Source of the DNA: Moesziomyces globuligerus
Taxonomy: Eukaryota > Basidiomycota > Ustilaginomycetes > Ustilaginales > Ustilaginaceae
NCBI GenBank assembly: GCA_030849465.1
Contig: JARVLF010000012.1
Location: 587,302 to 651,301 of the forward strand
Direction: 5' to 3'
DNA length: 64,000 nt
The notes under the pieces are model-generated. The model did no database searches. It was not told where the DNA came from and was given only the letters and a program-made list of their open reading frames with translations. Below, in pieces: positions 1 through 64,000 of this stretch; position 1 is the stretch's first letter, and each line of letters starts with the position of its first letter. Position numbers and translations under genes: made by a program.

Positions 1-44
1 ATGGCCTTTCCACTGACCTTTTTTTCCTCTCTTTGCTGGTTCAG

Positions 45-299
45 GCCAATGTGATGCTGGAATATCCATTAGAGGAGGCGATCTCGCTGCTGTCTGCCAA
101 GCTCTCCAGCGCCGAAAAGTCGCTGGCGACGTCAAAGGAGGACCTCGACTTTCTGCGCGAGCAGATCACCATCATGGAGGTCAACACGGCGCGCGTGCAC
201 AACTGGGACGTCAAGCGCCGCCGCGAGCGCAGAGAACTGCTCGAGAGCAAGGGCATCAACCCGGACGCGAACGACGACAGCGCGTCCCAGGCGTCGTGA
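45..299 (+). CDS. PAC10: Prefoldin subunit 3 (PAC10/VBP1), last exon, 5' partial
   Basis: C-terminal 84 codons of the alpha-type prefoldin subunit 3. Prefoldin is a hexameric cytosolic chaperone that hands unfolded actin and tubulin to the CCT chaperonin. The exon opens after a pyrimidine-rich intron end and a TTCAG acceptor at 41-44, then reads through the family block ANVMLEYPLEEA, a coiled-coil helix, and the signature EDLDFLREQIT followed by NTARVHNWDV. The stop is TGA at 297-299. The rest of the gene lies left of the window, so the full length cannot be judged. The tail after the coiled coil is short and acidic. The identification rests on the NWDV and DFLREQ blocks and is firm. Confidence 0.9.
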   Translation, partial: ANVMLEYPLEEAISLLSAKLSSAEKSLATSKEDLDFLREQITIMEVNTARVHNWDVKRRRERRELLESKGINPDANDDSASQAS

Positions 300-396
300 G
301 TCTCCGGTCCGTCCCCAACTCCATTGTACCATACCGCACCAACGGCCAATCCACTTCTGTGCATGTTGTACCAGCCGAGAGCCATGACTGAAGCCC

Positions 397-1293
397 ATGC
401 TTGCTCTTGCCATTTTTTGCGTCGGACCGGTCAGCACGTGGCTCAAGCACGATCGCGATGTGCCAGCGAGCTCTTTGCGGACGCCGCGTGAAGAAGCCAA
501 GCATGAGGCGAGAGAGGCGAAGCAAGCAGAGCCGTCAGCAGAGGTGCAACGGAATGGGGCGGACGAGGTTGCAGAAGCCAAGTCGCAGGAGGTGACAGAG
601 CAGACCTCAGTGCAAGGCAAGCCGGCAACGGATGCGAGCGAAGCCAGGACAGCGGAGGACGCGACACGGTCCGAGCCCGCTGCGAATCTCGAGCAGAAGG
701 CCGAATCACGGCGTCCAGACGAGGTTGGACCTGCACTCGGCAGCAACATGGCAGCTGGGGCGGTAGTGGACCGGTCGAGCCTGCCCGCGTCGCTCGGTGT
801 GCCGATGAGTGATGCCTCGTCGTCCACCGCTCTGGTCGTTCCGCCGCTCAACTTCTCGATGGTTTCGCGCGGCATCTACCGGTCTGGCCATCCGAACGAG
901 CGCAACTTTGAATTCCTGCGTCGGCTCAACCTCAAAAGCGTCATGTATCTCGGCACGGAGGACTACCGCTCCAACATGACCACCTGGACCGCCTCGCAGG
1001 GCATCCGCACCTTCCACCTTCGTCTGGCGATCAACAAGGAGCCCACGGCCGAGATGGACGAGGCCGACGTCGTGCGTGCGCTGCAGCTCATCCTCCAGCC
1101 TGCCAACTGGCCCATCCTCATCCACTGCAACAAGGGCAAGTACCGCGTAGGTTGCATCGTAGGCCTCCTCCGCCGTCTCCAGGGCTGGAGCCACACGAGC
1201 ATCTTTGAGGAGTATACGCGCTTCGCCGGCACCAAGATCAGCGATCTCGAGTTCATCGAGGTCTTTGACCTCGCCAGAGTCTCGCTCACCTGA
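397..1293 (+). CDS. Siw14/Oca-type atypical dual-specificity phosphatase
   Basis: 298 aa, single exon. Residues about 1-150 are a low-complexity Ala/Glu/Ser extension, possibly beginning with a short hydrophobic stretch (LALAIFCVGPVS). Residues about 155-298 form a plant-and-fungi atypical phosphatase (PFA-DSP) domain: FSMVSRGIYRSGHPNERNF is the family's N-terminal signature and HCNKGKYRVGC is the CX5R P-loop, with the predicted nucleophile C244 and R250. Relatives such as Siw14 act on inositol pyrophosphates; others (Oca proteins) lack clear activity. Oddities: the loop residue that is usually His before the Arg is Tyr here (Y249), and the Ser/Thr normally following the Arg is Val (V251), so catalysis may be weak. 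The start at 397 is the first ATG of the frame; an upstream exon is possible. Convergent with the next gene. Confidence 0.8.
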   Translation: MLALAIFCVGPVSTWLKHDRDVPASSLRTPREEAKHEAREAKQAEPSAEVQRNGADEVAEAKSQEVTEQTSVQGKPATDASEARTAEDATRSEPAANLEQKAESRRPDEVGPALGSNMAAGAVVDRSSLPASLGVPMSDASSSTALVVPPLNFSMVSRGIYRSGHPNERNFEFLRRLNLKSVMYLGTEDYRSNMTTWTASQGIRTFHLRLAINKEPTAEMDEADVVRALQLILQPANWPILIHCNKGKYRVGCIVGLLRRLQGWSHTSIFEEYTRFAGTKISDLEFIEVFDLARVSLT

Positions 1294-1346
1294 TATCAGC
1301 AATTTGCCATGGCAAACATTGGGGAAATGCTTGTGCAGAGTGGGAT

Positions 1347-3098
1347 TCAGAACCAGACTTCGACCCATCGTCGTTGGCGGGCGTGGGCGGAGAGACGACC
1401 GCGGATGGCGTCGAGGATGCGCGCGCGCTGCCATTGCCACATGTCGACCCGCCCGGCTGAGCGCGGACATCGCACCGCTTCGATCAGTCGGCCGTCTTCC
1501 GGTGCGAGGCGCGAGACGACGGCGGGCTGGAGGGTGTTTTTGACGTAGTCGGCAAACGTCGCTCGTGCCGGCTGCCTCGTGGGCGTAGCGAACAGGTCGA
1601 AAGGATCGCCACGATGTAGTACACCGCTATACGGATCGAGCATCGGCCCGGCTTCGAAGGCCTCCTGCATCGCGCGCTGAGAATGCGTCGCGTGCCATGT
1701 CGCCACGTATGCTCCCGCGTGCTCTCGTTTTCCCAGCGCATCCCGACTGCCCGGATCGATAAACGCCTCGCAGCCCACGAGTATGAGCTGCTCGAGTCGC
1801 GGCCAGGCAACTGCATCGGCAGTCGCCCAGGAAACGCCCAACACCGCATCGGCAGATACCCAGCCGCAGTAGCTCAGGTCGAGTCGCCGCAGCTTGGGCA
1901 GGATCCGGCTGAGCTTCCGCAGGAATACCGCGGCGCGCTGAGGATCCACCGTCCCTACCGTGTCGGGCGCCCGGGCATCCAAATGGCTGTCCGCTAGACT
2001 CACCAGCTCGAGGTTGGGAAGCTGCGATAGGATGGTCAGCATCGAGGTCGAGTCCAGCGCGGAAGACGAGTGCGCGCCGCTGTTCCACCCGGCCAGGCTC
2101 AGCACACGCAGCGAAACGCCCGACTGGCCACCGCTACCGAGCAGCATCCGGTTTAGGGTCCGCGTGGATATGGTGGCGAAAGAGAGGTCGCAGCTGCCGA
2201 TCCCGCTGGTTGTATTCGAAGCAACGCTCGAGGCGTGGCTGGCGGAATCGTCGTCGTCCCAATCACCGTGACTGGCCTCCGCTTGCTCTCTCCGTTCGCT
2301 GGCGTGATCGGTGTGCTCGAGCAGCGCTTGGGCTGTCCAGTCGGCGAGTGGCCAGTCGGTGGCAGCGAGCCGACCGCAGAGTGCGAGCATGCGCTCGTGC
2401 ATGTGCCGAGGCAGATACGCCAGCACCTCGCGGATCTGGTCGATGTCCATCTCGGCGCCTGCGTCGCGCTGCTTGGATTTGCCATGTGCACGACCAAAGC
2501 TCGGCCGATTGATCGCATCAGCCACTACGCAAAGCGCCGTATCGCCGAGGCTCAGCATGGCTGTTCCCGAATCCAGAGGGGCAGGATCATCGTACACGGA
2601 GCGAACTGAGGAGCAGACAGCTGCGCGTTGAGATCTGGGCCGTCTGACTCCTTTGCTGTCCTCGCCATCTTCGAGATGGTCTGACGCTGTTGTAAGCAAG
2701 GCCGTTGCACTCGGAGCGACGAGGCCGCGCCGGATGCTGAGGCGGTCAAAGTCGCTGCGCCACGACTCGGGCGGGATGGGGCCTGCGACCTGTCTCTTGA
2801 GCTGGCGCTCTCTGGAGCGCTGGTCGCGCTCGCGCTGCGCCTGCTGTGTCGACGAGAGGAACAGGAGCCCCGCTCTGGACGATGACGATGCTTCCGGCAG
2901 ACGATGGAATGGAAGAGCGGGCTCGACAAGGCCGCTGGGCGCCTCGGTGCGGCCACGGGCGCGCCGCAGCTTGGCCTGGAGATTGCGGCATCGGCGCAGA
3001 TCCTGCTCGCGTGCGCGTGCGAGCTTCTCGTTGACGCTCGAGCTGGACGACTCGGCTTGCCCCACCATGTCAGCGAGGTATGCGATGCATTCGTGCAT
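1347..3098 (-). CDS. LRR-like (RNI-type) hypothetical protein
   Basis: I do not recognise a named orthologue. From the first ATG (3098) it is 583 aa. The frame stays open upstream to about 3174 and reads like protein there (EPTLDLTSILPGLVLR), so a 5' exon is likely and the start is uncertain. N-terminal part: a basic, probably coiled-coil segment (NEKLARAREQDLRRCRNLQ) followed by a disordered Ser/Arg stretch. The second half contains leucine-rich spacing such as LRVLSLAGW, LPNLELVSLADSHL and LRRLDLSYCGW, and then WPRLEQLILVGCEAF, typical of ribonuclease-inhibitor-like LRR proteins and F-box LRR proteins. No F-box is evident. The C-terminus is basic and rich in Trp/Arg. The role is unknown. 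Confidence 0.6.
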   Translation of the reverse strand: MHECIAYLADMVGQAESSSSSVNEKLARAREQDLRRCRNLQAKLRRARGRTEAPSGLVEPALPFHRLPEASSSSRAGLLFLSSTQQAQRERDQRSRERQLKRQVAGPIPPESWRSDFDRLSIRRGLVAPSATALLTTASDHLEDGEDSKGVRRPRSQRAAVCSSVRSVYDDPAPLDSGTAMLSLGDTALCVVADAINRPSFGRAHGKSKQRDAGAEMDIDQIREVLAYLPRHMHERMLALCGRLAATDWPLADWTAQALLEHTDHASERREQAEASHGDWDDDDSASHASSVASNTTSGIGSCDLSFATISTRTLNRMLLGSGGQSGVSLRVLSLAGWNSGAHSSSALDSTSMLTILSQLPNLELVSLADSHLDARAPDTVGTVDPQRAAVFLRKLSRILPKLRRLDLSYCGWVSADAVLGVSWATADAVAWPRLEQLILVGCEAFIDPGSRDALGKREHAGAYVATWHATHSQRAMQEAFEAGPMLDPYSGVLHRGDPFDLFATPTRQPARATFADYVKNTLQPAVVSRLAPEDGRLIEAVRCPRSAGRVDMWQWQRARILDAIRGRLSAHARQRRWVEVWF

Positions 3099-3458
3099 GC
3101 GTAGGACGAGGCCAGGCAAGATGGAGGTCAAGTCGAGCGTTGGCTCGGCTACCGTGTGGAGGTCCGTTCGCTTGAGAAATCAATTTAGTCAGGGCGAGAT
3201 TAAGTTGAAATCTATAGGGTTTTTGTTGGTACTAAAATGTGTCGGACGCCATCTAACACAGGTTGAGGCCTCTCAGTCTCAGCTTCAGCCTCGTCTCGCA
3301 TTGCCTTGCCTTGCGCACATCTACGCAGCTGCACACTCTGGGCGGTTTTGGGATACAGATACATTCGAAGCAAGCGGGTCGATCGGGTCGACGATACAGC
3401 AGCAGAGCAGGAGGGTATCAGATAAGTACAGGAAGGGGGGGCAGAGGAGATGAAGCGA
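3099..3458. other. Intergenic, annexin 3' side / LRR gene 5' side
   Basis: Both flanking genes are on the minus strand. The right part holds annexin 3' UTR. The left part probably includes the missing 5' exon and promoter of the LRR-like gene; CTGAC and a pyrimidine run near 3180-3200 (minus strand) could be an intron end. No other feature seen. Confidence 0.4.
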
Positions 3459-4754
3459 TCAGGAGCCGACCATGGCGGAGAGCATGCGCTTGTAGTCGCC
3501 GCTGGTCTCGCCTTCGACGCGGTTCTTGAGGCCCTTCTTGTGGAAGTGCTGTGCGTAGGCGGGCTTGACCTGGCCCTCGAAGCGGGGCCTGTTCCAGTGG
3601 AGGCGTGCGACGCGGTAGACGAGACGCTCGTCCTTGGTGCCCATGCCCTTCATGCTGTCCTCGAGGAGACGCGCGTCTCGGATGACGCCCTGGCCGTCGT
3701 TCTCGGCGCCATCGACGATGAAGCGCAACGCGTCGCGCATGTGACCCGAGAACTCGGAGTCGATCATGCTGGAGAGCGGCTTGCGGTAGAGGCGGTGGTA
3801 GGCCTGGGCGACGGCGGCGAGATGCGGTGTGCTGCGCTGGATGAGGATACCGCAGATGGCAATCTCGTCGGTGCCGGCGCCCTTTGCGGCGGCGTGGAGG
3901 GCGGCAGCGTCTGCCTCGGCTGCCTGATGGTTGAGGGGGGCGTTGTCTTCCTGGCGGACGCCCTGCATGGCCATGGTGAACATGCGCTTTGTCTTGAACG
4001 AGAGCTCGTCCTCGACGACGCGCTCGAGGTCTTTACCGTAGGTGGCGCGGTAGGCCTGCTTGAGGATGTACATGTCCGAGTTTGTCCTGCCGAGGATGAC
4101 TTCGTTGAGCAGGTCCTCGTGGGTGCCGGCGCCCTGGCAGGCGCGCTTGATGAGCCAGCAGTCGTAGAGGACGGGGCCGAGGACCTTTGCGCGGAGGGCA
4201 GCCTCGAACCAGCCGGAAGTCTCCTTTTCGAGCACTTGGAGGAGGTCCTTACCGACGGTCGCCTTGAAGGTGTTGCGAAGCGCGTCGATTTGGAAGGCGT
4301 CGAGCGGTGCGAGGGTGGCGATGAGCGCGCCCTCGTCTGTGCCGAAGCCCTTGGTGGCCTTGCGGATCCTCTCTACGTCTTGAGCGGCATTGTAGCCGGG
4401 CGGAGGAGGGGCAGGCATGTTGGGAGGCGGGGGCGGGACGGGCACGCCGAGGTAGAAGGCAGCTGCGGCGGCAGGCGGTGCGGCTGCTGGTGGTGGAGCG
4501 CCGTAAGCGTAACCATGTTGGGGAGGAGCGTGGTGTTGGTGGTGATGCTGCTGTGGGTAAGCGTGCTGAGGCGGGCCAGGAGGAGGAGCATAGTTGCCAC
4601 CGTAAGGAGCGGGAGGAGGAGCGCCGTAGCCGCCAGCGTGGGGCGGCGGGGGGCCACCGGGAGGAGGGTAAGCACCGTAGCCACCGCCCTGAGGCATGGG
4701 GGGTGGTGCGCCGTAGCCCTGCGGGGGCGGGTATGGATTCTGTTGCCAGGACAT
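3459..4754 (-). CDS. Annexin with Pro/Gly/Tyr-rich N-terminal tail
   Basis: 431 aa, single exon. Calcium-dependent phospholipid-binding protein. Residues 1-122 are a tail of PPPQGYGAPPP/GGYGAYPPP-like repeats with a His/Gln patch, resembling the tails of annexin A7/A11 that drive phase separation and partner binding. Residues about 125-431 hold four annexin repeats: KGFGTDEGAL (repeat 1), QGAGTHEDLL (2), KGAGTDEIAI (3) and KGMGTKDERL (4). Each has the GxGT loop used in type II Ca sites, with the downstream acidic cap visible in several. Start chosen at the ATG before SWQQ: the frame runs 51 codons further upstream, but that part is promoter-like and includes a TATATAAG-type box on the minus strand near 4820-4830. 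Divergent from the alkaline phosphatase gene. Confidence 0.92.
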   Translation of the reverse strand: MSWQQNPYPPPQGYGAPPPMPQGGGYGAYPPPGGPPPPHAGGYGAPPPAPYGGNYAPPPGPPQHAYPQQHHHQHHAPPQHGYAYGAPPPAAAPPAAAAAFYLGVPVPPPPPNMPAPPPPGYNAAQDVERIRKATKGFGTDEGALIATLAPLDAFQIDALRNTFKATVGKDLLQVLEKETSGWFEAALRAKVLGPVLYDCWLIKRACQGAGTHEDLLNEVILGRTNSDMYILKQAYRATYGKDLERVVEDELSFKTKRMFTMAMQGVRQEDNAPLNHQAAEADAAALHAAAKGAGTDEIAICGILIQRSTPHLAAVAQAYHRLYRKPLSSMIDSEFSGHMRDALRFIVDGAENDGQGVIRDARLLEDSMKGMGTKDERLVYRVARLHWNRPRFEGQVKPAYAQHFHKKGLKNRVEGETSGDYKRMLSAMVGS

Positions 4755-5330
4755 GTTGTTGCGTTGATCGTTGAGCGGTGTGGGATGGGGATGGATGGCA
4801 GAGTGCACGGGATGGACGAACTTATATGGGATCGACTTGTCGAGGGCACGAGGGCTATGAGCAGTGCGAGTGGAGTGTGCACGGGGCGGCAAGCAAGCAG
4901 CCTCCATGTCTTGGCACTCGGAAGGCGGAAGTGGCCGAGCTCATCTCCCTCATGCGCACAGCCCAGCGCAGCCTCGGCGCAGCCTCTGCGCAGCCACCCG
5001 CGCAGCCATCCGTGCAAAGGCGGTGTCGCGTAAATGGCAAATAAATTCCAGCCAAAGGCAGTGCGCCGCACGTCATCACACCGCATCCCGCGCCTCGAAC
5101 ACGAATTCAAGCCGTTGATGCAACTTGATGCCGATCTCACACGGCATGACATGACAATGCGGCGCGTGCACAGCTCGGCTCGGCTTGGCTTTGCCTGGCT
5201 CGGGCGCTGCTTGTCAGGGACTGCGCCACCCCTCCGTAGTGGATCCTCGTCACTCCGGCACACCATACACCTACTGAGTCCACTCGCTCCATCTACCGTC
5301 GGACAGCAAGTGCGACCACATCCCGCATCC
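4755..5330. promoter_or_regulatory. Divergent promoter region, annexin / alkaline phosphatase
   Basis: 576 bp between two divergently transcribed starts. It contains a CATATAAG-like TATA element for the annexin side (minus strand, about 4821-4830) and a short imperfect direct repeat of CGCAGCC units at about 4963-5010. An open frame crosses the right part into the phosphatase but shows no protein-like features. Confidence 0.4.
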
Positions 5331-7157
5331 ATGTCCGACGCAAAGCTCCCGCAGCCCGTCAGCGCTGCGCCTCCCCACGCCCATCATGCCACCGCACAAC
5401 CCCGCCGCCCCTACACCATGCGCCACGCCCTCCGAGACGTGTTCAAGGGCTTCCTCATCGCCATGGTCATCCTCTTCCCGAGCCAGACCGTCTCCTACGC
5501 ATCAGACATCGCACATGGCGCATGGCACTGGCCCTGGTCGCCGCGCCATGTCAGGACCAACGTCATCCTCATGATCAGCGATGGCTACGGCCCCGCCTCG
5601 GTCGCCTTCACCCGCCACTTTGCCCAGGCGCTCATCAACGACACCCACTACGACAGCCCCTTCCAGCTCCCGCTCGACACCATCCTCGTCGGCACACACC
5701 GCTCCAGATCCTCTTCCTCTCTCATCACCGACTCCGCCGCAGGCGCTACCGCCTTCTCGTGCGCCAAAAAGTCGTACAACGGCGCCATCGGCGTCACCCC
5801 AGACGCCAAGCCCTGCGGCACCGTCTTCGAGGCCGCAAAGCGCAACGGCCTCCTCACCGGCGTCGTCGTCACCTCGCGCCTCACCGACGCAACCCCGGCC
5901 GCCTTCATCTCTCACGCCGCCTCCCGCGCACAAGAGCCTCTCATCGCTTCCCAGCTCATCGGCGGCGACAAGAACCCGCTCGGACAACGCACGCTCGACC
6001 TCGCCATCGGCGGTGGAGGCTGTGCCTTCCTCCCCAACTCGTCCACCTCCTCGTGCAGGCTCGACGACGAGGACACCGTGCAGCTCGCAAAGGACCTCGG
6101 CTGGGATGTTCGTCTGAGCTTCCCTTCCGACGCCTCCAGCTTGCACCGCGCCGACGTCTTTGCACACGCCCCCGAGCCAACGCTGCCTTTCATGGCGCTC
6201 CTGTCCCCCGGTAACACTCCTTACGAGATCGACCGCATCAACGCTCCCCGTGCTGGTCTCAAGCCGCTCAAGCACTTTGCTAGCAAGGCGCTCCAGATTC
6301 TCGGCGAGTCGGACCAGAACAAGCACGGCTTCATCCTCATGATCGAGGGCTCCCAGATCGACCTCTGCGCGCACAACAACGACCCGGCCTGCCACGCCAG
6401 GGAGGCGCTCGCCTACCACGACGCCATCCAGATGGTCAAACAGTGGGTCGACAGGCACAACTCGCGCGACGAGAGGACGCTCCTCATCTCGACCTCAGAC
6501 CACGAGACGGGCGGTGTCACCCTTGGAAGGCAGTTGACGCCCGACTACCCCAACTACGCCTACTACCCGGAGAGGCTCTTGGAGGCCAAGCACTCGACCC
6601 CCGTGCTCACCGCCGTGCTCATCGAGTTTGTCAGGCTCGAGCAGGCCAAGGCCAAGCAAGCCAAGAGCCACGTCAGCGAGAAGCGCGTCAAGGACTTTAT
6701 CAGGCATAGCATCCTCGGCTCCGCAGGCTTGGGCTTCCACTCCGACCGTCAGGGTGGTAAGCCTACGGACGATGAGGTCGAGGCGGTCTTCAGCGTCGTC
6801 AAGGATGAGATCCTGTCACCCCACGTGGGTCAGCAGGATCTGACGGATGCCGTGCAGTTTATCAACACGGCCGGTACCACCTCGCACCACGTGCAGGATC
6901 ACACGGTGAGCACCAGGGGACCTGTGCCCGGCGTCAACCTGGACGGCATCCGTCGTGCCATCTCGGACGTCGCTGCACGCAGGGCCGAGATCGGCTTCTC
7001 CACCTCGGGCCACACGGGCATCGACATCAACGTCTACGCTCACGGCTACGGCCTCCACGATCTCATCGGCAACCAGGACAACACCAACATCGGCTCCGTC
7101 ATCCAGAAGCTCCTCAACTTAGACCTCGACGCCGTCACTCGAGACCTCAACAAGTAG
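5331..7157 (+). CDS. PHO8: Alkaline phosphatase, PHO8-like, membrane anchored
   Basis: 608 aa. Phosphomonoesterase of the alkaline phosphatase superfamily, expected in the vacuole with the active site in the lumen. An N-terminal cytosolic segment of about 35 residues precedes a hydrophobic signal-anchor (FKGFLIAMVILFPSQTVSYA, residues about 37-56), the type II topology of yeast Pho8. Metal and catalytic residues are visible: D84 in the DGYG block, the nucleophile S135 in TDSAAGATAF, D390/H391/E392 in SDHETGG, and H561 in SGHTG. Start taken at the ATG at 5331: the frame is open 99 codons further upstream, but that part lies in the divergent promoter. No PHO-box was confirmed by eye. The 3' end is convergent with RPL7 across about 0.7 kb. 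Confidence 0.93.
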   Translation: MSDAKLPQPVSAAPPHAHHATAQPRRPYTMRHALRDVFKGFLIAMVILFPSQTVSYASDIAHGAWHWPWSPRHVRTNVILMISDGYGPASVAFTRHFAQALINDTHYDSPFQLPLDTILVGTHRSRSSSSLITDSAAGATAFSCAKKSYNGAIGVTPDAKPCGTVFEAAKRNGLLTGVVVTSRLTDATPAAFISHAASRAQEPLIASQLIGGDKNPLGQRTLDLAIGGGGCAFLPNSSTSSCRLDDEDTVQLAKDLGWDVRLSFPSDASSLHRADVFAHAPEPTLPFMALLSPGNTPYEIDRINAPRAGLKPLKHFASKALQILGESDQNKHGFILMIEGSQIDLCAHNNDPACHAREALAYHDAIQMVKQWVDRHNSRDERTLLISTSDHETGGVTLGRQLTPDYPNYAYYPERLLEAKHSTPVLTAVLIEFVRLEQAKAKQAKSHVSEKRVKDFIRHSILGSAGLGFHSDRQGGKPTDDEVEAVFSVVKDEILSPHVGQQDLTDAVQFINTAGTTSHHVQDHTVSTRGPVPGVNLDGIRRAISDVAARRAEIGFSTSGHTGIDINVYAHGYGLHDLIGNQDNTNIGSVIQKLLNLDLDAVTRDLNK

Positions 7158-7872
7158 ATTCATACCCTTCCCCCTCCGTCAATCCTCGTTTCCTTACACC
7201 TGCATCACGTGGCATCATATCATCCGCACCTGCAATCACTTCATCTTTTCGTCCAACACGCGCGACACGCTGAAATGCAGAAGACCGGTTCAAGGATTGC
7301 TGGATCGGAACGTGATTTTTTGGGGGTGTGTGTGGATGGGGATGACATATGAGTGTGAAACCCCGAGTCTCGTCTTGAAGTGCGGATCTTTAAAGGGATG
7401 CAGGTGCGACCGACACGATGCAACAAGGAGAAAAGAGGGAGAAGCGTTGTACAGGTGAAAGGATACATGCGTGTAGGCAACGCAAACCGCAGCCCAAGCC
7501 CTACCCAAGACGAGAAACGAGAAACGATGTATGACGGTTGGACGGCGCAACGCCCTGACCGACCTGGCAGGAGAGAGGCGGAAGCAGACCAGCGAATCCA
7601 TAAAACAACTGCAAAAGCTGTCTCGCTGCCAGCCAGCACGAACGTGCGCGCGCACGGGGTCCGACCTTTTGAGCTTGACAACCAACCCTGACCTCAGGCG
7701 AGCCGCCAGAGGTGATTGCCGCAAGGGAATAGAGGAGGACAAATGCAAGAGTGGGAAATGCGTACACGACAACGAAACTAAGAGACACGACCACAACGAC
7801 TGCCCACTTCGACCCTCACATCGCAAAGGCTGCAAGAGCGCGAGGCAGAGCTAGCCGCAGCTGTATGTGCAC
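7158..7872. other. Convergent intergenic region (3' UTRs)
   Basis: 715 bp between the stops of alkaline phosphatase (+) and RPL7 (-). Short overlapping frames exist on both strands but none has protein-like composition or a family motif. I see only probable 3' untranslated sequence. Confidence 0.4.
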
Positions 7873-9789
7873 TTAGTTCATGCGGCGGACGATGGCGTTG
7901 ATGGCCTCACCACGGTCGCCGGTGTTGCCGCCCTCGGTGTAGTGGGTGAGCTTCTTGCCCTTGAAGCCGCCGTTGGGGTTCGAGAGCTTGAAGGCCCAGA
8001 GGAAGTTGGTGACAGCCTTGAAGTTGGGGCCGCAGGTGGCGATCTCGTGGACAATGTCCTCGATCGAGAGGATGCCGTACTTGCCGAGGTTCTCCTCGAT
8101 GATCTTGTTGTCGTTGATGGGGAGACGCTGGCGGTTGACCTTGGCGTAACCACGCTTGTAGACAAGGTCGCGGATGGTCTTGAGGTTGGGCGCACCGTAG
8201 GTGACGTAGGGCTGAACAAGCTGGAGCATTTGCGAGGTGGCCTTGGTCAGGCGGACGAAGACACCGTTGTTGATCTGGAGCAGGCGGAGGAGCTGCAGGA
8301 TCTTGCGGGGCTTGGGGGCGATGTTGTTGATACCGCGGAGACGGACGACGAAGACGACCTTGGGCTGGCCGGCGACGTAGAAGTCACCCTTGGCCTTGGC
8401 GGCGCGGCGGAGACGGATCTCCTCACGCTCAGCGGTGCGGTACTCCTTGGTGTACTGCTCGGCGCGCTTGAAGATGACCTTGCGCTTGGCGAGGTTGGCC
8501 TGCAAAGGACGAAAAGTCGCATGGAGATGAAGCGGACATAGGTGTCAATAATGGGCTCGTACAGGTGTGGAAGAGATCTGCCAATCCATCGCATCGCTTG
8601 CAACTGCATTTCCATGGCTTTGTCGCCGTCCATCGTGGTCCGTCGCCACATCTTGCAGTCGCGAGGCGAGCTGCAACCAGAGATAACCCTCAGCCCCGAA
8701 AGATGGTATGTTTCGGCAGCATCGTCCGTAGACTAGCCCGAAGTGTTGGTGTGTTTATGCATCACTGAGTTGACTCTTTGTTCCCTCCATGGAATCCGTG
8801 GATGGTCCACCATGCCCTGCCCGGTGCCTTTCCTAGTGTTCCCAGCTGCAAGCGTGTGCGTTGTTTTGGCGAGAAGAGATGCAATGCTTACCTTCTTGGT
8901 CTCGGCGGCCTTGGCGGCCTTCTCCTCGCGGGCCTTGGCGTCCGACTTCCTCTTCTTGAGGAGAGTCTCGGGGACGAGGACGTCGTGAGCCGAGGGGACG
9001 GTGCTGTGGGAGCAATCGCAAGAAAGCACGGCAAAAGTCAGTCTGGTGTTCGATGTACGCAAGAGAGTCGATCTGGTGACGATGTGCAGCACGGCAGCAC
9101 GGAGCACTTCAAGTCGCAGAACCATGGCAGGGTGTCGAAAGCAGCAGCAGAAGCATCAATGTTGTGGTGCATGGAGGATTCGCGGGACAAGGCAAGGCTG
9201 TGCCGTGAGATGCCAGGAATCGGACCAAGATTGCGGAAGACTGTGGCTACGCCCAGTCGTCCAAATGAGAACGAATGCTGCCTCATCACAGGCAGACATG
9301 TCGAGAAGATGTAGCCAAAGTGCCCACCCGAGGCTCGGATGCGCTGATGTCGAGAGTAGGTGCTGTCTGACCGTGCCCTGCGTCCCCACTCTTGATGACT
9401 TCGATCATCCTAGTGAGTCGATCGAGTGGACTGCACGTTGCACGAGAGACTCGTCGTCACGCCTCCTCTTTCATGTCGTGTTTGTGCGCTGTGCCGGGTC
9501 GGTTGGACACTTTGTGCTGTGATCACGGGATCCGAAGGATCGGGATGGAGCCCTTCCTGCAACGCTGCGGACAGAGCGAATCCGCTACTGTACGGATACT
9601 GGTGGCGGTCTGGCTTTGGTGTATCTTTGGGGATGCTTTTCTGTAATGCTGCTGCCGGTGTGGTGTTGGATGTGCTGCTGCTGCTGCTGCTGCTGCCGAT
9701 GATGCTGTGCTGGGACTGTGCGCGCTTGGATGTGCGATGCCGACGATCGCACCTGTGGTGGATACATACGTGCGAATCTGAGCCGACAT
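7873..9789 (-). CDS. RPL7: 60S ribosomal protein L7 (uL30), three exons
   Basis: Exons (minus strand): 9789-9770, 9003-8892 and 8499-7873; 252 aa, close to the family's usual 245-250. Exon 2 encodes the conserved N-terminal block [18 protein letters not shown] and ends ETKK before GTAAGC. Exon 3 begins [16 protein letters not shown] and carries the L30 core ([36 protein letters not shown]). Exon 1 is a 20-nt piece, ATG TCG GCT CAG ATT CGC AC, next to GTATGT. It restores the phase across a 766-nt intron but rests only on a good donor and phase, so it is less certain than the rest. A large-subunit protein binding 25S/5S rRNA. The second intron (392 nt) carries a box C/D snoRNA, annotated separately. 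Divergent from ATG12. Confidence 0.9.
8685..8771 (-). ncRNA. Box C/D snoRNA in RPL7 intron 2 (snR39/snR39b/snR59-like)
   Basis: Read on the minus strand: a terminal stem AACTC (8771-8767) pairs with GGGTT (8689-8685); box C is GTGATGC (8765-8759, last base off consensus); box D is CTGA (8693-8690). Directly upstream of box D is a 13-nt antisense element, ACCATCTTTCGGG (8707-8695), complementary to the conserved 25S rRNA stretch CCCGAAAGATGGT. Counting five bases up from box D places the methyl group on the G of CCCGAA, the yeast G805 position (snR39b). The yeast snoRNAs hosted in RPL7A/B introns, snR39 and snR59, target A807 two bases away. Host gene and target region therefore both agree with yeast. 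The rRNA and yeast details are from memory. Confidence 0.75.
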
Positions 9790-10482
9790 TGTTCTTGACG
9801 GGGAGGGGATGGGTGAGGATGGTGATGGTGACGAGAAGATTGGCAGGGTGTAGCGGGCGTGGTGACACTCGCCGCTCCGAATTGTCTTTGGTGCCAACTG
9901 CCAAGTCTGCCAAAACCTCGAAACGGTCAACGCTGGATGAAACAGGACTCTGCCGGTCTGCAACCGCCAAATTTGGACGGGCCTGCACACCGCTCTTTGC
10001 TGCTCGCTCGCCTCGAAAGTTTCGAGCTTTGGGCGGCGTCGTCGAATTTGCGGTCCCATGCAGCAGCGGCCAGCAATCGGATTCACAGTCCTGGCTGGGC
10101 CTCAGCCGTTGAGTGGCTCATCACCGTGGCCACCCAGCTAGACAGCTAGAAGCAGCGGACCCGTCTGTGATGCGAGGCTTGAAGACAGTCACGTGAGCTT
10201 GCATACCTCGGCCGAGGATATTTTCGCCTCCTGGAAATTTTGACTTCGGATGAATGGAGTTAGGCAGCATTATGTAATGCAAACCATCTTCGGCCCCGCT
10301 GAAGCGACGCTCGGATCAACACCGACACGGACGCAGCCGTGCATCATTTCGGTTGGACCCTGAAAGCGCCAGCCGCCAACGTGTCAAGGCTCTCTTCCCC
10401 GCCGAACGCTGCTGAGTCGCACATGTCATGACCAGTTCGATTCGGCCCGTTCAAGTATCGCGGATCTTTGAAGCAAGTCGCC
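9790..10482. promoter_or_regulatory. Divergent promoter region, RPL7 / ATG12
   Basis: 693 bp between two divergent starts. The side next to RPL7 reads as a C/T-rich leader on the minus strand, as is usual for ribosomal protein genes. No clear TATA box. No additional gene recognised. Confidence 0.35.
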
Positions 10483-11271
10483 ATGGCAACAGCAGGCTCG
10501 CAAACGCCGAGTCAAGGTGAGCTCAACGCCTCGTCGTCCTCGCTCGTACGATAGAGGTGGCTGACGACAAAGCTGACCGCCGACTTACCTTTGACGAATC
10601 CAGAACATGACCGGCAGCTTGGCTCCGCTGCCACGATCTCGTCGACAGGAGCTAGCCCTTCTGCAGCGGCGCTCCAGGCGCTCGAACAGTACAAGAAGAA
10701 GGACTCGTCCAAAGTCGTGGTGCGCTTCAAGGCCATCGGCAACGCCCCAATCATGAAGGTACGCCCGCATTCTCGCACCTTTTGGCGTCCAGCTTGCCCT
10801 TGTCGGCACGGCAGCTACTGATCATCCCTCGCAATTGCGCTCGCTCGCATCTCGACTGCATCGCATCCCAAACAGACAAACTACTTCCGCATCACCGCGT
10901 TCAACCGATTCCAGGCGGTGATTCAATTCCTCCGAAAGGAGCTCAACTTTAAGCCTACCGACTCCCTCGTACGTTCACGGCCTCCTGGTCGCCCTCCTGT
11001 TCAGCCAACCTGCTCTGACGCTAGCTGCTTACCACTTTCGCTCCCTCTGCGCCTCGAATCGGTCTGCTATCAGTTCCTCTACATCAACGCGTCTTTCAGT
11101 CCAGCACCCGACGACACGGTCGGCAACCTGTACAGGGTAAGTGCGATCGTGACCGCAGACATCGGCGCCACGGCTCGCTGACATGCTCGCTCTTGATGCT
11201 TCGCAATGCAGTGCTTCGGGACGGAAAACCACCTCATAGTCAACTACAGTACTACCGCCGCCTGGGGCTAG
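10483..11271 (+). CDS. ATG12: Autophagy ubiquitin-like protein ATG12, five exons
   Basis: Exons 10483-10516, 10604-10758, 10876-10968, 11074-11136 and 11212-11271; 134 aa. All introns are GT-AG and 75-117 nt, and every phase closes. Atg12 is activated by Atg7, moved by Atg10 and linked through its terminal glycine to a lysine of Atg5; the conjugate with Atg16 promotes Atg8 lipidation on the growing autophagosome. Residues 1-45 are a flexible Ser/Ala leader. The ubiquitin-like fold shows KVVVRFKAIGNAPIMK, then FNRFQAVIQFLRKEL, FSPAPDDTVGNLY and the end HLIVNYSTTAAWG. The last residue is the conjugating Gly, with no extra residues to be trimmed, as in other Atg12 proteins. Intron density is unusually high for this window. 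Confidence 0.96.
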
Positions 11272-11507
11272 CGTTCTTCGCTTCTGTCTAGCCTCTCCAG
11301 TTCCGGAGCTCAGCGATCCTCTCATGGCATTTATACCCGTCCGTTCAATGCATGTCTTCGTCCGCAACACGCTTTGCGATCTGCTGACCATCCCGACCAT
11401 GTGCTCAAGGTCATACGCGAAGCTGTAGAAACAGAGAGAGGTAGCGTGATCATTCCGAGTCAATCAAGGAGAACAAGGGCCAGGGCACTATACAAAGCTT
11501 GGCACGT

Positions 11508-14500
11508 CTAGTAGACCTCGAGAACGTAGCGCTCGTCCTCCTTGAGGGCCTCCATCTTCTTCTCGGCCTGGTCCTTGGTGAGGCCCTTCTTGACGAAGGC
11601 ACCGATCAGCGCCTCGTGGATGTCAGGCACGGGCCAGGTGGGGCCGCAGACAAAGAAGTAGCCCTTCTTGCCGTCCTCAACATCCTCGTCGTTGATGAGG
11701 CCGTCCTGGAGCACCACCTCGGCCTTGCCACCTGCAGCCTCGAGCTTCTCGATCTCGGGACCGAGGTACTGGGTCAGGAGGTCGCCGTCTTCGAGGATCT
11801 TGTGCTGGATGTACACCTTCTTGGACGTGTCACGCGAGAAGGCGAGACCCATGTGCTGGATCACGCCGTCCTGCGTGTAAGCCTCGAGCTCCTCTCCGTA
11901 CAGGTACTCGGCCGAGCGGTATCGCGAGCCGAAGTAGTAGACCAGCGGACCGACGTCGATGCCCTGAGCCTTCTTGTGCGCACGGGCCTGGATGAAGGCA
12001 CGGAAGGGAGCCGCACCCGTACCGAGACCCGCCATGATGATGGGCTGCGTGTCGATGGGCGGCAGCTTCATCACCGACGGCTTGAGCGAGACAGTCACCT
12101 TGGCACCGGGCTTGAGCTGGCTCAGGTAGCGAGTGCACTGGCCGAAGCGCGGGCTGCCACTCGGCGTCTTCCAGTCCACCGTCACGATCAGAAGGTGGAC
12201 CGACTCGCCGACAGCCGACTGGGCCGAAGCGATCGAGTAGTGACGAGGCTTGATGGGCTCGACGAGCGTCAGCAGCTGGTCGATGGGCAGACGAGCCGAA
12301 GGGAACATGCGCAGCACATCGGCGTACGTCAAAGTCTCGATCTCCGAGAGCTTCTTGAACGTGAACGAGCCCTCGGCCGAGCTGATGAAGCGCAGCCAGC
12401 GAGCCTCGTCGCGGTTGGTGGCCAGCTTGCCCAGCTCCTCGTAGAAGCGCTTGGGCGGCTTACCAAAGATGTCGAGGTTCTGCTGCAGCGTCTGGAAGAC
12501 AGTGCGAGCCTCGTGCTTGCCAGCCTGGGTGAGGCTGGGCGCGTTGACAATCTCGTCGGCGTCGAAGCCGGCCCAGCGGATGAACTCGGCGACCTCCTCC
12601 TCGTCGTTCCAACCGTGCACACCGAGAGCCTCGCCGACCTCGTACTTGAGGTCGGTGCCCTTGGTGCTGAGCTCCATGTGGAAGACGTTTCGGTCGTAGT
12701 CGACAGGAGTGAGACGACGGTTCTCGGTGACCTCGACGACCCAGGTGGTCTCGGGCAGATCAGGACGAAGGGCCTCAGCAACGGTGTCGTAAGCCTCCGA
12801 GAAGAGGTGCTGCCAGGCAGACTGGGCCCAGGTGGTACGGACAGGGGAGAGCTCAACACCCACGGTTGCAGCCTCGGGGTTGGGGCCGAAGCCGTTGTAG
12901 CGAATCTGAGTGGGTCGCAGGGGCGCGTTCTCCTCGGCCTCGGAGATAGGCTGGGCCTTGGACCACTCGTCATCGCTGAAGGCGTGCAGCTGGATGGCGC
13001 TCTCGGCGGCCGAGACGAGACCCTCGACACCGTCGATGCCAACGGGAGCGGTTCCGAGGACACGCTTGAGGAAAGCGGCCAAGACAGCGCCCGAGGTGTT
13101 GAGCTGCACGCGGAGCACGGCGACCAGGAGCACGGCCGCAGCGATCTCGGCGGGGACGACGTTGTCGCCGACCTTGGCCTTGCCGCCGCTGGCGTTGGCG
13201 GTCTTGACGTTGAGCTTCTCCACCACGGCCGCAGCGTCGACGAGCAAGAGTCGCGCGCTCTTCTGGGCGAGGACGCGCTTGTCTTCGGCGCGGAGCTTCG
13301 AGTCGAGCTCGGCGACCTCCCAGCCAGGGGTGTTGAAGATCACAGTTCCGCCACGGACAAGCGACTGGAAGGGAGCGTAGCTCTTGAGCGTCGTGGCCGG
13401 GTCGCTGATGACGAGCACCTTGGCGGCGTTCTCCTCGGCGGCCAGGACGATAGGAGCGTCCGCGGCCGACTCGGGGCGGCTGGAGAGGATGATGTCGGAG
13501 CGGACGATGCCGGAAGCCTCGAAGTTATCGAATCGCGAGAGCAGACGGGCGTGGAGCTGGGTGTCAGCACCGCGGTCGCGGATGGCACGCGCGGTGAGCT
13601 GAGCCAGAGGAGCGGTGGCGCTGGTTTCGCTGTCGAAGAAGGTGACGACGGAAGCACCTGAGAGGGCGAGGAGGTCGGCGTGGTGGTCGTCGGCCTCGTC
13701 GAGCACGTCGTGCACCTTGAGGGCAGCCTTGTGCGCACCGCCGAGGGTCTCGAGAAGCTTGTGCAGCTCGGCAGCGGACAGGTCCTGAGCAGGAGCGAGC
13801 GCGACGGGAAAGACGTGCGAGGGCACATCGGAGCCGCTGAACTCGTGACCGAAGACCGAGGAGACGATGTCGTCGTAGAGCTGGCCCGAGGAGGCACCGC
13901 CAAGGACCTGCTCGAGGATGTGCAGGCTCTCGACCGACTTGGGCAGGGCCTTGCGCAGGTCGGTCTCGTCCCAGGCACCGAGGGAACGGACCGAGAGGAG
14001 GGCGACGTTGTGACGCAGAGCGGGGGGCAAGGTGACGAGCACTGCACGAGCGGCCTGGCTGTGCGAGCCGTTGGGGACGACGAGGACAGTCTTGGCCTTG
14101 GGCGAGCCGGTGAAGAGGAAGGGCTCGGGGACGTCGACCTTCTGGCCCTTGGTGGGGATGGTGAGAGTGCCCACCTCGCGACCTGCAAAGGCACCGTCGA
14201 AGACGTGAACGACGTTCTTGGACGACTGGTAAGCGTACTGGGCAAAGTCGACGGCCTCCTGGCGGGTAGCCGAGAGGACGACCTCGAACGAATCGCCGAG
14301 GGTGGCGGCAGCAGCGAGGACGGAGGCGTAGTCGTTGCTGATCGAGAGCTCCTGGCCGGCCTCGGCCGAGTGGCTGGCGGCGGAGACCTGGAGGACGAGC
14401 TTGGCGTTGTCCGAGCCGGCGTACGAGGCGAGGGTGGGAGCCATGGCGGCGAAGCCGGCGGCGTTGGTGAGGGCGGTGACGACCTTGGCGGGTTCGGTGG

Positions 14501-15320
14501 AGGAGGAACCGCCCTTGGCGTTGAGGTAGCCGACGATGGCGTTACCGGCACCGGCGCGAGTCTGCATCTTGAAGACCGAGGCGCGACCCTTGAACCAGCC
14601 CTTCTCGGCGGCGGTCTTGGCCTCGTTCTCGCTGAAGGAGCCGAGGCCGCCGTTGGTCTCGCTCTCGTAGCTGAAGACGGCGGTGCTGTTGGCGTAGGCG
14701 ATGGAGTCGATGACGGCGGTGCTGGTGAGCTTGGCGCTGGGAACGCCGAGCAACCAGGACTGAGCGGCAGCTTTGGCGGCGAGCTCGGCCTCAGAGGGGC
14801 CGTCGACGATGCCGAGGTCGGCGCGAGCATCGACATGCTTGGCGCGGTTGGCCGGGGCGGGCTCGGGCACGGCGGCGTTGTCAGGCTGAGCGTTGACGAG
14901 GCCGGTGAGCTTCTGGCCGCCGACGGTGGCATCGACGCCGTTAGGAGCGACGTGGCCAGGCAGCTCGGGCTTGGCGGGGGCGGCAGGACCAGCACCCTTG
15001 GCATCGACCTGGTCGAGCTGCTTGGAGGCAGGGGGGTCGACGCGGCCGACCTGGACAGAGCGGGCGGTGTCGGCCTTGGCCTCGACGGGAGCAGGCTCAG
15101 CCGCCGGGGCAGCAGCAGCAGCCGGAGCCGGAGCCGCAGCGGGAGCGGCTGCAGCTGAGCGCAGCTTGGCGTCAGAGACCTTGCGCTTGATGGACTTGTT
15201 TGGCTTGTGAGCGGGTGCAAAAGCAGCGCGCGAGAGCGCCAGAGTGCCGGCGCCGATGGCGAGACCACCGGCAAAGATGGCAGCGCTCTGGTAGAGCGAC
15301 TGCGAGGTGGTGGCAGCCAT
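11508..15320 (-). CDS. MET10: Sulfite reductase [NADPH] flavoprotein (alpha) subunit
   Basis: 1270 aa, single exon. It passes electrons from NADPH via FAD to the hemoprotein subunit that reduces sulfite to sulfide for cysteine and methionine. From about residue 195 there is a pyruvate-ferredoxin-oxidoreductase-like region. From about 858 the FAD-binding reductase module follows (VVEVTENRRLTP, PRHYSIASAQ, GAAPFRAF, YYFGSRYRSAEYLYGEEL), then the NADPH domain (YFFVCGPTWPVPDIHEAL), ending with the characteristic aromatic tail ERYVLEVY. Start taken at the ATG before AATTSQS: the frame extends 38 codons upstream into leader. Oddity: an N-terminal extension with one hydrophobic stretch (AAIFAGGLAIGAGTLALS, about residues 13-30) followed by a long Ala/Pro linker makes it longer than yeast Met10 (about 1035 aa). 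Confidence 0.93.
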   Translation of the reverse strand: MAATTSQSLYQSAAIFAGGLAIGAGTLALSRAAFAPAHKPNKSIKRKVSDAKLRSAAAAPAAAPAPAAAAAPAAEPAPVEAKADTARSVQVGRVDPPASKQLDQVDAKGAGPAAPAKPELPGHVAPNGVDATVGGQKLTGLVNAQPDNAAVPEPAPANRAKHVDARADLGIVDGPSEAELAAKAAAQSWLLGVPSAKLTSTAVIDSIAYANSTAVFSYESETNGGLGSFSENEAKTAAEKGWFKGRASVFKMQTRAGAGNAIVGYLNAKGGSSSTEPAKVVTALTNAAGFAAMAPTLASYAGSDNAKLVLQVSAASHSAEAGQELSISNDYASVLAAAATLGDSFEVVLSATRQEAVDFAQYAYQSSKNVVHVFDGAFAGREVGTLTIPTKGQKVDVPEPFLFTGSPKAKTVLVVPNGSHSQAARAVLVTLPPALRHNVALLSVRSLGAWDETDLRKALPKSVESLHILEQVLGGASSGQLYDDIVSSVFGHEFSGSDVPSHVFPVALAPAQDLSAAELHKLLETLGGAHKAALKVHDVLDEADDHHADLLALSGASVVTFFDSETSATAPLAQLTARAIRDRGADTQLHARLLSRFDNFEASGIVRSDIILSSRPESAADAPIVLAAEENAAKVLVISDPATTLKSYAPFQSLVRGGTVIFNTPGWEVAELDSKLRAEDKRVLAQKSARLLLVDAAAVVEKLNVKTANASGGKAKVGDNVVPAEIAAAVLLVAVLRVQLNTSGAVLAAFLKRVLGTAPVGIDGVEGLVSAAESAIQLHAFSDDEWSKAQPISEAEENAPLRPTQIRYNGFGPNPEAATVGVELSPVRTTWAQSAWQHLFSEAYDTVAEALRPDLPETTWVVEVTENRRLTPVDYDRNVFHMELSTKGTDLKYEVGEALGVHGWNDEEEVAEFIRWAGFDADEIVNAPSLTQAGKHEARTVFQTLQQNLDIFGKPPKRFYEELGKLATNRDEARWLRFISSAEGSFTFKKLSEIETLTYADVLRMFPSARLPIDQLLTLVEPIKPRHYSIASAQSAVGESVHLLIVTVDWKTPSGSPRFGQCTRYLSQLKPGAKVTVSLKPSVMKLPPIDTQPIIMAGLGTGAAPFRAFIQARAHKKAQGIDVGPLVYYFGSRYRSAEYLYGEELEAYTQDGVIQHMGLAFSRDTSKKVYIQHKILEDGDLLTQYLGPEIEKLEAAGGKAEVVLQDGLINDEDVEDGKKGYFFVCGPTWPVPDIHEALIGAFVKKGLTKDQAEKKMEALKEDERYVLEVY

Positions 15321-17090
15321 CTTGAGTGTGTACACGCAAGGGCGGCTTGGGAGGAGGGGGTGGAGAGATGGTGGACGAAGCCAGGTGAGAATGATGCCGA
15401 CCGAGCCTCCTATGGACCTTTCTTCGCGACGCACGGCTTACAGCAGCCAAGGGTGTCCAGGACGGCGGCAATCGACAGCTTCAGCTTGTTACACAGCGCA
15501 CTGCAGCAGCCTCGACGAATCACGAACCGCTGCTTCTCAGGGTCTTGCTGTAGCAGAGTCGCAGCGACACGGCGATACCGGCAATGTGCCGCGCGCCAAA
15601 AGACGCGGACAAGCGTTCAAATCTTCTGACTCAGGGCCACCGCCCGAGGTCCGAGGTGGGGCGCTCCAAGTGGGAGGTCCTTCGCGCGGATTTCGCCAAA
15701 AATCCGAGGATGGCGCCATCGCCAGTCCCAATGGGCTCACCGCATCCCGCTCTACTTGCATCGGCTGGAGACTAGCCCGATTGGCCGTTTGGAAGGGCAC
15801 TATATGTTAGGCCTAATTATCACACCTCACTTGAGAAAATCGCTCCGACCCTTTTTTCTTTTTCTATTTTTTTCCCCTTTTTAGTTTCCTGCTTCTTTTG
15901 TTTCTTCGTACTCTGGCAAACTTACCCCCTTCTCCAGTATAAGACACTGTCGATGCAACGATCGACAACTATATGGCGAACATGGAGTTGACCTGGCAAC
16001 GTGACCATTCCCTTCTGGATTGCTACTGTGTCCAGCGGTAAGTGCAGACCTGTCGCTACCATGCTCGATCGTCCGCCAGCAGGCACGCGGTGCAAAAGGT
16101 CGCTTGCATTCGATGATGTGGACTTGCCGTTCCTGCGCATAGCCGGTTCCATTTTTAGGAACCATCCATCGCTGCCAAGCGCGATCGAAAAAAAAAAAAA
16201 ATGCTGGGGAAGCCTCGACTTTAATCGCCGTTCTCGACGGATGCCTGGCAGCGCTTCGCATGGATCTGAGCCGCCGTCGAGCAATTCTCCGCGGCCGTCG
16301 TCAGCCAAGGGTCTGATCGTGGCGCCAGGACGGACGGCATGCGTCGTCCGGCCCGGACCCAAAGTCACAGTTTGAGGCAAGTGGTTCGCTTCCGTCGCTC
16401 TTTCCGCCGCAACGCCGGACTTGCGGCGAATTCCACGCCAGCCTTTCTGTTGATACTTCCTCTCCTCCCGTCACAAATGCGCTTTTGCCGTCGGCTTCAG
16501 ACTTTGGCCGAACACGAGGCAAGTGTGAGCCTGCGAATCCGTCTGTCCCCTCACACGGCACGACTCACGAGTTCGGACAGGCGGGCGTGGCCACGGAGAA
16601 TGAGTTGTCTGCAGCGGAAAAGTGGACCGATGCGCCTGCGAGTACGAACCACTGATGCCCGTCGACGAAATCGAGCCTTAGCCGAAGTGAGAAGCCGCCG
16701 CTCTGCATCAAGCATGCACCCAACGGCGTTCAAGAGGGCCGGCTCTGGCTCCTCCTCCTCGCCTCCCAACTGAATGCCGCCCCAGGTTCGCGCATCCTCC
16801 AGGAACATTGAGCAGCTGCAGCGCCACCCATCTTGGTGCGCCCATCTTGGTGCGCCCCAAGACGCCAGAGCCTTCTGCTTCGACTACATACAACCATCAT
16901 CTCGTTGCCCTCTCATTGCCCACCGCTCTCGATCATCTTAAGCTTGGTGTCGCAGTTGCCCTTAGCGATCATTGCGGAACCATTGCTGGGCGAGCTCGTT
17001 GTCTAAGCTCGTCGCTTGGCCTCGCAACTAGCAGCGCTCGAACCGCAGATCCACCCCTCGTCGCTCGACTCCCCGCCCACAGACTGCATC
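15321..17090. other. Long divergent intergenic region
   Basis: 1.77 kb between MET10 (-) and the membrane protein at 17091 (+). It contains a T-rich run at about 15850-15900, a 13-A run at about 16188-16200 and many short frames lacking protein-like features. It probably holds both promoters and leaders. No RNA gene seen. Confidence 0.4.
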
Positions 17091-19367
17091 ATGTCCACCG
17101 CCGTGGTCACCGTACCTGTCACAGTGACGGCGAGCCAGTCCGTCATCGTCGTGACGTCGACGCTGGCAGCCTCCGACCTTCCCAACGTCACCGGCGTCCC
17201 CACCTCTTCACCCACCACACCCGCCTCCGCCTCTTCGTCGGCTGGGGGCGTCGATGCCTCGCCCAGCGATGCTTCCAGCAGCGCCCCTGCTTCCTCCTCT
17301 TCCGCTAATCCAACATCGTCCGGCTCTCACACTCCCATTGGCGCCATTGCCGGCGGTGCAGTCGGAGGCGTAGCGCTCATCGCTTTCATCGTTGTTCTCG
17401 CCTGCTTCATGAGGAGGCGCTCCAAGGCCAAGAAGACTCCAAGCCCTTTCCCGGACGATGAAGACGAGAAGGGCCCTTCCGTCATCGCCGGCCTCCCTCC
17501 CAACCCCTCAACGACTCAATTACGTCCTGTCTCGGGCAGCTACAACCACTCGATGGTCATGACAGATGCAGGATCTTCGATGCCGCTGCTTGCGACCGAG
17601 GGCTCGCTTCACAGCGGCTCGCACGGTCCTGGCGGTCCCTTCCCGGCAGATGCACGCTCGCCCCACATGCAGAGGCCGTCGACGACGTCGCTAGCGCCCA
17701 GCTTCGTCATGGGCTCCTCCGCCTCCTATCCCCACTCTCACAGCAGTCACCTCGCCCAGCCATGGAATGGTCCGGTTTCAAACGCTCACGATCCCTCAGC
17801 TGCTGCCTTTGCCGGCGGCTATCCCGACGTGCACAGGACCGCTTTCTACGAACCTTACATGCCGACGGGAGTGGATCCCCGCGTGCTCCCCACGTCGGCC
17901 ATCGCAGCAGGATCAGCGGCGGCCGCCTATCACAACGGAGGCATGATGAACAGTACGGCATCGCCTCCTGCGCTCGCTATGGATCCTCGAGCTCGGGCGG
18001 CTGTTCCCGGCGTCTCGAGCCTGCCAGTTGGCGCGGCAGCCACAGACTACGCCAGTCTGAGCGATGCTGCACGACTGGGAAATGCTTCTCAGACGGGTTT
18101 CATGGGCACCGAGTCGGCGCGCTCAGGCGCGGCATCCACGAGCGATGCAAGCAGTCGTCGAGGATCGCATGGCAGTATGCTTGCCATGCTCCCGGCAGTG
18201 ACACAGCTGGTGGAGCCGTCGTCCCACGTTCCGGCCGACGCCGGGAGTCCTCACCGACGCCCACCAGCGGCCGGCTTCCCTGGCTACCAGTCGAACCTGA
18301 ACACCATCCCTGGCTCCGTTGCCGTCTCCGAGATCGCCAGCGCTGACCACCAGTCCATGCACTCGGCCGGCCAGAGTCATCGCGGCGAAGCAAGCATTCC
18401 TCCGAAGCTCCCTTCCATCCCCGCATCAAGCCCGCTCGTCCTGCAGGATGCGACTTCGTTCGTGTCACCAGAAGCGGCCATGGCGAATGCACCGCATGCA
18501 TCTGCATTGGGTGCCAGCGGACCGAGAATCACGGCTGAGCCGGGCACCGACACACTGCGCTCCAACGACGCTTCTTACGGCACTTACAACAGCGACGGCA
18601 CCTACAACACCTACACGGGAGCGATCAAGGGACAACTGCGCGTGGTTGGTTCGAATGACTCGCCAATCGGGGCTGATGCTGCACGAGGCGCGTCCACCAT
18701 CATCGAAGAGGAATCTGCCACTCGACAGCCCAAGCGCGACATGAGTGGCGATTCCAGAGCAGGCGAATTCTGGATCGACGCCGCCGACAAGTCAAAGTTC
18801 GGGCCTGCAGGCAACCGGCTCGGCCAGCATTCGAGCAACAACAGCACAAGCAGCGTCAACAAGACTGGCAGCCGGATGATCGAGATGCTGGACGTGGATG
18901 AGCAGCCTAATGTGCCCGAGTCAGTGACGGGCCCGGCCGAGCCATCGACACAGGCACCGGCCAGGCCGTCGTTCTGGAAGGAGCGCACCAAGTCATCGCA
19001 GTCGATCAGCAAGGTCTTCCGAAGCTCACCATTGCTGCATGCCAACGGATCGCCCGTCGAGCGCTCTCCAGCGCCCAACCACGGTGGTCGACCGAGCGGC
19101 CTTGGTACGGATCCGGCTCGCGCGAACGGCATGCGCACCGACAACGAGCACCTTCCGCCGCTTGACCTTGGCCGATCCATCGCATCTTCAGACAACCGGC
19201 CGTCGGATTCGCCCAAGGCGGATGGCGACGCCGACATGTGGAAGGATGCGTCCAAGCAGAAGCAGGGCGGGGCGATGCGCAAATGGACGCGGAAAAAGGC
19301 TGGCCGAAGTGCGTCCGGTGGGCAGAACGCCGAGAATGAAGTGGACGTCGATCAGCTATTCAAATGA
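17091..19367 (+). CDS. Ser/Thr-rich single-pass membrane protein
   Basis: 758 aa, single exon. Not assignable to a named gene. Residues 1-85 are Ser/Thr/Val-rich and look like an O-mannosylated outside segment without a clear cleavable signal. About residues 84-110 are a Gly-rich membrane helix (IGAIAGGAVGGVALIAFIVV) followed by a stop-transfer RRRSKAKK. The remaining roughly 640 residues are a disordered cytosolic tail rich in Ser, Pro and His with short blocks such as KLPSIPASSPLV and FWKERTKSSQSISKVFRSS and a basic C-terminus. Layout resembles fungal SKG6/AXL2-type or wall-sensor proteins. The gene at 23251 has the same plan (short exterior, GAIAGG-type helix, basic stop, long tail), so the two may be distant paralogues. 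The first ATG of the frame is used. Confidence 0.75.
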   Translation: MSTAVVTVPVTVTASQSVIVVTSTLAASDLPNVTGVPTSSPTTPASASSSAGGVDASPSDASSSAPASSSSANPTSSGSHTPIGAIAGGAVGGVALIAFIVVLACFMRRRSKAKKTPSPFPDDEDEKGPSVIAGLPPNPSTTQLRPVSGSYNHSMVMTDAGSSMPLLATEGSLHSGSHGPGGPFPADARSPHMQRPSTTSLAPSFVMGSSASYPHSHSSHLAQPWNGPVSNAHDPSAAAFAGGYPDVHRTAFYEPYMPTGVDPRVLPTSAIAAGSAAAAYHNGGMMNSTASPPALAMDPRARAAVPGVSSLPVGAAATDYASLSDAARLGNASQTGFMGTESARSGAASTSDASSRRGSHGSMLAMLPAVTQLVEPSSHVPADAGSPHRRPPAAGFPGYQSNLNTIPGSVAVSEIASADHQSMHSAGQSHRGEASIPPKLPSIPASSPLVLQDATSFVSPEAAMANAPHASALGASGPRITAEPGTDTLRSNDASYGTYNSDGTYNTYTGAIKGQLRVVGSNDSPIGADAARGASTIIEEESATRQPKRDMSGDSRAGEFWIDAADKSKFGPAGNRLGQHSSNNSTSSVNKTGSRMIEMLDVDEQPNVPESVTGPAEPSTQAPARPSFWKERTKSSQSISKVFRSSPLLHANGSPVERSPAPNHGGRPSGLGTDPARANGMRTDNEHLPPLDLGRSIASSDNRPSDSPKADGDADMWKDASKQKQGGAMRKWTRKKAGRSASGGQNAENEVDVDQLFK

Positions 19368-20386
19368 GCGCATTTTGCTGTCATTACATTAGTCGATGCT
19401 ATTCGCAATCATCTTCCGAGCGAAGAGGGTGATTGGGTGGCGATGAGAGGCAGAACCTTTCCTTCGGAATACTTGAATGAAAGCACACGGCTCAATCCTG
19501 TCTCAGCAAGACCCAGCCACTGGATGAGGCCTATCATCTGCCTCGGAATAGAAGATTCCGCCTGCTTGCATGCGCTTCCACCGTTGGATGCATTGTCTCG
19601 AGCTCCGCTTCGCTTGCGACCACCGAGCAGCTGCGGATGGCGTGCAGAAGAAGGATGTTCTCCGAAGCGGTTTCAACTAGCGGTGCAGAAGTCGACAACC
19701 GGGCCGTCGGCCTTCTAACTATCCGGCGGCGGGTGGCCAAAAAAACTACGAAAAAAGAAAAACACGATTTGAAAAGCAGACCCTGCTCGGATGGAAGCCC
19801 ATCTCAGCGATTCTTTTTCCCGGAATGGCTTCCGTGGACGTTGCACAGCGTATCAGAGGCCTTCCTGATGATGATCGCCCGTACAGCGCTTCGCTAGCCC
19901 TTCGTCCATTCTCGAATAGGTATCCCGATTCATGGGCGCTAGACTTGCTTGTACCTGCACCGTGAGAAAAATTCATGGGCCTTTCCTTCCGTCTCCGACT
20001 CTCTCCCTCCGTAGAACATGGCCAATGACCGAGCTCACTGCTCGTCGCAGATCCATGAGGTAGCTCGAGCTCAAAGCGCAGCGAAACTGCGGCACAGAGT
20101 CAGGCGATGTCAACATGCGTTCGGCTCGTGCCCTGCCTGTTGTTGAAGTGGCCTAGACAGCGCTTCTTCGTCGCAGCCATCTTGGGTGTAAGCTACTGGA
20201 CGTCCTGTAGTCCTATAAAGCTTCGAAAACCAGACGGCCTTCTGCAATCGTGTTCCATTGCCCTCCCGATACCTTCCCTCATCAGTCTCTACGAAGGCAA
20301 TCTCGCGCTCAAGGCGATTTTCATGAGTCCGGAGTCTTTGTTTGACCAGATCCTTCAAGTCCTCATCCCGATCTTCTACCTCATCA
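19368..20386. other. Intergenic region with TATA box for the downstream gene
   Basis: About 1 kb. The one clear element is TATAAA at 20214-20219 on the plus strand, about 170 nt before the ATG of the secreted-protein gene. Frames in the rest are short and unconvincing. Confidence 0.4.
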
Positions 20387-21256
20387 ATGTTGTCCTCGCG
20401 CTTCTTGCCGCTGGCGGCTTTGTTGCTCTGTGCTACTATCTTGGGCGCCTTGTCGTCGCCCATCGAGCCTCGTCAACACGGCTGCGCTAAGTGCCCGGAC
20501 GGTAAATTCGAGACCTCGGTGACTTACCATGGCGACGGCAAGTGTTCGGTCAACTGCGAGACCCGCTGGGAACGCTTCAAGGCTGTGACGGCCACTTGCG
20601 CAAACGGCATCCAGGTTGTCACTGCGGTTTCAATTGCGATTGCCGCTGCTATGAGGCAGATTGAAGGGCAGGCGCGCGGCGTCGAAGGTGGTTGGAATCG
20701 TAACCAGCGACGTGGAATGCAGGACTTCAACATGACGGAGTTCGAGCGCCTCGGAGGCATCAACGACGATGTCTTCGCACAGTACCTGTCTGGAAACTCG
20801 AGCTACACGAGTGGAGCCAACATGTGGGTCCTGGCCGAGATGGGAATGCTGGGCGAGCCGACGATCCAGCTTTCGGACAACGCAACCATCACGGTGTACC
20901 AGGACAACGGTGTCGTGGTGACAACGCAACAGGCTTCCGAGGGCGACGGTCTCACCCGCCGAAGCGAAGAGGGCGACTCGGTCTGGATCAACACGTGGCG
21001 TAACGACATTGACGGCGGTCAAGCCAAGGCGCCTTGGCTGACGGATTACATGGCTGACGCCCTAGCGCGCGATATTGTCAACCACTACACGACGGGTGTG
21101 CACGACCACGTCTCGAACATCTGTGATTGCATCTATACCGAGACTGGCAAGCACAATCTGGCCACTGGGCTGGAATTCTCGGCGTACCGCAAGGGAGGTA
21201 AGCCTAGCCACCTCAATTGCCCTGACTGCTCGCTGCGCTCGCACAATGAGCTGTGA
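20387..21256 (+). CDS. Secreted cysteine-containing hypothetical protein
   Basis: 289 aa if unspliced. I do not recognise a family. A signal peptide is clear (LPLAALLLCATILGALSSP, residues about 6-24), followed by EPRQHGCAKCPDG. The mature part has paired cysteines (CAKC, CSVNC, CDC, CPDC), a hydrophobic segment near residues 80-92 (VTAVSIAIAAAM), NxS/T sites and a dibasic LTRRSE at R191-R192 that could be a Kex2 site. Start is the first ATG (20387), after a TATAAA at 20214-20219. The 3' end is uncertain: GTAAGC at about 21196 is a strong splice donor with CTGAC downstream. Without splicing the protein ends CPDC...SHNEL; with splicing it gains a different tail ending up to about 21360. Effector candidate by context only. 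Confidence 0.65.
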   Translation: MLSSRFLPLAALLLCATILGALSSPIEPRQHGCAKCPDGKFETSVTYHGDGKCSVNCETRWERFKAVTATCANGIQVVTAVSIAIAAAMRQIEGQARGVEGGWNRNQRRGMQDFNMTEFERLGGINDDVFAQYLSGNSSYTSGANMWVLAEMGMLGEPTIQLSDNATITVYQDNGVVVTTQQASEGDGLTRRSEEGDSVWINTWRNDIDGGQAKAPWLTDYMADALARDIVNHYTTGVHDHVSNICDCIYTETGKHNLATGLEFSAYRKGGKPSHLNCPDCSLRSHNEL

Positions 21257-23250
21257 AGCTCCCAAGCCAGCCAGTACGGTCCAACAGGAGGCGCGCACGA
21301 GCCTCGACCTTTGCCAATTTTTGACCATCTCTCGAGCGAACAGAACATGACTGTGTTGTGAACTGCGATGGGATACGGTGAGAGGCGAGGGACACGATGC
21401 TTCCGACGCTGACGGTGACGGCGGGCTGCCAAGAGCTGCAGAGTGAGTGTAGGCGTTGTTGGCACAGCGTCATGTGGGATAGCTTGGCAGGGCGAGGTTG
21501 GCGTGTCAAGTTTTGTTGACAGCTCTCGACGGGCGCAGACGGGCGCTCTCTGCGGGTGCAGGGCGGGTGCAGGGCAACGTCAGCCAAGACTTTGACGGCG
21601 GCAGCTGCGTGTGGGTCAGAGAGGCCCGATTTGCGAGGGGTTTTGTGGTGCTCTAATTTGAGGGCTGGAATTTCCTTCTTGCTTTTTCTTGGCTGTAGGC
21701 GAGCAAATCACCACCAAGGCGAGACAGGCTTTGGCGGCAACGACCGATCTTCGGCTCTGAAACACGCCAATGCACGCGCAGATCCTTCTCGATCCGAACA
21801 CTCGAGCAGAGAGATGCAGACAAAGTGATGTTGGGCTTTGCTCATCCATACAGGCGAAGAGGAAGCGGGCTCAAAGGTCTGTCTATGGCGAGGGGGAGGA
21901 AGACGATGCAGCGTCTGCCTGCACCGTGGATCCCCCGCGCTCGAAAAGGGCGGTTGGGCGGCAATCGCGAGACACAGATCGATGGAGAGCAGGCGAGGCA
22001 AGCGAAGGCGGCGATGCCGGCTGCGGTTGGCAGGCAGAGTTGCTGACCGACCGGCGATTTCCAGCCGACCATGGTGGCGCGATCGCGCCCTGCCCGCCTT
22101 GCCCGCCTTGCCCGCCATGCCGCCTGAGCGCCCGAGCCCATGATCCACGGCACTGTCGGGGATGCTCCAGCCAGACTCGCCTTCGATTCGGAAGCTCATC
22201 ATTCATACTCGGAATCAGCTGTGCGTGAGCTGACTGTGTTGTGTTGGATGTCTGGTCGGGCTGGCTGGCTGGCTTGAGGATGGCGCGGGTGGTGGTTCCC
22301 GATGCAGCCTGCACGTGTGGGTGGGCTCGATGCGAGAGAAGGGCTTGGCTGGCTCGAGCCAGCTGCACGATCAGATCAGATCAGAATCGGAGCGCTGCGA
22401 TTTCCATGCGGTTGGCGGCCGTCGAAAAAAACAAATTACTATTGTGTGTGTGTGTGTGTGTTTTGGATCTTCGGCTGGGCTGGCTGGGTGGTCAGGGCGA
22501 AAGACGAGTGTGGCCTTGACTAAGTTTTTGGGCCCTGGCTTGTTTTGGCGATTCGTGCTGCTCTGATGCTGCGTCTGCTGCTGCCTCTGGTGCTGCAGCA
22601 AACGAACCCTGACTTGCACCCCTGTCGGGTCGCCCCGAGGCAAAACAGGCGAAAACCAAAAAGACTCTCCTATTCCGCACTGGCTCGCCTCGCCTCAGTG
22701 CAGTGCTCTCGGACATCCGAGTCGATAGGCAGGCGGCAGCGCATCCCAACCCATCCCATGCCTCCCCGGCTGGGGGCCTCGTTCAGCTGATTTTGCACAG
22801 CCAGGGCGGCGCTGCCCCGTGCCTGGTTCATCTCTGTGCAGCCGCCTCGCCTGCCTCTCTACTCTGCAGACCTCTCCAAGCTTGGCAAGCAACTCTGCCC
22901 CCAGCTCGCCAAACACTCGCACCCGCCCAGCGCCAGAAGCACACAATCCAAATCGCTCCCTCTTTCTCTTCACCCACCTTCCCCCCCCCCCCCCCTCGCT
23001 CGCTGTTTGGTCACCCGTCAAGCCAACGTCGTCGCTTCTTCCCTTCGACTCACCGACTCGCTGACGACGTCCAGTGCTCCATCCTCCACCCCCCCCCCCC
23101 TCTTCTCTTCTCGTCGCGAGCGGCCATCCCGCCGTCCGGTCTCACGCCAATCCACCCACCAAGGCGACGTACGCCTGCCTCTGGCCTTATCGCTCCCAAA
23201 ATCCTCCATCTTCCGCACCTCCCTCCCTCCCGACCATCATCATCGTCAAC
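21257..23250. other. 2-kb intergenic / leader region with simple repeats
   Basis: Between the secreted-protein gene and the membrane protein at 23251. Contains a (TG)n microsatellite at about 22443-22461, repeated CCCGCCTTG units near 22090-22110, and C homopolymers at about 22981-22996 and 23090-23099 inside a strongly pyrimidine-rich stretch that is probably the 5' leader of the next gene. No gene recognised. Confidence 0.45.
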
Positions 23251-25263
23251 ATGCGCTTCTTCAGCAGCGTCGGCCTCGTCGCCGTCCTGCTTGCCTTCGT
23301 CCAGCTCGCCCACGCAGCACAGGTCGCCGTCACTCAGATCTCGTGCAACTACCTCTACTTCACCCTCTCCCTCACCACCGCAGAGTCCCGCGATGCCGTA
23401 TACCTCGGCGTCTACCTCGGAAACACCATGATCTCCGAGATCCAGTTCAACTCGGCATACGCCAACACAAACACCTACCAGTGGTACGCTCCCTTCTTCC
23501 CCGCCGCCGGCCCCACCACCTCGGGCACCCAGGACGTCACCTTCCGCCTCCTCGACGCCAACGAGGAACCCATCCCCACCTACGCTCCCATCACACAGCC
23601 CCTCGCCTTCCAGTGCGGTGCTACGGTCACCACCTCCACCACCGCCCTCGGCTCCGCTACCTCGTCCTCGCCTCGCGCATCCAACACCAGCGGCGGCGCA
23701 AACTCCTCGGGCAACTCCAACAGCAACTCGGGCTCGGGCTCGGGCTCGGGCTCCTCCTCCTCCAACACCGGCGCCATCGCCGGCGGTGTCGCAGGCGGTG
23801 TCGCCGCCCTCGTCATCCTCGGCCTCCTCGCTTTCTGCCTCAGGCGCAAGAAGAAGAAGCAGAACCAGCAGCAGAGCCGCCTCCGCAACGACGAGGCAGA
23901 CGAAGCCGCCTTCCGCGCTCCCAACAACGACTCCACCACCTCGCTCGCAACCGCTCCCGAGACCGCCAACACGCCCATGATGCGCGACATCTCCACCAAG
24001 AACGTCTTCGCCGACCCCATCACCTCGGCCCACTCGGGCGCTCCCTCCGGCACCTCCACCCAGTTCTCCGCACCCGCAAACAACAACAACGCCCCCACCT
24101 CCTCCACCACCGCCGGTCTGGGTGCGGCAGGCGCAGCGGCAGGCGCAGCGGCAGGCGCAGCGGCTGCCGCAGGCGGTATCGGCGCCGCGGCCATCGCCGC
24201 TCGCAAGCAGTCCCGCGAACACACGCGCGCCCGCTCGCCCAGTCACGCATCCGATCGCCGACCTTCGTCGGAATTCTCCAAGGACAACTCTTCCAGTCCC
24301 GCCTCTCAGCTCCCTCCCCCCGTCCCTGCCCTGCCAGCCTCCGTTGCCGCACCGACTAGCCACCAGGCAACCACGATGGCTGCTCTACCCCCTGCGCAAG
24401 CGTCTGCCCCCGTCGCCCAACAGCCTCCTGCATCCGCAGCCTCAAGCTCGCCCGCTGACACCCAGAATGCCTCGGCCGTCCCCGTCGCATCTGGAAGTGC
24501 AGCCGCAGCGGCGACTGCTGCCGCGGCCGCCACCACGGCGGCGTCTCCTGACAGCAAGGACGCCAAGTCCAAGTCGAGCAAGTGGGGCTTCAAGCGCGCC
24601 TCGAAAGACGTCGGCCCCAACAAGCTGCCATACCCTCCTGCTGTCCCCGAGACCAGTGCACTCGCACCCGCGGTCGAGACTCCGTCGGCAGCAAGCACCT
24701 CGTCGTCCTCCAACAAGTCGGCTGATGTGCCTTCGTCGCCTTCGCGCTCGTTCAAGGTGATCCAGAAGTCCGCCGCTGCGCCCGCATCCACCGCCGGCCC
24801 GAGCAGCGCCTCGATCGCTCCCAGCGAGAGCAGCTTGAATCGCGTGCCTGCCTTCCCCCCACGATCGGGCCCTGCAACGCCGGCGGGCTCGATCCGCGGC
24901 ACCAACTACTCGCGTGCGCCCTCGGTCGCGTCCATGTCGGCGGGCTTCACCGATGCCCCACCCATGCCCTCGGCAGCGTCGGTCTCGTCGGCGCCCGTCA
25001 GCGAGTTTGGCGGCAACATGGCCGGCATCGGTGCGGGTCGTTCGTTTGCCGCCTCGTCGGGCAACTCGACCAAGTGGCACCAGCAGAGCTACAACATCAT
25101 GCCCAACTTCAGCCACCGTGCCTTGGCGCGCTCCACGCAGCTCGACGAGGATCTCATCTTTGGCCACCTCGGCATGGGCCTCACCCCGCCGCCGGGTCCC
25201 GCGGGCAACGGTAGCGAGACGGGCAGCGCAAAGAGCCGCACTGACCCCTTCGGCGATCGTTGA
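23251..25263 (+). CDS. Type I membrane protein with Ser-rich stalk
   Basis: 670 aa, single exon. No named orthologue recognised. Signal peptide residues 1-22 (FFSSVGLVAVLLAFVQLAHA), then a compact outside domain of about 110 residues with two cysteines (ISCNYLYFTLSL and PLAFQCGA) that looks like a beta-sandwich. A Ser/Thr/Gly-rich stalk follows, with SGSGSGSG repeats, then a membrane helix (AGGVAALVILGLLAFCLRRK) ending in RRKKKK. The cytosolic tail of about 450 residues is disordered, with Ala-rich runs and short motifs (KWGFKRASKD). Start chosen at the ATG that gives the signal peptide; the frame extends 59 codons upstream through a poly-C leader. Shares its plan with the gene at 17091. Confidence 0.75.
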   Translation: MRFFSSVGLVAVLLAFVQLAHAAQVAVTQISCNYLYFTLSLTTAESRDAVYLGVYLGNTMISEIQFNSAYANTNTYQWYAPFFPAAGPTTSGTQDVTFRLLDANEEPIPTYAPITQPLAFQCGATVTTSTTALGSATSSSPRASNTSGGANSSGNSNSNSGSGSGSGSSSSNTGAIAGGVAGGVAALVILGLLAFCLRRKKKKQNQQQSRLRNDEADEAAFRAPNNDSTTSLATAPETANTPMMRDISTKNVFADPITSAHSGAPSGTSTQFSAPANNNNAPTSSTTAGLGAAGAAAGAAAGAAAAAGGIGAAAIAARKQSREHTRARSPSHASDRRPSSEFSKDNSSSPASQLPPPVPALPASVAAPTSHQATTMAALPPAQASAPVAQQPPASAASSSPADTQNASAVPVASGSAAAAATAAAAATTAASPDSKDAKSKSSKWGFKRASKDVGPNKLPYPPAVPETSALAPAVETPSAASTSSSSNKSADVPSSPSRSFKVIQKSAAAPASTAGPSSASIAPSESSLNRVPAFPPRSGPATPAGSIRGTNYSRAPSVASMSAGFTDAPPMPSAASVSSAPVSEFGGNMAGIGAGRSFAASSGNSTKWHQQSYNIMPNFSHRALARSTQLDEDLIFGHLGMGLTPPPGPAGNGSETGSAKSRTDPFGDR

Positions 25264-25655
25264 TCTCGGACTCCCACGATCCAAGCCGCGGCAAGAGGCC
25301 ATGGCCGCGCTGGATCGACTGCATTCGTCCCCATGCCTCCAGCAAAACACTTCTTCAACGGCGCCCCAACGCCTTCGCTTTTCCAATCCCTGCAGAACAA
25401 TTACTTGTCCCACGTCCCAAGTCCTTTCGGATTCGTCTTGTTTGTCTTACATGCCATCCGTCGTCGAGCTTTCACAATCTTTTATTCCCACTTTCGGCTG
25501 TCTTATTTTTTCTTCTTCTTCTTCGCTCTCGTTGCTCTTGTCGGTTCTGTGCATCAATCCATCTCAATCGCCGCAGCTTTCTGGTGTGGACGAAGGGCAT
25601 GGTGGAATTGTGGGGTGGTATACGTGAGACGGCGTGGCAGAAGGAGAGCAGGTCT
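25264..25655. other. Convergent intergenic region
   Basis: 392 bp between the stop of the type I membrane protein (+) and the last exon of the AT-hook gene (-). T-rich; probably 3' UTRs. Nothing else seen. Confidence 0.4.
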
Positions 25656-27421
25656 TTAGTGCGGGAGGCGGAAGTAGGAGCCGAGGGGTGGATCGAGGTC
25701 TGGTTTGTGCGCTGTTGCGGAGAGCAGCTCGTGAGCCTAGACGACCGAACGGAGAGTGTGAGATGTAGGAATGTCAGTGATCGGGTCAGGAGGGAAAAGC
25801 GGGGTTCAAGGGAGGGAGGATGGGACGTACTTGTAGGTTTGCAGGGTAGTCGGACGTGCCTTGGACTTTGATGAGTTTGCGTTCACGTTTGAGCCTGCCG
25901 ATCTGCGTGCGGGCCTGGTCGAGTTGCTGCGACTGGTGCTCGAGAGTCTTGGAAAGACCGACGATCTGCTCGGCTTCGGGCAAGAGCATCTGCTCCAACT
26001 CCATCTATCCGCACCGCGATCCGAATGCATCAGCCTCCAACTCGAAAGCGAGAAAGACGGAACCGTTGGCAAGTACTTACGATCTCGGCGTTCATGCCCA
26101 AGCTCATGGTATCGATCGACTTGACTTCGCTTGCCTCGGTGCTCGCTTCGGCGCGGAGCAGAGATCCCTCCTCCTCGAGGCGCCAAGCGAGCATGCTGCT
26201 GGGCAGCTCTCTGCGGCCCGCGACGCTCGCTACACTGCCAGCAGGGATGCGCGCGAGGGGCGGCACGAGCCCGGTCTCGAGCTTGGCGTCGATGCGGTTG
26301 AGGGCGCGGGTCAAGCTATCGGCCACCATGGAGCGAATGTTCTTGGGCATCGAGTTGAGCAGCGGACTGTAGCGTCCAAGATGCAAGGATTGGTCAGCAC
26401 ACACACTCTCTCTCTCTTCAACTGAGCGGTGGGGCGCGGAAACGTACATGGCGGTGCGCCAGACGAGGCCTCCTTCCGAGGTGATGCATTCGCGCTCCTC
26501 TAGGCTGAGTCTGCGCCACTTGCGCAGACGTTCGCGCTCGCTCGGCCAGCCTTTCCTCTTTTTGGCCTTGAGCCGTCGCGGCGCAGCGCCCGCCCCTCCG
26601 TCGGACGACATGGCGTCTGCGTCTTCGGCATCATCCGCTTCGGAAGCTTCCGACGCTTCGTCGGATACGCCGTCGACCAGCTCGACGTCCGACTCGGCTT
26701 GCACCTCGGCCGGTCTCGACCTCTTCTCCGGCCTTGCTGCCGCAACAGCTCGCGCAGGAGCTGGCGCAGCAGGAGCAGCGGTCTTTTTGGCTTTGCCACT
26801 GCCCGGGGGCCGACCTCTGCGCTTCGGTGCAGGTGTAGAGGTCGAGACTGACGTGTTGGGTGTGGCAGCGGCGGATTTGGGCGGTCTGCCCCTCTTGCGT
26901 GGGACAGCAGCAGCTGGGGTGGGGGCATTCGTATCAGCTTGCCTCGCCTTGCGCTGCGCCGCTCGAGGCTCAGCCTCGTCCGAGAACGACACGCTGTTGT
27001 TGGGCGAAGTCTGCGTGCGGTTGCCCGGGGTGGAGAGGATCGATTTGGGCTTCGGCGGGCGACCGCGCCGTTTCGGAACAGCCGGTGTCGAGGCGGATGT
27101 CGTGTCGCCGGACTCGAAAGCACGCATCGCAGGCGTCGTCAGCTTGGCTTTCGGCGGGCGTCCTCGCTTCTTTGGCTGCGCGGGCGTCGAGGGCGCCACA
27201 GTGGATGCGAGCGAAACGTCGCCATAGTCGGCCGCTCGCTTTTGACGAGCAGACAAAGACGACGAAGCGGAGGCAGGTCGACGAGCGGGCGTGGGAGCTC
27301 CCACGGTCGAGCTGAGCGAGACGTTGCCATCCTTGCGCGGACGGCCTCGTGGTCGCTTGAGGATGGTTGAGCTGGACGCGTCCGAGGCCGCAGCTGCTTT
27401 CTTGGTTCGGGTCGGCGGCAT
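25656..27421 (-). CDS. AT-hook / coiled-coil nuclear protein; possible CENP-Q-like kinetochore subunit
   Basis: Four exons (minus strand): 27421-26448, 26366-26081, 26004-25831 and 25736-25656; 504 aa with all phases closing (introns 81, 76 and 94 nt). Residues 1-270 are disordered and carry about five AT-hook cores (KRPRGRPRK, KKRGRPPK, KRRGRPPK, RKRGRPPK, KRRGRPPGS), which bind the minor groove of AT-rich DNA. An acidic stretch follows. The C-terminal part is helical: MPKNIRSMVADSLTRALNRI, then MLAWRLEEEGSLL, and a coiled coil beginning MELEQMLLPEAEQIVGLSKTL. That last block resembles the helical core of CENP-Q/Fta7-type kinetochore proteins, but this is a weak, by-eye match. It shares a 391-bp divergent promoter with another AT-hook/coiled-coil gene. 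Confidence 0.7.
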
Positions 27422-27812
27422 CGTAGGCCCAGGTCGAGTCGCTTCGCTAGCTGGGAGAAGTACGTTCGATTGTAACAGCAGGGTCGAGGATTCGCTAAGT
27501 GGTGACCGTGGAAATGGGCTGGATGGGAACGACGATCGAGCTGGGATGGTCGGATTGCGTGTTGTTCGGACGCGAAACGCGAGCAGCGCTACTCCACTCG
27601 GCGGCACCCTGCATCTCATCCAAATTCCAAACGCGTCTCGACGCGCATTTGGCCATATCTCAGCCTCGCCTCACCTCCATCCACCTCACCAAGATTTCCG
27701 GCCATCCGTGTCAACATCACTCCCTCATCATCCCTACCTTCCCCATTCTAGCATCGCGAGTCTCTCCCATCTCGTACCGAGATCTCGACCGAGAACGCAC
27801 GCCTATCCAACC
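27422..27812. promoter_or_regulatory. Shared divergent promoter of two AT-hook genes
   Basis: 391 bp between the two start codons. Any regulation here would act on both genes. No TATA box obvious. The plus-strand frame is open across it but reads as leader. Confidence 0.4.
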
Positions 27813-29516
27813 ATGAGCGGCAGGGGTTCGGGCTCGAGGGGCCGACCTAGCACCAGCAAGGCTGCATCCAGACCATCCACGTCGCGTGCTGCTGCGACCG
27901 AAGCGGCCGGTCCATCCACACATCGCTTTGCCGATCGTCGTCAGGAGCGCATGAGAGGCGCAGGAACCCAGGTGGCCATCCAACGCGACTTCCAATTCAA
28001 GCTTCCGCCCAAGAAGTCGGCGTCCTCCACAGCAGCCGCAGCAGCAGCAGCACCATCCGCTGCGCCCCAAGACGTCTCTACTTCCAACGACGCTTCAGAG
28101 ATAAGACGCAAGCGAGGCCGGCCCAGAGGCTCAGGCCCACGCCAGAAGGAGAGAGCAGCCGCTGCCGCTGCCGCGGCTGCTGCTGCGTCAGACTCTTTCG
28201 ACACATCTGCTGACATCTCCCTGCCGCCTGGGCATGACCCTTCTCCGTACTCCAATCGACTGGATGCATCCACGAGCATCGGTGTTGCTAGACGCGTAGC
28301 CCGGCCGAGATCGTCCGGGCCCATCAGCAGCACACCCGCCGCATCGCGCGTCCGCAAGAGTATGCGCGGCGGCTCATCGGCGCGCAGCTCTTCACGCCAA
28401 CGCAGAGACGCGGACGAAGAGCTAGGCAGCCAGCTCGGCGACGCAGACGACTACTCGCTTCCCGATTCGGGTCCCGCTGGCGCAGGTGCCATCCTGGATG
28501 CATCCCCGGGATGGGACGCTGGTCTTGGAGACATGGACGAGTCCCTGCCCATGATCCCCTCGCCTGCCGCCTCGTCGTCTCATGTCGACACCTCGGTGCG
28601 TCGTATGAGGCCCAGCGTGGGAGGCGCAAGCGTCTCGCGTCTGAGCATCGCAGACAGTCCCATGTCGCGCGCGCACGCCGACTCTCCCGCTGCTCGCGCC
28701 GCCAAGCGCAGCCTCGACGCACGCCAACGTCGTCGACAGGGCAGCCCGGGCGCCGAGAGACCCGCGTCTTCCAGAGCGCCGACCGCAAAGCGCAGAGGCC
28801 GTCCTCCGAAATCGGCCTCCTCCCGACCGGCCACGCAACCCAGATCGCGGGCGATCCTCCAGGAGCCCGCGGAACACGACGAGACCGTGATGGACCGCAC
28901 CATGATCGAGAGACAGCGCGGCAATGCCGGCAGCGCGCGGTCGGGACGTGATCTGCAGAAGCGCCTCAAGCGTGCGCTGACGCTCATCTACTCCGCCTCG
29001 GATGCGAATGCAGACGAGGCAGACGACTCGGGCGCGCCGGCGGCCAAGAAGCGCAAGTCGGCCAAGTATCTCAACGACGTCGACATCATTTGGTCCATCG
29101 TCGACGACGAGCTGCGCAGTGCCATCGAAGAGCAGCCTGCTAAAGCTCCCTTCCTTGCTCTCAAGACGTTGCGCAAGTCGGTCCGCTCCAACTTCTTGAA
29201 TCTGAGCGAAAAGACCGACACGCGCACCACGCTCATCTCCCAGCTCGTGCGCGCAAGGAAGCAGAAACGCCAGCTTAGGAAGGACGTCTTTGCGCGCAGG
29301 ACCGAGCTCGCAAAGTCGACGGTGGAGGCGAGCGAACGCGCAAAGGAGATGAATGACTGGAGGAAGGAGGTCACTGTAAGTCTGCTTCTCGCCTTGTCAA
29401 AGCGGCCGAATTGGGTGCTGATCGGATCTCTCCTCTGGATTCTCGTTTGATAGAGCGTGCGCAAGGTCAACGCCTTTTTGCTCAACTTGCGACACCAGGC
29501 AGCCGCTTGGACTTGA
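27813..29516 (+). CDS. AT-hook / coiled-coil nuclear protein; possible CENP-U-like kinetochore subunit
   Basis: Two exons, 27813-29375 and 29454-29516; 541 aa. The N-terminal 380 residues are disordered, Ala/Ser/Arg-rich, with AT-hook cores KRGRPRGSG and KRRGRPPKS. The C-terminal 160 residues are helical and look like the functional part: GRDLQKRLKRALTLIYSAS, then DIIWSIVDDELRSAIEE, LKTLRKSVRSNFLNLSE, a coiled coil (RKQKRQLRKDVFARRTELAK) and the short second exon ending FLLNLRHQAAAWT. This order resembles inner-kinetochore CENP-U/Ame1-type proteins, and the head-to-head partner could be the CENP-Q-like half of the same COMA-type dimer. This is inference; a chromatin protein unrelated to kinetochores is equally allowed. 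ATG at 27813 is chosen because upstream sequence is the shared promoter. Confidence 0.68.
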
Positions 29517-29750
29517 TAGCCCCGTCTGCCGATTCCAACGGCGGCCGCCATCTCGATATCCTAGCTGCCTTTCTGGTCGTATCGTCGACTCACTGTTGTC
29601 GAGCCTATACCCGCGCAACTCTTGACCTCACAAGATTCGTATCGTAGAAAGCACGCAGTGAGACTCTGAAACTTGTGACGATCTTCTTGCTTGCCAACAC
29701 GTTCTTTTGGTGTCGACTCAACTAACAGCCGGCTACGAGGATTGGAACGC

Positions 29751-31625
29751 TCAGTTCTCGCGCTTGATGATGATGGCAGAAGCGCCACCGCCACCGTTGC
29801 AGACACCGGCGCAGCCGTACTGGCCGGGCTTGAGGGCGTGGGCGAGGGTGACGACGATACGGGCACCGGACGAGCCGATGGGGTGGCCGAGCGAGACACC
29901 GCCGCCGAGCACGTTGACCTTGGAGGCGTCGAGGCCGAGCATCTGGTTGTTGGCCAGGGCAACGGCGGAGAAGGCCTCGTTGATCTCAAAGAGCGCAATG
30001 TCGTCCTTGGTCAGGCCAGCACGCTCGAGCGCCTTGGGGATGGCGTATGCGGGAGCGATGGGGAAGTCGATGGGTGCACAGGCAGCATCGGCAAACGAGA
30101 CGATCTTGGCGAGGGGCTTGACACCCAGCTTCTGAACCTCGGCCTCCGAAGCGAGCACCACCGCCGAGGCACCGTCGTTGAGCGTCGAGGCGTTGGCAGC
30201 CGTGATGGTGCCGTTCTTGTCGAACACGGGGCGCAGCGAGGGGATCTTCTCGAGCTTGACGTTCTTGTACTCCTCGTCCTCGCTGATGACGACGTCGCCC
30301 TTCTTGTCCGAGATGGTGACGGGTGCGATCTCGTTGGCGAAAGCGTTGGCCTTCCATGCCTCGGCGGAGCGGCGGTACGACTCGACCGCGTAGGCATCCT
30401 GCTGCTCACGAGTCAACGAGAGCTTCTTGGCCGTGTTCTCGGCGCAGTTGCCCATGGCAACCTGGTTGTACACATCGTGGAGGCCGTCCTTGACGATCGA
30501 GTCGAGCGCCTGAACGTGGCCGTAGCTGTTGCCTCGGGGCAGGTAGTAACTGCGAGAGGTGGACAATGGCAGACAACGGTCAGTTTTTGATTCGACAAGC
30601 GACCAAAATCATCTTCGCTCCCGCACCGCTTTGACAGGGGCAGGTGAACTTTCAGACGAGGGAGCCCTGCCGGAGGAGCACCAAAGCATGCGATATGCGA
30701 GTGCTGCTGAAGTGCTCTGCTTCGGCTGCCATCTGTGGGATGAGGTCGCTGCCGAAATCGGGGAAGTCACAGAGTGTGCTGAGCCGGTCCGAGCGGGCCA
30801 AGAAGGCGCGACCCTGAAAATCGCACCGGCAGAAGGCCGCGGGCGCGTTCGGGGCCGGAGATGTTAGACCGGACGGGAAAATGGCGCGGGCGCAAGGCAG
30901 AGCGAGAGAGCGCGCCCGGACGTACCGGTCCAAATGCTCTTTCCCCGAAGAGGAGGAGGAGGAGGAGGAGCAAGGACCTTGCTGCGCTGCTCGGACCGGG
31001 AGTTGAGCACCAGCCCGCGCCGGCAACTGAGCCAGACGTGAAGGTCGCTGCTGTCGATGCTGTGTAGTTGGCCCCGAGAGCGATGATGGCGACGGGACGG
31101 TAATGGACCGATACTTACGGAGCGTTGGACATGGACTCCATGCCACCGGCGACCATGACGCCGCGGTGGCCGAGAGCGATGTTCTGAGCAGCGAGCGAGA
31201 TGGCCTTCATACCGGAGGCGCAGACCTTGTTGATGGTGGTAGCCTCGGTGGTGTCGGGGCACCCGGCCTTGAGGGCGACCTGACGAGCAGGAGCCTGGCC
31301 GACGTTGCCCTGGAGGACGTTGCCCATGTAGACCTCCTCGATCTGGTCGGGCTTGAGGCCGGCACGCTCGATGGCAGCCTTGACGGCCACCACACCGAGC
31401 TCGGGAGCGGTGGCCTTCTTGAGCACACCGTTGAAGGAGCCGATGGGCGTGCGAGCGGCGGAGACGATGAAGACGTCGTTGATCTGCGACTGTTGCCATT
31501 GTCGTCGCCATCGGCAGCGCACAGGGCAGGAAGGCAAAGCGGGGTCAGCAGCCGTCGCACCGGTTCCTCGGCCTTGTCACGCCGTCCGAATGGTGGCGAG
31601 GCGGGGGAGGCACCAAACTTACCAT
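29751..31625 (-). CDS. ERG10: Acetoacetyl-CoA thiolase (acetyl-CoA C-acetyltransferase), cytosolic
   Basis: Exons (minus strand): 31625-31623 (just ATG), 31489-31119 and 30549-29751; 390 aa. Joins two acetyl-CoA to acetoacetyl-CoA, the first step towards mevalonate and ergosterol. Family marks: [15 protein letters not shown] at the start, the acyl-accepting C91 in [26 protein letters not shown] spanning the second splice, [12 protein letters not shown], and [16 protein letters not shown] with the general-base region. No PTS1-like ending (it ends IIKREN) and no targeting leader, so cytosolic. The start exon is a single codon followed by GTAAGT, and the 133-nt intron ends CAACAG. No other in-frame ATG lies close to the conserved N-terminus. 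The second intron is long, 569 nt, with a GAGGAG-repeat stretch. Convergent with the AT-hook gene. Confidence 0.92.
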
Positions 31626-32320
31626 GATTCTAGCTGTCTGATGGAGTCGAGCGACGGCGGTTTGGTAGAAAGCTGGCATCGGGAGTCGAAAGGAAAGGAA
31701 GGGGGGCGCGAGAGCGAGCTAGAATGTGCAGAAGGAGACCAAAGGTGGGGAAGGGCCAATCAGTTTGGGTGAATCGATCCTGTGTATCGATTTCAACACG
31801 CTCCCACACACGCACGCGCCCTCGGAACAGCCGTTGCCAACCGCACCACTTTTTGGCTCGCCTCGCCCTGCATCCGACGCGCTCCGCCCAAACCTTCGCG
31901 AACCAAGGCTCGAATATGCAGCTTCGAGATGCACACATCCGCCTGCGCATCGGTCAGGCCACTCTGCCACTCTCACACCCTTCCGCTCCACTCTATTCGA
32001 ATTCGTCCATCAGCTCACACTCTCACACCGGCTCCCGTCCCCACCAAGTGTGACGCTTCTCTCAGAGTTGCGCACCTTGGTGTCTAGCGAACTCATGCAG
32101 CCTCTTGCTCAGCAACTTTCTCGTCCGTCCGCGTTGGTAGTACATCCAATGACACAGTGGATGAAGGCTGAGCACGCACTCGCCAAAGAAAGGAAGTGCG
32201 AGTTCAAAAGCGAAGCTGGTGACGACGGATAGAAGTACATTGAGAACAACAAATACAGTGGGGCGGGGGGGAGGATTGCAGCTCATCGGCGGGGAAGAAA
32301 GTCACGATCTAGAAGTATGA
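31626..32320. other. Intergenic: ERG10 promoter and zinc-finger gene 3' side
   Basis: 695 bp with both neighbours on the minus strand. Contains short C/A-rich CACACTC stretches near 31790-32030. Frames on the plus strand are unconvincing. No other feature seen. Confidence 0.35.
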
Positions 32321-34766
32321 TCATTTGGCGATCTGGACTTTGCCGTTGCTGCTGGAAGAGCTTGAGCCGGGGTGCATATTGCTTGTTCCCGTCGATGCGT
32401 ACAACGAGATCGCTGACAGCGGAAAGTTGCGGCGTTCGCCCGAAGAGAGTGGTGTCGCGCTGCGTTGGGAGGCTCCCTGGCCCTGCGGACCAGGTGACTG
32501 CGCCTCAACTCGAGCCTGCAGCTGTTTGGCGACAGCTTGCACCTCCTTGGACAAGCTGTTCCCCGGCCGGCCGGCGACGCTCTGGCTCGGTCTACCGTAG
32601 GCTGGACTGGCTGCTGCAGCAGCATGCAGCGCAGACACCATGGGCCGAATCGGCGGCAGCGTGACCGCGCTGCCCCCGACCATACCGTACGAAGCGCTGG
32701 GTCGCGGTGAGCCGGACGATGCCAAGGTTGTGCTTGACGGTGATTCGGACATGCGCTCCGACGGACTTCCCTGGCCGTCGCATTGATGGCGATTTCGTGC
32801 GTCTCGTCGGACAAAAGAGCGACCGCAGCTGTGGCAACGGAACTTCTTGCCGGGCGTGCCCAGACCCAAAGAAACCAGTCCGCCCGTGTCTCCGCCAACC
32901 ACCTCCTCCGGATCCCCGTGAATGCCAGGCTCGGCCTCGCTTTCGTGAATGCTGGCCACGTGACGCTGGAGATCGTGCTTACGACTAAAGGACCGTCCAC
33001 CCTCGGATTTGCAGCTCGGGTAGGGGCATGGGAAGGGCTTGGAACGATTCGGATCGGGATCGTGCGTGGAAAGATGCGTGTTGAGGTTGTACGCTCGAGC
33101 AAACGCCTTGTCGCACTTGGGGCACGGGAATCGCTTGGCCGGCCCGGAGCCCGCTTTCGATGCAGGAGAGGCCACTGACGCGGGAGTCGATGATCTGGCA
33201 ACTTCGACTGCTCCGCTCGAAGAAGGCCTCGCTTCGCTTCGCGGCTCTCTTGCGGCAGCTCTCGCGAGCTCTTGCGAGGCACGGGCTGCTGCAGCAGCGG
33301 CGGCCGCGGCGGCAGCCTGCTGTATTGCCTTTTGCGCAGCCTCTCCGTGCTCGTCACCCAGACGCTTGATTGCCGCAGCTAGCGCGCGTTGGTCGTCGTC
33401 CATACCTCCGAGCAGTTCCGCATCCGCCTCCAATCCTATGGCTTTGGCAGCAGCAGCAAGGTCTGCACCTGAAAAAGACTCTGCTTTGGGCTGTTGCGAG
33501 TCTGGGATGGGAATAGAGAGACTAGTGTTGGCGTGGGCCGTGTCCGCCTGCGTCGATCCAGGCGCATTCCTCGAGTGTCTCCCCGCAGCGTCCGTCACTC
33601 TCGTCACAGGCGAATGTGCGCCTGTGACTTGCGTGCCTTGTGACGAGGCGGCTCGGCCATTTAGGTCGAGGGCTCCATCGGCATTCTGTGGCACCTGATA
33701 CGGCGCCAGCGTGTTTGCAAAGGTAGACGTTGTCGGTAGACTGAGTCGGGAGGCTGATGCTGCATTGGGCACGCTCGGACCGGAGCTGTCGCCGGTGATG
33801 AGATCCGCTTGCTGCGAGCTCGGAAGCTGTTGATCGATCGCAGCAACGCCGATGTCCGAATCGGAGGCAGCCGTGCGAGCAATATCGAGAGTGGTCGCGG
33901 AACTTGCTGATGATCCGGGTCCTGGCAAGATGGGCGCGGGTGGAAGACCAGGGAGAGCGGGGAGTTGGTCGACGGCGGCTTTGTGGGCAACCGAAGTCGA
34001 AGTGGATTGGATCAGAGCCGCGACTTGCGCTTGTATAGCCTGCGCATCAAGCGTTGTGTCATCTGTCGCGGTGACATTCTGAGATGAGCCTATAGGTAGG
34101 ACGATATCGGCGGCAAGGCTGGTAGTGACGTTGGACAGGGCGGAATCGCTGGACGCCGTGGTGTTGGCGATCAAGCCCGTGGGGACTGGTACCGGTGCCA
34201 ATCCCACGAGTGTGTCGGAAACATCAAGCCCGGCATCGTGAGTTGCAGAGGGACCTAGAGACGGCAAAGTGGTGCTTGACTGTGGAGGGACCACCGCCTC
34301 TAGGAGAGATGGAGCGCCGGTTGCGGGCGACGAGGCGGACGGTGACGTGGTCGTGCCGGACGGACCACGCCCCGCAGGATGCCGGTTCAGAGCAATGATG
34401 AGCTCGTGTGCACGTCGGCCCAAGCTAGTGAGCAGAGAGGGGAAACGGAGGGTAGGACATGTCAGAACATCTGCTCGCCTCGTGCCTTGTTCGTCGCGCT
34501 GCTTACCTTGTGCGGACACAAGCGCTCGAATGGGCCGCTACGTCTGCGTTTTCGTTATTTGCTCCGGTGGAGCCAGCGTACTCGGCTTTGGAGATCGTGG
34601 AAGAGCTGCTGCGGATGATCGCCTCGACACCTCCAAGGTGGCCGCAGCAGGATGCCCACAAACAGGCCGGTCCGCCGTGCTGGAGCCTGCAGCTGCCACA
34701 GCTCTCTCTCTCCAAAATTCTCAAAAAAGTTACAAACCCACCGCCTTTCCCCGGCACGTGATGCAT
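32321..34766 (-). CDS. C2H2 zinc-finger transcription factor
   Basis: Exon 2 is 34424-32321 and the 82-nt intron is 34506-34425. Exon 1 ends at 34507; its start is uncertain. The ATG at 34766 fits the phase and gives 787 aa, but its first 50 residues are not convincing. A long Ser/Thr/Pro/Ala-rich, acidic activation-like region precedes a poly-Ala stretch. The DNA-binding part has three fingers: FPCPKCDKAFARAYNLNTHL, FPCPYPSCKSEGGRSFSRKH (long finger loop, closing HDLQRHVASIH) and FRCHSCGRSFVRRDARNRH, the last with its final metal ligand as Cys (HQC). The order resembles fungal Azf1/Crz1-like regulators, but I would not name it. The C-terminus is Ser-rich. Divergent from KRE6 across nearly 2 kb. 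Confidence 0.78.
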
Positions 34767-36742
34767 CCCCGATAAGAGAATCCCGATCTTGTCGGAAGCG
34801 CTGCAGGATCGTGTGACTCGCACGGAATACCCGGGCTTCACCCTCAACGAGCCACCTGCATGGCAGGAGAAGCCGTAGGAGCAAGAGTTTGGCTCTGCGG
34901 AGGGCTGGTGATTTGGATGAGAGCTTTCGGCACTGATCGCTGACCACCACAAGAGCCACAGCCAATTCAGACCGGGACGGAGAGGGCTCAGTCGGGACCC
35001 TGAGAAAGGAAAGCGCACGCCTTGAAGCGAGCAATGCCTGTTGGATGCGAGGCTTCCAGGCGGTTCATCTGGCCAGGATCGCGAGGCGCATTGCGGTGCA
35101 GGGCAACGTGCAACGGCTAAGCGCGACTTCGCTACATTGGCCGCTTCAACATCGCAGTTGGCCGGAGGGAATGTCGGCTTCGAGCCCGAGTTGTTGGCCG
35201 CACCGCTTCCTTGCGAGGGGCTGCGAGTTGCAACCATATCTGCGGTTGCATTTGCAGCACCGGCTCGCCAGCCCAGCTGCGCAAGCTGCGAAATTTGAGC
35301 GACCTCAATTTCGACCTCCGCCTTGGGCTGGAAACCCTTCCGAAGCACAGGCAAAGTCGCATGAATCCAGGTCCTGGAACGCATGCACACTATCCTTCCA
35401 GTTTTCAGCTCGGGCCGGCAGTGACTGGTGTACTTACGCAGCAGCACTACTGTGCCAGGTCTGGTCTGCACAGAAGATCACTCGGCAGGTCACCCCGTTG
35501 CTGTACAAGGACGCAGGCTAATTTGGAGCGAGGCAAAATCGTGCATGGGTGACATTGTAAAGTGCTGTGCAGCAGCGCATCAATGCAACCATGCACTCCG
35601 GCGTTTTCAGATCGCCGCGATTCATCGCAGTGCATGCAAGTGCTGTCGCGCAGTGGGATTTCCATTTTGGGTAGCTTGATGCCCCATGCGAGAAGAAGGG
35701 GTCTTTTACACCCTCCGTGATGCAAAGTGCCCACGCCTGTCTGTGTAATGGGCTAGAGTGTGTGGGATCAGGACGAGCGAGGGACGGAAGCGCCGCATAC
35801 GCTTCTTCGACCCTGGAACGTTGTGATTTCGGATCTTCCCTCCAGGGTCAGAGTTTACCTTTTTCCTTTTTTTCGGCTGTCCACTTCACACGCCTGCGAG
35901 TGATTCTTGACAGCCAGCGGCGCGAGCGCAAATCAACTGAGACGTGGCCTTTTGCGTCTTGCGACACTTGCCCTCGCTCCCACACTGACAAACTGCGAGG
36001 CCGTTTTTCTGCGGTTCGGATGGCATCCGAGCAGCCTCGTTCATGCATGGAAACTGCGAGATGTGCCGCCGCCGTTGTCCGCTCGTTGCATCGTCGGCGG
36101 TTCAAGAGGAGCGGCCGATTCGTTTGTCTGCACCTCTGAAGCGCTGCGCTGCACCGCATCGGCCCTCTCGGTCCCATCGGTACAGTGTGAGCGCCGACCC
36201 CGTCGGTTGACGTCGAGCCTCTCGAGGCTACCGGCGGACCCCCATTTTCGTCGCTCCTGCAACCAGCCATGAGCATGCATCCTGGGGGGGCACTGAGCTA
36301 ATCTACCCGGTTTTGTCCACGGCTGCTGCCAACGCTTGTGCATAGTTAAGCTTCCTCCTTGGGCCCCAACTCTGATCTCCCCTTCCATCCTTGCGCCGTC
36401 CATTCTTCCTGACCATCCTTGTCCATCTCATCTGCACTTCCAAAGCTTATCTGAAGCCGAGTACTGCGCTCCTGCGGGCACCGCGAATCTTGCTGCGTTG
36501 CGCATCCCTTGGCATCCTCGACAGCAGTGGGCGCTGCGACAGAACCTCAAGGAAGCGTTCTCCTCGGTCTCAGCGAAGAGTCTATCAGCTTCTTCCCTGG
36601 CATCATTGCGTTCTTGAAATGCCTCGTATGCCTCGCTAGGCACCTTGGCAGCAGCTACGTGGTTGCGGCACATCTCTCTCTTCCAGAAAAGCACCGTGAC
36701 CTCAGCCGACAGTGATTACGCTGCTACGAGCACACCACCACA
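34767..36742. other. 2-kb divergent intergenic region
   Basis: Between the zinc-finger gene (-) and the KRE6-like gene (+). Only short frames without family motifs. Long promoters or leader introns are likely: a pyrimidine-rich stretch at about 36340-36430 lies on the KRE6 side. I see no RNA gene. Confidence 0.35.
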
Positions 36743-39130
36743 ATGACGCCGGAATCCGTTGCATCCGACCCTCCTGGGGCGGATCAAGCTCGTGCAGCCT
36801 CTGCATCTTCGGCGGCCGCAGCGCAACGCCCTCCCACAGCCTCCGTTGCACCCCTGCTCGATCCTTCGTCGAATTCGCAGCAACCCAATCTAGATGCACC
36901 TGCGTACACGAATACACCCGAGACGTCTCAACACAGCCTCGATCCATCTATAAAGCCGCGCTTGAGCAGCTTACCAAGCTTCATCTCCTCCAGCTCACGT
37001 TCGCAGAGCGAGGACGGAAAGGAGACCCGCGTTGACGAGGCTGGATCCATCGACAAGCGACCAGAGATGGATGAATCCGTTCCGCAGGACACCATCGACA
37101 CCTACAACTTGAGCACGCTTTCCTACAGCGTCGACACCGGCTTCTCAGACCAATCTGCTGGTACACGCTACATCAACATAGTGAGTGCATCCTCGTGCCT
37201 CTTCCCCAACGCATCCGCACATGATGGCTGACGCTGTCCTTTCTTCCCTCATCTTCAGGGCATGGCAAGACCACTGTCTCACATTCCTGATGATCAAAAG
37301 GTCAATCCACGGGGCATTCGTGATATCTTTGGCATCCCGGCATTGCTCGTTGGCTCTGCGTCCAGCATGCACGGCTCCGCCAACGGCACATCGGAGGCTG
37401 CTAACTTCTTCACCAACCCATACTCCTGGGATACTATGGATGGAAAGGAAGAGCCAGACGACGAGCTGCACGATCCAAACTCTCAGCCAGACGAGTCGAC
37501 AGGCTTCTTGGGCGGCGCGCTTGGCAAAAGAGGTCTGCTCAACATCGGAGTGCTCGTCCTCCTTGCGCTCGCACTTGTGACTCTGTTCGGTGGATATCCT
37601 GTCCTCTCGTATTTCTCGCGGCACCATGAGGGTACCAAGGGCGGCTTCAACATCGGTGGCGTCAACGCTTCGGGTCAGATTGCTAGCATCCCCGGTCTGA
37701 GATCCTCGCTGATCGACCCAGACACGCCGCAGGATGCCTACACCGCACGCAGTCCTGACGGGGCCAAGAACATGAAGCTCGTCTTCTCCGACGAATTCAA
37801 CACCGACGGCCGCTCTTTCTACCCCGGCGACGATCCATTCTGGGAAGCTTCCGATCTGCACTACTGGGCGACCAACAATTACGAATGGTATTCGCCCGAA
37901 GCGGTGACGACAGCGAACGGCTCCCTGAGGATCACTCTCGCCGAGGTCGAGACGAACAAACTCAACTTCCGCGGCGGATTCCTGAGCTCATGGAACAAGT
38001 TTTGCTTCACTGGGGGCTATCTTGTGGCGAGCGTGCAGCTGCCAGGCTCGCCTCACGTCCCAGGACTCTGGCCCGCATTTTGGACCATGGGCAATTTGGG
38101 ACGTGCCGGATACGGAGCGACGACAGACGGTACGTGGCCCTACTCGTACAACGCCTGCGATGTGGGCACGTTGATGAACCAGACCGACGCCAACGGGCAG
38201 CCAGCCGCCGCTGCAGTCGGGGGCGACGTCATGTGGAACCGCAAAGCAGAGTCGAAATCGCTCTCCTTCCTGCCTGGCCAGCGCCTCTCGGCATGCACGT
38301 GTGCGGGTGAGGACCATCCCGGCCCCATCCTCAAGGACGGCACCTTCCGCGGTCGCAGTGCGCCCGAAATCGATGTCTTCGAAGCCCAGGTGGACGGCAC
38401 GCTCGGTCTGACGGTGTCGCAGTCGATGCAGACGGCACCTTTCAACATGTACTACAATGTCACCAACTCGACCGGCCCGGCGTACGAATTCTTCCAGCCC
38501 ACCTCCCACCTCAACCTGTACAACGGCCAGAACGACCAGCAGGCGCTGAGTGGCATCTCTCTAGCCTCGCAGCGCGCGGTCCAGCTCGGAGGGGACGACA
38601 CCTTCTCCACGTACGGATTCGAATACGAGCCAGGCCCGTCCGGCTACATCGATTGGGTCTCAGCTGACAAGCGTGCATGGAAGGTGCATGCCGCTGCTCT
38701 GGATGCGGACCCGGTGTCGCAGATCAGCGCGCGACCCATCCCGGAAGAGCCGATGTACATCATCTTCAACCTGGGCATCTCTCAGAACTTCGGCACCCCC
38801 GACTGGCGGCATCTGCGCTTCCCAGCCGTGATGCAGGTCGACTGGGTGCGCGTCTATCAAGATCCGGACGCAGAGAACGTCGGCTGCGATCCGAAGGACT
38901 TCCCCACGGCCGACTACATCGAGCGCCACAAGGCGGCCTACTACAACGCCAACTACACCGTCTGGGGTGGAACCGCCGACGAGGGCGGCTACGGAGGCAT
39001 CTGGCCGCGAAACAGGCTCTATCCCGACGGCTGCGCCGCTCCTACAAGCACGCAGCCGGGCTCGCCCGTCAAGCCCTACCCGCAGTCCAGTCCAGTCCCA
39101 TCGAGCCAGATCGCCATCGGTCAGAATTGA
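36743..39130 (+). CDS. Beta-1,6-glucan synthesis protein, KRE6/SKN1 family (GH16-like)
   Basis: Exons 36743-37180 and 37259-39130, 78-nt intron; 769 aa. A type II membrane protein of the Golgi/plasma membrane needed to build cell-wall beta-1,6-glucan. Residues 1-235 form a disordered cytosolic tail. A membrane anchor lies at about 238-265 (LLNIGVLVLLALALVTLFGG). The lumenal GH16-like domain begins NMKLVFSDEFNTDGRSFYPG and continues with GLWPAFWTMGNLGR and the catalytic-type motif EIDVFEAQ (E516, D518, E521), then YIIFNLGISQNFG and VDWVRVYQDP. The C-terminal region is Pro/Ser-rich after a conserved DGC. All of these are SKN1/KRE6 hallmarks. Whether it corresponds to KRE6 or SKN1 cannot be decided. 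Convergent, 232 bp from the Zn2Cys6 gene. Confidence 0.92.
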
Positions 39131-39362
39131 TGGCATCTCTATCTGCTTCGACACATCTCTCAATCGTCATCCACCTTCTCTCCATTTCTTGCTTCGTCGC
39201 ATCGGCTCTACAGGTAGCGGACCTGGCCTTCCGCCGTCGGTCCCTCCACATTCTTTTGCAACTCCATCGTCCTGGCATGCACTGTATCTGTACCTCATCC
39301 ATCCATTCATTCGAGCATCACAGCAATGGACATTTTCCGTTTCGCGTAGCGATTCTGCGTGA

Positions 39363-42300
39363 CTAAGCTTCCGTTGCAGCCAGGCTTGCTGATTCGGCCG
39401 CCGCGGCGCAGGAACCCTTCATCGATCCTTGACACGTCGAACGCAAGGCATTCTCGATTTGCGTCTGACACTCGCCGTCCCTGTTGTCTTGCTTTCGTTT
39501 CAGCTCGTTTCGGTAGCTGACCAGCTCGTCGTCGTCATCGTCGCCGTATAAATCATCGTGCTCGCGTGGAGTAGCCGCCTGCAGAGGCACCGATACAAAT
39601 TGGTATGCCAACGAAGAACTCGTCACCGATGTCGGCGCTTTTGCCAACAGAGCCTGATATGGCGAATGCGATGGCGGACTCGCTCGAGAAACCGCGACTA
39701 CGGCTGATGGCTCGAGGTGCAGCAGCTTGGACCTCTTCTTTGCCCGACCGGACGAGCTGCTTTCCTCATCGCTGTCACTGCAGCTCGTGACGCTGGTAGT
39801 TCCTGTCGAGTACGGTGGGGCACTGCGCAGTCCGCCAGACCGGAAGGATGCGTCGCCTGCTGATGAGTCAATTTCCCCCGCGGAAGTCGTCGGACCAAGA
39901 TTGAGGCCCCAATCAGCCGAATCAAGCGAGAAGGCGGTCTCGACCGAACTCGAAGACGAATTCGAGCTCAGTGGCAGCGGATCGCGGACAGGCTGATTGC
40001 ACAGCTCTGCCAGTGTCTCGAGGATTGAAAGCGGGTCGATCGGAAGCTGATCCGCGCCCGCCTGCATGCCCAAGAGTGATCCTGAGACCGACCCAATAAC
40101 CGCAGCACCAGCAGGAGCGCCACCGGCAGACCCGGTCTGCTCAATCATCTGCAGCATCTGCAGATAGTCGGGCTGGATTGGAGCAGCGCCAAATTGCACG
40201 AGCGGCTGCTCAACATCAGCTTGCAAGCCAGACGTCTGGTGCAGAGTGTCGACGTTAGATGCGAAGTAGGATTGGAAAGCCGACTCGAGCGAGCAAGCTT
40301 CTCCTGGCAAATTTTTACCAAACCCCACAATCGATGCATCGCGCTCGTCGACCGAACCGCCGAAGCACGAAGCTCCGTTGCTGTCCACATCGCTTCCTGG
40401 ACTTGGGCCATCGGTGTGCCTTGCTGCACCACTTTGTCGCTGCAGCGGTGGACTCGCCATGGGGATCTGCTGAAAGGCGAGATGGCCTTGTCTCCTCGCA
40501 TTCGTCTGCTTCTCGAGCTGCTCGTGCGCCATTTGTGCAGACGGAGATCGATCCGAGAGCTGCTCAAGAGCCCAGAGACACTTTTCGATCCTGCCGCGGC
40601 TCTCCTCGAGCTCCTTCCATTTGAAGAGGGAGCAGTAGCCTTCGTGCAGCTTGATCTCGGTTTTGACCACCGTGGTGATGCTGTGCACCAGAATCTCCGA
40701 CCATGGCTCGGTCAAGAGCAGATTGCCGCCCGAGTCGCGGACGTATTGGAAAGTGGGCTCCACGTGATCGAACGAGCTCGCTTGGATGGCGCCGATGAGC
40801 AAGGCGAGATCCGAGCACGCACGATCGCGAAGGCGCGGGAAGATGCCCGACCTGGCACGCTCGGAACGCGCCTGCTTGTCGCTCGACCCGGCCATATCCA
40901 CGGTCTGCACCATCTCGACGAAGAGCAGGACGGCGAGATACCAGGGAAATGCGATCAGCACGTACCAAGACTGGATCGATGCCGGCAGCGAAGCATGTGA
41001 CTCGCGACAGCTGTCAATCAGCCGGCCGTAGAACTGATTCCAGTGGTAGATGATCGAGAGGCCACTGCGGATGTGCTGCTCTACGGACACTGTCGAGGCG
41101 CGTCGCCAGAAGGACATCTGCAGGCGGCTGATCTGGCGGAACATGACCACCTTGACCGGAGTAGAAAAGGCCAGCGTTGCAGCCGCCCTTTTCTCGTCGC
41201 AGGGCCACGAGGAGGCGAATTCGGTGATCGACTTTCTCTTGCTGATGTCGAGGATGTAGTCATCCCAGATGCCCCTTCGACCGGATGCAGGACTCGAAAG
41301 GTCCGATTCGTCCATACCAACGAGGAACGTCGCGGCGCCCGGCACCGAGGACATGACCTCGCTGTCCTCATCGCATACGACTGGCGGATGCTTGCGCAAA
41401 ACGCTGGTCTCGGTGTCGATGACCACGCAAAGCCAGTAGAGCATGTGATACGTGCCATCCATGCGTGCAGATTCGCTCGGACTGGCTGCTGTCTGGGCCC
41501 GGTTCAAGGCTTGGGCGTCGGATGGAAGGCCGCGGCTCTCGAGATCAGACTGGATTTGATGTGCCATCCTCTGCGTTTCAGAGGTCCCAACGGATGGATC
41601 GCTGGCACGCAATGGGCCTGACGATGTCCTGTCGTGGCTCGCCGCGCGCGCTAGGTTGGCGGCGTCCTGAGTCAACGCAGGGCCAGTAGCCGATGTTCTA
41701 ATCTTGTCCCGAGGAGCGTTCCAGGGACTCAGGCCGCGACGCTTCTTGCTTTCGATCTTGAACTTGATGCTGAGAAGCTTACGCATGGCAGCAACAAGTA
41801 GGAAGGTGCTGCCCTCTGCGGGGGATTGCCAAGCGCTGGTGTCGAGAGCGCAGTTTTCACTGTTGAGGTCAATGTCGGGATCGTCTGCGGCTCGATCCAG
41901 GACCTCTCGTGGCTTTTCCGTCCACGCGAAGATGATGAGCGCAAAGATGACGCGGAAAGAGTCGAGGTTGGCTACCTTCTGCAGCTTGTCCCTGGCACAC
42001 TTCCATAGAGCGAGCCTGACTTTGTTTTCGGAAGTCCTGCTCAGCGGTCGAGCCGTGCCATCCGAGTGAAGGGTGCCGGACAGGCCGCTGATCCACTGCG
42101 GGCTCCATTGTGCGGCGAAAGCAAGCACGACGGAATGGAACGCATCCATGATGTCCTTTTCTGCGCCGAATCGGTTTGCAGAGTTGCCGAGCAGGCTCCG
42201 TGCACCTCGATCAAGCTCGCAGATGCGCCAGTAGACGAGTTGCTGACCGGCGGTGGAGACATTGGCCGAGAATGTGGGAGATGCAGAGCTGTCCAGAAGC

Positions 42301-42995
42301 ATGTAGGGGGTATTGGAGGAGGTGATCCAGCACTGTAGGGCCTGCTCTGCGGCACCTTCGTAGACACGGATGAGACCGTCATTGAGAAACTTGCGGTCGA
42401 CGGCGGCGGTGATGCGATGGACTGGTGAGGTGGGAGAAATGGCGGGGAACTTCTTCAAAGCAGCTGCGGCGAGTGCCAAGGCTTGGACGAGCGACTGGTC
42501 TGGAAGGGGATGCTGTGATTGAGCATGCTGTGACGGAGACAGTTGCCACTGCGGGGATGAAGGGGCAAGTGTGCTCCTGAGCGGTGTTGTGGGATCAAGC
42601 GAGGCGTGCGGGAAGGGAGTTGCAGCAGTGGTCGGGGGCAGAAGCTGGGCGTGTGTGCCTAGTGCGTCGGTGTAGTCGTGGGTGCTGTTGGAGAGCGAAG
42701 GAGGCGGGAGCATGGCAAAGGCTTCACCTACAAGCTCATCGTGTGCCGAAGTGGTGGGTACTCCGCCAAGAATGGAGAGCACATACTGGAAGGAGCATGT
42801 CTTTCCCTTTTTGCGACAATTGGAGCATGCGACCTTGTTGGTGATGGCCTCTGCGACCGAGTCATAGACGGCGTTGCAGGCCCGCTTCCCCGTTCGGCAT
42901 CGGTCACAAGAGCGATACTGACGACGCCGAGAGTCTTTGGTGTTGATCGAGGACATGGTGATGGCAGCGACGGCTGCGGACGATTCCGCCTTCAT
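39363..42995 (-). CDS. Zn(II)2Cys6 fungal transcription factor
   Basis: 1210 aa, single exon. The N-terminus carries the binuclear zinc cluster: CDRCRTGKRAC, then a 16-residue loop (the long end of the family range), then CSNCRKKGKTC. The basic SRRRQYR stretch precedes it. A Pro/Gln/Ser-rich linker follows. The middle region (about residues 200-850) is helical with blocks such as CWITSSNTPYMLLDSS and YWRICELDRGARSLLGNSA and then FRVIFALIIFAWTEKPREV, typical of the fungal-specific regulatory domain. The C-terminal third is disordered and Ser-rich, ending near RKQDNRDGECQTQIE. Two start choices are close together, 42995 and 42956; the first ATG is listed. The target pathway is unknown and neighbours give no hint. 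Confidence 0.85.
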   Translation of the reverse strand: MKAESSAAVAAITMSSINTKDSRRRQYRSCDRCRTGKRACNAVYDSVAEAITNKVACSNCRKKGKTCSFQYVLSILGGVPTTSAHDELVGEAFAMLPPPSLSNSTHDYTDALGTHAQLLPPTTAATPFPHASLDPTTPLRSTLAPSSPQWQLSPSQHAQSQHPLPDQSLVQALALAAAALKKFPAISPTSPVHRITAAVDRKFLNDGLIRVYEGAAEQALQCWITSSNTPYMLLDSSASPTFSANVSTAGQQLVYWRICELDRGARSLLGNSANRFGAEKDIMDAFHSVVLAFAAQWSPQWISGLSGTLHSDGTARPLSRTSENKVRLALWKCARDKLQKVANLDSFRVIFALIIFAWTEKPREVLDRAADDPDIDLNSENCALDTSAWQSPAEGSTFLLVAAMRKLLSIKFKIESKKRRGLSPWNAPRDKIRTSATGPALTQDAANLARAASHDRTSSGPLRASDPSVGTSETQRMAHQIQSDLESRGLPSDAQALNRAQTAASPSESARMDGTYHMLYWLCVVIDTETSVLRKHPPVVCDEDSEVMSSVPGAATFLVGMDESDLSSPASGRRGIWDDYILDISKRKSITEFASSWPCDEKRAAATLAFSTPVKVVMFRQISRLQMSFWRRASTVSVEQHIRSGLSIIYHWNQFYGRLIDSCRESHASLPASIQSWYVLIAFPWYLAVLLFVEMVQTVDMAGSSDKQARSERARSGIFPRLRDRACSDLALLIGAIQASSFDHVEPTFQYVRDSGGNLLLTEPWSEILVHSITTVVKTEIKLHEGYCSLFKWKELEESRGRIEKCLWALEQLSDRSPSAQMAHEQLEKQTNARRQGHLAFQQIPMASPPLQRQSGAARHTDGPSPGSDVDSNGASCFGGSVDERDASIVGFGKNLPGEACSLESAFQSYFASNVDTLHQTSGLQADVEQPLVQFGAAPIQPDYLQMLQMIEQTGSAGGAPAGAAVIGSVSGSLLGMQAGADQLPIDPLSILETLAELCNQPVRDPLPLSSNSSSSSVETAFSLDSADWGLNLGPTTSAGEIDSSAGDASFRSGGLRSAPPYSTGTTSVTSCSDSDEESSSSGRAKKRSKLLHLEPSAVVAVSRASPPSHSPYQALLAKAPTSVTSSSLAYQFVSVPLQAATPREHDDLYGDDDDDELVSYRNELKRKQDNRDGECQTQIENALRSTCQGSMKGSCAAAAESASLAATEA

Positions 42996-44168
42996 CGAGT
43001 CAAAAGGTTTGGTTGCAGACGGGGCAGGGCGGGGCAGGAGGATTCGATGCGTTGCAGATAGGAGCTAGGGTAACGATGGTGGCAGAGACGAAAGCAATGC
43101 CAACGGAGAGGGGCGAGATCATGGAGCCCGAGGGTCTGCAGCCATGGGCGGACGAGGACATGCAGGGTAGAGCAAGGTACAATTCTGCGTGCTTCTGTCA
43201 TCTGCTGTACACACACTCTGCAGCGTTTGCGGCGACCCGACGGAGGCTGCACGTATGCAAAGGATGCATGAGAAGGGCAGCGCCGAACAAGATAAACGAG
43301 CACGAGAAGTGCCGAAGCAAGCAAAAGTGTGGGGAAATGCGCAAGAGTCATGATGCGAGCTGGGGTGACAGTGATTCGTGCGGGGATGCCTTTGGGCCAG
43401 GAACGGCACTGGGTTGTGGTGCAGAGGACCCTGGCTGCACGAGTGTGGCAGCTCGCCGGGCGGAAGGGCGGGTGACAGGTGACGAGGATGGAGTGGCGGC
43501 CAGTTGAGCGGTCCGACCCACCGTTCAAGCTCGCCGCTCACCGACCTCACCGCCGACGGGCCCAAAGTGTGGGGAAAGCGGGATGCCGTGGTGGGTACGG
43601 TCGCTAAATTAGCCGAGTGCGGAGGGGAAGCGCAAAAGCCAAGAGGGTGCGAGCGCCAGAGTCTGGCAGCGCTCTTGTACCACACCTCAGCTCGCCGGTC
43701 AACTCGTCAACAGTCCCGCGCTCTTTGCACGTTTGGGTGCTTTCCATTAGACCTCCGACCACCGAGCGACGACCGGTATCGTGCGAGAGCAAGCCTTCAG
43801 AGCTCATCTCTGCCTGCACGGCAAGGCGGGCTCTGAGTCGCAAGCAGACAGAAAAGCTTGTGCGCCCCTCCGCCGATGCCACAGCGCGTGGAATGGTGCC
43901 AAGGTGGGCCGGTCGTTGTGCATACAGTAAAGCTGTTTGGTCGCCCCGTCGAGGCCGGCCAAGGCAAAAATTTAGCGTGCAATGTTCGGAATGTAGATCT
44001 CACAAAGTAAAAAAAGCCTCACCCTCCTCGGAACGCGGGCGAGAGCCTCGCCGTCCAGGGTCGCCGCAAGACGAATTTTTGAGTGCAGCTCGCTGAAAAC
44101 GGCCGCACTCCGACAAAACGACTCAGCACCCCTCACGCCTGCCACCACCATCATCAACCGGACACATC
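42996..44168. promoter_or_regulatory. Divergent intergenic region, Zn2Cys6 gene / LCP5
   Basis: 1.17 kb between two divergent starts. Short frames on both strands, none protein-like. Presumed promoters of both genes. Confidence 0.35.
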
Positions 44169-45470
44169 ATGGCTTCAACTTCCGCAGTACCGAGGGTGGT
44201 GGCTCCAAGCGACCTCACCAAGCTGTTTGGAACCATGCACAAATCCGTCTCTGCCCTCAGCGACTCGGTCAAAGCCTTCGAGAACGACGTGTCCACCTCC
44301 GCCTCTCAGGATGCTTCCCAAGACCCCTTCGCGTACCCGGATGGGATCTCGCTCCTCACCGTGAAGAACGAAGCGATGCTCGACTACCTCCACCACATTG
44401 TCGCTCTCTGCATCGCAAAGATCTCTGGTCGTTCGCTCGCCACCGACGCCAGCGCCTCAAACGATACCACCACCGCGACCCCCAACCTCGTGCAGAACCT
44501 CGTCAAGTTGCGCCTCATGCTCGAGAAGCTTCGGCCTCTGGAAAACCGTCTCAAGTATCAGATGGACAAGCTCCTTCGTGCCGCTGCCGATGCCGACAAG
44601 GAGGCGCTCCTCGGTCGCGCCAAGCCCGCTTCCAGTGGCAGCAGCAAATCCAAGTCTAAATCACGCGGCGCAGCCGACGATGACGACGACGATGCTAGCG
44701 ACGACGGTCTCGCCTTCCGTCCCAACCCGTCCGCCTTCATGCAGGACAAAGCGCGTGCCCTCTCCACCTCCTCGAGGCCTTCCAAGGCCAATGGCGCCCG
44801 ATCCAGATCCGCTCGTGACGCCTCTGACGAATCCGACTCGGACGATCAAGGTGGGAAGACGGCCGTCTATCGCCCACCTAAGCTTGTTCCCATGTCCTAC
44901 GATCCTGACGCGCGTTCCAGCAAGAAGGACCCGCGCTTCGCCGACAAGCCCTCCTCCGTCACGCGCAACTCGGCACTCCTGTCCGATCTCACTGCCAGCA
45001 TGTCGTCCAACCCGTACGAGGCCTCCTCTGGCGGCGTCGGCGTCGGTGGCCGCGGTCGCCTCGCCTCCAACACATCGGCACGTGCAAAGGCGCTCGCCAG
45101 GATGGAAGAGTTCGAGGAGGAGAACTTCACGCGTCTCGTCATGTCCAAAAAGGACTCGCGCAAGCGCAGGCGCGACGAGGCCGACGTCGCGCTCGGAGGC
45201 GCCGGCCTCAGTTCGGGTCGCGATGGCAGGAGACGCATCGGCGGTGGCATGGAGGAGGAGTTCGGAGACCTCCTTCGCGGCGCCGGTCTGGACGGAAGGA
45301 ACGGCAAGAAGGCCAAGAAGGCTCAGCAGGCCTACGACACGCTTCGCGCCTCCAGCAAAGCCGGCTCCGCTCTGCAGCGTTCCAAGTCCAACAGCGGCAG
45401 TGCGCCTTCAGCTCCGGGTGCGAAAAGCAACAGGTTCCGCAACCAGGTCAGCCGCCAAGCTCGCAAGTAG
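44169..45470 (+). CDS. LCP5: LCP5/neuroguidin, U3 snoRNP-associated (Sas10/C1D family)
   Basis: 433 aa, single exon. Nucleolar protein of the small-subunit processome, needed for early pre-rRNA cleavages to make 18S rRNA. The N-terminal Sas10/Utp3/C1D helical domain spans residues about 10-140 and ends in the signature NLVKLRLMLEKLRPLENRLKY with QMDKLLR next. The middle has an acidic stretch (DDDDDDASDD), then FRPNPSAF and the conserved YRPPKLVPMSYD block. The C-terminal part carries FEEENFTRLVMSKKDSRKRR, typical of Lcp5/neuroguidin, and a basic tail ending RFRNQVSRQARK. ATG at 44169 is the first of the frame. Convergent with MRS6, 159 bp apart. Confidence 0.92.
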   Translation: MASTSAVPRVVAPSDLTKLFGTMHKSVSALSDSVKAFENDVSTSASQDASQDPFAYPDGISLLTVKNEAMLDYLHHIVALCIAKISGRSLATDASASNDTTTATPNLVQNLVKLRLMLEKLRPLENRLKYQMDKLLRAAADADKEALLGRAKPASSGSSKSKSKSRGAADDDDDDASDDGLAFRPNPSAFMQDKARALSTSSRPSKANGARSRSARDASDESDSDDQGGKTAVYRPPKLVPMSYDPDARSSKKDPRFADKPSSVTRNSALLSDLTASMSSNPYEASSGGVGVGGRGRLASNTSARAKALARMEEFEEENFTRLVMSKKDSRKRRRDEADVALGGAGLSSGRDGRRRIGGGMEEEFGDLLRGAGLDGRNGKKAKKAQQAYDTLRASSKAGSALQRSKSNSGSAPSAPGAKSNRFRNQVSRQARK

Positions 45471-45629
45471 CCTTCATACCCCTTTTCTCCCCTATCGCTT
45501 CTGTGCATTGAACGTCGAATCACCTCGACGACTCACAGCTACGCTTGTCACACAGTTCACTTTTGCGGCAAATGCATAGGAAGAGCGCATGGCAACACAA
45601 CATGGTCACTCTATTGCCCGTGTACAGTG

Positions 45630-47655
45630 CTATTCGTCTTCGTCGTCCTGGCCGTCACCGTCCTGTTCTGAGCTTGGCTCGAAAAATTCGACCACATGCG
45701 TATGCTCTTCTGGGAGCAGCGAGTCAGATTCGCTGTCGGGTTGTGGGATGGTGATGCCGTCGTCGACGCCTCTGCCGCCTCTTCCCTCGTACTCCGACGG
45801 ATCCCTGCCCTTCCTGCGTTTTCTCTCCAACTTCTGCTTCTCCACCGCCTGCCTGATCCACTTCACCTTGTCCTCTTGGGCCTCGCCGGCATCCCGCGCA
45901 GGAAGGCGCGATGCGAGGATGTCGTAGTAGACGCGTTCGGCATCGTGCACCGCCGCATCGGTCAAGCCCGCGATCGATGCGGCGGACCCCGTGCTTGGCG
46001 AAGCTTGCATTTGTGGTGGAGGCGGGAATGCGATGCGGGACAGATTGGGCAGGTCGACGTCGCGTGCACGCGAAGAGAGAAGCTGTCGATAGGTCAATTG
46101 TACCAGCGGCTTAGCCGGAGGTTGCTTTGCTTCGTCTGATCCGACGCCGGTGTTCGTCCACGCAACGACTTGGTCCAGCACGGGCTGCAGCACTTCGAGT
46201 GTAGTGCTCTCGGCCTCTGTATCAGATGCTTCGGTTTGAACATAATAAACGTCTGGAGTACACCCGCAACGAAGGCAATGAAGTGACGAAAGCGTCAGCA
46301 CGTGGATCGAGCAACGGTGAGTGCAGGGTCGACGACCAGTCGGAGAACTTACACTGCCCTTTGGGACAAGAGAAGGTGCCTTCGCCCATCATTAGAACCG
46401 TGACCGTATTAGCATTGCCGGCGACGGAGCCCGGCGGAAAGACAATCAGTCCGGTCTCGGGAGGCAGCTCGTGCTGGGTTTGCTCTTGCTGCTGGTCGAT
46501 GTCTTTCCCAGGCGAGTCTTCCGCTGTCGATTCGTTGTGAGGCGCGGTGGAGAAGGGAATCGGATTCTCGAGAACCAAGACAGCACGATGCAGCGCATCG
46601 AACTTAGAGAATGCATTTGCGGCAAGCTCGGCATCGGAAGAACAGAGGCCCAGCTCTTCGAGCGCGTCCTCGCTCGAAATCAGGTAGTCGGAAGTGATGG
46701 TGGACTCGACATCCTGCACTTGGATGTCCCATCTGGCGGCATCTGTGTCGTATTTCGCCGATTGAATCTGATGTGCGAGGATGAACATGCCGCCTTTGAC
46801 TGCCGAGGCACGGCAGTAGCCTTGGGCAAGCTCTCCTGCACCGCCGTACTGACCGACTAGGTAGGCTGAGTTGCCGTACCTTCCGACGCTCTGCATGTGA
46901 CTTCTGGCGCGGGCCATGGCGATCTCAGTGGATTCGCGAGGAGAGGAGCACAGGCAGACGCCATAGGCGACAGCATCGATCAGATCCGACGGCATCTTGT
47001 GCACCTGCGCCAGGTATTCCGTGAAGGGCTTCTGGGCCAGTTCCGAGTCCTGGGCAAGCTCGGCGAGCCAATCATCGGTGGCAATGTACATGAGCAGCTT
47101 CATCAATCGGCGCTTGGCGATGAGCGAGAGGTTCTTGTTTTTGAAGATGTCTTCCTTGCTGGCGGGAACACTGGTGAGCGTGCTCGCAGGAGCATTTGGC
47201 TGCGCAGAGGCCGATGCGACGCAGGTGCGCTCGAGCAGACGAAAGGTAGCATACGAAGACACCTTGGAGCTGATCAAGCAGTCGATTGAGGGTCCAGTCG
47301 CAGGCAGGAGCGTTGGGGCCAGAGAGATGGCATAATGTCGGTCGAGGGAGGCCAGAGTATCCGGAAGATGCGAGGGTACTCGACGCTGAGGGGCGTCCGA
47401 AGTGGAGGCGGCGGGGAACTCCAAGCTGATGTCGGTCACACGTCTACCTAGCTGGTCGTCGGACGAGCGTTGAGCTGTGTCCGCCCACTTGAGTAGCTCG
47501 GAAAGCGTAAGGCTAGCCCATTGGTCGGCATAGTAATCATTCTTGTCAATGTGTATCACCGACAGACCGGCGGAGGAGAGCGCCGCCGAGAGAATGCTTT
47601 GGGTGAGGCCGGTGCTGAAGAGAGCCACATCGTAGTGCGACTGCTCGAGAGACAT
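45630..47655 (-). CDS. MRS6: Rab escort protein (Rab geranylgeranyltransferase component A)
   Basis: Exons (minus strand): 47655-46353 and 46252-45630, 100-nt intron; 641 aa. Presents newly made Rab GTPases to the geranylgeranyltransferase and delivers them to membranes. The GDI/REP fold is recognisable: HYDVALFSTGLTQSILSAAL at the FAD-like nucleotide fold, IHIDKNDYYADQWASL, FKNKNLSLIAKRRLMKLLMY (Rab-binding side) and VGRYGNSAYLVGQYGGAGEL. Exon 2 starts YVYYVQTEASD and finishes with a long acidic tail (EEHTHVVEFFEPSSEQDGDG). Its larger size and insertions relative to a Rab GDI (about 450 aa) favour REP. Start at 47655 is the ATG giving the canonical fold start; upstream frame is promoter. Shares a 225-bp divergent promoter with AFG2. 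Confidence 0.9.
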
Positions 47656-47880
47656 GTCTGGATGCGGTTGCTGCACAGCACACCGGCGAGGTAGTGGTGA
47701 GGAAGAGAGGGGGCAGGACTGCCCAGGCTGAGAGCGTGCGCGAGCAGTCGATTGGCAGGGTCCACCACGTAACGCCGAGTTCGGGAGTCGGCGATGGAAA
47801 AAAAGGGTGGTCCTCCACAAAAACCTTCTTGTCCATCAACCCGGTCATCATCGCACACTACCTCCCCATACACTGCTCAG
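47656..47880. promoter_or_regulatory. Short divergent promoter, MRS6 / AFG2
   Basis: Only 225 bp separate the two start codons, so the two housekeeping genes must share promoter sequence. No TATA box evident. Confidence 0.45.
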
Positions 47881-50619
47881 ATGAACGAGGCGATGGCGAC
47901 GCCAGACCCGGACCGGTCTGCCACTACAATCACCGCGCACATCGTCGGCCCGGCCGCAAGCGCAAGCACCTCTTCGCGTAACAAGCTCCTCCTCCCTGTG
48001 GAGAGCATCCGCAGTCTCAAGCTCCAGACCGGCGACTCCGCCCTCGTCCTTTCAGAGGGCTCGAATGATGCAGCATTTGTTGTTGGCACTGTGTGGCCCT
48101 CTTTCGCCCTCGAGGCAGGCACCGTACGGCTGCCTGCGGCGGTGCAGATTCCCACAAGCCTGCAGTCCGGTCAATCTGCCAAGGTTTTTCCCTTGCAGCC
48201 GACAAACTGCAAGTTACCGCTCAAGAGGCCGCCCTCGGCAGCGAACGTACAGATCACACCAGCATCACGTGGGGTTGATACCGAGAATGCCTTTCTTAAG
48301 CTTGGCAAGTCTGATCGTCAGATGCTCACTGTGCACGCAAAGGAGACTCTCGCCGACCTCGAGTGTGTTCATCTTGGACAAGAGCTTTCTTTGAGTTTTC
48401 AAGGAGCCGTTCACAGCTTTGCTATCTCAAGCATGGCCGACATAGAGGGCAATACTGGATGCGCGATCTCACTTTCCGTTCCCGACCCGACCCAGACCGT
48501 CAGCGCGGGTGCGACGACGCAAGTCTGCACAGTCAGTCGCGCTACTGTCGTGTCCATCGTCACGCGGGAAACCCCCTCCAAAGACCTCAAGCATCCCGGA
48601 TCTGGTGCCATCGATTCTATTCCCACAGAGGATCCTTACTCCAGACTCGGAGGACTCGACCGCCAGATCGCCGAAATCAAGACCCTCATCGAAATGCCGC
48701 TCATGTCTCCGGAGATCTTTGTACAATATGGTCTCAAGCCTCCCAAGGGCGTTCTGCTCTATGGACCTCCAGGCACAGGCAAGACGTCGCTCGCTCGCGC
48801 CGTGGCCGCTGCGACCGGCTCCTCGTATCTTACCATCAACGGGCCCGAGCTCTCGTCCGCTTTCCACGGTGAGACCGAGTCCAAGCTGAGAAACATCTTC
48901 AAGGAAGCCAGGCGCAAGAGCCCATGCATCATCATCATCGATGAGATCGACGCTCTCGCACCACGCAGGGAGGGTGGCTCGGGCGAAGGTTCGAATGCGG
49001 ACGGCGCTGGAGAAGTCGAACGCAGAGTAGTTGCTCAGCTTCTCACTCTCCTAGACGGTATGGAGATCGGCGACGATGCAGATGATGACGACGACGAGAC
49101 AGAGGACGCCGAGCCTCGGCCGGATGAGGATGAGCAGCGAGGCAGTCTGCACCAGCCCCGTTCTGCGCAGCGGATCGTCGCCGCCGGTGCCGCCAAGCAA
49201 CCAGCACGGGTTGTCATCCTTGCCGCCACAAATCGGCCCAATGCCATCGACCCAGCTTTGCGCCGTCCAGGTCGTCTTGACCGCGAAATCGAGATTGGCA
49301 TCCCGACTGCCGCTGCTCGCGGCGAGATCCTCCGCACCCTCATCCGAAGCGTTCCCAACGACGTCACCGCCGAGCAGATCAACGATCTTGCCGGACGTAC
49401 GCACGGCTACGTCGGCGCGGACTTGTCCGCCTTGGTCCGCGAGGCTGGCATGCGTGCCGTTCGCCGCACCTTTGCACGCCGTCACACTGCCCCACCGCCA
49501 TTAGAAGCGCAGCTCCAGTCCATGTCGCTCGGCTCCGCTTCGACCCCGAACCAGGCTGGCAACACTCACCTTGACAAGGTCACTGCTGCCGATATGCTTG
49601 CAGCCTTGTCTCTCGTTCGGCCGTCCGCCATGCGTGAGATCTTCCTCGAACCGCCAAAGGTGTACTGGTCCGACATTGCCGGCTCTTCCACGCCATCGGC
49701 AGGTGGTTCTGGCGCCCTCTCTTCCAAGTCGGTCCAGGCTCAAGTCCGAGAACTCGTCGAGTGGCCCATCAAGCACGCCGCTGCCTTTTCGCGTCTCGGA
49801 ATCTCGCCACCCCGAGGCGTACTCTTGTACGGCCCACCTGGCTGCTCCAAGACTCTCATCGCACGCGCCCTCGCCACCGAGTCCGGGCTCAACTTTCTGG
49901 CTGTCAAAGGACCCGAGCTATACTCCAAGTATGTTGGCGAGTCCGAGCGTGCCATTCGCGACACGTTCAAGAAAGCCAGAGCGGCAGCGCCCAGCATCAT
50001 CTTTTTCGACGAAATTGACGCCCTCTCCTCCAGCCGCGATGGTGAGCAGTCTGGTGGCGACGCCTTGAACAGCCGCATCATCGCCACGCTTCTCAACGAG
50101 ATGGATGGTATCGAAGCCATGTCGGACGTGATCGTCATCGGCGCTACCAACCGGCCCCAGACGCTCGATCCAGCACTGCTCCGGCCTGGGAGACTCGACA
50201 GACTTGTCTATGTCGGCCCCCCCGATCATCAAGCCAGAAAGCAGATCCTCCGCTCGAGAATGGCTAAAATGGCCGCCACGGAGGACGCAATCGACCTCGA
50301 ACGGCTCGCCCAAATGACCGAAGGCTGTTCTGGTGCCGAAGTCGTTTCTATCTGCCAAGAAGCCGGTCTCCTTGCTATGGACGAAGACATCAACTGCGAA
50401 AAGGTAAGTGGACACCCTGTTGAGGCAGTCTCGCATCACAGCGGATTGGCTGGAATTCACTCCTATTGACGATGACCAATCTGATTCGAAAAACCCTCGA
50501 CGCTCCTACCCCAGATCGAGCAGCGACACTTCGAGAGCGCAGCATCCTCGGTCAAGCGTCGCATCACCTCTCTCATGATCAGGCAGTACGAGTCATGGAG
50601 GGATACGCTGATTGTCTAG
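47881..50619 (+). CDS. AFG2: AAA ATPase AFG2/DRG1, ribosome biogenesis
   Basis: Exons 47881-50403 and 50515-50619, 111-nt intron; 875 aa. A hexameric type II AAA ATPase that strips Rlp24 from cytoplasmic pre-60S particles. After an N domain (residues about 1-240), D1 carries Walker A GPPGTGKT (295-302) and Walker B IIIIDEIDAL. D2 has the AFG2-type Walker A GPPGCSKT (651-658), with Ser in place of the usual Gly, and Walker B FFDEIDALSSSRDG. An acidic low-complexity insertion (DDADDDDDETEDAEPRPDED) sits inside D1 between the LLDGM block and the second region of homology. Exon 2 begins IEQRHFESAASSVKRRIT, the family's C-terminal helix, so the splice at AAG/GTAAGT is needed. ATG at 47881 is the first giving an N domain. 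Confidence 0.93.
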
Positions 50620-51163
50620 GCCCTGACGTCCACAGAACACATCACGTCAGTCTTCGCGGCAGTGAAGCCAGAACTCGCAATTCTACCGCTCAGACTTGAA
50701 CAAACATCACCACAGACAGCACGGTCGGAATAATCATGAAGGCAAAGCATGAATGGTCGGGGCAACACTGTGGGAGCCCCGCTTCGTAAGATCACCCGTA
50801 CACCGAGAGCTGCTGTCTGTCAGTGGACAGCACGCCTTGCATAATGTGCATTGAGCTGTATCGAAGCTGGGTGTTCTGGATCTCGCCGCTTCGAAGTCCC
50901 CATCAACCACAGAGCAGCGCAACGCCAGGACAGGCTCTGCCGCTCATCGCGCTCGATGCAGTCTCTGCCACCCAATTGCCGCCAAAGAAGGTCTCATCGA
51001 GGCCTCTTCTGGAAATCACTTGCTTTGCCCTCGTCCCGATCGCATGTTTGGTCCGGTAGACCAATCCTCAGCTTTAGAGGCTTCCCCTCCTTGCCGCATC
51101 GTGCTCGGCCAACTTGTTCCGCAGCACGGAACTTAATGCAATAGCAGCTCACCCTTCCGCATC
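50620..51163. other. Intergenic, end of core region
   Basis: 544 bp after AFG2. Short frames only. The sequence is still of core composition; the change to subtelomeric composition comes after the tRNA gene. Confidence 0.35.
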
Positions 51164-51252
51164 TCCCAGTTAGTACAATGGTCAGTATAGGGCACTCTCA
51201 CGTTTGTTTTCGGCGTTCTGCTCAGATCAGGGTTCGATTCCCTGGCCGGGAA
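51164..51252 (+). tRNA. tRNA-Glu(CTC) with 17-nt intron
   Basis: Folds as a tRNA: acceptor TCCCAGT (51164-51170) with GCCGGGA (51245-51251) and discriminator A51252; D stem GTAC/GTAT; anticodon stem GGGCA with TGCTC; loop C-T-CTC-A-C giving anticodon CTC (Glu); T arm CAGGG-TTCGATT-CCCTG. A 17-nt intron (51201-51217) lies one base after the anticodon, the standard nuclear position. The B box GGTTCGATTCC is perfect and a T6 Pol III terminator is at 51255-51260. Odd point: one A-C mismatch at acceptor pair 5-68; a G at base 5 would make the stem perfect. The gene sits exactly at the boundary between core and subtelomeric sequence. Confidence 0.85.
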
Positions 51253-51440
51253 TATTTTTTGCTTCTTGATTTGTTTTGAAAAACCGCGTCAAGAAGTGTC
51301 AGGGGTCATTTGCCAGACACAATTGCTTCAGTTGGTGTTGGTGGGGGTACAGCAGTACCAGATAGCTTAGAGACAATTTTGGTTCAGACCAGCCCAAATG
51401 CATTAGGGCCAATTTGGATTTATCTTGATCCTAGACGCGC
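51253..51440. other. Junction between tRNA and subtelomeric element
   Basis: About 190 bp of less GC-rich sequence that starts with the Pol III T6 terminator and ends where the first copy of the element (TTCCAGATCC) begins. Contains a single isolated TTAGGG near 51403. No gene seen. Confidence 0.4.
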
Positions 51441-51989
51441 TTCCAGATCCTTTTATCGGCAGGTTCCCAAATTCTGGACGCGGTTGCTCCCCCCTCCACC
51501 CTGAGGCAAGACGGGCCATTTCAAAATTCTGGCGCGCTGAATTTTGAGGGAGGACAGTCTGCTTCAAAAATCAAGACGGTCCACTTCAAAAATGGAGACG
51601 GTCCACTACAGTCAGAGAGACATTCTGCTTCAAAAATGGAGACGGTCCACTACAGTCAGAGAGACAGTCCACTTCAAAAATGGAGACGGTCCACCACAGT
51701 CAGAGAGACAGTCCACTACAGTTGGTGAGACAGTCAGCTACAAAAGGGAGACCGTCAAGGTCAAGCAGCAGAGACGTGCACCCATCAACATCCATAACAT
51801 CACCCATTTCCCTCCGCCTGCCAACATGTCACGGATAACCTGCCCTGTTTGCAGTCTCTCCTATGCGGCAACAAACATCACCAATCATTTGCGCAAGGCG
51901 CACAGCGGTGCACACATCAGCCAGCAGGCAGCTGCTGCTTTTGTGCTGGTGGTATGCCCGTGCGGCCAGGTGGTGTTGAATGCTGCAGC
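51441..51989 (+). mobile_element. 3'-truncated copy (copy A) of the subtelomeric element
   Basis: Colinear with the first part of copy B (52002 to about 52536). Both begin TTCCAGATCCTTTT, then share TTGGACGCG/TCTGGACGCG, the block of short tandem repeats, the leader AAAAGGGAGACCGTCAAGG and the start of ORF1. The copy stops inside ORF1 at AATGCTGCAGC and the next bases are TTAGGGTTAGGG, so its break is capped by telomere repeat rather than by the rest of the element. Confidence 0.8.
51540..51770 (+). repeat. Short tandem repeats, upstream of ORF1, copy A
   Basis: Repeated phrases of about 20-40 bp combining CTTCAAAAATGGAGACGG and TCCACTACAGTCAGAGAGAC, with some degenerate units. They lie just before the ORF1 start and recur in copy B, so they belong to the element and may be its promoter or a protein-binding array. 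Confidence 0.75.
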
Positions 51990-51993
51990 TTAG
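51826..51993 (+). pseudogene. Truncated copy of element ORF1
   Basis: Reads 55 codons from ATG: the first C2H2 finger (CPVCSLSYAATNITNHLRKA) and the beginning of the second (CPCGQVVLNAAA), then meets an in-frame TAG formed by the telomere repeat (GCT TAG GG). Compared with the full gene at 52375 it has several substitutions but no frameshift. It ends at residue 55 of 938, so it can hardly be functional; a short zinc-finger peptide is conceivable. Confidence 0.75.
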
Positions 51994-52001
51994 GGTTAGG
52001 G
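51990..52001 (+). repeat. Interstitial telomere repeat (TTAGGG)2
   Basis: Two TTAGGG units exactly between the truncated end of copy A and the first base of copy B (TTCCAGATCC). Same orientation as the chromosome-end repeats. Confidence 0.85.
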
Positions 52002-52079
52002 TTCCAGATCCTTTTGACGGTGGGTTTCCAACTTTTGGACGCGCTCGGCATCCAGCGGTCCCTGGTCTGCCCTCATGGA

Positions 52080-52300
52080 AGACGGTCCAATTCAAAAATC
52101 TGACGCGTTGAATTTCACAGGAAGACAGTCTGCTTCAAAAATCAAGACGGTCTGCTTCAAAAATCAAGACGGTCCACTTCAGAAATAAAGACGGTCTGCT
52201 TCAAAAATGGAGACGGTCCACTACAGTCAGAGAGACAGTCCGCTACAGTCAGAGAGACGGTCAGCTACAGTCAGAGAGACGGTCAGCTACAAAAGGGAGA
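52080..52300 (+). repeat. Short tandem repeats, upstream of ORF1, copy B
   Basis: Units built from CTTCAAAAATCAAGACGGTC, ACTACAGTCAGAGAGAC and GGTCAGCTACAGTCAGAGAG in head-to-tail order. The number and order of units differ from copy A, as expected for an unstable array. Confidence 0.75.
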
Positions 52301-52374
52301 CCGTCAAGGACAAGTAGCAGAGATGTGCACCCGTCAATGCCCATCACATCACCCACTCCCCTCCGCCAGCCAAT

Positions 52375-55191
52375 ATGTCACGGACAACCTGCCCTGTTTG
52401 CGGTCTCTCCTATGCGGCAACAAACATCACCAATCATTTGCGCAAGGCGCACAGCGGTGCACACGTCAGCCAGGAGGCTGCTGCTGCTGTTGGGCTGGTG
52501 GCATGCCCGTGCGGCCAGGTGGTGGTGAATGCTGCGGCACTGCTCAAGCACCAGGGCATCCGTAAGTGCCAGGGTGTACGGTCCCAGCCCACAGCAGCAG
52601 CAGCTGCAGCAGCAGAAGATTTTGCTCCAGCACAGTCAGAATCAGCACCGGCAGAGCAGGCAGCAGCTGTCATTGTGGCAGCTGCGTCAGCGCTGGCGCA
52701 GGCTCTGGCCCCGCTGCCGCCTCCAAGTGCAAGCCCAGCACCCGTGCACACAGCATCACCGTCCTGCAGCTCACCACTGGCCCCGGAGGCAACAGGCACG
52801 GAGGCAGATGTGGAGGAGGAGAATTTCCAGGAAATTGACGCGTCTTCTGGTCTGGTGCCCAGCCTGCCTCTGAGCCCAATCTTGGATTTTCCAGCGGCAA
52901 CACACGTCTCTGATTCTGAGTGGGAGCCAGATGTGGATCCAGAGCCAGAGTCTGGGCAAGACAGAGACGGAGACAGAGACGGACTGGAGATGGACATTTC
53001 CCTGGAAATTGACGCGTCTCCTGGTCTTGTGCCCAGCCTATCTCCACATGGACCTGACACCAACATGGACTCTGACCAGGAGTTGGATGGAGAAGAAGAC
53101 GGAGAGACGCTACCGTACCTTCCCCAAGAAGGACCTGCGGCACCAACACAAGCACGTCCCCAGCATATGCTAGAGCTGCAAGATGTTCAAGACATGCCAG
53201 CAGACGGTATTGTGGTACTGCTGCCTGCTCTTGACACCGCTGAGGAGGAGGCAGAAGCACCGTCTGCACCCCAGCTGGTGCTGGACACAGGGGAGCAGCT
53301 TCCAGAACTCCCGCCTATCCCAGCCATGGCACCAATTTCCAACTGGGACGTGCCTGTCCACACGGATGTGGACTCCTTTGCGGTGACAATTTCTCCTGCC
53401 AGCATGCTGCAGATTTTTCCAGCTGGCTGCTACGCGTCCTTGATCAGCCATGCACCTGATTTCAAGGACATGCACGTCTTTGACAATTGGGTCTATTTTG
53501 CCGAGCTCAAGGTGGTCTTCCGCTTTGAACCGCAGTTCAAGCTCCCCCTTGTAGCACGGCTGCAGGGACCGCCACAACACGCCATCCTTGTCCCCTCTGA
53601 ACACGCCAAGACGCTCACCTTTGGAGAGCTGCGGGTGGAGATCAGCATCCTGGTGGAGGCACTGCAGGACATAGGCTGCCAGAGTGTACGCATGGGTGCG
53701 TACGGCTTCAAGGTGCCCATCCACCGCTTCCTGGATCCAGCTGCGCTAGCAGAGCATCCAATGCAGGTGTTCAATGTGTTTGACATTGGCTGCACGGTGG
53801 ACACAGGCCACGTCACGCTGCTTGCACCCAAAACAAAGAAGGGCGGCTACAAGCAGTATCCCAGCGCTCTGCGCATTGGCCGTGGTTTTGGCAGTGTGGA
53901 GCTGCGGTGGACTCACCGTGCAGATGGAATTTCCCATTTCAAGGCATATTCCAAACTCACGCACCTGCTCAAAGCCGGAGCAGCAGGTGCCGGGCAGGGA
54001 GGTCAGCCGATGATCATGAAGACGGTGAAAGACCGCATTGCCACACTGCAGAGGTGGAAAGAGCGCGTCTCTGGCACAGCACCAGAGGTGGGCAGCGGCA
54101 TCCGGCTGGAGCTCACCGTGCAAGCGGCCACCATGCAGCAGGCGCAGCAAGTGGCAAAGGCAAGCCGCTTCCTTGATCCACGCTACCTGTTCACCGCACA
54201 AGCAGGAGTGCAGCAGCTGCTGACGCACACCATCAAGAAAGAAGACATGTTCAGGGATCTTGACGTGCTGCTTGCTGTTGCAGAGCAGAAGCAGCTCTTC
54301 CGGGGCAACAGCAGCAAGCAGTCCACACGGCTGCAGCGGCAAGCCGTGGTGGACCTGTACAATGCAATGGGTTGGCATCCAGGCAGACGGCCCACAGCGC
54401 TGGACAGTCCCACCGCATGGTGGGTGTCCAACCAAGCTGCGGTGGATCTGGCGCAAGAGCTGGAGCGGTTCAGCACGCCCAAGCGGACCAAGAATTTGTT
54501 TGGGCACATTCAAATCCACCTGCGGTGCCAGGGTTGCCGGCGCGTGGGCACGTACATCCTCTGTGGAGGTGCCCATCAGTTCCGCATTCGCTGCACTGAG
54601 TGCCGAGCCACCCTTGGCGCGCAGAAATTCCGCATGCACATTGCCACGCTGGCATTCAACCGGCAGCTGGGCGTTGACCTCAGCACACTCATTGTGGATC
54701 CAGCACGGCTGCTGTTTGCAAGCATACCTGCAGACCAAGCTGTCCGCAAGCTCAGCCAGCGGAGGGACCTCAGCGGTCTTGTCCGCACGCATGAGTTTGC
54801 CAGCATGCGCGAGTCCATGCTGGAGTGCCTCTCCTTTGCGTTGGAAGATCAACACGGTGGGCCAGGTCCCATTGAGATCCAGGAGGCAGCAACAGACTGG
54901 CTGCGGGACAACACTCTGGCAGTGGAGCATCACATTGGTGCACGGAGCAGGGTTGCCGTCCATGCCTGCATCAACAAGCTGGCTGTGCGTGATGCAGAGC
55001 TCAGCACGGAGGAGGAGGTCTTGCTGCTGCACGGTGTGGCAGGTGCGTTCAACACTCACATTGCCCACCTCATGCTTCTGCGCAGAGCGTGGTCCTGCCA
55101 GGTCATTCCGGTTGGCGGCGTTGGGCCATATGTGGGCCTTGTCAAGCTTATGGGTGATGGATATGAGGTGCTGACACACTCTAGGCAGTAG
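52375..55191 (+). CDS. Element ORF1: zinc-finger protein of unknown family
   Basis: 938 aa, single exon. I do not recognise the family. N-terminus: a C2H2 finger (C6, C9, H21, H26) followed by a second metal site of CxC...H...C type (C44, C46, H59, C65). Residues about 75-310 are low-complexity Ala/Gln/Pro then acidic with repeated FQEIDASSGLVPSL/LEIDASPGLVPSL phrases. The rest looks folded: FGELRVEISILVEAL, RGFGSVELRWTHRADGISHF and SGIRLELTVQAATMQQAQQV, then a zinc-ribbon-like quartet C718/C721...C740/C743 (CQGC...CTEC), and a helical C-terminus. No catalytic motif of a known transposase, reverse transcriptase or recombinase is visible; a DNA-binding role is likely from the zinc sites. Upstream tandem repeats and the partial copy at 51826 show it belongs to the element. 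Confidence 0.75.
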   Translation: MSRTTCPVCGLSYAATNITNHLRKAHSGAHVSQEAAAAVGLVACPCGQVVVNAAALLKHQGIRKCQGVRSQPTAAAAAAAEDFAPAQSESAPAEQAAAVIVAAASALAQALAPLPPPSASPAPVHTASPSCSSPLAPEATGTEADVEEENFQEIDASSGLVPSLPLSPILDFPAATHVSDSEWEPDVDPEPESGQDRDGDRDGLEMDISLEIDASPGLVPSLSPHGPDTNMDSDQELDGEEDGETLPYLPQEGPAAPTQARPQHMLELQDVQDMPADGIVVLLPALDTAEEEAEAPSAPQLVLDTGEQLPELPPIPAMAPISNWDVPVHTDVDSFAVTISPASMLQIFPAGCYASLISHAPDFKDMHVFDNWVYFAELKVVFRFEPQFKLPLVARLQGPPQHAILVPSEHAKTLTFGELRVEISILVEALQDIGCQSVRMGAYGFKVPIHRFLDPAALAEHPMQVFNVFDIGCTVDTGHVTLLAPKTKKGGYKQYPSALRIGRGFGSVELRWTHRADGISHFKAYSKLTHLLKAGAAGAGQGGQPMIMKTVKDRIATLQRWKERVSGTAPEVGSGIRLELTVQAATMQQAQQVAKASRFLDPRYLFTAQAGVQQLLTHTIKKEDMFRDLDVLLAVAEQKQLFRGNSSKQSTRLQRQAVVDLYNAMGWHPGRRPTALDSPTAWWVSNQAAVDLAQELERFSTPKRTKNLFGHIQIHLRCQGCRRVGTYILCGGAHQFRIRCTECRATLGAQKFRMHIATLAFNRQLGVDLSTLIVDPARLLFASIPADQAVRKLSQRRDLSGLVRTHEFASMRESMLECLSFALEDQHGGPGPIEIQEAATDWLRDNTLAVEHHIGARSRVAVHACINKLAVRDAELSTEEEVLLLHGVAGAFNTHIAHLMLLRRAWSCQVIPVGGVGPYVGLVKLMGDGYEVLTHSRQ

Positions 55192-55254
55192 GAGAATATC
55201 ATTTTGTTCACGTGTGTTTGTGCAAGCTGAACAGTGGTCCGGGTGAGCTGGATG

Positions 55255-55501
55255 AGAGCTGGGGGTACCGTGTCCAAATTTTCATTTTGGCAGGGGAAGT
55301 TGGAATTTTGAGGCGGTACCCCCAATGGGCACGCTCTTTCCAGGTGGAGGGGGTACCGCGTCAAAATTTTCACTTTGGCTCGGGAAAGTTGAGTTTGGAG
55401 GCGGTACCCCCAGATGGGCGCGCTCTTTCCAGGTGGAGGGGGTACCGCGTCAAAATTTTCACTTTGGCTCAGGAAAGTTGAGTTTGGAGACGGGACCCCC
55501 G
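55255..55501 (+). repeat. Three tandem repeats (about 89 bp) upstream of ORF2
   Basis: Each unit carries GGGGGTACCGCGTCAAAATTT, CACTTTGGCTC, AGTTGAGTTTGGAGGCGGTA and GGCGCGCTCTTTCCAGGTGG-like blocks (first unit diverged). Copies begin near 55255, 55326 and 55415. GGTACC with flanking G and C runs can form short inverted repeats. Position suggests the ORF2 promoter. Confidence 0.75.
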
Positions 55502-55521
55502 TCTCCACTCCATCCGTCAAC

Positions 55522-56502
55522 ATGCCAGCAAAAACACCTGAAGCAATTGCCCGCAAGAAGACGGCAAGGAAGGTCCGTGAAGCAGCTCAACGGCAACTAT
55601 ACCAGCAAAGCAAGCAGGAGGAACTTGCAATCACCGTGGATCCCATACCTGGCTGGCAGAAGGAGCACTGGACCGAGGGTACCCAGCTTCAAGTCATCGG
55701 AGAGCCGCAGCCCGGATGTGCTGTTCCCAATCTCACACTCATGGACGGCAGCAACCACAAGGTGATAGTACAACGGCTAGCTCCAACATCCTGGGAAGTG
55801 CATCGGAAGGCAAAAGCTAGCTCCAAGGCGGGCAGGATCCTCCTTGACGCTTATTTGGCCAAGAAGACCACACAGACAGGAAAGGCAACACGGAGTGCCA
55901 TACACAAAAACAAGCGGAACCTGGTCGAGCATCATCTGGGGATCTGGCACAGCCGGGGGGAAGTCAGCCTGGGCTTCACATCTGAGACCACCAACCCCAA
56001 GTACCGTGATGAAGCCTTTGCATTGCTGTGGTGGACAAGGCAGCATGCCGAGCTGGTGCTGACGACACTCAAAGACAAGATCAACACGGACTTTGCAAGT
56101 AGCCTTGCTGCTCGAGCGCCGCACCGCAGGTGGCTAGAGAGCTATTTTGGAAAGAGCACGGAGCTTCTGCATCCGTGGTGGACCACAGTTGCCTTCTTCA
56201 CAGGCTTCCCCTCTGACGGTGGGGTTCACCGTGATGATCTTGACTGCATACCGTCGCTTCTCTTCAACTTTGGAGAGCCGGCATTGCTTGCGCTTCCCCA
56301 GTTTGGAGTCAGCATCAGGGTGGAGCCGCACACCATTCTTGTGCTCAACTCACACACATACTTCCACCGCTCCCTCCAAGCTGGTGGCAATGGGGATGCA
56401 CGGTGGGCATTCAGTGGATTCTTCCGGCAGAGCATCTTCAACGAGAAGCCACTGAGTATCATTGCTGGTGACAGACTAGACGCACTACTAGCAAGCCAGT
56501 AA
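55522..56502 (+). CDS. Element ORF2: putative TET/JBP-like 2OG-Fe(II) dioxygenase
   Basis: 326 aa, single exon. N-terminus basic and helical (KTPEAIARKKTARKVREAAQ), likely nucleic-acid binding or nuclear. The C-terminal half has a double-stranded beta-helix oxygenase pattern: FTGFPSDGGVHRDDLDCIPS with the HxD pair H236/D238, LLFNFGEPALLALPQFGVSI and the strand VEPHTILVLNSHTYFHRSL with a distal His (H278 or H282), then ARWAFSGFFRQS with a candidate 2-oxoglutarate Arg (R294 or R302). The NFG...LPQ...H order resembles fungal TET/JBP proteins, which oxidise 5-methylcytosine or thymine and are often carried by basidiomycete transposons. The frame also has an ATG at 55414 inside the repeats; 55522 is preferred. 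Family assignment is by eye. Confidence 0.65.
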   Translation: MPAKTPEAIARKKTARKVREAAQRQLYQQSKQEELAITVDPIPGWQKEHWTEGTQLQVIGEPQPGCAVPNLTLMDGSNHKVIVQRLAPTSWEVHRKAKASSKAGRILLDAYLAKKTTQTGKATRSAIHKNKRNLVEHHLGIWHSRGEVSLGFTSETTNPKYRDEAFALLWWTRQHAELVLTTLKDKINTDFASSLAARAPHRRWLESYFGKSTELLHPWWTTVAFFTGFPSDGGVHRDDLDCIPSLLFNFGEPALLALPQFGVSIRVEPHTILVLNSHTYFHRSLQAGGNGDARWAFSGFFRQSIFNEKPLSIIAGDRLDALLASQ

Positions 56503-56564
56503 CAGCAGCAAACCAGTTTGGTGAACCAGGTTGGCCAGCAGACCGTGGTCCAATCATCAAACCC

Positions 56565-57074
56565 AGGTGCGTTTTTAAACTCGCCGAGCAAAGAGCCTGT
56601 CCAGGTGCGTTTTTAAACTCGCCTAGCAAAGAGCCTGTCCAGGTGCGTTTTTAAACTCGCCTAGCAAAGAGGGTTACCAGGCGGTTTTTAAACTCGCCTA
56701 GCAAAGAGCCTGTCCAGGCGGGTTTTTAAACCTGCCTGGCAGCACAATGGCTGTTTGGTCAATTGGACTAAGGTCTGCTGGCCATGTCCAGGTAGGTTAG
56801 CGCCTGTCCAGGTGGGTTTTTAAACTCGCCAAGCAAAGAGCCTGTCCAGGTGGGTTTTTAAACTTGCCAAGCAAAGAGCCTGTCCAGGTGGGTTTTTAAA
56901 CCTGCCTGGCAGCACAATGGCTGTTTGGTCAATTGGACTAAGGTCTGCTGGCCATGTCCAGGTAGGTTAGTGCCTGTCCAGGTGGGTTTTAAACTTGCCA
57001 AGCAAAGAGCCTGTCCAGGTGCGTTTTTAAACTCGCCTAGCAAAGAGGGTTACCAGGCGGTTTTTAAACTCGCC
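56565..57074 (+). repeat. Terminal tandem array with TTTAAA palindromes
   Basis: About a dozen units of roughly 38 bp: CAGGTGCGTTTTTAAACTCG followed by CCTAGCAAAGAGCCTGTC. Variants read GGTTTTTAAACCTGCC, a near-perfect palindrome. Two longer interspersed units contain CACAATGGCTGTTTGGTCAA and CTGGCCATGTCCAGGTAGGT (near 56720-56800 and 56890-56970), so there is a higher-order duplication. It lies between ORF2 and the telomere block and forms the element's right end; it could be a terminator, binding array or end-recognition site. Confidence 0.75.
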
Positions 57075-57079
57075 TTGGG

Positions 57080-57139
57080 TTAGGGTTAGGGTTAGGGTTA
57101 GGGTTAGGGTTAGGGTTAGGGTTAGGGTTAGGGTTAGGG
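57080..57139 (+). repeat. Interstitial telomere repeat (TTAGGG)10
   Basis: Ten uninterrupted TTAGGG units (preceded by TTGGG), joining the right end of the element to the satellite. G-rich strand towards the right, as at the end of the window. Confidence 0.95.
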
Positions 57140-57140
57140 T

Positions 57141-60100
57141 TCAAGGTGCGCGCCCTTGGGGTTGGGATTTGACCACCTCTTTTTATGATGTTTATAGGTT
57201 CTTTAGGTCCCATTGAGCATATTCCTTGCTGAACCCCACTCAAGTTTATCAGTAGGTTGCGGAGATATGAGCCAAAGAAATTGCCGGGTGGCAAAACGGG
57301 GTCTTCAAAAAGTGCTTGGATCTTGCCAGTGTCTTAATGAAAGATGCTTATAATGCTGAAAGAAGGCTGTATGCAAAGTTTCAGGAAGGTAGTCAAGGGG
57401 TCATGGAGGTATGCCAGCTCCTAGGGTTAGGGTTAGGGTTAGGGGGGGTTTTACAAGGTGCGCCCCTTGGGGGTGGGGTACAAACATGTCTTGGGGTCTT
57501 AAGTAAACTTGGGTTAGGGTAGGGTTACAAGGTGCGCCCCTTGGGGTTGGGATTTGACCACTTTTTATGGGGTTACAAGGTGCGCCCCTTGGGGTTGGGA
57601 TTTGACCACCTCTTTTTATGATGTTTATAGGTTCTTTAGGTCCCATTGAGCATATTCCTTGCTGAACCCCACTCAAGTTTATCAGTAGGTTGCGGAGATA
57701 TGAGCCAAAGAAATTGGCCGGTGGCAAAACGGGGTCTTCAAAAAGTGCTTGGATCTTGCCAGTGTCCTTAATGAAAGATGCTATAATGCTGAAAGAAGGC
57801 TGTATGCAAAGTTTCAGGAAGGTAGGTCAAGGGTCATGGAGGTATGCCAGCTCCTAGGGTTTGGGTTAGGGTTAGGTAGGGGGGGGGGGTTACAAGGTGC
57901 GCCCCTTGGGGGTGGGGTACAAACATGTCTTGGGGTCTTAAGTAAACTTGGGTTAGGGTTAGGGTTACAAGGTGCGCCCCTTGGGGTTGGGATTTGACCA
58001 CCTCTTTTTATGGGTTTCAAGGTGCGCCCCTTGGGGTTGGGATTTGAAACCTCTTTTTATGATGTTTATAGGTTCTTTAGGTCCCATTGAGCATATTCCT
58101 TGCTGAAACCCCACTCAAGTTTATCAGTAGGTTGCGGAGATATGAGCCAAAGAAATTTGGCCGGGTGGCAAAACGGGGTCTTCAAAAAAGTGCTTGGTTT
58201 TGCCAGTGTCTGTAATGAAAGATGCTTATAATGCTGAAAGAAGGCTGTATGCAAAGTTTCAGGATGGTAGGTCAAGGGGTCATGGAGGATGCCAGCTCCT
58301 AGGGTTAGGGTTAGGGTTAGGTAGGGGGGGGGGGTTACAAGGTGCGCCCCTTGGGGGTGGGTACAAACATGTTGGGGTCTTAAGTTACTTGGGTTAGGGT
58401 TAGGGTTACAAGGTGCGCCCCTTGGGGTTTGGGATTTGACCCACCTCTTTTTATGGGGTTACAAGGTGCGCCCCTTGGGGTTGGATTTGACCACCTCTTT
58501 TTATGATGTTTATAGGTTCTTTAGGTCCCATTGAGCATATTCCTTGCTGAACCCCACTCAAGTTTATCAGTAGGTTGCGGAGATATGAGCCAAGAAATTG
58601 GCCGGGTGCAAAACGGGGTCTTCAAAAAGTGCTTGGATCTTGCCAGTGTCTTAATGAAAGATGCTTATAATGCTGAAAGAAGGCTGTATGCAAAGTTTCA
58701 GGGTAGGTCAAGGGGTCATGGAGGTATGCCAGCTCCTGGGTTAGGTTAGGGTTAGGGTAGGGGGTTACAAGGTGCGCCTTGGGGAGGTGGCAAACATGTC
58801 TTGGGGTCTTAAGTAAACTTGGGTTAGGTTTGACATGGTGCGACCTTGTTTGGGATTGCCACCCATTTTAATGGGTTTACAAGGTGCGCCTTTTGGGATT
58901 TGACCACCTATTTTTAGATGTTTATAGGTTTTGTTAGGTCCCATTGAGCATTTCCTGCGGAACCCCACTCAAGTTTATCAGTTGGTTGCGGTTTGTGAGC
59001 CAAAGCCTTGGCCGGGGTGGCAACGGGGTCACAAAAGTGCTTGGATCTTGTGTGTCTATGAGATGCATTCTGAAGGCTTTTGCAGTTTCAGGAAGGGGTC
59101 AAGTGATGGGGTATCAGCGCCTAGGGTTGGGGGCACCCTGTACATGAGTCACAGCCGGGTTTACAAGGTGCGCTGTGGTGGGATGCTGAGGGTGTGGTGG
59201 GGTCAAGTTAGCTTTTCACTAGAGGTACAAGGTGCGCCCCTTGGGGTTGGGATTTGACCACCTCATGGGTCAAGGTCGCCCATGGGTTGGGATTTGACCA
59301 CCTCTTTTATGATGTATAGTTTCTTTAGGTCCCAATTAGCCTATTCCTTGCTGAACCCCACTCAATTTATCAGTGATTGCGGAGATATGAGCCAAAGAAA
59401 TTGCCGGGTGGCAAAACTGTGTCTTCAAAGGGCTTGTTTTTGCAGTGTCTTGCAGAGCATAAAATGCTGAAAGAGGTGTATGCAAAGTTTCAGGAAGGTA
59501 GGTCAGGGGTCATGGAGGTATGCCAGCTCCTAGTTAGGGTTAGGTTAGGGGTTACAAGTTGCGCCCCTTGGGGGTGGGTACAAACATGTCTTGGGGTCTA
59601 AAGTAAACTTGTAGGTTTAGGGTTACAAGGTGCGCCCCTTGGGGTTGGGATTTGACCACCATCTTTTTATGGGGTTACAAGGTGCGCCCCTTGGGTTTGG
59701 GATTTGACCACCTCTTTTTATGATGTATATAGGTTCTTTAGGTCCCATTGAGCATATTCCTTGCTGAACCCCACTCAAGTTTATCAGGATGCGGAGATAT
59801 GAGCCAAAGAAATTTGGCCGGGTGGCAAAACGGGGTCTTCAAAAAGTGCTTGGATCTTGCCAGTGTCTTAATGAAAGATGCTTATAATGCTGAAAGAAGG
59901 CTGTATGCAAAGTTTCAGGAAGGTAGGTCAAGGGGTCATGGAGGTATGCCAGCTCCTAGGTTAGGGGTTAGGGTTAGGTAGGGGGGGGTTACAAGGTGCG
60001 CCCCTTGGGGGTGGGGTACAAACATGTCTTGGGGTCTTAAGTAAACTTGGGTTAGGGTTAGGGTTACAAGGTGCGCCCCTTGGGGTTGGATTTGACCACC

Positions 60101-63100
60101 TCTTTTTATGGGGTTACAAGGTGCGCCCCTTGGGGTTGGGATTTGACCACCTCTTTTTATGATGTTTATAGGTTCTTTAGGTCCCCATTGAGCATATTCC
60201 TTGCTGAACCCCACTCAAGTGTATCAGTAGGTTGCGGAGATAAGAGCCAAATAAATTTGGCCGGGTGGCAAAACGGGGTCTTCAAAATGTGCTTGGATCT
60301 TGCCAGTGTCTTAATGAAAGATGTTATAATGCTGAAAGAAGGCTGTATGCAAAGTTTCAGGAAGGTAGGTCAAGGTCATGGAGGTAAGCCAGCTCCTAGG
60401 GTTAGGGGTAGGTTAGGTAGGGGGGGGGGGTTACAAGGTGCGCCCCTTGGGGTGGGGTACAAACATTTCTTGGTCTTAAGGAAACTTGGGTTAGGGTTAG
60501 GGTTACAAGGTGCGCCCCTTGGGGTTGGGATTTGACCACCTCTTTTTATGGGGTTACAAGGTGCGCCCCTTGGGGTTGGGATTTGACCACCTCTTTTTAT
60601 GATGTTTATAGGTTCTTTAGGTCCCATTGAGCATATTCCTTGCTGAACCCCACTCAAGTTTATCAGTAGGTTGCGGAGATATGAGCCAAAGAAATTTGGC
60701 CGGGTGGCAAAACGGGGTCTTCAAAAAGTGCTTGGCTCTTGCCAGTGTCTTAATGAAAGATGCTATAATGCTGAAAGAAGGCTGTATGCAAAGTTTCAGG
60801 AAGGTAGGTCAAGGGTCATGGAGGTATGCCAGCTCCAAGGGTTAGGGTTAGGTTAGGTAGGGGGGGGGGTGACAAGGTGCGCCCTTTGGGGTACAAACAT
60901 GTCTTGGGGTCTTAAGTAAACTTGGGTTAGGGTTACGGTTACAAGGTGCGCCCCTTGGGTTGGGATTTGACCACCTCTTTTTATGGGTTACAAGGTGCGC
61001 CCCTTGGGGTTGGGATTTGACCACCTCTTTTTATGATGTTTATAGGTTCTTTAGGTCCCATTGAGCATATTCCTTGCTGAACCCCACTCAAGTTTATCAG
61101 TAGGTTGCGGAGATGAGCCAAAGAAATTTGGCCGGGTGGCAAAACGGGTCTTCAAAAAGTGCTTGGATCTTGCCAGTGTCTTAATGAAAGATGCTTATAA
61201 TGCTGAAAGAAGGCTGTATGCAAAGTTTCAGGAAGGTAGGTCAAGGGGTCATGGAGGTATGCCAGCTCCTAGGGTTAGGGTTAGGGTTAGGTAGGGGGGG
61301 GGGGTTACAAGGTGCGCCCCTTGGGGGTGGGGTACAAACATGTCTTGGGGTCTTAAGTAAAACTTAGTGTTAGGGTTAGGGTTACAAGGTGCGCCCCTTG
61401 GGGTTGGGATTTGACCACCTCTATGGGGTTACAAGGTGCGCCCCATGGGTTGGGATTTGACCACCTCTTTTTATGATGTTTATAGGTTCTTTAGGTCCCA
61501 TTGAGCATATTCCTTGCTGAACCCCACTCAAGTTTATCAGTAGGTTGCGGAGATATGAGCCAAAGAAATTTGGCCGGGTGGCAAAACGGGGTCTTCAAAA
61601 AGTGCTTGGATCTTGCCAGTGTCTTAATGAAAGATGCTTATAATGCTGAAAGAAGGCTGTATGCAAAGTTTCAGGAAGGTAGGTCAAGGGGTCATGGAGG
61701 TATGCCAGCTCCTAGGGTTAGGGTTAGGGTTTGGAAGGGGGGTGGGGTTACAAGGTGCGCCCCTTGGGGGTGGGGTACAAACATGTCTTGGGGTCTTATG
61801 TAACTTGGGTTAGGGTTAGGGTTACAAGGTGCGCCCCTTGGGGTTGGGATTTGACCACCTCTTTTTATGGGGTTACAAGGTGCGCCCCTTGGGGTTGGGA
61901 TTTGACCACCTCTTTTTATGATGTTTATAGGTTCTTTAGGACCCATTGAGCATATTCCCTTGCTGAACCCCACTCAAGATTATCAGTAGGTTGCGGAGAT
62001 ATGAGCCAAAGAAATTTGGCCGGGTGGCAAAACGGGTCTTCAAAAAGTGCTTGGATCTTGCCAGTGTCTTAATGAAAGATGCTTATAATGCTGAAAGAAG
62101 GCTGTATGCAAAGTTTCAGGAAGGTAGGTCAAGGGGTCATGGAGGTATGCCAGCTCCTAGGGTTAGGGTTAGGGTTAGGTAGGGGGGGGGGGTTACAAGG
62201 TGCGCCCTTGGGGGTGGGGTACAAACATGTCTTGGGGTCTTAAGTAAACTTGGGTTAGGGTTAGGGTTACAAGGTGCGCCCCTTGGGTTGGGATTTGACC
62301 ACCTCTTTTTATGGGGTTACAAGGTGCGCCCCTTGGGGTTGGGATTTGACCACCTCTTTTTATGATGTTTATAGGTTCTTTAGGTCCCATTGAGCATATT
62401 CCTTGCTGAACCCCACTCAAGTTTATCAGTAGGTTGCGGAGATATGAGCCAAAGAAATTTGGCCGGGGTGGCAAAACGGGGTCTTCAAAAAGTGCTTGGA
62501 TCTTGCCAGTGTCTTAATGAAAGATGCTTATAATGCTGAAAGAAGGCTGTATGCAAAGTTTCAGGAAGGTAGGTCAAGGGGTCATGGAGGTATGCCAGCT
62601 CCTAGGGTTAGGGTTAGGGTTAGGTAGGGGGGGGGGTTACAAGGTGCGCCCCTTGGGGGTGGGGTACAAACATGTCTTGGGGTCTTAAGTAAACTTGGGT
62701 TAGGGTTAGGGTTACAAGGTGCGCCCTTGGGGTTGGGATTTGACCACCACTTTTTATGGGGTTACAAGGTGCGCCCCTTAGGGTTGGGATTTGACCACCT
62801 CTTTTTATGATGTTTATAGGTTTCTTTAGGTCCCATTGAGCATATTCCTTGCTGAACCCCACTCAAGTTTATCAGTAGGTTGCGGAGATATGAGCCAAAG
62901 AAATTTGGCCGGGTGGCAATACGGGGTCTTTACAAAAAGTGCTTCGGATCATTGCCAGTGTCTTAATGAAAGATGCTGTTATAATGCTGAAAGAAGGCAT
63001 GTATGCAAAGGTTTTCAGGAAGGTAGGCTCAAGGGGTCAAGGAGGTATGCCAGCTCCTAGGGTTAGGGTTAGGGTTAGGTAGGGGGGGTGGAGGGGTTAC

Positions 63101-63968
63101 AAGGTGCGCCCCTTGGGGGTGGGGTACAAACATGTCTTGGGGTCTTAAGTAAACTTGGGTTAGGGGTTAGGGTGTACAAGGTGCGCTAGCCCTTGGGGTT
63201 GGGATTTGACCACTCTCTTTTTATGGGGTTACAAGGTGCGCCCGCTTGGGGTTGGGATTTGAACCACCTCTTTTTATGATGGTTTATAAGGTTTCTTTAA
63301 GGTCCCATTGTGCATATTTCGCTTGCTGAACCCCACTCAAGTTTATCAGTAGGTTGCGGAGATATGAGCCAAAGAAATTTGGCCGTGTGGTGGCAAAACG
63401 GGGGTCTTCCAAAAAAGTGCTTGGATTCTTGCCCAGTGTCTTAAATGAAAGATGCTTATAATGCTGAAAGAAGGCTGTATGCAAAGTTTCAGGAAGGTAG
63501 GTCAAGGGGGGGGAAGGGGTCATGGAGGTATTGCCAGCTCCTAGGGTTAGGGTTAGGGTTTAAGGTAGGGGGGGGGGGTTACAAGGTAGCGCCCCTTGGG
63601 GGTGGGGTACAAACATGTCTTGGTGGTCTTAAGTAAACTTGGGTTTAGGGTTAGGGTTTTACAAGGTGCGCCCCGCTTGGGTTGGGATTTGACCAGCCTC
63701 TTTTTTATGGGGTTTACAAGGTGCGCCCCTTGGGGTTGGGATTTTGACCACCTCTTTTTATGATGTTATATAGGTTCTTTAGGTCCCTTTGAGCATATTC
63801 CTGTGCTGAACACCCACTCAAGTTTATCAGTAGGTTGCGGAGATATGCAGCCAAAGAAATTTGGCCGGGGTGGCAAAAAACGGGGTCTTCAAAAAAGTGC
63901 TTGGATCTTGCCAGTGTCTTAATGTAAAGATGCTTATAATGCTGAAAGAGGCTGTATGCAAAGTTTCA
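57141..63968 (+). repeat. Subtelomeric satellite, about 16 units of about 440 bp
   Basis: Anchor GATGTTTATAGGTTCTTTAG recurs near 57187, 57620, 58061, 58505, 58917, 59311, 59722, 60161, 60601, 61035, 61475, 61920, 62364, 62809, 63278 and 63762 (some copies with changes). Spacing is mostly 433-445 bp, shorter (394-412) in the diverged units at 58.5-59.7 kb and longer (469-484) in the last two. Each unit contains a twice-repeated sub-unit of about 50 bp (ACAAGGTGCGCCCCTTGGGG then TTGGGATTTGACCACCTC), a poly-G tract and two internal TTAGGG runs. Frames of 60-100 codons occur but break differently from unit to unit, so the array is probably non-coding. Confidence 0.93.
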
Positions 63969-64000
63969 GGGTAGGGTTAGGGATAGGGTTAGGGATAGGG
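63969..64000 (+). repeat. Variant telomere-type repeat at window end
   Basis: Alternating TTAGGG and ATAGGG hexamers directly after a satellite unit truncated at AAGTTTCAGG. May be the inner edge of the true telomere or another internal block; the window stops here. Confidence 0.7.

Follow-up and report, generated by a model that had tools for sequence, protein, structure and literature searches.

The window analysed here, 64,000 bp in length, forms the right-hand end of C12, a contig of 651,301 bp in the 18.5-Mb, 24-contig genome of Moesziomyces globuligerus, so the unit at 52002..57076 lies 6.9 kb from an assembled chromosome end. This unit is a full-length telomere-linked element on the forward strand, as are all of the parts described here. 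It begins with TTCCAGATCC at 52002, directly after a (TTAGGG)2 junction tract (51990..52001), and the inner side of this tract adjoins an older, truncated copy (51441..51986) that runs from the left end to a break early in ORF1 and is 83% identical to q1-534 of the unit. Within the unit, non-coding DNA on the left holds 22-bp tandem repeats (52122..52291) and is followed by ORF1 (52375..55191; 938 aa from its ATG), 89-bp tandem repeats (55261..55500), ORF2 (55522..56502; 326 aa) and a right tail of 38-bp and 170-bp tandem repeats (56563..57075). Past the right terminus (~57076), TTAGGG is repeated 10.8 times (57077..57141). The sequence TTAGGGTTAGGG was counted 29 times in the window (maximum over 100 shuffles, 0). 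The initial annotation had described a two-gene unit with telomere repeats at both borders, and this description was confirmed, with both ORFs open. A 445-bp satellite with TTAGGG within every unit occupies 57137-63970, between the element and the contig end.

The absence of a reverse transcriptase, a RecQ helicase and a known transposase, also proposed in that annotation, holds as far as the profile searches reach: no such domain was found in either ORF with Pfam and NCBIfam, or in ORF1 with PHROGs, and the genome-wide RVT_1 and RecQ searches agreed. ORF1 could be assigned to no known family using Pfam, PHROGs, NCBIfam and PDB sequence profiles, which returned only stray sub-threshold matches (zinc fingers, OrsD and others); the OrsD match was weak and came from one of 12 ORF1 relatives (E 0.53). 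A tblastn search of phages and plasmids with residues 320-700 gave nothing solid. The AlphaFold model has a mean pLDDT of 40.9, too poor for a fold search, and therefore we make no fold claim for ORF1. Its YxK...RxE pattern might bring rolling-circle Rep proteins to mind, but we claim no such likeness. Ten relatives were found, then 12 by profile, including proteins from Ustilago trichophora, Ustilago sp. UG-2017a/b and Kalmanozyma brasiliensis. A longest contig of 4,724 bp is listed for the ORF1 relative P0007 and likewise for the ORF2 relative P0014, a hint that the two genes may travel as a pair. A diverged ORF1-like gene (C17:12094-13434; 32% identical; 476 aa from its ATG) lacks the N-terminal finger region and lies about 1 kb inside the C17L element in CpG-poor DNA (observed/expected 0.26); it perhaps represents an older related family.

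ORF2 is predicted to adopt the double-stranded beta-helix fold of TET/JBP-type Fe(II)/2-oxoglutarate dioxygenases. Foldseek comparison of the ORF2 model with TET structures gave moderate TM-scores of about 0.4-0.57, and the ORF2 alignment profile matched NgTET1 (E 0.011); a phmmer search of the PDB with the single sequence gave 0 matches, so that TET proteins were reached only by the alignment profile and the model. H236, D238, H282 and R294 are invariant across 10 aligned ORF2 sequences, and from knowledge of the family we take this HxD...H motif and distal arginine to be the metal and 2-oxoglutarate ligands. Nine relatives were found, one of them from U. trichophora; among viral contigs there were 92 pattern matches, none of which was confirmed. 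The genome also contains four internal, diverged ORF2-like (TET-like) genes (C19:661230, C16:626561, C13:635955 and C9:362787). The pieces containing them have CpG observed/expected ratios of 0.85-1.22, and they may therefore be host genes.

Placement and borders of the element family

A search for the exact left terminus, GGGTTCCA[AG]ATCCTTTT (GGG followed directly by TTCCA[G/A]ATCC), returned 56 occurrences in the genome, and the reversed-pattern control returned 0. All 56 are subtelomeric (≤17 kb from a contig end, a zone that makes up 4.4% of the genome) and all face outward, with none internal: the 32 on the minus strand are ≤16.9 kb from a contig start and the 24 on the plus strand are ≤12.0 kb from a contig end. 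They are present at 30 of the 48 contig ends and on 22 of the 24 contigs, and ORF1 matches revealed two further element-bearing ends (C8R and C21L). ORF1 has at least 49 matches in the genome, 48 at 80-100% identity and one relative at 32%, and all of the matches scored lie near contig ends; this count is a lower bound, with 49 of 69 candidates scored, and some copies are counted as two pieces. For ORF2, 20 matches were found, comprising seven full-length copies (98-100%), nine copy pieces and the four diverged internal genes. The locus is thus neither a fixed single-copy gene pair nor one of a set of copies at internal sites. As the initial annotation anticipated, several chromosome ends carry copies with a constant left end, and several copies have TTAGGG at both borders. 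Its proposal that the unit enters or is captured by telomeric DNA in a fixed orientation is supported by the outward direction of every left terminus; mobility in the strict sense is something that we infer, and passive recombination between ends may explain part or all of the distribution.

The 52 left junctions that were readable, at 29 ends, were grouped by a script into 42 breakpoints, counting the neighbouring breakpoints C16L 4880 and C19L 7638 as one group. Junctions of two C15R units, C6L, C20L, one C8L, two C11R and one C22R copy fall outside this set. The first bases are TTCCA[GA]ATCC in 51 of the 52 junctions, the exception being a slightly shortened variant at C17R. An in-register telomere repeat of ≥3 nt precedes the element in 47 of the 52. 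The junction TTAGGG tract (median 8.5 nt) measures 0-27 nt in 47 junctions and 51-63 nt in the other five. The C19R junction has no repeat at all, and at C22R and C10L the join is made by G residues alone. The DNA inward of the junction was classed by script as unrelated in 30 cases, as the element itself in 19 and as satellite in three, with some of the flanks classed as 'other' (C11R, C10L 14336) probably being diverged element DNA. The copies have clearly been acquired many times over. The 445-bp satellite and the TTACATGTGG module, both bounded by TTAGGG, also join copies through partial repeats (C17R, C2L, C14L and C2R); at C17R, for example, the satellite joins a broken copy in this way. 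This mode of joining is therefore not peculiar to the element, which weakens the case for an element-specific machine.

Six copies share a fixed right end at q5074-5075; they lie at four chromosome ends (one each at C12R, C10L and C14L, three at C2L). The remaining copies are truncated at variable points, several of them capped by telomere repeats. Ten of the 29 breaks listed run into TTAGGG (C12L, C17L, C2L e, C16L d/e, C19L c, C5L, C13R, C23L and C15R), and the others continue with the next element, with the satellite or with DNA of another kind. At C1R, C12L, C16L, C19L, C5L, C13R, C23L and C15R, eight ends in all, the outermost copy is truncated or has a rearranged tail and leads into 15-32 TTAGGG repeats that reach the contig end. 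The junctions and truncations together indicate that copies were built up outward, with an end losing its distal part, gaining few or no repeats and then receiving a new copy that starts from its left terminus. C14R and C7R end within broken retroelement pol frames capped directly by TTAGGG (C14:633600-634914 and C7:493900-494610), which is telomere healing in unrelated DNA; TTAGGG capping is thus not special to the element.

CpG depletion, selection and exchange between ends

The CpG observed/expected ratio of the host DNA averages 1.06 (sd 0.07, minimum 0.94; 25 windows of 2 kb) and is 1.05 for the host part of the window overall. It is 0.56 in the element (0.55-0.58 in two windows covering most of it), 0.28 in the 445-bp satellite and 0.26 at the C17 locus with the diverged ORF1. 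Among private C>T changes, 63 of 125 are at CpG, compared with 450 of 2866 C positions in CpG (p 2e-19); without the outlier copy the count is 57 of 103, and C19La alone has 6 of 22, no significant excess. Deamination of 5-methylcytosine is the ordinary cause of CpG-biased C>T change. As read from the mutation pattern, the host probably methylates the element, and such methylation would provide an obvious use for a TET-like enzyme. PF00145, the C5 methyltransferase model, finds matches at two loci of the host (C9:51181-52580 and C19:63493-63981), the latter within a 2443-aa frame.

Both genes are under purifying selection, with pN/pS ratios of 0.32 for ORF1 (14 intact copies) and 0.26 for ORF2 (seven full copies). 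There are 15 complete ORF1 copies, of which C18L, with an in-frame stop, was left out of the pN/pS estimate and counted as broken in the tests of private changes, where each array was represented by one unit. Private changes in intact ORF1 copies numbered 37 synonymous and 39 nonsynonymous, below the neutral expectation (p 5e-6 to 0.002 for transition weights of 1 to 12). The 12 broken copies had 23 synonymous and 50 nonsynonymous changes, with two stops, and were indistinguishable from neutral. The contrast between intact and broken copies is borderline (Fisher p 0.045; 0.051 without C19La, an outlier with 17 private changes per kb; 0.064 without C19La and C9Lx). Selection thus appears to be relaxed in broken copies, again at a borderline level, as expected of a selfish element whose intact copies need their own proteins.

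Tandem copies with interstitial telomere tracts were found at C2L, C15R, C16L and C10L. The C15R array has seven units of 1556 bp, of which the five that are readable wholly or in part are all identical; the C16L array has three 1995-bp units that are 1-3 bases apart; and C2L carries a repeated dimer of internally deleted copies, whose two A units differ by 53 mismatches and 26 gap columns in 4106. Identical arrays such as that at C15R are structures that assemblers can misjudge, but an assembly artefact at repetitive ends is exceedingly improbable as the source of the family, considering that 42 breakpoints at 29 of the 48 ends share one left end and one orientation, that the copies differ with a coherent mutation spectrum and that relatives occur in other species.

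The silent diversity of ORF1 drops toward the chromosome end (Spearman rho -0.84, p 0.002, ten windows; rho -0.38, p 0.25 when a last window of only a few codons is included). Whole-element diversity also falls outward, though unevenly, rising at q3001-3600 and q4501-4800, and the proximal and distal distances between copies have a near-zero correlation (rho 0.17). Truncation at q3910 followed by TTAGGG is common to C2R and C19R, with different modules beyond, and C8L and C17R share a flank, both of which imply copying between ends. Based on the gradient, the uncorrelated distances and this common truncation point and flank, recombination between ends has almost certainly taken part in the history of the element.

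These same observations fit a passive subtelomeric repeat resembling the yeast Y' element, propagated and homogenised between chromosome ends by host processes only (break-induced replication, gene conversion and copying from circles), with ORFs that have no driving part in its spread. The similar joining of non-coding TTAGGG-bounded modules, and arrays of nearly identical truncated units unable to encode whole proteins, would also be expected of such a repeat. Purifying selection on both ORFs and its apparent relaxation in broken copies speak against it, as does one exact start at 42 breakpoints when longer TTAGGG tracts exist elsewhere. Break-induced replication fits the gradient and the shared breakpoints, but junction tracts of 0-27 nt in most cases offer scant homology for ordinary strand invasion. 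We therefore regard a purely passive repeat as a serious but rather unlikely explanation, and favour element-driven end addition over passive recombination between ends as the mechanism of spread.

Spread of the element and comparison with known systems

We class the unit as a new variety of telomere-associated selfish element, a stronger finding than could be seen from the window in the initial annotation. The account that we consider somewhat likelier to be right than wrong is that of a selfish, telomere-confined, protein-coding family whose copies are added to ends that are short or broken, are homogenised through end-directed recombination and carry a TET-like enzyme to counter silencing. 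Such an end, with 0-4 repeats, would take up a new copy starting at the left terminus, by way of G-rich microhomology, with either another end or an extrachromosomal circle as the source that is copied. ORF1 may promote this uptake or tether the copy to telomeric DNA, and ORF2 may oxidise 5-methylcytosine and so relieve host silencing of the element. Distal parts would be lost by breakage or erosion and healed by telomerase, and could be restored by end-directed recombination with other copies. A bolder version, which we hold to be unlikely and somewhat more doubtful than a passive repeat, is a chromosome-end DNA transposon in which ORF1 would recognise or seed TTAGGG ends, one-ended copying would proceed from the left terminus with neither a reverse transcriptase nor a classical transposase, and the TET/JBP enzyme would rewrite a telomere modification (5-methylcytosine or thymine). 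Base J synthesis in kinetoplastids is a precedent for thymine modification.

Among the closest known systems are telomeric non-LTR retrotransposons. As described in the passages available to us, the 5' end of MoTeR elements of Magnaporthe oryzae invariably faces the chromosome end, TTAGGG tracts occupy their inner junctions and break-induced replication extends their arrays (PMC7367193), and FoTeR of Fusarium oxysporum has asymmetric telomeric junctions (PMC12857005). The present element resembles both, as so described, in its confinement to ends, single orientation, short inner TTAGGG tract, distal truncation with telomere capping and tandem arrays, which in MoTeR and FoTeR are shaped by break-induced replication. 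Unlike MoTeR1 and FoTeR, neither ORF has a detectable reverse transcriptase domain; unlike MoTeR as so described, the genes run outward from the inner end, in the direction of the chromosome end; and unlike both, the element encodes a predicted TET/JBP-like enzyme. The resemblance, which includes distal tandem repeats, raises the possibility of a non-autonomous retroelement, related to an autonomous one as MoTeR2 is to MoTeR1, in which a reverse transcriptase acting in trans would copy onto chromosome ends an antisense RNA that terminates at the left terminus, the distal truncations then being 5' truncations. The genome has 37 RVT_1 matches, several of them near contig ends. However, the ORFs would then be antisense to the template, no RVT_1 match overlaps a match to ORF1 or ORF2, those near ends are in mixed orientation, and the pair located right at the contig ends, on C14 and C7, appears by eye to consist of broken LTR-type pol frames without similarity to the element. 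A retroelement origin is accordingly improbable.

Repeated coding families at chromosome ends are also known from smuts. Passages of the literature describe UTASa (RecQ) and UTASb at the chromosome ends of U. maydis (PMC10532341, PMC6167521) and 35 helicase genes at 22 chromosome ends in S. scitamineum (PMC4466345). Like UTASa/UTASb and telomere-linked RecQ helicases (TLH), as far as these passages describe them, the element forms a coding family that recurs at numerous chromosome ends in a smut-type fungus; in contrast to UTASa and TLH, its ORFs have no helicase domain detectable with Pfam or NCBIfam. As to UTASb, an OrsD domain, one of its marks, showed up solely as the weak match noted above for one ORF1 relative. 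The RecQ model TIGR00614 gave 28 matches in the genome, none in the element and only two over the cut-off, both internal; the match nearest an end was weak (C14:14231, 24.7 bits). A telomere-linked helicase in this genome was considered and rejected, as no strong RecQ match lies near a contig end. The yeast Y' element encodes a helicase. The element resembles Y' (described in parts of PMC4192592 and PMC10532341) in its tandem copies, short interstitial telomere tracts and homogenisation toward the end, but differs in encoding two unrelated proteins, with no helicase match in Pfam or NCBIfam.

TET/JBP genes have been reported on fungal DNA transposons (KDZ, Plavaka, IS3EU, Helitron and others) of rusts, mushrooms and Pezizomycetes, where an anti-silencing role was proposed in the portions of PMC12730594 that we drew on. 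In the text of that article, 'ustilag' and 'smut' are absent and 'telomer' occurs only in a reference. The present element is likewise a candidate mobile unit with a predicted TET/JBP-like dioxygenase. This known cargo, together with fixed left and right ends, could suggest that ORF1 is a very diverged transposase with TTAGGG as its insertion target. Unlike those transposons, however, the element is confined to telomeres and matches no known transposase, whether DDE, HUH or other (Pfam and NCBIfam for both ORFs, PHROGs for ORF1). Terminal inverted repeats, a feature of DDE types, were not found either: of 109 inverted pairs, the 25 longest include none that joins the element ends. Moreover, truncated copies start at the left end and then pass into telomere repeats or another module, as in end addition. 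We therefore think a DNA transposon of this kind hardly probable.

In the open-access literature, covered mostly as titles and abstract openings and with subscription journals mostly outside its scope, we found no description of the element, and the portions consulted of reviews on fungal telomeres (PMC8381367) and plant-pathogen epigenetics (PMC10399791) contain nothing on it. The coding telomere elements of fungi in the literature compared, as far as those texts extend, carry a reverse transcriptase or a RecQ helicase, neither of which was found here. Instead, the element pairs a protein without a match to any known family with a putative TET/JBP-like enzyme on DNA bearing the mutational mark of CpG methylation, and faces in the direction opposite to telomeric retrotransposons. 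A small fungal genome whose ends can be read thus makes two questions testable: whether telomeres can be colonised without reverse transcription, and whether selfish elements employ TET enzymes to counter methylation by the host at chromosome ends. Chromosome breakage and repair are in addition recorded in the many ends that have healed. At C18L (C18:3240-3600), a copy is truncated at q3238, where a piece of its own right-end repeats follows directly in inverted orientation and makes a fold-back junction.
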